Of a DNA stretch of 37,432 nucleotides, positions 1-37,432 are shown piece after piece; positions within the stretch are counted from its first letter, which is position 1, and each line of letters starts with the position of its first letter. The DNA comes from Nitrospirota bacterium (GTDB lineage: Bacteria; Nitrospirota; Thermodesulfovibrionia; Thermodesulfovibrionales; UBA6898): NCBI GenBank assembly GCA_003252075.1, contig QKDO01000131.1:1-37432 (forward strand). The letters are read 5' to 3'. The position numbers were made by a program, and so were the translations under genes. The notes under the pieces were generated by a model. It had not been told where the DNA came from. It saw nothing but the letters and a program-made list of their open reading frames with translations, and made no database searches.

Positions 1-143
1 GACCATCCCTGGATGCTGAACTGAAGTTTGCATTTGGTTCCTGTAATATCAGCGGCTTCGCTCGTCATGGGAGGGCAGGACAGAACGAACATGAGCAGGT
101 AAGGTATTATGAATAGAATCCTGTGCAGTCTGTTTGTCTTCAT
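1..143 (-). CDS. Exported protein of unknown function, N-terminal fragment
   Basis: A minus-strand frame starts with ATG at 143 and stays open to the window edge, so only about 47 residues are visible. A purine-rich AGAGAGGAT element lies about 8 bases before the start. The N-terminus has basic residues (MKTNRLHR), a hydrophobic stretch (about residues 9-21), then LSCPP and a region ending SEAAD, where signal peptidase I could cut. The Cys at about residue 23 sits in a weak lipobox (VLSC), so a lipoprotein is possible. The visible mature part contains CKLQF and QGWS. I do not recognise the family. The gene is truncated by the window, not by mutation. Confidence 0.7.
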   Translation of the reverse strand, partial: MKTNRLHRILFIIPYLLMFVLSCPPMTSEAADITGTKCKLQFSIQGW

Positions 144-270
144 GACATGATATCCTCTCTTTGCATTATTACGCGATGCAGTACCTAGGGTCCGGTCACC
201 TATGGTATCAGATTCAGCGATGCAGATACAGCGGGTATACCTGCAGCGCAGTTTGCAGGAGAAAATCAGC

Positions 271-1305
271 TCACGTGGCTTGTTTATCCGTGGCACTGTC
301 AGCACATGCGAGGAATTCCCGTACATTGAGCAGCGGCGTATCGGGCGGGAGATCGCAGGAAGGCATAAGGATATAATTAAGGAAGGGATCGGGGATCTGG
401 GCAACGCAGTCAGAAACTGCTTTGCAGATCTGCGCAGGGTCACCGCCGAATATGGTGTTGATCACATCCACATTGCCGGCCGTAACCAGTCTCCTGTTGT
501 AGAGCCGGTATGCTTCACCGATGGGCACACTGGCATCTACGGAAATGCAGTCAGCATAGGTTTCAGGGTACAGTTCTACCTGCGAGCTGATATTGCCGCA
601 CTGGTGAAGGAAGCAGCCGAAACCCTGTTGCCGTATTTGGTCAAAGAGCCTTCGCTCGTAGGGGAGGATTACATCGCGGTACAGATCGAGAGGTACCAGC
701 GTAACGGCACCATCGGGTATGGAAACACCGTCAATGAGTCCCTGTTCCATGAGGGGCGCCAGGAGGGCCGAGGAGAGACGTACACCCAGTTCGCATACGG
801 CTCGGACGAAAGACGCGTCCGTCGCAATCTTTTCTTGGAGGAGATTCCAGTCACAGAGGATCATGGCCCAGGTGAACGGCCCCCATGAAGTTGCACAGAG
901 ATAGCGGTCAGGGAGGCTCTCCCTCAGGTGCGAAATCATCTCCTGAAGCGCAAGGGAATGAGGAGAGTCGGCAAGCGTTATCTTTTCAAGGTACCGCGCA
1001 TCTTCACTTTTCTGGATGAGGGGAAAGGAGAGGAGCGGGGCCTGTTCTTCACGAAAGGCAAGCTTGCCGCCTATGGCCTCGGCCGGAAAGGAATTGAGTC
1101 CCGACCCGGCAAATATGATATCCGTATCCAATTCGGAGAAAAAGGTTGCCAGGACTTCCGCAAAGCGATGCGGATTTCCTGCCAGATCCGCGATTCTCAG
1201 GCCAGTCTGCCTGAATGACCAGAGTCCTGCACCGAATATTGCGCGCGGCAGACGATCGCTTCGTTCGCCTTGCAGAACTCTTCGTATGAATGTTCTCCTG
1301 TCCAT
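271..1305 (-). CDS. Uroporphyrinogen decarboxylase-fold protein, MtaA/CmuA-type methyltransferase candidate
   Basis: A 344-residue protein of the URO-D superfamily. True HemE enzymes decarboxylate uroporphyrinogen III, while the MtaA/MtbA/CmuA branch moves methyl groups between corrinoid proteins and thiols using zinc. The sequence favours the second branch. It has an H-x-C pair (His234, Cys236 in FLHQCGN) and a third Cys at 317 (MPSCDLPPDTP), matching the zinc ligand pattern of that group. No corrinoid-protein or corrinoid-activator gene is adjacent, so substrate and partner are unknown. The gene stands alone, about 200 bp from maf on the same strand, and the ATG has no clear ribosome-binding site. 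A weak hairpin at 240-259 downstream of the stop could be its terminator. Family assignment is firm; methyltransferase rather than HemE function is inference. Confidence 0.85.
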   Translation of the reverse strand: MDRRTFIRRVLQGERSDRLPRAIFGAGLWSFRQTGLRIADLAGNPHRFAEVLATFFSELDTDIIFAGSGLNSFPAEAIGGKLAFREEQAPLLSFPLIQKSEDARYLEKITLADSPHSLALQEMISHLRESLPDRYLCATSWGPFTWAMILCDWNLLQEKIATDASFVRAVCELGVRLSSALLAPLMEQGLIDGVSIPDGAVTLVPLDLYRDVILPYERRLFDQIRQQGFGCFLHQCGNISSQVELYPETYADCISVDASVPIGEAYRLYNRRLVTAGNVDVINTIFGGDPAQICKAVSDCVAQIPDPFLNYILMPSCDLPPDTPLLNVREFLACADSATDKQAT

Positions 1306-1387
1306 GAACAGATCAATTTATTTGCATGTTACATGTCTGTTGGATCATATCTTCAACCCCGGCATCGTCCGTCGTGATGAGTATAGC

Positions 1388-1510
1388 ATGAGTAAATTGG
1401 CAATTGCGGGGGCAGACCCGAAGAAGTGCATTTCCTGTGCAGACTTCAATTCCGTAGCAGGTATCACGGGCTGTCACGAAAATGGGGCTTTATGGGAAAA
1501 GATGGACTAA
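1388..1510 (+). CDS. Possible 40-residue Cys-containing small protein
   Basis: In the gap between the URO-D gene and maf, a plus-strand frame begins at ATG 1388 and ends TAA 1508-1510, overlapping the maf stop codon tail to tail. The predicted peptide starts MSKLAIAGADPKKC and holds three Cys (KKCISCADF and ITGCHENG), a spacing that could bind metal or form a disulfide. It ends WEKMD. No good Shine-Dalgarno sequence precedes the ATG, and the frame is open further upstream, so the start is uncertain. The composition looks protein-like, but a frame this short can be open by chance. I do not recognise the family. Confidence 0.3.
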   Translation: MSKLAIAGADPKKCISCADFNSVAGITGCHENGALWEKMD

Positions 1511-2091
1511 AGGAGGCGCAGGCCGAAGCTCCGCAGTGTATCCGAAAGGGCTGCGAGGGGCAGACCGATGACATTACAGTAATCACCTTCGATCTTCCTG
1601 ATGATCAGTGAACCCCTGCCCTGTATAGCGTATGCCCCTGCCTTATCGAGAGGTTCCCCTGTCTTCACATAGGCCCTGATCTCCGCAGGAGACAGCTGCT
1701 TGAAGCAGACCTTTGTTTCGACGGAACGGGATACGGTCTTTCCCGATTTCGTGTCGAGGACGGTGTATCCGGTGATGACGGCATGGGACTTTCCGCTGAG
1801 CAGGGTGAGCATACGTGCCGCCTCCTTTTCCGTATGGGGTTTTCCCATCAGCTCGTTCCTGAAGACGATAAATGTGTCGGCAGCTATGATGAGTGCATTC
1901 CGGTACTTGTGCGACACTGCCCGGGCCTTTTCCCGCGAAAGGAATTTTGCAAGGTCGTGGGGCTTGAGGTTGAGACCAAGGTCTTCTTCATAATCGCCTG
2001 CATCCACCGTGAACTTCAGGCCGGCAAGCGCAAGAAGCTCTTTTCTCCTGGGTGATGCTGAAGCAAGGACAATTAATGGCGCCTTAAACAT
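1507..2091 (-). CDS. maf: Maf family nucleotide pyrophosphatase
   Basis: A 194-residue Maf/YhdE-type protein. The family hydrolyses non-canonical or modified nucleoside triphosphates such as dTTP, UTP and m7GTP, and has been linked to septum control. The N-terminal signature SASPRRKELL lies near residues 11-20, and the internal IIAADTFIV carries the catalytic acidic residue. Length matches the family norm (about 190-200). Its start overlaps the end of the upstream flavoprotein by 8 bp, so the two are probably translationally coupled. The stop is at the end of the operon, next to the 40-residue candidate on the other strand. Confidence 0.93.
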   Translation of the reverse strand: MFKAPLIVLASASPRRKELLALAGLKFTVDAGDYEEDLGLNLKPHDLAKFLSREKARAVSHKYRNALIIAADTFIVFRNELMGKPHTEKEAARMLTLLSGKSHAVITGYTVLDTKSGKTVSRSVETKVCFKQLSPAEIRAYVKTGEPLDKAGAYAIQGRGSLIIRKIEGDYCNVIGLPLAALSDTLRSFGLRLL

Positions 2092-3250
2092 GCTGCCCTG
2101 CTGCGCGGCCCGATGCCCAGGCCCAGTGAAGATTGTAGCCGCCGAGATGCCCGGTCACATCAAGCACTTCACCGGTAAAAAACAGGCCGGGCACCTTTTT
2201 CGCTTCCATGGTCCTGGATGACAGCTCATTCGTGTCGATCCCGCCGACTGTAACCTCTGCAACATCATATCCTTCGGTGCCGGAAGGGCGCACCTGCCAG
2301 GAACGGAGCTTATGGCCGGCCTCCTGCAGCTCTTTATCCGTGAACTGACAGAGTGGCTTGATCTGAAGATATTTTCTGCACCAGGCCTGGATAAAGCGCG
2401 AAGGAAGGAACAGGGAAAGGAGGTTCTGGATCTCCTTTCTGCTCTTCCGGTGATGGAGAAGAAGTTCGCATGCATCCATGTCCGGGAGCAGGTCGATGGT
2501 AAGCATGTCCCCTGCGTTCCAGTATGAGGAGGCCTGCAGGATGGCCGGACCGCTCATGCCGCGGTGGGTAAAGAGGATGCTGCCGCGGAAGGACGCTGAG
2601 GCGCAGGATACCTCTGCGTTACATGATATACCGCTCAGACTTCGGCAGAATTCCCGGTCCTTCCCTGAAAAGACCAGCGGAACAAGGCCTGGTCTGAGTG
2701 GTATCATGCTGATGCTGAACTGTTCCGCGACCTTGAACCCGAAGTCTGTTGCCCCGGTCTTTGGCCATGAAAGCCCTCCGGTTGCAATGACCAGCGAGCG
2801 TGAGCGGTATTGACCATCTTTTGTGGTGATGATGAAGTCCCTGTCCTTGTGGAGGGTGCTGACCGGACAGTTTAACCTGATCTCGACCCCTGCATTCCTG
2901 CACTCTTTCCCCAGCATATTGATGATAGCTGATGAGGATGCATCGCAAAAAAGTCTGCCGGATTCTTTTTCATGATAGGATATCCGGTGCTTCGCGAGAA
3001 GACCTATAATGTCATCCGGGGTGCACCGCGATAGTGCGGACTTGCAGAAATGACGGTTTTGGGAAATATAGTTATCAGCAGACACATGCCGGTTGGTGAA
3101 GTTGCATCTTCCTCCTCCGGAAATTCTTATTTTGCTTCCTGTTTTCGGGGCATGATCTATAATGACCGCCGACCTGTTCCGTCTGCCTGCTTCGATCGCG
3201 CAACTGAGCCCTGATGCCCCTGCACCGATGATGACAACGTCTTTATGCAT
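2084..3250 (-). CDS. HI0933/YhiN family FAD-dependent oxidoreductase
   Basis: A 388-residue flavoprotein of the HI0933-like (YhiN/BaiN) family, whose members bind FAD and mostly lack an assigned substrate. The dinucleotide-binding motif GAGASGLSCAIEAG lies at residues 9-22. The family signature SGGGRCNFTN is at residues 44-53. The C-terminal FAD contact GGYNLHWAWASGRAAG is near the end. Some relatives reduce steroids or bile-acid intermediates, but the family tag alone does not give the substrate. The gene sits between the radical SAM gene (its ATG directly abuts that gene's stop) and maf (8-bp overlap), so it belongs to the four-gene minus-strand operon. Confidence 0.9.
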   Translation of the reverse strand: MHKDVVIIGAGASGLSCAIEAGRRNRSAVIIDHAPKTGSKIRISGGGRCNFTNRHVSADNYISQNRHFCKSALSRCTPDDIIGLLAKHRISYHEKESGRLFCDASSSAIINMLGKECRNAGVEIRLNCPVSTLHKDRDFIITTKDGQYRSRSLVIATGGLSWPKTGATDFGFKVAEQFSISMIPLRPGLVPLVFSGKDREFCRSLSGISCNAEVSCASASFRGSILFTHRGMSGPAILQASSYWNAGDMLTIDLLPDMDACELLLHHRKSRKEIQNLLSLFLPSRFIQAWCRKYLQIKPLCQFTDKELQEAGHKLRSWQVRPSGTEGYDVAEVTVGGIDTNELSSRTMEAKKVPGLFFTGEVLDVTGHLGGYNLHWAWASGRAAGQHV

Positions 3251-4339
3251 CTACTTTATATAGAGATATTCACGGGCCAGGGTGGGATAGAGCCGCAGGT
3301 TGAAGAGGATATTCGTCATGAGATTGCACTCGTGGGTGCAATAGCACTGACTGTCGCTGATGCTGTTCAGGACCGCCTTTGCCCTGTCGGAGAGGAGAAG
3401 CCGCTGGATGTTGTATCCGTGATCCCGTATATTGCCGAGACCCCTGCCGAGAATTTCGCAGGGATAGACCTCACCGGACTCCGTGAGCACCAGGTTCAGG
3501 CTTCCTGCGTAACAGGGGATCAGTCTCTTGCCCTCGTCGAGGGTCCGGGAGATCAGGTTGCGCTGCAGGACGTCCTGCGCTGCTTTGATACGGGCTCCTC
3601 TGAAACGGTACGTCCTGGACGAATCCTTTGTTTTGAGGTTCTCCTCGAGACGTTCTATGGCATGACGGTATTTACCGGGGTCTATCGCCGTAAAAGACCT
3701 TTGGGCAAGGTTGCCGCGCACCAGGGATATCGTATGGGTCTTTATGTCCTCCATGTCGCTGACAAAATCGATAATGCTGTCCATCTGATCCTGGTTATCT
3801 GAACAAAAGACCGTGTTCACCCCCAGCTCAAAATGAGGGTACCGGTCGAGTAATTCGCTGAGCTGCCCGTATGTCTCCATAGTCTTGGCAAAACTCCCGG
3901 GCGTTCTGCGGAGGCGGTCATGGTCTTCATGCAGACCGTCCAGCGACAGCTTTACCGCAATGACGCTCTTGGGGCAGTCCCTGAGAATCTGTTCAGTCAT
4001 GTCCCTGATCCTCCCGGGTAGGAGACCGTTCGTGGGAAAGAGCATGATCGCAGGACGGTTGTTCGTATAAAAGACCCTGCTGATCTCAGGAAGATCATCC
4101 CTGAGATATATTTCCCCCCCCGAAAAAGCCAGCCAGAGCAGGTCCCCGAAGGACAGGGATATTTTCCTGATCTCCGCAAGCGAGAGTTCATCTGCAGGCG
4201 ATTGGCAGGTATCGGCTGTCCTGAGATAGAAACAGAACGGGCACGCGGCATTGCACTGCCGGGTGACGAAAAAGGTGAGATGGATCGGGTGCCTCTTGCT
4301 GAAGACTGCGTTAATATGGCGAAAGGGTGAATACATCAT
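3251..4339 (-). CDS. Radical SAM protein with SPASM-like C-terminal cluster domain
   Basis: A 362-residue radical SAM enzyme. The CxxxCxxC motif that binds the catalytic 4Fe-4S cluster is Cys29, Cys33 and Cys36 (QCNAACPFC). Further conserved SAM-binding positions include FSGGEIYLRDD near residue 95. The C-terminal third has a SPASM/twitch-like set of Cys: LIPCYAG, VYPCEIL and CYCTHEC. Such enzymes modify peptides, sugars or lipids through a 5'-deoxyadenosyl radical. The start overlaps the glycosyltransferase stop by 4 bp (ATGA), suggesting they act on a shared product, perhaps a surface glycan or glycolipid. No precursor peptide gene is evident beside it, so a RiPP role is not supported. Substrate unknown. 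Confidence 0.88.
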   Translation of the reverse strand: MMYSPFRHINAVFSKRHPIHLTFFVTRQCNAACPFCFYLRTADTCQSPADELSLAEIRKISLSFGDLLWLAFSGGEIYLRDDLPEISRVFYTNNRPAIMLFPTNGLLPGRIRDMTEQILRDCPKSVIAVKLSLDGLHEDHDRLRRTPGSFAKTMETYGQLSELLDRYPHFELGVNTVFCSDNQDQMDSIIDFVSDMEDIKTHTISLVRGNLAQRSFTAIDPGKYRHAIERLEENLKTKDSSRTYRFRGARIKAAQDVLQRNLISRTLDEGKRLIPCYAGSLNLVLTESGEVYPCEILGRGLGNIRDHGYNIQRLLLSDRAKAVLNSISDSQCYCTHECNLMTNILFNLRLYPTLAREYLYIK

Positions 4340-5325
4340 GGCGCTGTTCGGCGGGTCTGAACATAGAAGAGCGTACCGGATATACTCCCTGCAACAATAG
4401 GCAACGGATAAATAACGCAGTAGTAGAGGGCAGCGCGGATTCCGAAGGGCCAGCCCTTAGCCCGGAAAAAGGCATGAAGGAGACCTCTGCTGGAGATGAT
4501 ATTCAGCGTGGTGACGATCAGCATGCAGAACAGGAAAAAGCTCTCCCGGGAAATCAGGTAACAAAGCAGCAGAATCCAGGACATGCATGAAGATGCCACA
4601 TTGAACTTTAGTTCGCGTGATGCCGTTCCCGAATCGTTCGTAAGGTCGCTGTTGCCGAGTGAATAACCTGTCCAGTATTTGGATTTTTTCACGGCATTTC
4701 GCAGGGATTTTGTCAGGGTAAAATGGAAGATATGCCTCACCAGAATGGCGCTGTCCATGGACAGTCTGACCCCGGCTCTTTTCAGCCTGTGGCTGAACTC
4801 GACATCCTCCAGAATAGGCATGAAATCCTCAGCGAAACCGCCGCTCTTTTCAAAAACACGTTTCCCGATGACCATGGCATGGCTGGCAATATAATCAGGG
4901 GCCGGATTTCTCAGTTCTGAATAGTTGATAAATACCGACTGGAACGTGCTGTAAAAGCCATCGTCATGGGCAACAGGTGTGTAACTGCCACCGGTGACGC
5001 TGTGAGGGGCATTCCGGTAGGCTTCAGCCACGCGTGCGAGGGTGTCTTCCTGTACCACGCAATCAGCATCGATAAAAAAGAGCACATCACCACGACTTTC
5101 CCGTGCCCCGGTGTTTCGGGCTTTCGATGCGCCGCCATTCTGTTCGAGCCGTATAAGGCGGCAGGGGAACTGACGGATAATAGCGATGGAACTGTCCGAC
5201 GAGCAGTCATCGACAACAATCACCTCAAAGTCCTGATACCGGGAAGAAAAGAGCGAATGCAAGCAGGTGCCGATGGTAGCACTGCCGTTATGGTTGGGAA
5301 CGATCACCGAGATCATCATGTCCAC
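4336..5325 (-). CDS. Family 2 glycosyltransferase with C-terminal membrane segments
   Basis: A 329-residue GT-A fold glycosyltransferase (GT2). It opens with ISVIVPNHNG and has the donor-binding VVDDCSSDSS near residue 38 and the metal-binding FIDADC (D-x-D) near residue 90. The region after residue 245 contains two or three hydrophobic stretches, so the enzyme is probably anchored with its active site in the cytoplasm. The start is GTG at 5323-5325; there is no Shine-Dalgarno sequence, but a promoter with its -10 hexamer six bases upstream. It is the first gene of the operon with the radical SAM enzyme, flavoprotein and Maf. The product transferred is unknown. Confidence 0.9.
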   Translation of the reverse strand: MDMMISVIVPNHNGSATIGTCLHSLFSSRYQDFEVIVVDDCSSDSSIAIIRQFPCRLIRLEQNGGASKARNTGARESRGDVLFFIDADCVVQEDTLARVAEAYRNAPHSVTGGSYTPVAHDDGFYSTFQSVFINYSELRNPAPDYIASHAMVIGKRVFEKSGGFAEDFMPILEDVEFSHRLKRAGVRLSMDSAILVRHIFHFTLTKSLRNAVKKSKYWTGYSLGNSDLTNDSGTASRELKFNVASSCMSWILLLCYLISRESFFLFCMLIVTTLNIISSRGLLHAFFRAKGWPFGIRAALYYCVIYPLPIVAGSISGTLFYVQTRRTAP

Positions 5326-5331
5326 TCTACT

Positions 5332-5361
5332 ATTATGTGAGATGTCTGCGCGTTATTCCAA
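5332..5361 (-). promoter_or_regulatory. Sigma70-type promoter for the glycosyltransferase operon
   Basis: On the minus strand, TTGGAA (5356-5361) and CATAAT (5332-5337) are separated by 18 bp. The predicted transcription start falls at or within a base or two of the GTG at 5325, so the message may be leaderless. The tpiA promoter lies immediately beyond on the other strand, giving a divergent promoter pair. Confidence 0.5.
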
Positions 5362-5388
5362 TTAAATTATTATCATAATCTGCAAGCC

Positions 5389-5417
5389 TTGACGGGATTT
5401 TCCATATAAATTACAAT
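5389..5417 (+). promoter_or_regulatory. Sigma70-type promoter for tpiA-secG
   Basis: TTGACG (5389-5394) and TACAAT (5412-5417) are separated by the ideal 17 bp. The expected start of transcription is about 5423-5425, and the tpiA ATG is at 5426. No Shine-Dalgarno sequence is present between them. This is the clearest leaderless candidate in the window. Confidence 0.65.
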
Positions 5418-5425
5418 ATCGGACT

Positions 5426-6172
5426 ATGAAGAACTTTATGGCGGCAAACTGGAAGATGAACAAGACCATAGCCGAAACCCGGGAGTTTCTGCGTGATATT
5501 ATCCCGTCGGTAAAGGAAGTCACTGATGTTGATATTGTCATCGCTCCGCCTTTTACGGCGCTGTCAGCGGCCGGCGATGCCATAGGAACAACAAATATCC
5601 AGCTCGCTGCGCAGGATATCTTCTGGGAAGAGAAGGGCGCATATACCGGAGAGGTTGCACCGGCGATGCTGCTTGATGCCGGCTGCAAGCATGTGATCGT
5701 CGGCCACTCCGAGAGAAGACAGTATTTCCACGAAGACGACACCGTGGTCAACAGGAAGGCCGGGGCTGCCCAAAAGGCGGGTCTGGGGGTGATCTTCTGT
5801 GTCGGGGAGTCGCTCGCGGAACGTGAATCCGGCAAGACCTTTGATATTATCCGGCGCGAGGTCGAAAAAGGGCTTGAAGGGATCGATGCGGGGAACCTGG
5901 TTGTCGCCTATGAACCGATCTGGGCGATCGGCACCGGAAAGACGGCATCACCAGAGCAGGCTCAGGAAGTACATGCCTTCATCAGGGATATCCTGAGAAA
6001 ACGTTACGGCGAAACTGCAGAAGACATCCGTATCCTCTATGGGGGCAGTGTTACCCCTGAGAATGTCAAAAGCCTCATGGCATGCCAGGATGTCAACGGA
6101 GGGCTTGTCGGGGGCGCAAGTCTCAAGCCGGACAGCTTTGCGAAATTAGTCTGTTATAAAAAGGAGAAGTAA
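5426..6172 (+). CDS. tpiA: Triosephosphate isomerase
   Basis: A full-length 248-residue triosephosphate isomerase, interconverting dihydroxyacetone phosphate and glyceraldehyde 3-phosphate in the cytoplasm. The family landmarks are all present: AANWKMNKT with the catalytic Lys near residue 11, VIVGHSERRQ with the electrophilic His, VVAYEPIWAIGTGK with the catalytic Glu and flexible loop, then YGGSV and GGLVGGASL for phosphate binding. The ATG lacks a Shine-Dalgarno sequence and lies about 8 bases after a -10 hexamer. The stop overlaps the secG start (TAATG), so the genes are coupled, an arrangement common in many bacteria. Confidence 0.97.
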   Translation: MKNFMAANWKMNKTIAETREFLRDIIPSVKEVTDVDIVIAPPFTALSAAGDAIGTTNIQLAAQDIFWEEKGAYTGEVAPAMLLDAGCKHVIVGHSERRQYFHEDDTVVNRKAGAAQKAGLGVIFCVGESLAERESGKTFDIIRREVEKGLEGIDAGNLVVAYEPIWAIGTGKTASPEQAQEVHAFIRDILRKRYGETAEDIRILYGGSVTPENVKSLMACQDVNGGLVGGASLKPDSFAKLVCYKKEK

Positions 6173-6546
6173 TGGCAACACTGATATTGATCGTTCATCT
6201 GACTGTCTGTTTATTCCTTATTGTGATCGTGCTCATCCAGGGAGGGAAGGGCGCCGAAATGGGAGCAGCCTTCGGCGGATCCAGTCAGACCCTATTCGGC
6301 GCACGCGGTGCAGCAACGTTTTTCAGCAAGCTTACGACGGTTGCTGCTGTTTTGTTCATGATATCATCCTTTCTGCTGGCCATTGTGACCAGCCGGGAAA
6401 CGTCGGTGCTGAGCAAGATACCTGCGGCAACGCAGCAGCAGAAGACCACGATACCCGGAGGAGCAACAGGACCCATTCAGGGAGCACCGCCAATACAGCC
6501 TGCGCCTTCAGGGCAGCCTGCCCAGACGCCGGCTCCGGCAAAATAG
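6172..6546 (+). CDS. secG: Preprotein translocase subunit SecG
   Basis: A 124-residue SecG, the small subunit of the SecYEG channel that aids SecA-driven export. Two membrane helices (about residues 3-23 and 52-72) flank the conserved cytoplasmic loop with LIQGGKGAEMGAAFGG and TLFGARGA. The C-terminal tail (after about residue 80) is rich in Pro, Gln and Ala, which is variable in the family. Its ATG overlaps the tpiA stop, and an intrinsic terminator follows 22 bases after the stop, so it ends the two-gene operon. Confidence 0.94.
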   Translation: MATLILIVHLTVCLFLIVIVLIQGGKGAEMGAAFGGSSQTLFGARGAATFFSKLTTVAAVLFMISSFLLAIVTSRETSVLSKIPAATQQQKTTIPGGATGPIQGAPPIQPAPSGQPAQTPAPAK

Positions 6547-6567
6547 TCCGTTTTTCGAAAGATGCTG

Positions 6568-6608
6568 AAACAGGGCATGCCTTACGTCAGGATGCCCTGT
6601 TTTTTTTC
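6568..6608 (+). terminator. Intrinsic terminator of tpiA-secG
   Basis: An 11-bp perfect stem (6568-6578 with 6592-6602, GGGCAT/ATGCCC core) has a 13-base loop and leads into an uninterrupted T run to 6608. The right half also encodes the end of ccoS on the opposite strand. The minus-strand side lacks a T run, so it should stop only plus-strand transcription. Confidence 0.85.
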
Positions 6609-6757
6609 TCCGGTTCATCCTCGTCGTCTTCAAGCATCCGGTACTTAGGCCCTTCAGGATCATCATACTGTCCACTTTTGACAGCCCAGAGAAAGAAGAG
6701 CCAGGCTCCGATACCCAGTACCAGGGAAAGGAAGATAAGAAAAGCGAGAGTCCACAT
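6587..6757 (-). CDS. ccoS: Cbb3 oxidase assembly protein CcoS
   Basis: A 56-residue protein. It begins MWTLAFLIFLS, has one membrane helix (about residues 3-24), then AVKSGQYDD and an acidic tail RMLEDDEDEPE. The order helix, SGQ(Y/F)DD, then acidic C-terminus is diagnostic of CcoS, which is needed for haem and copper insertion into cbb3 oxidase. Its ATG overlaps the ccoI stop by one base (TGATG), and it is the last gene of the cco block. The 3' end runs into the secG terminator stem. Confidence 0.92.
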   Translation of the reverse strand: MWTLAFLIFLSLVLGIGAWLFFLWAVKSGQYDDPEGPKYRMLEDDEDEPEKKNRAS

Positions 6758-9228
6758 CAGGCATCTGCTCCTTTACGGAGCCGCAGGGAATTGGTCACCA
6801 CAAAAAGTGAACTCGCTGCCATGGCTCCCGCAGCCATGATAGGGTGCAGAATACCTGACACGGCGAGCGGCAGCGCCACGATATTATAGAAAAAGGCCCA
6901 GAATATGTTCTGTCTGATCACGCTATAGGCCCTGCCGGCAAGACGGATCATAGAGGGTATGAGGGTCAAATCATTTCTGACGAGGACTGCATCGGCGCTT
7001 TCCCTGGCTATGTCCGTTCCCTTTCCCATGGCAATACCGACAATCGCCTCCGTGAGAGCTGGTGCATCGTTTATGCCGTCTCCTATCATCATGACCTTTT
7101 TACCTTTTTCCTGCAGCCCCCGGATGAGCTCACGCTTCTCCAGAGGAGACATTTCCGGGACAGCTGACGGAATTCCTGCAGCCGCGGCTGCAGCCTCTGT
7201 TGTTGCCCGGTTATCTCCGCTTACCAGAGATACCTCCCGGCCGAGGCCAAGAATTTCCCGGACAGCAGCGGCAGATTCCTGTCTGAGAATATCAGTAATG
7301 ATGAACAGCGCCCGCACCTTTCCCTCCCATCCCATAAAGACTACCGTATTCCCTGTCTTTTCGTATGACTGGTCCATCTCATCAAAATCAGTAACCGGGT
7401 CGTGCAGTGCGATCTTGCTGTCCAGCATGAAGGCCCTGTTGCCGAGCAAGAATTCCGTGTCCCCGATGGTACCCTTCACGCCGCGCCCCAGGACTACCCT
7501 GAAATCACGTACGGGAAGGAAAGGACCGTCGGACGCCACGGTGATGGCCCGGCCTATGCTGTGTTCTGCCAGGTTTTCAATGGATGCTGCCATCCTGCAA
7601 AGATATTCCTTTCCGAAGATAGGATCAACGGCAATAACTTCTCTGAGGGTTGGTCTGCCTTCGGTAAGCGTCCCGGTCTTGTCGAGGATGACATGATCGA
7701 TGCTGCTGGCCTTCTCGAGCACGTCTCCGCCTTTTATGAGGATTCCCTGTGCTGAAGCCATCGTCGTGAAGACCAGCACCGCCAGTGGCGTGGCAAGACC
7801 GAGGCTGCACGGACAGGCGATCACCAGAACGGATATCCCTGCCATAAGGGCAGTGTTTGTAGGACTGCCATTCAGGAGGTATACGGCTGTCGTGATGCCG
7901 GCGAGAAGCAGAATAGCAGGGACAAAGTATCCCACGATCCGGTCCGCGAGAAGCTGAAGACGGGGTTTTCTTGCCTGGGCATCTTCAACAGACTGTACAA
8001 TCGCAGCCAAGAATGTGTCTTTGCCCGTCCCCGTGACCTCAAAGATTAATGTGCCGAAGAGGTTTATGGCACCTCCGATGACAGTGCTTCCCGGACTTTT
8101 GAAAACAGGAAGCGATTCTCCGGTGAGGAGTGATTCGTCTGCCTCGGACTCGCCTCGCACGACCCTGCCGTCAGCAGGTATACGCTCACCAGGGAGTACT
8201 TTCACCCAGTCTCCTTTCTTCAGTTCAGCGAGCGGTATCATCGCGGTATCCTGCGAAAAGGGATCCGCCGCGCCGGTTTGCTTCAGTACCCGTGACTCCC
8301 TGGGGCTCAGTTCCGAAAGCCGCTCGATCGTTTCTGCGGCCCGGCATTTTGCCGTTGTCTCGATGTATCTGCCAAGAAGGATAAGCGTAATGATCATTGC
8401 CGCAGTGTCGAAATAGACTGTTCCGCCGATAACCATCTGGTACACGCTGTAGACAAATGCCGAACCGGAACCGATGGTGATGAGAGCGTCCATGGTGAAA
8501 TGCAGATGACGCAGGCCGATGAAGGTATTCTTTATAAAGGGCATGCCTGAGTAAAATATTACCGGGATGGTGAGCGCCATGGCGATGAACTCGATGGCAG
8601 ACCTGGTCGCAGGATCGATACCCTGAAAATATCCCGCATACAGGGCAACGCTGTATATCATGAGCTGCGAGGAGAGGAACGCGGCTGTGCCGAACCTCAC
8701 CAGCAGGTCCCTTGCCTCTGCCTTTTGCTGCCGGAAATGCGCTGACTCGCGATGGGGACGCGGGACATACCCGATTGACTGGATCCGTTTCAGTATCCGG
8801 TCAAGCGTAACGCGGTCAGGGTCCCAGCGAATCCTTGCCTTGTGCGTCGCATAATTGATCCGAGCATATGCGACGCCCTCAGTGCGGGCGAGAAACTTCT
8901 CGTTCAGCCATACACAGGATGCACACCGGATTCCCTCTATGAGGATGTCGATCTCCTGCTCCTGCCCTGCCTGCCGCATGTCCTCCGTGAACAGCCCTGC
9001 GTCGACCTTTTTTTGCTGATTGACCGGCAGACCGGGCGAATCCCATGTTCTTTTGCGATAAAATGCATCAAGTCCCTCGCTTCGGATCAGGAGGAAGACT
9101 GTCCTGCAGCCGCTGCAGCAGAATACGCGTTCCCTGCCGTCTACGGTCTCGCTGACAGCGTCGCGTTCAGGAAAGGCAAGCTGGCAGTGATCGCAGGTCT
9201 GCAGCGCCATGTCAGCCGCTGAATGCAC
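6757..9228 (-). CDS. ccoI: Copper-translocating P1B-type ATPase CcoI/FixI
   Basis: An 823-residue P-type ATPase that would supply copper for CuB of cbb3 oxidase. It starts with a Cys-rich metal-binding domain (CDHC at 12-15 and CCSGC at 37-41), then an HMA domain with GIRCASC (Cys103, Cys106). The core has the TGES actuator loop, the CPC ion-binding motif in ACPCSLGLATP, the phosphorylation site DKTGT and the hinge GDGINDAP. The N-terminal Cys-rich domain is typical of CcoI rather than general CopA exporters. ATG at 9210 (MALQTC) is an alternative start that sits one base after the upstream stop and may be the real one; neither has a clear Shine-Dalgarno sequence. It lies between the TauE/SafE-like gene and ccoS. 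Confidence 0.93.
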   Translation of the reverse strand: MHSAADMALQTCDHCQLAFPERDAVSETVDGRERVFCCSGCRTVFLLIRSEGLDAFYRKRTWDSPGLPVNQQKKVDAGLFTEDMRQAGQEQEIDILIEGIRCASCVWLNEKFLARTEGVAYARINYATHKARIRWDPDRVTLDRILKRIQSIGYVPRPHRESAHFRQQKAEARDLLVRFGTAAFLSSQLMIYSVALYAGYFQGIDPATRSAIEFIAMALTIPVIFYSGMPFIKNTFIGLRHLHFTMDALITIGSGSAFVYSVYQMVIGGTVYFDTAAMIITLILLGRYIETTAKCRAAETIERLSELSPRESRVLKQTGAADPFSQDTAMIPLAELKKGDWVKVLPGERIPADGRVVRGESEADESLLTGESLPVFKSPGSTVIGGAINLFGTLIFEVTGTGKDTFLAAIVQSVEDAQARKPRLQLLADRIVGYFVPAILLLAGITTAVYLLNGSPTNTALMAGISVLVIACPCSLGLATPLAVLVFTTMASAQGILIKGGDVLEKASSIDHVILDKTGTLTEGRPTLREVIAVDPIFGKEYLCRMAASIENLAEHSIGRAITVASDGPFLPVRDFRVVLGRGVKGTIGDTEFLLGNRAFMLDSKIALHDPVTDFDEMDQSYEKTGNTVVFMGWEGKVRALFIITDILRQESAAAVREILGLGREVSLVSGDNRATTEAAAAAAGIPSAVPEMSPLEKRELIRGLQEKGKKVMMIGDGINDAPALTEAIVGIAMGKGTDIARESADAVLVRNDLTLIPSMIRLAGRAYSVIRQNIFWAFFYNIVALPLAVSGILHPIMAAGAMAASSLFVVTNSLRLRKGADA

Positions 9229-9967
9229 GGTAGATGAAGATAGCGCCGATAGCTATCATAAAGAGGGAAGAGACCGTGTACAGTCTCTTCCGTATCCATT
9301 CACTTTTGCGTGCCGTGATATGTCCAATGAGCAGAAGGGCAGGCGCTGTGCCGAGGCCGAACAGAAAAAGCATGGACATGCCCCTGAGAAAGCCTTCCGC
9401 CGCGCTGCCGGCCGTCGCACCGGCGCCGGCGGCAGCGATATACGCGCTATACAACAAGCCGCAGGGAATGAAGCCGGTTACCATGCCGATGACGTAGACA
9501 GAGCCAGTGGTATGTGTTGCCGAGATGAACCGGATGATGCGGCTCACGAATGCGGAGACCGGGGCAGTGATTTTTCTGCCGGCGCTGCCTTTGGGGAGAG
9601 AACACCAGTCAGTTGACGCCAGGCCCAGTATGACCATGACCAATCCGACAGTTGCCATGGTAAGGTTCTGAAAGCGCTCGATGGACGCCGCGATTCCTGC
9701 GAACGATCCGGTCATGCCCATGATACCGCCCATAATGCTGTATGTGGTGATCCTTCCGGCGTTGTACATTACCTGGGGAAGCGGGTACGTTCGCATATGC
9801 CCTGCCGGCAGGCCGATTCCAAGGGTATATGCTGCTACAACAGGTCCGCACATGCCGGCACAATGGCCGAAGCCTCCCAGAAGGCCGGAGCCGAACATCA
9901 GGAGATAGATCGAATCAGTGATCGACATGGAACCGGTATGAGACATTGCCTCCCCCGGGGAGGGCAA
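9212..9967 (-). CDS. TauE/SafE-like (UreH-type) membrane protein of the cbb3 maturation cluster
   Basis: A membrane protein of up to 251 residues with about six helices. It carries the signature GFGHCAGMCGPVV in the first helix, whose two Cys and Met are typical of the UreH/SafE-2 type found next to ccoI in many cco clusters. Related proteins are proposed to handle copper or thiol redox for cbb3 assembly. The start is uncertain: the 5' end overlaps the upstream gene by up to 53 bp. ATG at 9946, two bases after GGGGGAGG, and ATG at 9928 (MSITDSIYLL) are alternatives. It overlaps ccoI by about 17 bp when both long starts are used. Confidence 0.85.
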   Translation of the reverse strand: MPSPGEAMSHTGSMSITDSIYLLMFGSGLLGGFGHCAGMCGPVVAAYTLGIGLPAGHMRTYPLPQVMYNAGRITTYSIMGGIMGMTGSFAGIAASIERFQNLTMATVGLVMVILGLASTDWCSLPKGSAGRKITAPVSAFVSRIIRFISATHTTGSVYVIGMVTGFIPCGLLYSAYIAAAGAGATAGSAAEGFLRGMSMLFLFGLGTAPALLLIGHITARKSEWIRKRLYTVSSLFMIAIGAIFIYRAFSG

Positions 9968-10325
9968 TGTCTGCCTGCCAGAGTTTCTTGCCGGTCGGAC
10001 AGCGCGGGATGATTCCTCTGCCGGTGAATGAACCGTCCGAAACCTGTTTCAATACAACCTCATTCCTGCCCATATACATGCCGGGCATTGAAAGCACAAG
10101 GAGGAGAGGTGCTGGTATCTTCGCGCCCTTTACCGTTACGGTGAAGAACAGCTCTTTCATTGCGCTCACGGGTTTGGGAGAAATATCCAGCGTTACGGTG
10201 GTGCTGCCTGTCAGGGCAATGCAGGCGCCACGACTGACGTCGCACTCTGCTGCCGGACAGATCGCAGCACGGGCAGACGACAGGAGAACAAAAAGCAGAA
10301 GAACGCTGACATGCCTGGCCCGCAT
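9915..10325 (-). CDS. Exported FixH/YtkA-like small protein, possible copper or assembly factor
   Basis: A 136-residue protein with a signal peptide (hydrophobic about residues 6-20, then ARAAIC). The mature part resembles the beta-sandwich of FixH/YtkA-like proteins: MPGMYMGRNEV is the Met-rich stretch, followed by GIIPRCPTGKKLWQA, which echoes a FixH C-terminal pattern. Four Cys are present, three in the CPAAECDVSRGAC segment and one in PRCP. The Met and Cys content would suit copper binding in the periplasm, but that is inference. It lies three bases downstream of the fixH-like gene and overlaps the TauE/SafE-like gene, so it is part of the cco maturation set. I do not know an established name for it. 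Confidence 0.7.
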   Translation of the reverse strand: MRARHVSVLLLFVLLSSARAAICPAAECDVSRGACIALTGSTTVTLDISPKPVSAMKELFFTVTVKGAKIPAPLLLVLSMPGMYMGRNEVVLKQVSDGSFTGRGIIPRCPTGKKLWQADIALPGGGNVSYRFHVDH

Positions 10326-10328
10326 GGC

Positions 10329-10778
10329 TCAGGTACCCTTAAGGGCAAATACTGTTCTGTGGAACAGGATCGTCTTGTCCTCGGCTGTCACCCGGATATC
10401 CAGGTCCCAGTATCCGTAGAGCGGCAGATCAACCTGCACCGCGTATGATCCTTTTTCCGTCAGCAATGCCCTGTATTGCCGGTCGAAGCCTTTTGACGAA
10501 GGCCTGCTGACGGTGAGCATCACCTCAGCGGCAAGAGACTTTCCGGTCCGGTCCCGGACATGGATGCCCATTTCATTCCAGCCGACCGCGGGAGAGGGGG
10601 GCTGGATGTCGATATTCCACCCTGACGATTCCCGCTCTTTCTGCTCGGCATCCCACAGAAGCCCTTTTTCATATGGATTATCGACCACCGTACCGTCAAA
10701 GGTATACTTTCCGGCAACGATCGCCCCGATGACCGCAGCCATACCAATGAAGGTCACCAGGAGCAGCAGTTTTTTCAC
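10329..10778 (-). CDS. ccoH: FixH/CcoH family cbb3 assembly protein
   Basis: A 149-residue FixH/CcoH-type protein that stabilises cbb3 subunits during assembly. It has one N-terminal membrane helix (about residues 3-23), the family motif DNPYEKGLLWDAEQ, then a periplasmic beta domain (VGWNEMGIHVRDRTG) ending with YGYWDLDIRV. Length and order match the family. It starts within the end of ccoG (4-bp overlap, ATGA) and is followed by the related exported protein with a 3-base gap, so the two may be a duplicated pair. Confidence 0.88.
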   Translation of the reverse strand: MKKLLLLVTFIGMAAVIGAIVAGKYTFDGTVVDNPYEKGLLWDAEQKERESSGWNIDIQPPSPAVGWNEMGIHVRDRTGKSLAAEVMLTVSRPSSKGFDRQYRALLTEKGSYAVQVDLPLYGYWDLDIRVTAEDKTILFHRTVFALKGT

Positions 10779-11986
10779 GGCGTCTCCGGGACACCGAGGC
10801 TCACCTGTCGGGTGACCCTGATGTTATATGGCCCGTCTGATTCCAGTATCAGCTCTGCTTGTCCAGACTGAAAGGAACCTGCAGATCCCGGGCTGAAGAC
10901 ATAGGCAGATACCCTCGTATATTCCCCGGCCCTGATCATGATCTTCTCCGGTACCGCCTTGAGTTGCGCACCGTCCCTGAGCGCTTTCAGCGAGAGGGAC
11001 AGATCGCTCTGTCCTCTGTTTTCAACGGCCAGGGTATAGGCGTTGATCACTTCACCCTGAGCAGTCATCCTCGCCCTGAATTCTCTGCCCGGCAGGACGG
11101 TCACGTCCAGCGGGTTTCGGGAAAGCGAAAGAAAGAGCAAGAAGGCAAGGCCCAGCAGGGTCAGCGAACCGATTATGATCACATTGGTCCTTATCAGACT
11201 GCCTGATGAGCCGGGCGTGCCGAAGAAATAGCTGATCAGACTTTCGCTCTTCTTCCTCTCCATCCGTTCAGTACAGGCATCAATGCATTCGGCACAGCTG
11301 ATGCAAGCAGCATTCAGGCCGTTCCTGATATCTATATTAACCGGGCATACCCTGACACAGGCCCTGCAGTCCATACACTCACCTTTCCTGCGGATGTCGA
11401 AGCCGATGATCATGGTCCTGTCGTCAAAAAGGGCGCCCTGAAGCTTTGCATAGGGACAAACCGTGGCGCACCAGGTGTGGCGGAGGAACGCATAATTCAG
11501 GAAGATAACGGCGGACAGGACGGCCCAGGATCCGCCGCTGACTGTCCCGAGCGTCCCGTTCATGAGCGCAGGAAGAAAATCGTAGGGGGAGATGAAATAC
11601 CATATGAGGTCAACTGCGACGATGATGCTGACGAGCAGCGTGAGGAAATACGCAGCAGTTTTCTGTGCCAATGACTTTCCCTGTGCCCGGTCAAGAAAAC
11701 CGGTCATGTCAATGATGACGGTCTGCGGACAGAGCCACCCGCACCAGATGCGGCCAAAGAGCTGGGTAATGAATATGACGAGGAAGGTGACGAAGAAAAC
11801 TGCGATCAAAACGATGAAGAACTCGTCCATCCAGAGGATCGTGCCGAACAGATGCAGCCGCAGGGTCGGGATGTCAAAACGCAGCGCGCTTTCACCCCCT
11901 ATCCTGACAAAAGGAATGCCGAGTAGCAGCACCGCCTGCACCGCCTCTGCGAAGCGGCGCCAGGGGCGTATGCGCCTATTCGTCAT
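10775..11986 (-). CDS. ccoG: CcoG/FixG 4Fe-4S cupric reductase-type assembly protein
   Basis: A 403-residue membrane Fe-S protein. CcoG has been shown to reduce Cu(II) to Cu(I) for cbb3 assembly. Membrane helices at the N-terminus contain GRIWCGWLCPQT (Cys82 and Cys86 from this start). The soluble part has two cysteine clusters (CMDCRACVRVCP and CISCAECIDAC), enough for two 4Fe-4S clusters. A C-terminal beta domain follows, as in other family members. I chose ATG 11986 (MTNRRIRPW), which overlaps the upstream small gene by 11 bp; an earlier ATG in this frame at 12052 lies wholly inside that gene and is less likely. Confidence 0.92.
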   Translation of the reverse strand: MTNRRIRPWRRFAEAVQAVLLLGIPFVRIGGESALRFDIPTLRLHLFGTILWMDEFFIVLIAVFFVTFLVIFITQLFGRIWCGWLCPQTVIIDMTGFLDRAQGKSLAQKTAAYFLTLLVSIIVAVDLIWYFISPYDFLPALMNGTLGTVSGGSWAVLSAVIFLNYAFLRHTWCATVCPYAKLQGALFDDRTMIIGFDIRRKGECMDCRACVRVCPVNIDIRNGLNAACISCAECIDACTERMERKKSESLISYFFGTPGSSGSLIRTNVIIIGSLTLLGLAFLLFLSLSRNPLDVTVLPGREFRARMTAQGEVINAYTLAVENRGQSDLSLSLKALRDGAQLKAVPEKIMIRAGEYTRVSAYVFSPGSAGSFQSGQAELILESDGPYNIRVTRQVSLGVPETP

Positions 11987-12119
11987 CTTCGAGCATCTTG
12001 TACTTGGGGTCTTCCACCTTCTTATGCCGTTTCCGGGAGTAGTAGAAGGCAATGATGATGCCGAAGAGTACGATTAGGGTAAGGCCGAAAACGATATAGG
12101 CAATGTTCTGTGCGTTCAT
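11976..12119 (-). CDS. CcoQ-like small membrane protein
   Basis: A 47-residue peptide beginning MNAQNIAYIVFG, with one membrane helix (about residues 7-26) and YYSRKRHKK at the inner face. The C-terminus is DPKYKMLEDDE. Size, topology and position between the oxidase genes and ccoG fit CcoQ, which stabilises cbb3. The acidic tail resembles that of CcoS at the other end of the cluster (PKYRMLEDDE), an odd similarity between two otherwise different peptides. It is too short for most automatic gene calls. CcoQ function is inferred from position and topology. Confidence 0.8.
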   Translation of the reverse strand: MNAQNIAYIVFGLTLIVLFGIIIAFYYSRKRHKKVEDPKYKMLEDDE

Positions 12120-12124
12120 TGGAC

Positions 12125-12220
12125 CTATTTCTTCTTTCTGCTCATCATAAGATAGAGCGCCACGATGGCACAGGTCGGGATAACCGTGAACGCTATGGTT
12201 GCCAGTATCGATATGTCCAT
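12125..12220 (-). CDS. 31-residue single-helix peptide in the cbb3 operon
   Basis: ATG at 12220 follows AGGAGATGAC, a good Shine-Dalgarno sequence, and the frame ends TAG at 12125. The product starts MDISILATIAFTV and finishes MMSRKKK: almost all one membrane helix with a basic cytoplasmic end. Five bases separate it from the CcoQ-like gene. It resembles the tiny accessory subunits found with cbb3 and bd oxidases (such as CcoM or CydX) in size and shape, but I see no sequence signature for a known one. The strong ribosome-binding site and operon position support a real gene. Confidence 0.65.
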   Translation of the reverse strand: MDISILATIAFTVIPTCAIVALYLMMSRKKK

Positions 12221-12240
12221 GTCATCTCCTTATGACCATG

Positions 12241-12268
12241 TGCCAGCAGCCGGTTGAGGCCGCCGGCA
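12241..12268 (-). promoter_or_regulatory. Intercistronic hairpin inside the cco operon
   Basis: On the minus-strand RNA, 11 consecutive pairs (two of them G-U) close a 6-base loop. The hairpin lies between the CcoP-N-like gene and the 31-residue peptide gene, in a 58-bp gap that is long for this operon. No T run follows, so it is more likely an RNA processing or 3'-end protection element than a terminator. Confidence 0.5.
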
Positions 12269-12278
12269 CCGCGTAGGG

Positions 12279-12470
12279 TTACTTCGTTACCGATTCTTCA
12301 TAGGCCTTCTCCTGGGTCCACCCGCTGATCACTGGCGAGTACATCGCAAGATAGTAGATGCCCCAGAGAATCAGCCCCCAAAAGAGGATGAGCCAGCCAA
12401 GAGGAATTTTCCTTGCGGTATCCTTTGCTTCAAGATCTTCTATATTCACATTGTCAAAATCTTCCGCCAT
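12279..12470 (-). CDS. Free-standing CcoP N-terminal-like membrane peptide
   Basis: A 63-residue peptide with a strong ribosome-binding site (AGGAGGAAGAC before ATG 12470). It opens with an acidic MAEDFDNVNIEDLEAKD, then KIPLGWLILFWGLILWGIYY as one membrane helix and YLAMYSPVISGWTQEKAYEE after it. This matches the CcoP-N domain pattern of D...P.WW-type entry, one helix and a Y(L)..YP-type exit. In standard CcoP this domain is fused to two cytochrome c domains. Here it has none, while the upstream ccoO product carries an extra cytochrome domain, so CcoP appears to be split and partly fused to CcoO. Confidence 0.8.
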   Translation of the reverse strand: MAEDFDNVNIEDLEAKDTARKIPLGWLILFWGLILWGIYYLAMYSPVISGWTQEKAYEESVTK

Positions 12471-12480
12471 GTCTTCCTCC

Positions 12481-13377
12481 TTACTTATTTTTGTGCTGTT
12501 CGTGACGGATATAGGAAACCAGGGACCATATTTTGTCCTTGTCCAGCTGGTTCGCATAGGGCGGCATACCGTTTGGCGTGCCGTTTGCGATGATCTCATA
12601 GATCCTGCCGTCACCGATGTCACCCTCTTTATTCAGCCAGGTGGTGTCCGTCAGACTGGGGCCTATGCCGCCTTTGCCATCATCCCCGTGGCAGGCATCA
12701 CAATACTGCTTGTAGACAACCTCACCGCGTTCGTGAGCTCTCTCGTCACCTTCCAGCGGATTGCGCTCTTCTGCCGCTGCAGCAGCTGCCGGAGCGACCT
12801 TTTTGGCTACGGCCGTGCCGATGACCTGCATGTATGCCACAAGGGCATCAAGCTCTGACTTTGCAGCCAGTCCCCCTATATCTTCCGCAGTATAAGGAAA
12901 GCCGTTGACCTTCATATGCGACTCGCTAACTGCGGGGTCCAGCTTGCGATCCTTGAGCCAGCCGTATTTCGGCATGTTCGACTGAGCGAAGAAGGCTTGG
13001 GGGTTCTCGAAATGCTGGTAGTGCCAGGCATCGGGATATTTGCCTCCGATGCGTGCGAGGTCCGGTCCGGTCCGCTTGGAGCCCCAGAGGAACGGCCGGT
13101 CATAGGCGAACTCTCCGGCCTTGGAGTACTCGCCGTAGCGCATTACTTCCGTCTTAAGCGGCCTGACGGTCTGGGTGTGGCAGTTGTTGCAGCCCTCGCG
13201 CATATAGATGTCCTTGCCTGCAAGCTGAAGCGCTGTGTAAGGTTTCAGATTATCGAGCTTCGGGTGCATGCCTTCCGTGAACATGGGATAGAACATCGTG
13301 ACGATCGTGCCGACGAGGATAACGACCGTTGCAACTATGGCAAACATGATCGGTTTTCTGTAGAGTTCACCAGCCAT
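12481..13377 (-). CDS. ccoO: Cbb3 oxidase dihaem subunit: CcoO fused to a CcoP-like cytochrome c domain
   Basis: A 298-residue protein. It has one membrane helix (about residues 11-29), then a CcoO domain with haem motif CNNCH at 63-67, GPDLARIGGKYPDAWHYQH and the Met ligand region SNMPKYGW. After an Ala-rich linker (about 195-203) comes a second cytochrome c domain with CDACH at 226-230 and the Met ligand in NGMPPY. CcoO alone is usually about 200-240 residues with one haem; CcoP is a separate protein with two. Here one CcoP-type haem is joined to CcoO and the other is absent. It transfers electrons to CcoN on the periplasmic side. It starts 10 bp after ccoN. Confidence 0.9.
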   Translation of the reverse strand: MAGELYRKPIMFAIVATVVILVGTIVTMFYPMFTEGMHPKLDNLKPYTALQLAGKDIYMREGCNNCHTQTVRPLKTEVMRYGEYSKAGEFAYDRPFLWGSKRTGPDLARIGGKYPDAWHYQHFENPQAFFAQSNMPKYGWLKDRKLDPAVSESHMKVNGFPYTAEDIGGLAAKSELDALVAYMQVIGTAVAKKVAPAAAAAAEERNPLEGDERAHERGEVVYKQYCDACHGDDGKGGIGPSLTDTTWLNKEGDIGDGRIYEIIANGTPNGMPPYANQLDKDKIWSLVSYIRHEQHKNK

Positions 13378-13387
13378 GGTCTACCCC

Positions 13388-14785
13388 CTAAGCCTGCGAT
13401 GCCGCAAGTGCCCTGCCCTTGCGGATCGTCATGTAAATGTTATAGATGAAGAAGAGCATGCCGACAGTGAAGATGACGCCGGCAACCGTTCTGAGCTGCC
13501 AAAAGGGGTAGTTCTTCGCCAGCCCTTCCATGAAGGTGTACTTGAGACTGCCGTCAGCATTCGTAGCCTTCCACAAAGCCCCCTGCTGGATGCCGGTGAT
13601 CCACATGGTGATCGAGAACATGAGCTGTCCGATAAGCACAAGCCAGAAATGCGTGTTCGCCACTTTGATGCTGTAGATCTCCGTGTTGTATATCTTCGGG
13701 ATAATATGATAGATGGAGGCGGCAGTGGTCATGGTGACCCAGCCCATGGTCCCCATATGCACATGTCCGGGCACCCAGTCCGTGTAATGGATAAGCTGGC
13801 TAACCACCCGGATGGCCTGGGTAGGCCCCTGAACGGTCTGCAGGCCGTAGAAAGTGATGCCCATGATGAAGAACTTGGTCAGGTAGTTGGTCTGCATCTT
13901 GCTCCAGTCAGAGCCGACCGTATAGTAGCCGTTCACGACTGAGCCCCATGACGGCGCAATGAGGAACAGGGTAAAGACGATGGCGAGCGTCTGTATCCAG
14001 TCAGGCAGCGGGGTATATACCAGGTGGTGCGCCCCGGTCCAGAGATAGGCGAAGACCAGTGACCAGAACGCCACGATAGAGAGCCGGTGGCTGTAGATCG
14101 GCAGACCGGTCGACTTGGGAAGAAAATAGTAGAACATCGCCAGGATCGGCGTGGTAAAAATGAAGCCGACTGCATTATGGCCGTACCACCACTGCACGTT
14201 GGCGCTGTTCACACCGGCAAATACCGGATAGGACTTTGTCATTCCTGCCGGCACGGCAAGGTTATTGACAATATACAATATTGCTACGGCGATGACCGTG
14301 GCGATGATATACCAGAGCGAGATATACATCTGCTCTTCTTTACGCTTGATGATGGTGCCGAAGACATTGACCGCAAACATCACCCAGAGGATGACGACGC
14401 CGATATCGAGCGGCCACTCCAGCTCAGCATATTCGAGGGTCTGGTTCATCCCGGCGAAGAGACTGAGCGCGGCAAGTGCGACGGCAGCATTGAAGAGGTA
14501 AAGGTGAAAACGCGCCAGTTTCGGGAACAGCAGAGGCCGTCTGGCAAGCCGCATTACGATGTAGTACGAAATGCCGAAGATTGCCCCGATGCCGAGGCCT
14601 ATGGCCAGGCCGTTGGTGTGTACTACCCGCATTCTTCCGAAGGTGAAATAGGGCGGTATGTTCAGTTCCGGCTTCCACATCTGGATCGATATCCAGAGGC
14701 CGACCACAATACCCACAACACCCCAGAAGATCGAGGAGACAATAAATCCCTTTACCGTCTGGTGGTCATACTGATAATCATGCAT
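13388..14785 (-). CDS. ccoN: Cbb3-type cytochrome c oxidase catalytic subunit
   Basis: A 465-residue subunit I of the C-family haem-copper oxidases, reducing oxygen to water with high affinity. About twelve helices are visible. Ligand motifs include RVVHTNG for the low-spin haem, WWYGHNAVGF and GAHHL for CuB, and HVHMG for the haems. The family motif YLWTGAHHLVYTPLPDW is intact. The start has AGGAGGGG upstream and there is only about 50 bp to the rrf2 stop, which holds an intrinsic terminator. It is the first gene of the cco block, followed by the CcoO-P fusion. Confidence 0.96.
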   Translation of the reverse strand: MHDYQYDHQTVKGFIVSSIFWGVVGIVVGLWISIQMWKPELNIPPYFTFGRMRVVHTNGLAIGLGIGAIFGISYYIVMRLARRPLLFPKLARFHLYLFNAAVALAALSLFAGMNQTLEYAELEWPLDIGVVILWVMFAVNVFGTIIKRKEEQMYISLWYIIATVIAVAILYIVNNLAVPAGMTKSYPVFAGVNSANVQWWYGHNAVGFIFTTPILAMFYYFLPKSTGLPIYSHRLSIVAFWSLVFAYLWTGAHHLVYTPLPDWIQTLAIVFTLFLIAPSWGSVVNGYYTVGSDWSKMQTNYLTKFFIMGITFYGLQTVQGPTQAIRVVSQLIHYTDWVPGHVHMGTMGWVTMTTAASIYHIIPKIYNTEIYSIKVANTHFWLVLIGQLMFSITMWITGIQQGALWKATNADGSLKYTFMEGLAKNYPFWQLRTVAGVIFTVGMLFFIYNIYMTIRKGRALAASQA

Positions 14786-14814
14786 ATCGGATCCCCTCCT
14801 TACACCATATTGAC

Positions 14815-14837
14815 AAAAAAAGCTTCGAGGAAGCTTT
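14815..14837 (-). terminator. Intrinsic terminator between rrf2 and ccoN
   Basis: On the minus strand the sequence forms a perfect 8-bp stem (AAAGCTTC/GAAGCTTT) with a 3-base loop, running directly into a T tract (14815-14821 as A on the plus strand). The rrf2 stop codon overlaps the left arm. It should end cydAB-rrf2 transcription just before the ccoN ribosome-binding site. Confidence 0.75.
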
Positions 14838-15258
14838 AAGGTTCCCTGTCCGATGAAGGCTTCGTACCTGCAATATCCGCAAAATTATGTTTTTTCAGCA
14901 GTTCATTGAACTCGGCACGAAGCCCGATCCATATCGGATGGACGGCACAGGTACTGCTGAATCCACAGGCGGTCCTGTCGAGGACGCAGGCATTGAGCGC
15001 TATGGAGCCCTCGACCGCCTCGATAACATCTAGGAGCGTTATGTCCCGGGGTTCCCTGCTGAGCTGGAACCCGCCTTTAACACCCCTGAAAGATCGTGCT
15101 ATGTCCGCCTTTACGAGCTTCTGCAGGATCTTTGCGAGAAAGCTCTTCGGCGCTGCCATTTCCCGCGAGATCTCGTCAACCATGACCACCCGGTCTGTCC
15201 GCGACGTGAGATAGAGGACGCAGCGTATTGCATAATCCGTCTCACGGGTTATCTGCAT
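14836..15258 (-). CDS. Rrf2 family transcriptional regulator with Fe-S type cysteines
   Basis: A 140-residue Rrf2 protein (IscR/NsrR/RsrR relatives). The winged helix-turn-helix occupies about residues 1-75 (ITRETDYAIRCVLYL at the start, FRGVKGGFQLSR in the wing). Three Cys at 91, 98 and 104 match the Fe-S cluster ligand pattern of the family, so it probably senses NO, oxygen, iron or cluster status. It lies 16 bp after cydB and just before ccoN on the same strand, which suggests control of one or both oxidases. Target sites cannot be assigned from this window, though palindromes exist upstream of cydA. Confidence 0.9.
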   Translation of the reverse strand: MQITRETDYAIRCVLYLTSRTDRVVMVDEISREMAAPKSFLAKILQKLVKADIARSFRGVKGGFQLSREPRDITLLDVIEAVEGSIALNACVLDRTACGFSSTCAVHPIWIGLRAEFNELLKKHNFADIAGTKPSSDREP

Positions 15259-15274
15259 GCCACGGGCCTTTGCA

Positions 15275-16303
15275 TCAGTAAGCTTCCGGGCTGCTTTCGA
15301 TGTCCCGGGGCGTTACCTTTGCGCGGAATATCCTGTAGATCCATATTTGATAGCCGATAACGACCGGAACGAAGAGCAGGACCACGGCGGTCATGATCTT
15401 CAGCGTATAAATGCTCGATGAAGAGTTGAATATGGTCAGGCTGTATGCAGGATCAATGCTGGAGGGAAGCAGATTGGGGTACAATCCGATGATGCCGGTG
15501 AAGATGACCATTACGATAGTGCTGCAGGAGGCAAAGAACGCCCTGCTGTAGCTTCCTGCGCTGGAAAAGATACGAACAGCCAGAAGGGATGCGACAGCCG
15601 CTGCAGGTACGGCGAACCAAACCGGGACATCCATGAAATTCCTGTATAACGCTGTGGCAAAGGCGGTGTATATCAGGAACAGGACTGCAGCCGCAAGAAG
15701 ACCCGACCATACCCTGACTGATAGCCTTGCAGCGCGCAGGGAAAGCTCTCCATGCGTTTTCATCGCTAGCCAGAGCACCCCGTGCTGAAGAAAGAGGAGT
15801 ACAAACAGGACGCCGGTGAGGATGCCGTATGGGTTCAGGAGTGAGAGGAGCGTTCCGTGATATCCGCTGCCATCCATCGGCAACCCCTGGAATATATTGC
15901 CGAAGGCAACGCCGAAGAGCAGCGGCGGGATGAAGCTCCCGAAGAATATGGCTGCGTCCCAGCTCTGTTCCCACAGAGTACTGCCGCCTTTCCCCCTGAA
16001 CTCGAAGGCAACGCCCCGGATGATCAGGGCAAAGAGGATGATCAGGAGCGCCGAATAGAGATAGCTGAACATGAGCGCGTAGGTTGTGGGGAAGGCTGCA
16101 AAGGTTGCGCCGCCCGCCGTGATCAGCCATACTTCATTTCCGTCCCAAACGGGTCCGATCGTGTTGATAATGATGCGTTTCTCCGTGTTGTCGCGAGCGA
16201 GGAAGCGCTGCAGCATGCCGGTTCCAAAATCAAACCCATCCAGCATGAAATAGATTGCCCAGAGCAGCCCCCAAAGGACGAACCATAGTATCTGGTATTC
16301 CAC
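15275..16303 (-). CDS. cydB: Cytochrome bd quinol oxidase subunit II
   Basis: A 342-residue CydB. It opens with WFVLWGLLWAIYFMLDGFDFG, the helix-1 signature of the family, and has about eight or nine helices with typical loops such as GPVWDGNEVWL. Together with CydA it oxidises quinol and reduces oxygen without pumping protons. I chose GTG at 16301-16303, because AGGAGG lies six bases upstream, overlapping the cydA stop; an ATG frame extension to 16348 lies inside cydA and lacks such a site. Length matches the family. Confidence 0.94.
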   Translation of the reverse strand: MEYQILWFVLWGLLWAIYFMLDGFDFGTGMLQRFLARDNTEKRIIINTIGPVWDGNEVWLITAGGATFAAFPTTYALMFSYLYSALLIILFALIIRGVAFEFRGKGGSTLWEQSWDAAIFFGSFIPPLLFGVAFGNIFQGLPMDGSGYHGTLLSLLNPYGILTGVLFVLLFLQHGVLWLAMKTHGELSLRAARLSVRVWSGLLAAAVLFLIYTAFATALYRNFMDVPVWFAVPAAAVASLLAVRIFSSAGSYSRAFFASCSTIVMVIFTGIIGLYPNLLPSSIDPAYSLTIFNSSSSIYTLKIMTAVVLLFVPVVIGYQIWIYRIFRAKVTPRDIESSPEAY

Positions 16304-16304
16304 G

Positions 16305-17654
16305 CTACACCTCCTGCCGCGCCGTCCGAACGATAGATGAAAGATCATTGTCCGGACCTTTCCGGGCGAATTTTACCAGGAGATACAGGTCAACGAGCGC
16401 AAGAAGGCCATACAGGAGCGTAAATCCGGTCAGGGAAGCGATTACCTGCGGAACGCTGATGGACCGGGATACGCCGTCTGCTGTCCTGAGAACGTTATAA
16501 ACGATCCACGGCTGCCTGCCGACCTCTGCAACTATCCACCCCAGCTGGGTTGCAATATAGGGGAGGGGGAGCGCATAAAGCATAATCCTCAGAAAGAACC
16601 GGCTCCGGTCTATACGTTCTTTTCGTGAAAGAATGACCGCCATAAAGGTCAGGAGCATGAAAAGCATGCCGAGGCCGGCCATGCCCCTGAAACCGGCAAG
16701 AACCGGAAGAACAGGAGGTCTGTCCCCCTTGGGGAATTCCTTGAGTCCCCGCACAACGGCATTGCCGTCGTGGAAAGCCAGAAAACTGAGCAGTTTCGGC
16801 ACGCTGATCGCTTCAACCGTATTGCGCTCCTTCTCAACATCAGGGATAAGCATGAAATGATAGGGGGCTGCCTCCTTGGTTTCCCAGACCGCTTCCATGG
16901 CAGCAAACTTGGCAGGCTGTGTCCCGGCAACGTTCGCTGCATGGAAATCGCCGACCAGAAAGACCAGAAGAGCGCTTACGAGACCAAAGGTTGCTGCCAC
17001 ACGGAAAGACCGCCGGAAGAAATCCTGGTTTGCTTTTCTCAGGAGATGCCAGGCTGAGATTCCCATAACAAAAAAAGCTGCCACAACGTACCCGGAGAAT
17101 ATGGTATGAAAGAATTTCAGGAGACCGTAAGGATTGCTCAGCAGTGCCATGAAATCGGTCATCTCAGCCCGTCCGTTCCTGATCACATATCCCACCGGGT
17201 GCTGCATCCAGCCGTTTGCCAGCAGTATCCATAGCCCGGAAAGGTTGGTTGCAAGAGCTACAAGCCATATTGACAGGGCGTGGACTTTCCGGGAGACCTT
17301 ATTCCAGCCGAATACCCAGAGGCCGATAAAGGAGGATTCGAGGAAAAAGGCTACGGTCGATTCAATGGCAAGCGGGGCCCCGAAGATATCGCCGACATAC
17401 CGGGAGTACTCAGCCCAGTTCATGCCGAATTGGAACTCCAGGGTAATGCCGGTAACAACACCGAGGGTAAAGTTGATAAGAAAGAGTTTCCCCCAGAACT
17501 TTGTCATCCTGAGCCAGACAACATCTCCGGTGCTCACATACTTGGATTCCATATAGGCCAGCAGAAGAGAAAGGCCGAGGGTAAGGGGCACGAAGATGAA
17601 ATGAAACATGCTAGTTACGGCAAATTGTAGCCTGCTTAAGGTTACAACGTCCAT
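16305..17654 (-). CDS. cydA: Cytochrome bd quinol oxidase subunit I
   Basis: A 449-residue CydA with nine predicted helices. It begins VTLSRLQFAVTSMFHFIFVP, where His binds haem b595. The conserved GRQPW (EVGRQPWIVY) lies in the C-terminal half. The length is that of the short Q-loop class, in contrast to the roughly 520-residue E. coli CydA. Upstream lies a promoter candidate at 17706-17733; cydB begins within two bases of its stop. A cyanide-insensitive type with altered quinol site cannot be excluded from sequence alone. Confidence 0.94.
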   Translation of the reverse strand: MDVVTLSRLQFAVTSMFHFIFVPLTLGLSLLLAYMESKYVSTGDVVWLRMTKFWGKLFLINFTLGVVTGITLEFQFGMNWAEYSRYVGDIFGAPLAIESTVAFFLESSFIGLWVFGWNKVSRKVHALSIWLVALATNLSGLWILLANGWMQHPVGYVIRNGRAEMTDFMALLSNPYGLLKFFHTIFSGYVVAAFFVMGISAWHLLRKANQDFFRRSFRVAATFGLVSALLVFLVGDFHAANVAGTQPAKFAAMEAVWETKEAAPYHFMLIPDVEKERNTVEAISVPKLLSFLAFHDGNAVVRGLKEFPKGDRPPVLPVLAGFRGMAGLGMLFMLLTFMAVILSRKERIDRSRFFLRIMLYALPLPYIATQLGWIVAEVGRQPWIVYNVLRTADGVSRSISVPQVIASLTGFTLLYGLLALVDLYLLVKFARKGPDNDLSSIVRTARQEV

Positions 17655-17705
17655 TCTGCTGACCTTTCATTCAGGAGAAAGATTGTCTTCATTAGTTCTA
17701 TCACC

Positions 17706-17733
17706 ATCTTATCAAATTAAAATTATTAGGCAA
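17706..17733 (-). promoter_or_regulatory. Promoter candidate for cydAB-rrf2
   Basis: On the minus strand, TTGCCT (17728-17733) and TAAGAT (17706-17711) are separated by 16 bp. The leader would be about 45 bases, and AAAGG lies 10 bases before the cydA start. Confidence 0.45.
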
Positions 17734-17934
17734 TATCATAATGCTTATGAATTAAGATTAATTTACTCTTGATTAAAAGCTTTGTCAAGAATAAAATAGG
17801 AGAATATATATCTTATTTTCAATAGCTGAATAAATTATTTAATTGCAATAAGATAAAGCTTATTTAGCAGACACGGGTTTGTCCTGTGCCTCGACGCAAA
17901 ATGTGGTAGGATGAAACTGTAAAGGAGAATGACC
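17734..17934. other. AT-rich divergent regulatory region between cydA and the zinc-ribbon gene
   Basis: No coding frame is apparent. It is distinctly AT-rich compared with its surroundings. It contains an imperfect inverted repeat, CTTGA-N12-TCAAG at 17768-17789, and AATAAG-N6-CTTATT at 17847-17864, either of which could bind a regulator. No exact FNR box (TTGAT-N4-ATCAA) was seen. The plus-strand gene at 17935 has AAAGGAGAAT before its ATG. Confidence 0.4.
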
Positions 17935-18105
17935 ATGAAAGATACGCTCTATGATGACGAGTCTTCGATTAAGCTGGAGACAGTTCCCGAATATGTGACA
18001 TGCCCGAAATGTGGCGGTGAAATAGGGCTATGGACAGGGTCAATCCTGACGGTCTGCTGGTTCTGCGGCTTCCATGCCTTCAAGAAGGAGACGATCATTA
18101 ATTAG
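17935..18105 (+). CDS. 56-residue zinc-ribbon protein
   Basis: ATG 17935 follows AAAGGAG at a normal distance and the frame ends TAG at 18103-18105. The N-terminus is acidic (KDTLYDDESS), followed by VTCPKCGGEIGLW and CWFCGFHAFKK. The two CxxC pairs are separated by about 15 residues, the layout of a rubredoxin-like or zinc-ribbon domain. It probably binds zinc or iron. It lies 57 bp upstream of the selenoprotein peroxiredoxin and may be in the same operon. I know no named family for it. Confidence 0.75.
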   Translation: MKDTLYDDESSIKLETVPEYVTCPKCGGEIGLWTGSILTVCWFCGFHAFKKETIIN

Positions 18106-18106
18106 G

Positions 18107-18136
18107 TTGACAGGTTCGGGTCTTTGACCCTAAAAA
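18107..18136 (+). promoter_or_regulatory. Weak promoter candidate before the peroxiredoxin gene
   Basis: A perfect TTGACA (18107-18112) is followed 18 bp later by TAAAAA, a poor -10. It would let the peroxiredoxin be expressed apart from the zinc-ribbon gene. The short hairpin GGGTC-TTT-GACCC sits between the two hexamers. Confidence 0.3.
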
Positions 18137-18162
18137 AAATCTATTGACGGAGGAGAAAAAAG

Positions 18163-18771
18163 ATGAGCGAGCACTATGGTATAAGAGTCGGCGATACGGT
18201 CCCGGATTTCAAGATCGAGACGTATGACCCGTCGAAGGGCGATTTCGGCGAAATCAGCCTGGCAGAATTAAAGGCGGGCAAGAAGTGGACCGTGCTCTTC
18301 TTTTATCCGGCTGATTTTACTTTTGTTTGAGCAACGGAGTTTGCTGCTCTGGCAGAGCAGCATGAGCATTTCAAGGCGCTGGGTGCAGAGCTTATTACGG
18401 TGAGCACCGACACGAAGTTCGTCCATCTCGCATGGCAGAGGGATGAGAAGATGCTTGAGAAGGTCAGGTACATCATGGGCTCTGATCCGAATGCTCGTAT
18501 TTCCAAGATCTTTGGCGTCTACGATAAAGAGGCCGGCCTCGACCTGCGGGGGACATTCATCATCAGTCCCGACGGTGTCCTCATGAACTCTGAGGTGAAC
18601 TATTTCAATATGGGAAGGAATGTTGAGGAGATACTGCGAAAGGTAAAGGCTAACCTCTATCTTTCTTCTCACCAGAACGAAGGGTGCCCTGCAAAATGGA
18701 CGAAGGAAGGCGACAAGACGCTGAAGCCCTCGGCTGAGCTGGTAGGCAGAGTTTTCTATGCTCTTGAATAG
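18163..18771 (+). CDS. Selenocysteine-containing 2-Cys type peroxiredoxin (AhpC/Prx1-like)
   Basis: A 202-residue peroxiredoxin that reads through an in-frame TGA at 18328-18330 (residue 56). The TGA falls exactly at the peroxidatic Cys: PADFTFV-U-ATEF matches the PxxxTxxC catalytic motif (Pro49, Thr53, U56). The same frame continues with AhpC-type sequence through DLRGTFIISPDG to NEGCPAKW, whose Cys175 is the expected resolving residue. Start ATG 18163 has GGAGGAG upstream. A SECIS-like hairpin begins 12 bases after the TGA. It would reduce peroxides, with Sec giving faster chemistry. If the TGA were a true stop, the protein would end before the active site, and the downstream part would lack it. 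No other frame disruption is visible. Confidence 0.9.
18343..18361 (+). promoter_or_regulatory. Bacterial SECIS-like hairpin for Sec insertion
   Basis: A perfect 8-bp stem (GCTGCTCT/AGAGCAGC), extendable by one T-A pair, closes a GGC loop. It starts 12 bases after TGA, and its loop G lies 23 bases from the TGA, within the window known for bacterial SECIS elements. A G at the first loop position fits the SelB recognition pattern. It is inside the coding region, as bacterial SECIS elements are. Confidence 0.75.
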
Positions 18772-18807
18772 TGGTACAATGGCATAAGGGATGAAGGAGG
18801 GGACGCT

Positions 18808-19134
18808 ATGGCAAAACTGCCGGGTCAGTTCATGAGCATCAGGAAGCGGTTTGAGAAGTATTTCAAGGCGGTCGAGAATCTCGGCAAAGAGGCACGGGTT
18901 GCAGGACCGCTGAACAAAAAGACAGCGCATCTCATACAGCTTGCGGCTGCGGCTGCGATCCGGTCTGAGGGGTCTGTTCATTCCCATACAAGGAGAGCGC
19001 TGGAGTCAGGAGCGAAGCCCGCAGAGATCTATCACGCCATCATCGTGCTGACGAGCACGATAGGGTTTCCTACCGTATCTGCTGCGCTGAGCTGGGCTGA
19101 TGACGTGATCAGTGAGAAAGCAAAGAAAAAGTAG
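18808..19134 (+). CDS. Carboxymuconolactone decarboxylase-like protein lacking the CxxC
   Basis: A 108-residue helical protein of the CMD/AhpD superfamily. AhpD uses a CxxC plus His to reduce peroxiredoxins. Here the motif reads RSEGSVHSH, where the family norm is CEGC followed by xxxH, so both Cys are Ser while the His is kept. GALE-type helix sequence (RRALESGAKPAEIYHAI) and TIGFPTVSAALSW follow. AGGAGGGGACG lies before the ATG. It starts 36 bp after the peroxiredoxin stop and may share its transcript. Without the Cys pair a thiol role is unlikely; it could be structural, regulatory or act on another substrate. Some CMD homologues have lost the Cys too. Confidence 0.85.
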   Translation: MAKLPGQFMSIRKRFEKYFKAVENLGKEARVAGPLNKKTAHLIQLAAAAAIRSEGSVHSHTRRALESGAKPAEIYHAIIVLTSTIGFPTVSAALSWADDVISEKAKKK

Positions 19135-19149
19135 TACGTTCGTCCCGTT

Positions 19150-19185
19150 GTACCAGGGCGGAGAGATTCCTGTCCGCCCTGGTAC
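19150..19185. terminator. Strong hairpin between convergent genes
   Basis: A perfect 13-bp stem (19150-19162 with 19173-19185, GGGCGG/CCGCCC core) with a 10-base loop lies 15 bases after the CMD-like gene. No T run follows, so it is an unproven terminator, though it may work in both directions. From here to the CDF stop at 19381 I see no gene. Confidence 0.45.
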
Positions 19186-19380
19186 GCCTATCTGTTGAAT
19201 GTACGGGTCGAATGATGCAGGCAGAAGAGAGCATGCGCTCTTCCTCTCTTCGCTCCGCAGCTCTTGCCTCCCGTTGGTATAACTAAAAATTAACGGCTTA
19301 ACAGCAGAAATAACGCTCGAATCTTTTATCTTGTCACTTGCGGCCCCACTGGTTGCAGTCCGTGATTGGGTTCGATTGGC

Positions 19381-20283
19381 TCAATAATCATGTCTATCCT
19401 CAGACGTATGCACCTGACAGTAAAGCCCGTTAGATTCACACTCACCACATTCAAACTGCAGAAGAATATGGTTTATTTTTATCGACCTGAGCAACTCTTC
19501 GATCTTCCGGCGGAGAGGTTCAAGGTCGCTCAACCTCTGGTCATGGACCCAGATGTGCGCCGAGAAGGCAATGTTCCTGTGCGCAAGAGACCATACATGG
19601 ATATCATGGATGCCCATCACCTCAGGGAAGACAGAGATCCTCCGAGCGATTTCTTCTACGTCGAATCCTTTCGGCACCATCTCCAGAAAGATTCCCGCAG
19701 CCTCCCTGACCACGCGCAGACCTCCGGTGACGATGATGGCACCGATAATGATGCCGGCAACAGGGTCTGCATATGTCCATCCGGTAGCGAGGACGATGAT
19801 GCCCGATATAATGACGCCGACCGAGGAAAGGGTATCACCGATCACATGCAGCCAGGCACTCTTGATGTTCAGATCCTCATGCCCTCTGCCGAGGATCAGC
19901 GCCATGGCGATATTACCGAGAAGACCTCCTGTTGCTACTGTCAGCATGACTGTTGTTCCGATGGCCGTCGGTGATACGAAGCGGTGGTACGACTCCACGA
20001 ATATGAAGATGGCAATTGCCACCAGGCTCACCCCGTTTACGATTGCAGCAAGAAGCCCAAACCGCTGGTAGCCGTAGGTTGCCCGGAAGTCGGACGGTTT
20101 CTTGCTGACCTTAGCCGCAATAAGGCTCAGTCCGAGGGCAAAGGCGTCAGTCAGTACATGCCCCGCATCGCTCAGGAGGGCGATACTGTTTGAGAGCAGG
20201 CCTCCGACAACCTCGGCAAAGAGTATGACAATCGTGATGACAAGGCTAAGGAGAAGTCTCTGTGCAGGGTCTTTTTTCATCAT
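19381..20283 (-). CDS. Cation diffusion facilitator, zinc/cobalt exporter type
   Basis: A 300-residue CDF exporter (CzcD-like) that moves Zn2+, Co2+ or similar out of the cytoplasm in exchange for protons. Six helices are predicted. The metal site is formed by SDAGHVLTDAF (HxxxD) in helix 2 and AWLHVIGDTLSS in helix 5. The C-terminal cytoplasmic domain contains IHDIHVWSLA and ends with a Cys/His-rich tail (FECGECESNGLYCQVH) that may sense metal. I use ATG 20283 (MMKKDPAQ); the frame extends further upstream without a good ribosome-binding site. It is convergent with the CMD-like gene. Confidence 0.92.
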   Translation of the reverse strand: MMKKDPAQRLLLSLVITIVILFAEVVGGLLSNSIALLSDAGHVLTDAFALGLSLIAAKVSKKPSDFRATYGYQRFGLLAAIVNGVSLVAIAIFIFVESYHRFVSPTAIGTTVMLTVATGGLLGNIAMALILGRGHEDLNIKSAWLHVIGDTLSSVGVIISGIIVLATGWTYADPVAGIIIGAIIVTGGLRVVREAAGIFLEMVPKGFDVEEIARRISVFPEVMGIHDIHVWSLAHRNIAFSAHIWVHDQRLSDLEPLRRKIEELLRSIKINHILLQFECGECESNGLYCQVHTSEDRHDY

Positions 20284-20427
20284 CGTTTCTTCTCTTACTA
20301 TACCGCACCGCTCCCCCGTCGGCAAAGAAGAAGAGGAGATACGAACTGGGAAGAGATGCTTATCGGCACTGGTTTACTCTCAAACGCTCATTCGCCACTC
20401 CTGATATATTTCTGGTAAACTCACAGC

Positions 20428-21414
20428 ATGAGCATGATCATGGTCGAGAACCTCGTGAAAAAATTCGGCAGCATCACTGCCGTCGATGACGTTTCTTTTG
20501 AGGTGGAGGAGGGGGCAATATTCGGGTTCCTCGGGCCGAACGGGGCAGGCAAGACGACCACCATTAACATCCTCTGCACACTGCTTTCTCCGACGTCCGG
20601 GAAGGCATATATCAACAGGTATGATTGCGACCGTGAATCCGCGGAGGTGCGCAGGGCGATCGGCATCGTATTCCAGGACAGTTCGCTCGACAAGGACCTC
20701 ACTGCGCGTGAAAATTTGATGTTCCATGCATACCTCTATCGTGTCGACAAGACCGAGAGAAAAGAGCGCATCGAAGACGCGCTCAGGTTCGTAGACCTTA
20801 CGGACAGGGCCGACGACCTGGTCAAGAAGTTTTCCGGCGGCATGAAACGGCGCCTGGAGGTTGCACGCGGGCTCATCCACCGTCCCAAGGTGCTTTTTCT
20901 TGATGAACCGACCCTCGGCCTCGACCCGCAGAGCAGGACGAACCTCTGGGAATTCATCACTACCCTGCCGAAACTGCACAGGGTGACGATATTCATGACA
21001 ACACACTATATGGAGGAGGCAGAAGTCTGCGACAAGATCGCGATCATCGACAAGGGAAAGATCATCGCATCAGGAACGCCGGCAGATCTGAAAAAGATCG
21101 TGGGCGGTGATGTCATCTATCTGAAGACCAGTAATAATGAGGAGGCGATGAAGGACATCCGGAAGCTCTTTGACATGGAGGTTTCGGAAAAAGACGGGGA
21201 GATCTTTTTATCCGCCCTTAAAGGTGATGCCTGTATACCCGCACTCATCAGGGAAGTCGGCGAACGTGTTCTCTCGGTGAGGATGCAGCGGCCGACCCTG
21301 AACGATGTCTTCCTGAAACTTACCGGAAAGGAGATTCGGGAGCAGAACGGCACCGGTCTTGACAACATCAAGGCCATGGTCAGGTCGTACCGGAGAAGGC
21401 ATGATCGAGACTAA
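20428..21414 (+). CDS. ABC transporter ATP-binding protein, daunorubicin-resistance (DrrA) type
   Basis: A 328-residue ATPase that powers an exporter with the next gene. The Walker A is GPNGAGKTTT, the Q-loop region is VFQDSSL, the signature is FSGGMKRRLEVARGLI and Walker B is LFLDEPTLGLDPQ. A C-terminal extension of about 85 residues (from about 240) matches the DrrA-type regulatory tail. The ATG has no Shine-Dalgarno sequence, but TAAACT ends six bases upstream, so a leaderless message is possible. It overlaps the permease gene by 14 bp. Substrate unknown. Confidence 0.92.
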   Translation: MSMIMVENLVKKFGSITAVDDVSFEVEEGAIFGFLGPNGAGKTTTINILCTLLSPTSGKAYINRYDCDRESAEVRRAIGIVFQDSSLDKDLTARENLMFHAYLYRVDKTERKERIEDALRFVDLTDRADDLVKKFSGGMKRRLEVARGLIHRPKVLFLDEPTLGLDPQSRTNLWEFITTLPKLHRVTIFMTTHYMEEAEVCDKIAIIDKGKIIASGTPADLKKIVGGDVIYLKTSNNEEAMKDIRKLFDMEVSEKDGEIFLSALKGDACIPALIREVGERVLSVRMQRPTLNDVFLKLTGKEIREQNGTGLDNIKAMVRSYRRRHDRD

Positions 21415-22168
21415 CGCCGTCTATGTCATCGTAGCGCGGGAGTTCAAGAAGTTCATCCGCGAGAAGAGCCGCCTTATCTCTACCCTAGCGCGACCGCTGC
21501 TCTGGCTCTTTTTGATCGGCGGCGGCATGTCCCGCCTTGTGCCTGCAGGCGAAAATGTTTCCTACATACAGTTCATCTTTCCGGGCATCCTCGGCATGAC
21601 GATCCTCTTCAGTTCGATCTTTTCCTCCATATCGATCATATGGGACAAGGAATTCGGATTCATGAAGGAAATCCTCGTGGCGCCGGTCTCGCGGTTCTCG
21701 GTGGTGGTGGGAAAGGCGACAAGCGGCATGGTGCTTTCAACCTTCCAGGCGGTGATCGTGCTCTGTCTCTTCCCGTTCATCGGGCTGAGGCTCGACCCGC
21801 TCCAGATCGTCGGCGTGATACTCGTGTCGGCGATCCTCTCATTTGCCCTGGCATCTTTCGGCATTCTGCTTGCATCATTCTATGAAAGCTATGAGAGCTT
21901 CAGCGTGATCATGAACTTTATCGTCATGCCGATGTTTTTCCTTTCCGGGGCCATGTATCCGGTCAAGCTCCTGCCGGAGGTGCTGAAACTCGTCTCGAAG
22001 CTGAATCCGCTCACCTACGGTGTCGACGCCCTGAAGAATATCGTTTTTCCCTATGAGACCGGCAGAATGAGCGCGGACTTTTCACTCTTTACCGACCTGG
22101 CCGTCATCCTGACCCTCTCCCTCGTCTTTGTCCTGATCGCCGGCAAGGCCTTCGAACGGAAGCAGTAA
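21401..22168 (+). CDS. ABC-2 type permease of an exporter
   Basis: A 255-residue permease with six predicted helices, typical of ABC-2 exporters (DrrB-type). Motifs include SPIF-like FPGILGMTILF, LVAPVSRFSVV and the C-terminal GAMYPVKLLPEVLKLVSKLNPLTYG stretch, which is the family consensus region for NPLTY. I start at ATG 21401 (MIETNAVYV), preceded by GGAGAAGG, which overlaps the ATPase gene. Together they could export a lipid, drug or polysaccharide precursor. Confidence 0.92.
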   Translation: MIETNAVYVIVAREFKKFIREKSRLISTLARPLLWLFLIGGGMSRLVPAGENVSYIQFIFPGILGMTILFSSIFSSISIIWDKEFGFMKEILVAPVSRFSVVVGKATSGMVLSTFQAVIVLCLFPFIGLRLDPLQIVGVILVSAILSFALASFGILLASFYESYESFSVIMNFIVMPMFFLSGAMYPVKLLPEVLKLVSKLNPLTYGVDALKNIVFPYETGRMSADFSLFTDLAVILTLSLVFVLIAGKAFERKQ

Positions 22169-22399
22169 TTTTTCGTGTCATGAAGTTATGCTCTTCTCGC
22201 GCTGCAATATTTGCTCTCTCGGGTAACGCGCTGATTATGGGTAGATGGCGTAATTGCTTAAAGCTTGGGAAGCAGTTGTCCTCGCGATACAATGCCAACT
22301 ATTCTTTCATGTTAGGGTGTATTCCATGCTATGCTCGGAGCAAAAGGCCTTTGGCGCACGACACACTTTGAAAACCGAGCAGCAAGGGGGGAGATGACC

Positions 22400-23398
22400 A
22401 TGAAGAACATCGTCTATAAGGCGCTTGTAGTTGAAGAAGCCGAGGAAAATGTCTTTACCAAGCGGGTAAAAGACACTGAACTTGATACGCTCCCTGCCGG
22501 CGATGTCATCGTGCGGGTAAAGTATTCCTCGTTGAATTATAAAGATGCGCTTTCGGCAAGCGGGAACAGAGGAGTAACGCGGGAGTATCCCCATACACCC
22601 GGCATCGATGCTGCGGGAACCGTCATAGAGAGCAGCGTGCATGGCCTTACAGAGGGCCAACCGGTCGTGGTCAGCGGTTATGATCTTGGCATGAATACGC
22701 CCGGAGGATTCGGACAGTATATCCGGGTTCCTGCAGGCTGGGTCATGAAACTGCCTCCGGGCCTCAACATGAAGGAAAGCATGATATTCGGGACTGCCGG
22801 CTTTACAGCCGGCATGTCAGTGGACCGGATATCGGATGCGGTCAGACCGGAAGATGGGGAGATCGTGGTAACCGGAGCGACCGGCGGCGTGGGAAGCATT
22901 GCCATAGCGATATTATCAAAGATGGGATATGCGGTAGTTGGTGTATCGGGCAAGGAAGATGCGAATGCATTCCTGACGAAACTTGGCGCCCGGGAAATCA
23001 TCAGCAGAAAGATCTTCGCCGAGAGATCAGGCCGCCCTCTCTTAAAGGCGCGGTGGGCAGGTGTGGTGGACACGGCAGGCGGGGAAATACTGGCAGCGGC
23101 GATCACGTCCACCAGGCCCCTTGGTCTTGTTACCTGCTGCGGAAACGTGGCATCGCCGGAACTGCCGCTCACCGTATTTCCCTTTATCTTGCGGGGTGTG
23201 ACTCTGGCAGGTATTGATTCTCAAAACTGTCCCATGGCCTTGCGGAAGCGGATATGGAAAAGGCTCGCTGCTGAATGGAAGATTGCAGCGCTAGACGAGA
23301 TTTACCGGGAAGTGACATTGGCTGCATTGCCTGATGAAATAGAGAAGATGCTGAAAGGGCAGCAGAAGGGAAGGGTTATCGTCAATCTGGACCTCTGA
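22400..23398 (+). CDS. YhdH/AcuI-type NADPH-dependent quinone or acryloyl-CoA reductase
   Basis: A 332-residue medium-chain dehydrogenase/reductase of the YhdH/YhfP family, some of which are acryloyl-CoA reductases (AcuI). It lacks the catalytic zinc ligands of alcohol dehydrogenases. SSLNYKDALSASGNRG and YPHTPGIDAAG are family signatures near residues 45-75, and VVTGATGGVGSIAIAILS is the nucleotide-binding turn. I chose ATG 22400 because GGGGGGAG lies about eight bases before it. The 231-bp gap upstream, after the ABC permease gene, has no clear promoter. Its substrate here is not known, and no acrylate pathway genes are adjacent. Confidence 0.9.
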   Translation: MKNIVYKALVVEEAEENVFTKRVKDTELDTLPAGDVIVRVKYSSLNYKDALSASGNRGVTREYPHTPGIDAAGTVIESSVHGLTEGQPVVVSGYDLGMNTPGGFGQYIRVPAGWVMKLPPGLNMKESMIFGTAGFTAGMSVDRISDAVRPEDGEIVVTGATGGVGSIAIAILSKMGYAVVGVSGKEDANAFLTKLGAREIISRKIFAERSGRPLLKARWAGVVDTAGGEILAAAITSTRPLGLVTCCGNVASPELPLTVFPFILRGVTLAGIDSQNCPMALRKRIWKRLAAEWKIAALDEIYREVTLAALPDEIEKMLKGQQKGRVIVNLDL

Positions 23399-23536
23399 GA
23401 ACTTCTCGGGAAAAAATCTGATTGCTGATGATGTCTCGGAATTCGATTCTATGAAGAATTGACGTGCTGAGGGTATCGCAAGCGATGTTCCTTGGCCGAA
23501 TGCGCACCTGAGGTGCTCGATGGGAAAGAGCTCCGC

Positions 23537-23561
23537 GCGGTGACCGACGTTCGATCACCGC
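23537..23561. terminator. Possible bidirectional hairpin between convergent genes
   Basis: GCGGTGA (23537-23543) and TCACCGC (23555-23561) form a 7-bp stem with an 11-base loop. It lies between the AcuI-like gene and the DsrE gene in a gap with no coding signal. There is no adjacent T run, so this is a weak candidate. Confidence 0.3.
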
Positions 23562-23590
23562 ACGGGTTACGCTGATGATCTGCCATTATA

Positions 23591-23965
23591 TCAGAAGGTC
23601 AGACCCTGACGTTCCATCAGCATCTCACCGAGGTATGAGCCCGGCTTGACCTCGGAGTTTTTTATTTTCTCGGCCTTATCCAGCTCATAGTGCTTTACGC
23701 AGGATGCGCAGATATAGAACTTGCAGTTAAAGTCGTTGATGAGCGTGTCCATGAGCTGATGAATAGGGGAAAACTCATCTTTCTTCTGCCAGATGAGCGT
23801 TTCCGCGTAACCCTTCTTGGCGAGCATGGCGCCATTGTCCATCAGAAAAAAGTCCACCTCAGCGTCAAAAGCCTTCATGTTTGTTGCGAGCTGCAGCGCT
23901 CCTGCAACGAGGTCAGGCCGGTCAAATGAATGGGTAATGATAAAAACGAATTTCTTTTTTTCCAT
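23591..23965 (-). CDS. DsrE family small sulfur-relay-like protein
   Basis: A 124-residue DsrE/DsrF-like protein. It begins with KKFVFIITHSFDRPDLV, the typical first strand and helix, and has CKFYICASCVKHYEL (Cys81, 86 and 89), where the Cys pair could carry sulfur. Family members bind or relay sulfane sulfur in sulfur oxidation or reduction and in tRNA thiolation. GGAG-type bases precede the start. It is 25 bp downstream of the NifX-like gene. Its end lies a few bases before the hairpin-bearing gap. No dsrAB genes are in the window. Confidence 0.88.
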   Translation of the reverse strand: MEKKKFVFIITHSFDRPDLVAGALQLATNMKAFDAEVDFFLMDNGAMLAKKGYAETLIWQKKDEFSPIHQLMDTLINDFNCKFYICASCVKHYELDKAEKIKNSEVKPGSYLGEMLMERQGLTF

Positions 23966-23990
23966 GATCGTCTCCTTTATGTTTCAAGAA

Positions 23991-24374
23991 TTAGTGATGA
24001 GAACAGGTTGAGCCGCCTGAATGCCCTGAACAGACATGCCCCAGTCCGTACGCCGGGAGTTGTCCTGCAGAGAAGAGGTCGAGGTTTTCCCGCACGGTCG
24101 GCGCTGATGCGCGGAATACGCTGATGCCCGCCTGGGAGAGCTTGTTGAGGGCCCCGCCACCGATCCCGCCTACGATCACGCAGTCGATATCCCTGCCGCC
24201 GAGCGCGCGGAAGGGGCTGCAGGTCCCTTGGGCATGGTGCTGATCCGCGTTGCCGATAGTCTCGACGGTGGATGTATTAGTGTCAACGATCATAAAGACA
24301 GGGGCTGAGCCGAAGTGACCGAACACCTCGCTGTCCAGTGCCCGGTCATGCTGAATAGGAAAACAGAGCTTCAT
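23991..24374 (-). CDS. NifX/NifB-C family metal-cofactor-binding protein
   Basis: A 127-residue protein of the dinitrogenase iron-molybdenum cofactor binding family. These small proteins carry Fe-Mo or Fe-S type clusters; many occur outside nitrogen fixation. It opens with MKLCFPIQHDRALDSEVFGHFGSAP-type sequence (the FGHFG turn), followed by VIVGGIGGGALNKL, the family signature. Its C-terminus is Cys/His-rich (HVCSGHSGGSTCSHH), which could hold metal. No nif genes are present. It follows the DUF134 gene by 2 bp and precedes DsrE, forming a conserved-looking trio. Confidence 0.9.
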   Translation of the reverse strand: MKLCFPIQHDRALDSEVFGHFGSAPVFMIVDTNTSTVETIGNADQHHAQGTCSPFRALGGRDIDCVIVGGIGGGALNKLSQAGISVFRASAPTVRENLDLFSAGQLPAYGLGHVCSGHSGGSTCSHH

Positions 24375-24376
24375 TT

Positions 24377-24676
24377 TTATTCCTCCTCTTTACATAGGGT
24401 TTTTTCGAGGACGAGCGCTTTGCAACCGGAGAGGGCAAGCGCGGTCTTGCGGCGCGCATCCGAAAGGATCCTTTGAACTGTCCCGCGGGATACGCCCATT
24501 TTTCTGCCTGCCTCTTCCTGCGTAAGCCCGTCGAGGTCGCAGAGCTTCAGCGCCTCGAGTTCGTCAGTATAGAGCGTTATCTTGTCGATCTCGGACAAGG
24601 GGATGCCTGCCGGCTTGAAGGCCTTGCCCCTGGCAGGGCATCCGCAAATCCTCGGTTTCTTAAGGCGCGGCGACAT
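24377..24676 (-). CDS. DUF134 family helix-turn-helix protein
   Basis: A 99-residue DUF134 protein, with PRICGCPA near the start, then a sigma-region-4-like helix-turn-helix (LTQEEAGRKMGVSRGTVQRILSDARRK). The Cys near the N-terminus may bind metal. Such genes commonly neighbour NifX-type cofactor genes, and this one likely regulates the trio. I use ATG 24676 (MSPRLKK) rather than an upstream in-frame ATG. There is no Shine-Dalgarno sequence, but TACAAT sits five bases upstream, so the start could be leaderless; a second promoter candidate (TTGCTC, 18 bp, TATTAT) lies further upstream. Confidence 0.85.
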   Translation of the reverse strand: MSPRLKKPRICGCPARGKAFKPAGIPLSEIDKITLYTDELEALKLCDLDGLTQEEAGRKMGVSRGTVQRILSDARRKTALALSGCKALVLEKTLCKEEE

Positions 24677-24762
24677 AATCGATTGTATCCATAATGGGCA
24701 TATGCACATAATAGCACAGTGCGCGAGCTGAGAGCAAGGGGTGGTCTATATTTCTGGCCTTC

Positions 24763-24791
24763 TTGTTTTTGTCTGGTAGCGTCACTATACT
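24763..24791 (+). promoter_or_regulatory. Promoter candidate for the HAD hydrolase
   Basis: TTGTTT (24763-24768) and TATACT (24786-24791) are separated by 17 bp. The leader to ATG 24846 would be about 48 bases. It faces away from the DUF134 start, making a divergent pair. Confidence 0.45.
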
Positions 24792-24845
24792 AACGGAAAT
24801 GAAAATGCAGAAGACGCATGAAAACGATTCAGGGAACGTCGAAAA

Positions 24846-25442
24846 ATGATACGCGCGGTTCTCTTCGATTTTGGCGGCGTCATTGCCGAAGAAGGTTTTT
24901 ATCGAGGTCTTGTGGCCATTGCAGAAGAAGGCGGGCTTCAGCCTGATGCCTTCTTCAGAACCGCCGAAGACCTTATCCACGAGACAGGGTATGTGACCGG
25001 AAGGGCGACGGAAGCTGCATACTGGGCTGCGGTACGGGAAAAGACCGGGATCACCCGTGCAGATGCCTATCTGCGTGAGCAGATCCTTTCGCGATTCGTT
25101 GTTCGTCCCGAGATGCTCTCCCTTGCCGACAGACTGAGAGCCTCGGGCAGGAATGCCAGCATCCTCAGCGACCAGACTGACTGGCTTGATGAACTTGACC
25201 GGAGATCACCGTTCTCTCGGCACTTCGACCGGGTCTATAATTCCTATCATCTGCACAAGAGCAAGCGGGACGAGGGGATCTTTACGGATGCCTGTTCCGG
25301 CCTGGGCGTTCAGCCTGCAGAGGCGCTTTTTGTTGATGATAATACGAACAATATTGCCAGGGCTGCGGGACGGGGGTTGCTTACGATCCACTTCACGGAT
25401 GTGCCGCAGCTCATGAGAAAGCTTGCCGCTTTCGGTCTTTAA
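24846..25442 (+). CDS. HAD-like hydrolase, phosphatase type
   Basis: A 198-residue haloacid-dehalogenase-like protein. Motif I is LFDFGGVI (Asp8 nucleophile), motif II is SILSDQTDW and motif IV is LFVDDNTNNI. A small helical cap sits between motifs I and II, giving a class I type fold. The DFGG instead of DxDGT puts it nearer the YihX/HAD-IA group. Likely a small-molecule phosphatase; the substrate is unknown. Its stop lies 4 bp from the phospholipase D gene stop on the other strand. Confidence 0.88.
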   Translation: MIRAVLFDFGGVIAEEGFYRGLVAIAEEGGLQPDAFFRTAEDLIHETGYVTGRATEAAYWAAVREKTGITRADAYLREQILSRFVVRPEMLSLADRLRASGRNASILSDQTDWLDELDRRSPFSRHFDRVYNSYHLHKSKRDEGIFTDACSGLGVQPAEALFVDDNTNNIARAAGRGLLTIHFTDVPQLMRKLAAFGL

Positions 25443-25446
25443 GCTG

Positions 25447-26610
25447 TCACAGCCTTCTTCTGAACAGGGCGAAGAAGTGTTCCATGAACTTTTGATGCAG
25501 CGGCCTCTTTTTCCACTCTGCAAGGGTTATCTTTTCCGATCGACCAAGGTCATGAAAAAAGATCTCTTTCATCTGTTCACCGAATCCCTTGTCCAGGATA
25601 CCGACATTACCCTCATCATTCCTGCGCAATGACTGGAAATCGAGATTTGCTGAACCAATGATCGACCATACAGAATCGAAGACCGAGGTCTTGGCGTGGA
25701 GGATGACCCCGCTGAAGGTATGGATCTCTATGCCTGCCCTGAGGAGCCTGCTGAAGAATGCCCTGCCGGCATAATACGCAGCGGAAACATCCGACACCCC
25801 CGGCAGCAGGAGTTTAACGTCTACTCCCCTCGATACCGCAGCCTCGAGAATCTGGACCATGCGTCTGCTCGGTATGAAATAGGCGGTGGTCAGATAGATG
25901 CTCTCCTGCGCAGTGTTGATGCTGTAATAGAGGAGCCTGCGCAATTTTCTCCTGCTCCGTGCAGAACTGGAAAAGATCGGCAGTACGGGAAGTCCGGCAT
26001 CACGGGCCGTGGTCTCCCGCAGGGGTTCGAACGGCGACCCTTTCCAAATCTCCCAGCTCTTCCGGAATTCATCGGTGAGTCTGGTCACAATAGGGCCTTC
26101 AAGGAATATGCCGGTGTCCCTCCATCCGGTTCTTTTCTTCAGCCGGTGATAGCCGCGATACTCGTTGGCGATATTAAGCCCGCCGGTAAAGGCCCGGGTG
26201 CCATCGATGATGATCAGTTTTCGGTGATCCCTGTGGACATAGTGAAAGGGCATGGTCCATCGGAAGGGACGGGATGCCCTGATCTGGACCCCGCTGTCCT
26301 TCAACTCCTGCCAAAAGGAGCGCGGCGTAAAGAAAGAACCAAAGTGATCGTAGATGACATAGACGGCAATCCCTTCCCGGGCCTTATCTTTCAGGATATC
26401 GGAAAGTTCCTTTCCCGTTTCATCGTCGCGGTAGATGTAGAACTGAAGGCAGATAAATTCTTGCGCCTCCCTGACCGCGTTGAATATTCCCTGAAAGGAT
26501 TCCCTGTCCCTCCAGACGAGGGTAACCTCGTTCCCTTCCGTGAACGATCTGCCGGAGATCTTCTGAATGCTTTTTTTTGAAAGGGAACGGGCCGGCCGTC
26601 TGCTCTTCAT
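25447..26610 (-). CDS. Phospholipase D family protein (cardiolipin synthase-like)
   Basis: A 387-residue protein with two HKD catalytic motifs: HRKLIIIDGTRAFTGG and HAKTSVFDSVWSIIGSANLD-type sequence (second half truncated here). It would condense or cleave phospholipids, such as cardiolipin formation from phosphatidylglycerol. It lacks the two N-terminal membrane helices of ClsA, so it resembles the ClsB/ClsC class. An N-terminal basic stretch (MKSRRPARSLSKKSIQK) may bind membranes. I use ATG 26610; the in-frame TTG at 26616 is an alternative. No Shine-Dalgarno sequence, but a -10-like AATGAT lies five bases upstream. Confidence 0.88.
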   Translation of the reverse strand: MKSRRPARSLSKKSIQKISGRSFTEGNEVTLVWRDRESFQGIFNAVREAQEFICLQFYIYRDDETGKELSDILKDKAREGIAVYVIYDHFGSFFTPRSFWQELKDSGVQIRASRPFRWTMPFHYVHRDHRKLIIIDGTRAFTGGLNIANEYRGYHRLKKRTGWRDTGIFLEGPIVTRLTDEFRKSWEIWKGSPFEPLRETTARDAGLPVLPIFSSSARSRRKLRRLLYYSINTAQESIYLTTAYFIPSRRMVQILEAAVSRGVDVKLLLPGVSDVSAAYYAGRAFFSRLLRAGIEIHTFSGVILHAKTSVFDSVWSIIGSANLDFQSLRRNDEGNVGILDKGFGEQMKEIFFHDLGRSEKITLAEWKKRPLHQKFMEHFFALFRRRL

Positions 26611-26615
26611 ACACA

Positions 26616-26645
26616 ATCATTGCCGAAACATCTTTTTGCTGTCAA
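26616..26645 (-). promoter_or_regulatory. Promoter candidate for the phospholipase D gene
   Basis: On the minus strand a perfect TTGACA (26640-26645) is followed after 18 bp by AATGAT (26616-26621). The predicted start of transcription coincides with ATG 26610, so the message may be leaderless. Confidence 0.45.
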
Positions 26646-26748
26646 TTACAAAACGACAAAGATAAGTCACATACGTGCATGGATTATTACTTCCCTATCG
26701 TATAAAATATATGGGCAAGAAATAAGAAAGAACGGAACCTGCACATCT

Positions 26749-28197
26749 ATGAAAATCGCCATAAAAGCCACAAGGGAAACAGACTGCACGTGCGATGTTT
26801 TGATCCTTCCTTTTATCGAGGAAGGAACCAACCCCTATCGCAGGCTGAAGCCCTCGCTCAGCAGACTTGTTGCAAAGGTCTGGAATCATGAGTTCAGCGG
26901 AAAGAAACAGGAGGTCCTTCTTGTACCTGCGCCGGAAGATATAAGGCCCAGAAGGATATTGTTCCTCGGATTGGGAAAGAAAGAAGCTCTTTCTCCTGAG
27001 CAGGTCCGCCAGGCCGGAGGAAAGGCGCTTGCCTATCTTCGTGATCTTGGGATGCGGAAACCCGCATTCTCGACCATACTCGTGACGGCACTGAAACAGT
27101 CACCGGCAGATTTTGTCGAAGGTGCGCTTCTCGGTCTGTATCAGTATGAAAAGTACCGCTCCGAGAAGTCCGGAAAAAAAATTGCTGCTTTTACCATAAT
27201 TGCGCGGCCCTCCCGTAAATTGACGCAGGACATCAGACGTGTCGAAACTCTTGCAGCTGCAGTTGCGTTTGCACGGGACCTGGTCAATGCCCCTGCAAAC
27301 GAGATGACGCCCACGGGCCTTGCTCGTGCCGCAACATCACTGAAAAGAAAAACCCTCTCGGTGAAGGTGCTGGGAAATAAGGAGATGGAGAAGCTCGGGA
27401 TGGGCGCTTACCTTGCGATTTCCTATGGTTCAGCAGAACCTCCCAAATTCATTGTGCTCGAATATAGGGGCAGCAGGAAACCACCGGTGGTGCTCATCGG
27501 CAAATCGATCACCTTCGACAGCGGAGGGCTTTCGCTCAAACCTTCGGACAACATGGAAAAAATGAAATACGATATGGCAGGCGGAGCCGCTGTCCTTGGT
27601 GTGATGAAGGCCGCTGCCGAGATGAAATTGCCTGTGCATCTCGTCGGTCTTCTGCCGGCGACGGAAAACCTTCCGGGCGGTTGCGCGACCAGACCCGGCG
27701 ATGTGGTTCGCTCTCTGAGCGGTAAAACCGTCGAGATCGTGAATACGGATGCAGAGGGGAGGCTGGCGCTCGCAGATGCGCTTGCCTACGCAAAGCGTTT
27801 TAATCCCGCTGCAATCATTGATATCGCAACGCTCACCGGTGCGTGTGCAATTACTTTTGGCGGCGAGGCAATGGCCATGATGGGAAATGACAGGAGCCTT
27901 CTGGATGCTTTCCGAACAGCAGGTGAGAAAACCTATGAGCGCGTGTGGGAAATGCCGCTCCTTGAGGAATACAAGGAGTATCTGAAGAGCGATATAGCCG
28001 ACATGAGAAATGTTGGTACGCGGATCGGCTCACTCATGGCCTCGGCTTATTTCTTGTATGAGTTTGCAGGGCAGACACCCTGGGTGCACCTTGACATAGC
28101 AGGGACTGCCTGGGTCGAAAAAGACCGCCCATACCTCCCGAAGGGCGCATCGGGTATCGGTGTTCGACTCATTTATGCTATACTAGACCCGTTATGA
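26749..28197 (+). CDS. pepA: Leucyl aminopeptidase (M17 family)
   Basis: A 482-residue M17 zinc or manganese aminopeptidase that removes N-terminal residues from peptides in the cytoplasm. Family motifs are NTDAEGRLALADAL (metal ligands), VLIGKSITFDSGGLSLKP and MAGGAAVLGVMKAA. The N-terminal domain (about 1-150) is the typical regulatory part. ATG 26749 (MKIAIKATRETD) is my choice; the frame is open for 129 bases before it but that stretch is not protein-like. The gene overlaps the next by 4 bp (ATGA). It is divergent from the phospholipase D gene. Confidence 0.94.
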   Translation: MKIAIKATRETDCTCDVLILPFIEEGTNPYRRLKPSLSRLVAKVWNHEFSGKKQEVLLVPAPEDIRPRRILFLGLGKKEALSPEQVRQAGGKALAYLRDLGMRKPAFSTILVTALKQSPADFVEGALLGLYQYEKYRSEKSGKKIAAFTIIARPSRKLTQDIRRVETLAAAVAFARDLVNAPANEMTPTGLARAATSLKRKTLSVKVLGNKEMEKLGMGAYLAISYGSAEPPKFIVLEYRGSRKPPVVLIGKSITFDSGGLSLKPSDNMEKMKYDMAGGAAVLGVMKAAAEMKLPVHLVGLLPATENLPGGCATRPGDVVRSLSGKTVEIVNTDAEGRLALADALAYAKRFNPAAIIDIATLTGACAITFGGEAMAMMGNDRSLLDAFRTAGEKTYERVWEMPLLEEYKEYLKSDIADMRNVGTRIGSLMASAYFLYEFAGQTPWVHLDIAGTAWVEKDRPYLPKGASGIGVRLIYAILDPL

Positions 28198-29000
28198 TAA
28201 AAATAACGAAGATTCTCCTTGTCGTGGCCTTTCTCCTGGTCCCGGCCTCTGCCTTTGCATGGGGACCGCTGACCCATATCTATCTCGGGAACGAACTTTT
28301 TTCTCTTGGTGCCCTTCTGCCTGCGGGAATCCTCGAGATCATAAGGAGATACCGGAAGGACTTTCTGTACGGCAATATCATGGCAGATATTATTCTGGGA
28401 AAGAAATATCTGCCTGACGAGAAGAGTTCCCACAGCTGGGAGGTTGGATTCGATCTCCTCAATGCTGCGCGGACCGCTCAGCAGAAGGCATTTGTTTACG
28501 GGTATCTCTGTCATCTCGCCGCAGACACGGTTGCACATAATTCCTATACGGTAGACAAGAAGAACATCGGCCATACGATTCTCGAGATGAAAGCGGACAG
28601 CATCATCGACAAGAAATACTGGTATCAAGCAATGACAATCGACAGGAAGACGCAGATACGCAATGATCTTTTCCTTGAACAGGCGCTGAAACGTTTCCTC
28701 TTTTCGTTCAAGACCAACAAGAGGATATTTAAGAGCATAGTCTTTTTCTCCGTCATAAACCAGGAAAGGGTCGGTGATTTCATTGACCGGAGAATGGTCA
28801 CATCACTGCCTGACCGTGATTCCATCGAGGTGCTGCACCAGGAATCGCTCGACAAGATGATAGATCTGCTGGAGAACTTCGAGAATGCTGCCGTGCGCAC
28901 TGCCAGTCCGAGCGGGTCCGTGCAGATGGGAAAGCTTGCAAAGGTCTTTATCCAGTTCCAGGAGGATTTAGGCAATCGGCGGTTCCTTTACCGGCCATAG
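28194..29000 (+). CDS. Exported zinc-dependent phospholipase C-like protein
   Basis: A 268-residue protein with a signal peptide (hydrophobic 4-19, cleavage after AFA giving mature N-terminal WGPLTHIYLG). A mature N-terminal Trp plus an early His fits the zinc-dependent phospholipase C fold, where the N-terminus itself binds zinc. GYLCHLAADTVAHNSY supplies the metal-binding His and Asp pattern. The C-terminal half is helical with no clear motif. The start overlaps the pepA stop, with no Shine-Dalgarno sequence. Substrate, whether a phospholipid or not, is unknown; many members of this family in anaerobes are uncharacterised. Confidence 0.75.
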   Translation: MIKITKILLVVAFLLVPASAFAWGPLTHIYLGNELFSLGALLPAGILEIIRRYRKDFLYGNIMADIILGKKYLPDEKSSHSWEVGFDLLNAARTAQQKAFVYGYLCHLAADTVAHNSYTVDKKNIGHTILEMKADSIIDKKYWYQAMTIDRKTQIRNDLFLEQALKRFLFSFKTNKRIFKSIVFFSVINQERVGDFIDRRMVTSLPDRDSIEVLHQESLDKMIDLLENFENAAVRTASPSGSVQMGKLAKVFIQFQEDLGNRRFLYRP

Positions 29001-29095
29001 TGCTGTTTGAGTCTTTTTCCTCGTGACCCGCTCCGGCCTCCTCGTCGGTATTTCATCCCGGGCTGCATAATCGATCCCCAACGGGAGAGCAGTGT

Positions 29096-29377
29096 ATGTC
29101 GAAAAAGATAGCAGTGCTGGTGCGTGTCAGGCAGGCTGAAGCCCTGCGTATGGCAATCGGTCTTTCCATCCAGGGTGACAGGGTGGACGTGTTTATCATG
29201 GGTCAGGAACTCGACGTTGATGACCCGGCTGTTGCCCTTAACCTTGAGATGCTTGCCGAAATAGGTGTGCCTGTCATTTCTCACATTTCTCATACTTTTC
29301 GGGACAGTGTTGCAGTCATGTCCACGGAAGATATTGCACGCAAATTAGTGGAATACGACTCCGTCATCCCCTATTAG
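29096..29377 (+). CDS. Small DsrE-like protein
   Basis: A 93-residue protein beginning MSKKIAVLVRVRQAEALRMAIGL, with GDRVDVFIMGQELDVDDP and LEMLAEIGVPVIS. The alternating strand-helix pattern and FIMG resemble the DsrE/TusD fold, but it has no Cys, so it would not relay sulfur itself. GGGAG lies nine bases before the ATG. It stands between the phospholipase-like gene and the cytochrome island. I am not sure of the family. Confidence 0.55.
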   Translation: MSKKIAVLVRVRQAEALRMAIGLSIQGDRVDVFIMGQELDVDDPAVALNLEMLAEIGVPVISHISHTFRDSVAVMSTEDIARKLVEYDSVIPY

Positions 29378-29465
29378 GCTGACCAGTCATTTCCCTGCCG
29401 TCATCCCTGGGTCTTTGCCATTTCCCGTATGCGTGAAAACAAAGATTATTTATTTTGATAAATCA

Positions 29466-29479
29466 ATGACATATGTCAT
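29466..29479. promoter_or_regulatory. Perfect 14-bp palindrome, Crp/Fnr (HcpR-like) operator candidate
   Basis: ATGACATATGTCAT is a perfect inverted repeat. Its TGAC-N4-GTCA core matches the pattern reported for HcpR-type Crp/Fnr regulators (TTGAC-N4-GTCAA) at all eight core bases. Another Fnr-like half pair (TTGAT-AA-ATCAA) overlaps just upstream. It lies about 185 bp before the cytochrome gene, so a long leader would be needed. Confidence 0.5.
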
Positions 29480-29662
29480 CTAAAGTTATAACTTCACGTT
29501 GATAAGCGCGTAAGCGGGATGATATCCTTAAACAATTCATCGAACATCCGGCTTTCAAATTCAGAGAGAAAGGTGGTGAGCCAGACGGAACGTATGAGAT
29601 ATTGGGCCTGGGGGAGGTTAGGTGAATTGCACGGAAAATAAAAACAAAAACGGGGAGAGAAA

Positions 29663-30793
29663 ATGAAAAAAACTCTGTTAATAGCATTGGTTCTTACACT
29701 GGTAGCAGGCGGATACCTTGCATTTACCACCGTTGATACACAGACCTCCATTGCAACGGCAGCAAAGAAGACCTATTCCGGTACCGTGTATGTTGCCGGT
29801 ATGGGCGGTCATTATACGAAGGCCGATGTGGCTATCGATCCCAATAATGCCGATGACCCGATCACGGTCTCCAATCTTGACAGGATACTCATCGGCGACA
29901 AGACTACCCATCCGACCCATGATGCGCGGATCGATGCCGGGGATAACACAAAGATGTTCTGGTCGACCTATGTGCTCGATCCGAACAAAAAACAGCATGT
30001 CGGCGTTTCAGACCTGAAGACCGGAAAGATCATTAAGGATGTCGCCATGGACCCTGATCCGAGATCAAAGGCAGAGAAGCCGCCGGTCTACTGCGCTTCT
30101 GGTCAGAGCAGCGCCAGCTATCTGCCGGTCTTCATGGGTAACGAAGGCTACGTCGATGTCTTTGACAAAAAGACCATGGATCATAAGAAGAGAGTGTTTA
30201 TCGACAGTCTCGGCTATAAGTCCGGATCGTATCTTTTTGTCCACGGCACGAATTCCAATGACTTCAAGAAATTCCTCATTACCGTTACCATGAAGGGCGA
30301 TGACGGAAAACCGAACGGCAAGGTTGACTTCGTACTGGTTGATCTGCCGGCGATGGAAAAGGGCGAATGGAAAGTACTCGCCAAGGCAACCCATTCCGGT
30401 GAGCCGGGCAAGACCATCACCTTCAGGCAGTATTTCAGCAAGGACGACAAACTTATCTTCCAGTCCGCAGCTGACCGTTTCTGGCTGCTCGACGGCAATA
30501 CGCTGGCGATGGTGGACGAGAAGATGACCACTGCGGGACAGAATCATGACGCCATCCCGACTCCTGACGGAAAGTATGCGCTCCTGACGCTCAGGACGTC
30601 CACAGAGGGATGCGATGCCGAAGGCAAAGCGATCCCGGGCAAGACGATCACGGACGGGACCGTCCAGCTGTATGACGTAGATGCCAAGAAGCTCGTCGGC
30701 AAGCCTGCATCAACCTGCTTTGCATGCCATAAAGGCATGGGGCTTGGTGAGAAAAGCGCTGTGCTCTGCGGCATCGACGCAAACTTCAAATAG
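29663..30793 (+). CDS. Exported beta-propeller-like protein with a C-terminal c-type haem motif
   Basis: A 376-residue protein with a signal peptide (basic KK then hydrophobic 4-20). It has repeated strand patterns that suggest a beta-propeller (VYVAGMGGHY, GVSDLKTGKI, YVDVFDKKTM, VQLYDVDAKK), each about 45-70 residues apart. A single haem c motif CFACH (352-356) is near the C-terminus, with Cys144, 317 and 369 elsewhere. The HDAIPTPDGKYALLTLR segment recalls repeats of haem d1 or YVTN propellers. GGGGAGA lies before the ATG. It is a likely periplasmic electron-transfer or sensor protein. I do not recognise a named family. Confidence 0.75.
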   Translation: MKKTLLIALVLTLVAGGYLAFTTVDTQTSIATAAKKTYSGTVYVAGMGGHYTKADVAIDPNNADDPITVSNLDRILIGDKTTHPTHDARIDAGDNTKMFWSTYVLDPNKKQHVGVSDLKTGKIIKDVAMDPDPRSKAEKPPVYCASGQSSASYLPVFMGNEGYVDVFDKKTMDHKKRVFIDSLGYKSGSYLFVHGTNSNDFKKFLITVTMKGDDGKPNGKVDFVLVDLPAMEKGEWKVLAKATHSGEPGKTITFRQYFSKDDKLIFQSAADRFWLLDGNTLAMVDEKMTTAGQNHDAIPTPDGKYALLTLRTSTEGCDAEGKAIPGKTITDGTVQLYDVDAKKLVGKPASTCFACHKGMGLGEKSAVLCGIDANFK

Positions 30794-30810
30794 CAGCATC
30801 TTCCGCGTAT

Positions 30811-30852
30811 GCTATTCTTTCTGTGCGGCTTCGGCCGCATAGAAAGAATAGC
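30811..30852 (+). terminator. 19-bp hairpin with UUCG loop after the cytochrome gene
   Basis: 30811-30829 and 30834-30852 pair over 19 bp (one G-U) around a TTCG tetraloop. UUCG loops are exceptionally stable in RNA. No T run follows. It may terminate, protect the cytochrome mRNA 3' end, or limit read-through into the permease gene, which begins 26 bases later. Confidence 0.6.
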
Positions 30853-30878
30853 TCAAATCCTTTATAATACACTCCAAC

Positions 30879-32075
30879 ATGAAGGCAGAATTCACGTTCT
30901 CATCGTTAGCACTGCGTAATCTCAAAAGAAAGCCGCTGCGGTCCGTGATCCTTATCATTGCAATCGCCCTGCTGGTATCTGCACTCGTCTTTTCCCTTTC
31001 TTTCGTCAGAAGGGTATCGTCGGGCATCCGGCTTGCCTCGGAGCGGCTTGGTGCTGATATCCTTGTCGTACCTGCGGGTTCCCGGGGATTTGCTGAGGAC
31101 GTACTTCTTGAGAACAAGGCGAAGTCTTTTTATATGGACAAGGGGATCATCGAGAAGCTGAAAGCGATACCAGGGATCGATTCACTTACCTATCAGACCT
31201 ATCTTACGACCATGCAGGGATTGTGCTGCGATGTTCCGGAGACCGTGGTCGTGGCCTTTAACCAGGACACGGACTTTATTATCAAACCGTGGCTGACCGA
31301 GAAGTTTGGGAGAAAGCTGCAGAAAGGTGAGGCCCTGGTGGGCAGCGAGTCTGCATTTAACATACGGGTAGGCCTTGTCGAGGTGGACAGCGTGCTGTTC
31401 GGGAATATCTTCAGGATGGTCGGTATCCTCGACAAGACAGGCACCGGCCTCGATAATGCCCTTTTTATTGATGACGGGAACCTTGAAGATATCATGAGAA
31501 AGGGAAAAACCGACCTCAAACCGGGTCAGATATCCATCGTTTTTGCAAAAGTGAAGAAAGGTCTGGATCCCTATAAGATAGCAGGAGATATCGAGGATTC
31601 CTTTGTTGAGGTCGATACGATGGCGCGAAAAGATATCGGCAAGAGCATTATTACGACGCTCCGGGATATCAATTATATATTCATCTTCACCATGCTTCTC
31701 ATCTGTTTTCTCTCAGGCTTTCTTACCTGGGCAATCTTTTCTGCCATTGCCAATGAGCGCGCGCGGGAAGTGGGCATCATGCGCGCGGTGGGAGCGAAGG
31801 AATCCCACATCGTCTTTGTGTTTTTCCTGGAGGTTATCATCCTCGGCAGCATCGGCAGCATCATCGGCATTTTCGGCGGTACAGCACTTTCGATCGTGCT
31901 GGCAAAGACCTTTTCGATCATGAAGAACCTCCCGCTGCATCTCGGCGTTGCAGAGCGCTTCATCATTGGCGGTGCCGGGTTTCTCGTCGGTAATGGGATC
32001 TGTATTGCCGGCGCGCTTTCTCCGATCCTGAAGATAAAGAAGATGGAGCCTCTCATGGCCATCAAGAAGGAATAG
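30879..32075 (+). CDS. FtsX/MacB-type ABC transporter permease
   Basis: A 398-residue permease with an N-terminal helix (about 20-42), a large periplasmic domain and three C-terminal helices, the MacB/FtsX layout. The periplasmic part carries GLCCDVPETVVVAFNQDT, a Cys pair in a setting seen in permeases near DUF2318 and iron or copper genes (for example the Campylobacter p19 neighbourhood). The C-terminus has NERAREVGIMRAVGAKESHI, the coupling-helix region of the family. No Shine-Dalgarno sequence; TATAAT ends 10 bases before ATG. The ATPase gene starts one base after its stop. Confidence 0.9.
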   Translation: MKAEFTFSSLALRNLKRKPLRSVILIIAIALLVSALVFSLSFVRRVSSGIRLASERLGADILVVPAGSRGFAEDVLLENKAKSFYMDKGIIEKLKAIPGIDSLTYQTYLTTMQGLCCDVPETVVVAFNQDTDFIIKPWLTEKFGRKLQKGEALVGSESAFNIRVGLVEVDSVLFGNIFRMVGILDKTGTGLDNALFIDDGNLEDIMRKGKTDLKPGQISIVFAKVKKGLDPYKIAGDIEDSFVEVDTMARKDIGKSIITTLRDINYIFIFTMLLICFLSGFLTWAIFSAIANERAREVGIMRAVGAKESHIVFVFFLEVIILGSIGSIIGIFGGTALSIVLAKTFSIMKNLPLHLGVAERFIIGGAGFLVGNGICIAGALSPILKIKKMEPLMAIKKE

Positions 32076-32076
32076 G

Positions 32077-32754
32077 ATGGTGACACAGATAGAAGTATCC
32101 GGACTGACGAAAGAATTTGCCGTTGCTGATCAGACGATCACAGCGGTGGACAGGGTCAGCTTTGCGATAGACAAGGGTGAGTTTGTGTCTGTTGTCGGAC
32201 ATTCCGGATCAGGGAAGACGACGTTGCTGTCGATTATCGGCGGTATCATGAAGCCGACGTCAGGACAAGTGCTCTTTGAAGGACAGGACATCTGTGCCTT
32301 TGACGATGACCGACTTTCTGAATACCGGAATGAGAAGATAGGATTCATGTTCCAGTTTGCGAGCCTTCTCCCGATGCTCACGGCAGAGGAGAATGTCATG
32401 CTCCCGGGGCTTTTCAGGAAATCAAAAAGCGCGGGAGATCAGACAAAGGTGAGGGAACTCCTCCATGTGGTAGGTATCGGCGATAAGTGTGATGTGTATC
32501 CATCGCAGCTTTCCGGAGGACAGCAGCGACGCGTGGCAATCGCGCGTGCCCTCATGTATGATCCCCGTGTTATCCTGGCCGACGAACCAACGGGAGACCT
32601 GGATGAGGAGACGGAGAATGACATCATGCAGCTCTTTAAAGGGCTCAACAGGGAAAGGCAGATTACCTTTATCTTTATTACCCACAATCTTGAACTGGCC
32701 GGAATGGCACAGCGTACGCTGAGGATGACCCGCGGGAATCTCCGCGAAGCCTGA
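32077..32754 (+). CDS. ABC transporter ATP-binding protein (LolD/MacB type)
   Basis: A 225-residue ATPase of the LolD/FtsE type. Walker A is GHSGSGKTT, the signature is [16 protein letters not shown] and Walker B is [14 protein letters not shown]. It pairs with the preceding FtsX-like permease. Such pairs usually move substrates from the inner membrane or drive periplasmic conformational change and need not transport across the membrane. Its stop codon abuts that of the DUF2318 gene on the other strand, without a terminator. Confidence 0.93.
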
Positions 32755-33222
32755 TCACCGGAAGAGCTTACCCCCCCTTTCTATTACTTCGGTCTCAATG
32801 ATCAGATTGTCGCCCTCGATGGCGCTCTTCAGGAGTATGGGGTCGCATCCCCCTTTTGCCTGCCATGTCTCATCTGCAAGGCCGAATTTCATCTCGCATT
32901 CATTGCAGATAAGGTCAGAACCTTCCTGGCGATATCCTTTTTTCTGCTTGTAGCAGGTATAGCATGCGTCGAAGTAGGATGAGACAGCGCCCTTTGCATC
33001 TGTCCTGACGAAGAAGTTGATCTGACGGCCCCCCCGCATGTACGAATAGAAATGCGCCTTGCCGTCCCGGACATCGCGCAAAGGGATGGTGATCCTGTTC
33101 TCCTGAACCGGTGCTTCCGGGTATTGCGCAAGCTTCCTGCCGCAGCCCGAAAAAAGGACGAGACTGCAGAGAACGGCGCTGAAGAGGGCGTGGGCCGCGG
33201 TGAGGCGGTTTTTGTTACTCAT
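32755..33222 (-). CDS. DUF2318-type exported protein, probable lipoprotein
   Basis: A 155-residue protein. The signal region ends [10 protein letters not shown], where Cys27 could be lipidated, though Phe at -3 is unusual. The family core carries two CxxC pairs: [17 protein letters not shown] and [13 protein letters not shown]2318 domains occur with Ftr1-type iron permeases and in p19-like iron systems, and may bind metal. It overlaps the nosL-like gene by 8 bp (ATGAGTAA) and is therefore coupled to it. It converges on the FtsX/ATPase pair. Confidence 0.85.
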
Positions 33223-33709
33223 GGGACCGCAGGATGTTTTCCATAGTGATTTCGGAGAACTTCAGTATGCTCTTTCCCTTATGGTCCTTGAGGAACTCCT
33301 CTGCCTGTGCTTCTGTTGCAACGGGAATCAGCTCGTCACCCATAGGGCCGAGAACGTTGCTGCCCGTCACATAGAACATGTGTTTTGCATCCATGAGCTT
33401 CGCTGAGTAATATTCGGTCACATAGATTGCTGCAATATCGGCATGCTTTTTTGCCGGGGCATATTTGTTCAGCTGAAAATAATATTTGAACATGTCCTTC
33501 GGTCCGTCAAAGGCGGCATAGCTGTTGTCGGAAAAGATGATCTGTGCGATCCATTGCCGATACTTGGCAACGAACATGCCGCAGACAGCACATCGATCGT
33601 CCTTCTTCAGTTCTGCCGGGCCGGAAGCCCCGCTCCCTGTCGGGACGGTGATGACCAGCAGAAAGGTGCAGCATGCCCATACAATGATTGCTGAGATATT
33701 TCTTTTCAT
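33215..33709 (-). CDS. nosL: NosL family exported copper-binding protein
   Basis: A 164-residue exported protein; NosL delivers copper for the CuZ site of nitrous oxide reductase. The signature DRCAVCGMFVAKYRQW gives Cys40, Cys43 and Met45, the Cu(I) ligand set, and FDGPKDMFKYY and VTGSNVLGPMGDELIP are further family landmarks. The signal peptide ends about residue 29. No lipobox Cys is clear. GGAGGAGGACTGT before the ATG is a strong ribosome-binding site. nosZ is absent from the window, so it may serve another copper or metal enzyme. It is coupled to DUF2318. Confidence 0.88.
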   Translation of the reverse strand: MKRNISAIIVWACCTFLLVITVPTGSGASGPAELKKDDRCAVCGMFVAKYRQWIAQIIFSDNSYAAFDGPKDMFKYYFQLNKYAPAKKHADIAAIYVTEYYSAKLMDAKHMFYVTGSNVLGPMGDELIPVATEAQAEEFLKDHKGKSILKFSEITMENILRSHE

Positions 33710-33761
33710 GACAGTCCTCCTCCGGGAAAGTGCGTGTATGTATTATACCGCGAGGCAGGGA

Positions 33762-34433
33762 TCAGATGAAACGCCCGTCAGCCATACGGAGGACTCGATG
33801 GCAGCGGTCGGCGAGGGTTATGTTGTGGGTGACGATGACGAAGGTGATCCCTTTTTCCCTGTTGAGACCGAGAAAGAGCTCAAAAAGGCTGTTGCCTGTA
33901 GCCGTGTCCAGGTTTCCCGTAGGTTCGTCGGCCAGTACCAGTCCGGCGTCCTGCATGAGCGCCCGCGCAACGGCAACCCGCTGCTGTTCGCCGCCGGAAA
34001 GCTCACCTGGTCTGTGAACCAGACGGGACGAGAGCCCGAGCTCGCCGAGCAGTCCCCGGGCCTTCTGCGCAGCAGCTTCATAAGACATTCCGCTGATCAG
34101 TCCCGGCAGCATGACATTTTCCAGTGCATTGAACTCCGGCAGGAGATGGTGAAACTGGAACACGAAACCGATGCTCCGGTTCCGGAACCGGGCGCGGGAA
34201 GCATCATCCAGGGAGAAGACATCTGTTCCCCTGAAGAACACCTTGCCTGAGGAAGGCCTGTCAAGAGCCCCGAGAATATGCATGAGCGTGCTTTTCCCTG
34301 CTCCTGAGGCACCGGTGATGCCCACCATTTCACCCTCGTGAAAGGCAAGGTCGATCCCCTGCAGCACTTCCAGCTCACCTGCCGCGGTAATGAAAGACTT
34401 GCTGAGGCCGATGGCTTCGATCAGTTCACTCAT
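33762..34433 (-). CDS. lolD: Lipoprotein-releasing ABC ATPase LolD
   Basis: A 223-residue ATPase of the LolCDE system, which releases lipoproteins from the inner membrane for delivery to the outer membrane. Walker A GASGAGKST, signature LSGGEQQRVAVARALM and Walker B LVLADEPTGNLD are present. I use ATG 34433 (MSELIEAIG), which overlaps the lolC stop by 8 bp. It is on the same strand as the NosL and DUF2318 genes, 52 bp upstream of them. Confidence 0.92.
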   Translation of the reverse strand: MSELIEAIGLSKSFITAAGELEVLQGIDLAFHEGEMVGITGASGAGKSTLMHILGALDRPSSGKVFFRGTDVFSLDDASRARFRNRSIGFVFQFHHLLPEFNALENVMLPGLISGMSYEAAAQKARGLLGELGLSSRLVHRPGELSGGEQQRVAVARALMQDAGLVLADEPTGNLDTATGNSLFELFLGLNREKGITFVIVTHNITLADRCHRVLRMADGRFI

Positions 34434-35655
34434 AGCGTAGCGGCTCCACCGGGTTGAGCTTCGCTGCCTGCCACGCCGGATAGATCGTTGCCAGGAAGCT
34501 GATGATGATCGCCGAGAGCGATACCGTGACAAAGTCAAAGGCGCTCATCTTTACCGGGAGATGGCTCAGGTAATAGACATCTGCCGGCAGCCTGATGATC
34601 TGGTACTTGTTCAGGATAAAGCCGAGCGCATACCCGCCGGAAATGCCGATGAAGGTCCCAATAAGACCGATGAAGAGGCCCTGTAGCATGAAAATGATCA
34701 TGATGCTGTTGCTGGTAGCGCCGATAGCCTTGAGGATGGCGATCTCGCGGCTTTTTTCAATGACATTCATGATCAGATTGCTGATGATATTGAATGAGGC
34801 AACGAGAACGATCAGGACCAGGATCACGAACATGGCGAATTTCTCGAGCTTGAGCGCTGAGAAGAGGTTCTTGTTCATCTGCATCCAGTCCAGCACGATG
34901 TATTTGAACCCGAGGGTCTCCTGAAGCTGTTTCTTCACCTCGGGGGCCTGGTAAATGTCCTTCAGCCGAACTTCGATGCCCGAAATTCCGTCTTTCATGC
35001 CGAAGAATTCCTGTGCAGGTTTCATGGCGGTGAGAACGAGGTTCGAGTCATATTCGAACATGCCTATCTCGAAAATGCCGACGACCCGGAACTGTTTTAC
35101 CTTCGGCAGCATGCCCATGGGGCCGATCTCTCCTATCGGGGAGACAACATTGACCGTGTCGTGCAGCAGAACGCCGAGCGTCCCTGCAAGCTCTTTGCCG
35201 AGTATGATGCCCGGGACTGCCGCATCCGTATTCAGCGTCCTGAAATCACCTTCTTTGATATGGGAGAGGATATCCGTTGTTTTTGACTCAATCTCGGGGT
35301 CGATTCCCCGGATAAAGACGCCATGCGCCCTGTTGCCGAAGGAAACCATCACCTGTCCTATGACAAAAGGCGCCTGAGACAGGATTTCCCGGTTCTGCTT
35401 CAGCGTGGCTGCCACCCCTTCGTAATCAGAGAAGGAACCTTTGAAGTCCCTGACAATGATATGGGCATTCGCCCCAAGAATTTTTCTTTGCAGGTCCTGA
35501 TGGAATCCCGACATTACCGAGAGGACGACAAGGAGAGCCATCACCCCGACCGCTACGCCGCCAATCGATATGGCAGTATTTACCGACACCCCTTTATACT
35601 TTTTTTTCGACTTGAGATACCGCAGTGCAATAAAGACCTGATAGGGTAATTTCAT
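34426..35655 (-). CDS. lolC: Lipoprotein-releasing system permease LolC/LolE
   Basis: A 409-residue FtsX-type permease with four helices and one large periplasmic domain. The N-terminus YQVFIALRYLKSKKK is typical of LolC/E, and the helices near 265, 320 and 375 flank the expected cytoplasmic loop KSREIAILKAIGATS. I use ATG 35655; GTG at 35679 is an alternative with a weak site. Only one permease gene is present, as in groups that use a single LolF-type homodimer. It is 76 bp downstream of lysS. Confidence 0.92.
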   Translation of the reverse strand: MKLPYQVFIALRYLKSKKKYKGVSVNTAISIGGVAVGVMALLVVLSVMSGFHQDLQRKILGANAHIIVRDFKGSFSDYEGVAATLKQNREILSQAPFVIGQVMVSFGNRAHGVFIRGIDPEIESKTTDILSHIKEGDFRTLNTDAAVPGIILGKELAGTLGVLLHDTVNVVSPIGEIGPMGMLPKVKQFRVVGIFEIGMFEYDSNLVLTAMKPAQEFFGMKDGISGIEVRLKDIYQAPEVKKQLQETLGFKYIVLDWMQMNKNLFSALKLEKFAMFVILVLIVLVASFNIISNLIMNVIEKSREIAILKAIGATSNSIMIIFMLQGLFIGLIGTFIGISGGYALGFILNKYQIIRLPADVYYLSHLPVKMSAFDFVTVSLSAIIISFLATIYPAWQAAKLNPVEPLRYE

Positions 35656-35755
35656 GAAAAAGAGGGGTGCCCTATGCACGCTGCCTGCAGCATGGCAGGG
35701 AGACCCAGGCGCGATGGGCAGTGCTTATCCGGCATCCTGTTTGCGGTAGCATGGC

Positions 35756-37237
35756 TCATTGCGGCTGTTCAGGTTTCAGCTGGGGGAAGAGGATGACATC
35801 TCGGATCGATGGGGAATTCGTCAGGAGCATGACAAGCCTGTCTATGCCGATTCCCTCGCCGGCGGCAGGGGGCATGCCATATTCCAGTGCACGCAGGAAG
35901 TCCTCGTCCATCTCGTGGGCTTCATCATCTCCTGCCTTCTTTGCCTCGACCTGAGAGACGAACCGCTCCCTCTGGTCAAAGGGATCATTGAGCTCAGAGA
36001 ATGCATTGGCGATCTCCCTGGCGCAGATGAAGAGCTCGAAGCGCTCGACAAGGGCCTGATTTTCAGGTTTTCGCTTCGCAAGGGGTGAGAGTTCGACCGG
36101 GTGGTCGATAATGAATGTCGGCTGGAACAGGCCCGGCTCGACCGTTTCCTTGAATATCTCATCGAGGATCTTGCCGAGGGACGAACCGTCAGGAATAGCT
36201 ATCCCCTTGGATCGCGCCCAGTGTTTAGCTTTTTCCGTATCCCTGAAGATTTCCGCGGGGACACCGCTCTTTTCAAGAGACGCAAGCATCGGGATTCGCG
36301 GCCAGGGCGGCGTAAGATCAATCGTATCGTCGCCGTAGGGGATTTTGAGCGTACCCACTGCCTTCAGGGCAACCTCGGCAAAAAGCTCTTCTGTGAGCGA
36401 CATGAGAAAATGGTAATCCCTGTAGGCAATATAGAATTCGAGCATGGAAAACTCGGGATTGTGGCGCGTTGATATGCCTTCATTCCGGAAATTCTTGTTC
36501 AGCTCATAGACCCGCTCATATCCGCCTACCAGAAGCCTCTTGAGGTAAAGCTCGGGAGCAATCCGGAGATAGAGATCAATATCCAGCGCATTATGATGCG
36601 TCCGGAAGGGGCGGGCAGTAGCCCCGCCGGGAATCTGATGCATCATCGGGGTCTCGACCTCTATGAAGCCCTTTGACTCAAGAAAGTCTCTGACCGCTTT
36701 GATGATCCTGCTCCGTTTCGCAAAGTTCTCTCTCACCTCAGGGTTCACGATCAGGTCGATGTAACGCTGCCGGTACCTGGTCTCAATATCCTTGAGGCCA
36801 TGCCATTTTTCGGGAAGAGGCCGTATTGATTTTGTCAGGAGGGCGAAGGACTCGACTTCGACTGTTAATTCATCGGTCCTGGTCCTGAAGAGGATGCCCT
36901 TGATGCCGATGATATCTCCGATATCCATCTTTTTAAGGAGCTTGTAGTTTTCACCGAGAATGTCTTTCTTGAAATAGATCTGGAGCCTTCCGGTGGAATC
37001 CTGGATATGGGCAAAGGCGGCCTTGCCGAAGTCTCTCATGGCAACGACCCTGCCGGCGAGGGAGCAGGATATCTTTTCTGTCTCGAGGACCTCCTTGGAC
37101 CGCGTGCCATATTTCGCTGTCAGGTCAGCAGCGTGGTCTTGCGCCTCGTACGGGTCTCCGTAGGGTTTGACGCCGAGCTCTTTGAGCTCTTCAACTTTCC
37201 TGATGCGCTGTTCTATGAGTTCATTGGTATCTTCCAC
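35756..37237 (-). CDS. lysS: Lysyl-tRNA synthetase, class II
   Basis: A 493-residue class II lysyl-tRNA synthetase. The N-terminal OB-fold for anticodon binding occupies about residues 55-155 (AGRVVAMRDFGKAAFAHIQD-type strand). The catalytic core has motif 2 FRNEGISTRHNPEF and motif 3 GEGIGIDRLVML. The length and layout match the bacterial family. The start is GTG at 37235-37237, with GAGG a few bases before. It has its own promoter about 25-54 bp upstream and precedes lolC on the same strand. Confidence 0.96.
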   Translation of the reverse strand: MEDTNELIEQRIRKVEELKELGVKPYGDPYEAQDHAADLTAKYGTRSKEVLETEKISCSLAGRVVAMRDFGKAAFAHIQDSTGRLQIYFKKDILGENYKLLKKMDIGDIIGIKGILFRTRTDELTVEVESFALLTKSIRPLPEKWHGLKDIETRYRQRYIDLIVNPEVRENFAKRSRIIKAVRDFLESKGFIEVETPMMHQIPGGATARPFRTHHNALDIDLYLRIAPELYLKRLLVGGYERVYELNKNFRNEGISTRHNPEFSMLEFYIAYRDYHFLMSLTEELFAEVALKAVGTLKIPYGDDTIDLTPPWPRIPMLASLEKSGVPAEIFRDTEKAKHWARSKGIAIPDGSSLGKILDEIFKETVEPGLFQPTFIIDHPVELSPLAKRKPENQALVERFELFICAREIANAFSELNDPFDQRERFVSQVEAKKAGDDEAHEMDEDFLRALEYGMPPAAGEGIGIDRLVMLLTNSPSIRDVILFPQLKPEQPQ

Positions 37238-37261
37238 AGGGGCCTCGCAAAAAATTTATGC

Positions 37262-37291
37262 ATTATAGTGAGTTATGTCGACAAAGGTCAA
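37262..37291 (-). promoter_or_regulatory. Sigma70-type promoter for lysS
   Basis: On the minus strand, TTGACC (37286-37291), an 18-bp spacer and a perfect TATAAT (37262-37267) are followed by a short leader of about 18 bases to GTG 37237. Confidence 0.65.
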
Positions 37292-37302
37292 GGAGACATG
37301 CC

Positions 37303-37432
37303 TTGAGAGATCTGCTGCTTGGGGTCACCCGCACGATTTTTATGCAGCGCTGCCCAGGGATATTCAGGATTGAAGAGACCAAGAAAGGAAGCGGAGCAGC
37401 CGCTGTCCTCAGCGTAAAGCATCACCCATTCC
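37303..37432 (+). CDS. Possible gene start running off the window
   Basis: A plus-strand frame begins with TTG at 37303, with AAGGAG seven bases upstream, and remains open to the edge (MRDLLLGVTRTIFMQR at the start, if TTG is used). An ATG lies in frame at 37342. The opposite strand also has an open frame ending at 37288 that reads like a C-terminus, so the direction is not settled. First-position purine bias favours the plus frame slightly. No product can be named. Confidence 0.35.
   Translation, partial: MRDLLLGVTRTIFMQRCPGIFRIEETKKGSGAAAVLSVKHHPF

Follow-up and report, generated by a model that had tools for sequence, protein, structure and literature searches.

A predicted selenocysteine-containing AhpC-type peroxiredoxin from a Nitrospirota bacterium and the exchange of Sec and Cys among its homologues

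A gene lying within a 37,432-nucleotide stretch of DNA from a Nitrospirota bacterium (hereafter the window) almost certainly encodes an AhpC-type 2-Cys peroxiredoxin with selenocysteine (Sec) as its predicted peroxidatic residue, the in-frame UGA being read by means of a SECIS hairpin that lies just downstream. Comparison of homologous sequences suggests that the protein probably belongs to a distinct AhpC-like Sec subfamily that extends across Nitrospirota and has undergone repeated Sec/Cys exchange, including a recent reversal (gene L038 of genome G025) that has left a decaying SECIS relic.

The interrupted gene and its homologues

The reading frame starts at an ATG that follows a Shine-Dalgarno-like GGAGGAG, contains one internal TGA and ends with TAG. 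The features of the gene are listed here with the evidence for each.

18163..18771, + strand: predicted Sec-containing AhpC-type 2-Cys peroxiredoxin, 202 residues with TGA read as Sec (TGA=U translation, Pfam AhpC-TSA, 36 TGA homologues)
18328..18330, + strand: TGA, predicted Sec codon 56, at the peroxidatic position of PxxxTxxU (aligns with the peroxidatic Cys of AhpC and with TGC/TGT of Cys homologues)
18342..18362, + strand: SECIS hairpin, 9-bp stem with a GGC loop at 18351-18353 (fold, covariation, synonymous freeze)
18685..18687, + strand: codon of the resolving Cys175, CPAKW motif (GCPAKW) (sequence, AhpC alignment, invariant in the family)

A first-pass annotation of this DNA had placed the TGA at the catalytic Cys site of a frame otherwise intact over 202 codons, with Cys175 kept, and translation with TGA as U, together with alignment to AhpC and to the Cys homologues, bears this out. 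It had also foreseen that automatic gene calling would split or truncate the gene; ordinary ORF calling returns only a 123-residue fragment (18400-18771). The full translation matches Pfam AhpC-TSA at 2.4e-34, and its best sequence matches in the PDB are AhpC proteins, with U56 aligned to the peroxidatic Cys and C175 to the resolving Cys. P49, T53, residue 56, R129 and C175 are invariant across the family alignment, which accounts for the 2-Cys peroxiredoxin motif, the Arg and the resolving Cys. The predicted model (mean pLDDT of 82) matches AhpC and Prx1-type structures, its C-terminal part, including the resolving Cys, being of low confidence.

Homologues with E values of 1e-30 or better occur in 123 of the 296 genomes of the phylum. 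The majority of the close homologues contain one TGA and the others none; the TGA is at the same place in 36 distinct Nitrospirota genes, and 10 others have Cys there. We considered that a TGC or TGT codon had mutated to TGA, or had been misread as TGA, in which case the protein would be truncated. A single-base change would be enough for this and the assembly is a fragmented draft, but the identical TGA recurs in 36 distinct genes from separate assemblies and the sequence past it is under purifying selection (Nei-Gojobori dN/dS values of 0.04-0.19 against seven congeners, where dS ranges from 0.1 to about 2), which makes a pseudogene or an error vanishingly improbable. Because of this selection, the part downstream of the TGA can be taken, from the sequence comparisons, to be translated and functional. 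A stop, a frameshift or decay in close relatives had been named at first pass as an observation that would count against Sec; the relatives instead keep the frame intact past the TGA, and others carry Cys.

The SECIS hairpin

The hairpin first described as an 8-bp stem with a GGC loop, 12 bases past the TGA, is real and gains a ninth pair: positions 18343-18350 pair with 18354-18361, and a U-A pair joins 18342 to 18362. It starts 11-12 nt past the TGA, and the distance from the UGA to the loop is 20 nt. Taken alone, the hairpin is only moderately improbable and counts as suggestive but not decisive. When the same peptide was recoded synonymously, 7 of 5000 versions reached the stability of the native hairpin, and of the 1465 TGA triplets found in the window on both strands and in all frames, 11 have a hairpin of this type at the right spacing. 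For the 79 nt surrounding the TGA the folding energy was unremarkable (z of -0.03) and is not counted as evidence, and Rfam searches of the window, the peroxiredoxin locus and the SelD locus returned no matches.

The hairpin becomes decisive because the TGA is accompanied by the GGC loop in 36 of 36 distinct TGA homologues, all from the same phylum, and because the stem covaries. Among 35 distinct stretches, three pairs have changed on both sides, the compensatory changes keeping the stem, and 95.7% of stem cells are paired in the 36 TGA genes compared with 60% in the 10 Cys homologues. The observed covariation score exceeds those of all 500 shuffles, a significance that is overstated since the sequences share descent; the sliding control, in which slid versions score far lower, and the comparison with the Cys forms are less exposed to this. 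One covariation links two codons: as the unconstrained last base of Ala61 varies (GCT, GCG, GCC), so does the second base of codon 66 (CAG, CTG, CGG). Codons +6 to +9, which form the top of the stem and the loop, are the four most synonymously invariant of 81 codons for conserved residues, and the same codons in the Cys homologues read CTT, GCC, GAA and others.

Selenocysteine machinery, decoding and gene context

The source genome (2.86 Mb, 146 contigs, 96% complete) carries the genes for SelA and SelB side by side on contig C9 and that for SelD on C5, and all three proteins score above curated cut-offs. The SelD gene is itself a predicted selenoprotein gene, interrupted by a TGA that replaces Cys in a CAGU motif (L110 727-729, G000:C5). 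The search for selA, selB, selC and selD that was advised at the outset thus succeeded for the three proteins and failed for selC, as neither ARAGORN nor the tRNA-Sec model found a tRNA-Sec in the source assembly, only other tRNAs (for example Ser, Trp, Leu and Tyr). The likely and simplest explanation is an assembly gap, though not a proven one: all seven congeners have a tRNA-Sec above the Rfam cut-off, with the anticodon TCA where this was checked with ARAGORN.

The flanks of tRNA-Sec are not conserved among the congeners. When the tRNA-Sec region of the nearest congener, G005, was compared with the source genome, only two short pieces of the tRNA 3'-end matched, L113 1495-1565 (G000:C71) and L114 1501-1531 (G000:C123). 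These pieces are possibly remnants of integration at selC; a gene about 0.5 kb from one of them looks like an IS110-type transposase, and no integrase was seen.

The same pieces, and the absence of tRNA-Sec from an assembly that is 96% complete, would fit a source lineage that has lost tRNA-Sec, with Sec insertion genuine in the family and the present gene a recent relic. We consider such a loss very improbable, given that the genes for SelA, SelB and SelD are intact, the last with its own TGA, that the peroxiredoxin gene shares 96% identity with its counterpart in G005, a genome that does have tRNA-Sec, and that two other drafts of the family (G013 and G018) also lack tRNA-Sec, as gaps would give. 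The missing tRNA would also suit a UGA read as an amino acid other than Sec, through a change of code or as Cys through an unusual tRNA, and in other systems UGA is known to specify Trp, Gly or Cys. However, UGA is not generally reassigned, because TGA terminates 18 of the 38 genes of the window; in addition, SelA, SelB and SelD are present and retention of the hairpin is confined to genes with TGA at this codon, and decoding as another amino acid is therefore extremely improbable.

Insertion of Sec at codon 56, the interpretation offered at first pass, is thus supported by the Sel genes, the conserved TGA and hairpin and the intact frame, from which we infer it. With the ribosome at the UGA, SelB carrying Sec-tRNA(Sec) would be bound by the hairpin that starts 11-12 nt further on, and Sec would be inserted in place of termination. 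U56, activated by P49, T53 and R129, would reduce peroxide and be converted to a selenenic acid. The partner subunit's C175 would resolve this to a selenenylsulfide, to be reduced in turn by an AhpF-type or thioredoxin-type disulfide reductase. Two proteins are candidates for this reductant: one is AhpF-like, scoring 314 bits where the AhpF cut-off is 503, and the other is a second protein that resembles a reductase.

Two small genes flank the peroxiredoxin gene.

17935-18105, upstream of the peroxiredoxin gene: small protein with two Cys pairs, zinc ribbon-like (no Pfam match)
18808..19134, + strand: CMD-family protein, 108 residues (Pfam CMD 1.4e-16, synteny)

The CMD-family gene adjoins the peroxiredoxin gene on its downstream side in all congeners, and the two are possibly on one transcript. 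In its product, Ser replaces each Cys of the AhpD-type CxxC, and the protein is unlikely to act as a redox AhpD. The protein with two Cys pairs is encoded upstream in 7 of the 8 genomes of the genus, and similar proteins are found upstream in G016, G017 and G025. On the opposite strand are genes for a cytochrome bd oxidase, an Rrf2 regulator and a COX1-type oxidase, and in other relatives the peroxiredoxin gene lies beside genes for Fur-family proteins, rubrerythrin, desulfoferrodoxin or hemerythrin. A role in peroxide and oxygen defence is a natural inference. Matches to PHROGs were weak only, and there is thus no sign of a phage gene.

Exchange of Sec and Cys, and comparison with known peroxiredoxins

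A tree built with residue 56 masked requires at least five changes between Sec and Cys, two of them forced by well-supported branches; it is a quick tree with many weak branches, and the count is rough. One Cys gene, L038 (G025:C136), groups with the Sec gene of G017 (SH-aLRT of 94) and is nested among Sec forms of the same family. The 10 Cys homologues have no proper hairpin, and L038 keeps a decayed copy, in which synonymous differences from its neighbours remove the first G of the loop and break one stem pair while 7 of the 9 pairs remain. L038 thus appears, from its sequence and position in the tree, to be a Sec-to-Cys reversal with a SECIS relic. A survey from 2006 counted five Cys-to-Sec and no Sec-to-Cys events in peroxiredoxins (PMC1794560).

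A second, distant group of peroxiredoxins (about 45% identity, motif PGDFTFVU) also has a TGA at the peroxidatic position, in L105-L109 of genomes G022, G056, G035, G036 and G048, and its hairpins differ from those of the main group, with loops such as AGUU or GGUC. By sequence, these genes represent a second predicted Sec-peroxiredoxin lineage in the same phylum. In L109 (G048:C1), a TAA in the same frame precedes the TGA at a codon that is Lys in its relatives; it is either a real nonsense change or a draft error.

The occurrence of Sec-containing peroxiredoxins in some bacteria, noted in the first-pass annotation, has been described before (PMC1088965, PMC1794560, PMC13188914), and the PxxxTxxU type is an established selenoprotein family (PMC9312934, PMC13188914). 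Our literature search found no paper on the Nitrospirota peroxiredoxin gene, which does not mean that none exists. The gene is a clear but fairly ordinary addition to a selenoprotein family that has been known for some two decades. Its most interesting aspect is the natural series of Sec/Cys exchanges, with the apparent reversal to Cys; the series, which spans genes with Sec, genes with Cys and one Cys gene still bearing a SECIS relic, offers a test of what selenium brings to a peroxidase and of how a SECIS element decays once it is unneeded. In addition, a gene cut short by ordinary calling is now corrected in many genomes of one phylum.

Three known groups invite comparison. With PrxU (TxxU; NCBIfam NF040737), known from Eubacterium acidaminophilum (Sohling et al. 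2001, as cited in PMC9312934 and PMC13188914), the present protein shares a predicted peroxidatic Sec in PxxxTxxU, a UGA within the coding region with a SECIS, and the AhpC-TSA fold, but at 194.8 bits it falls below the equivalog cut-off of 270 and is assigned to a different subfamily. A COG0450 (AhpC-type) peroxiredoxin-like selenoprotein was listed in 2005 in the Sargasso Sea survey (PMC1088965); judged by its similarity to AhpC, the present protein would fall in the same COG. The Sargasso sequences are marine, and the comparison is made at the level of the COG. AhpC itself (TIGR03137) has in common with it the fold, the active-site motif, the Arg and the resolving Cys in CPAKW; it differs in that Sec would replace the peroxidatic Cys, and the present protein scores 200.9 bits against an equivalog cut-off of 272. 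Because it lies below both equivalog cut-offs, the protein is placed by sequence in a subfamily neighbouring AhpC and PrxU.
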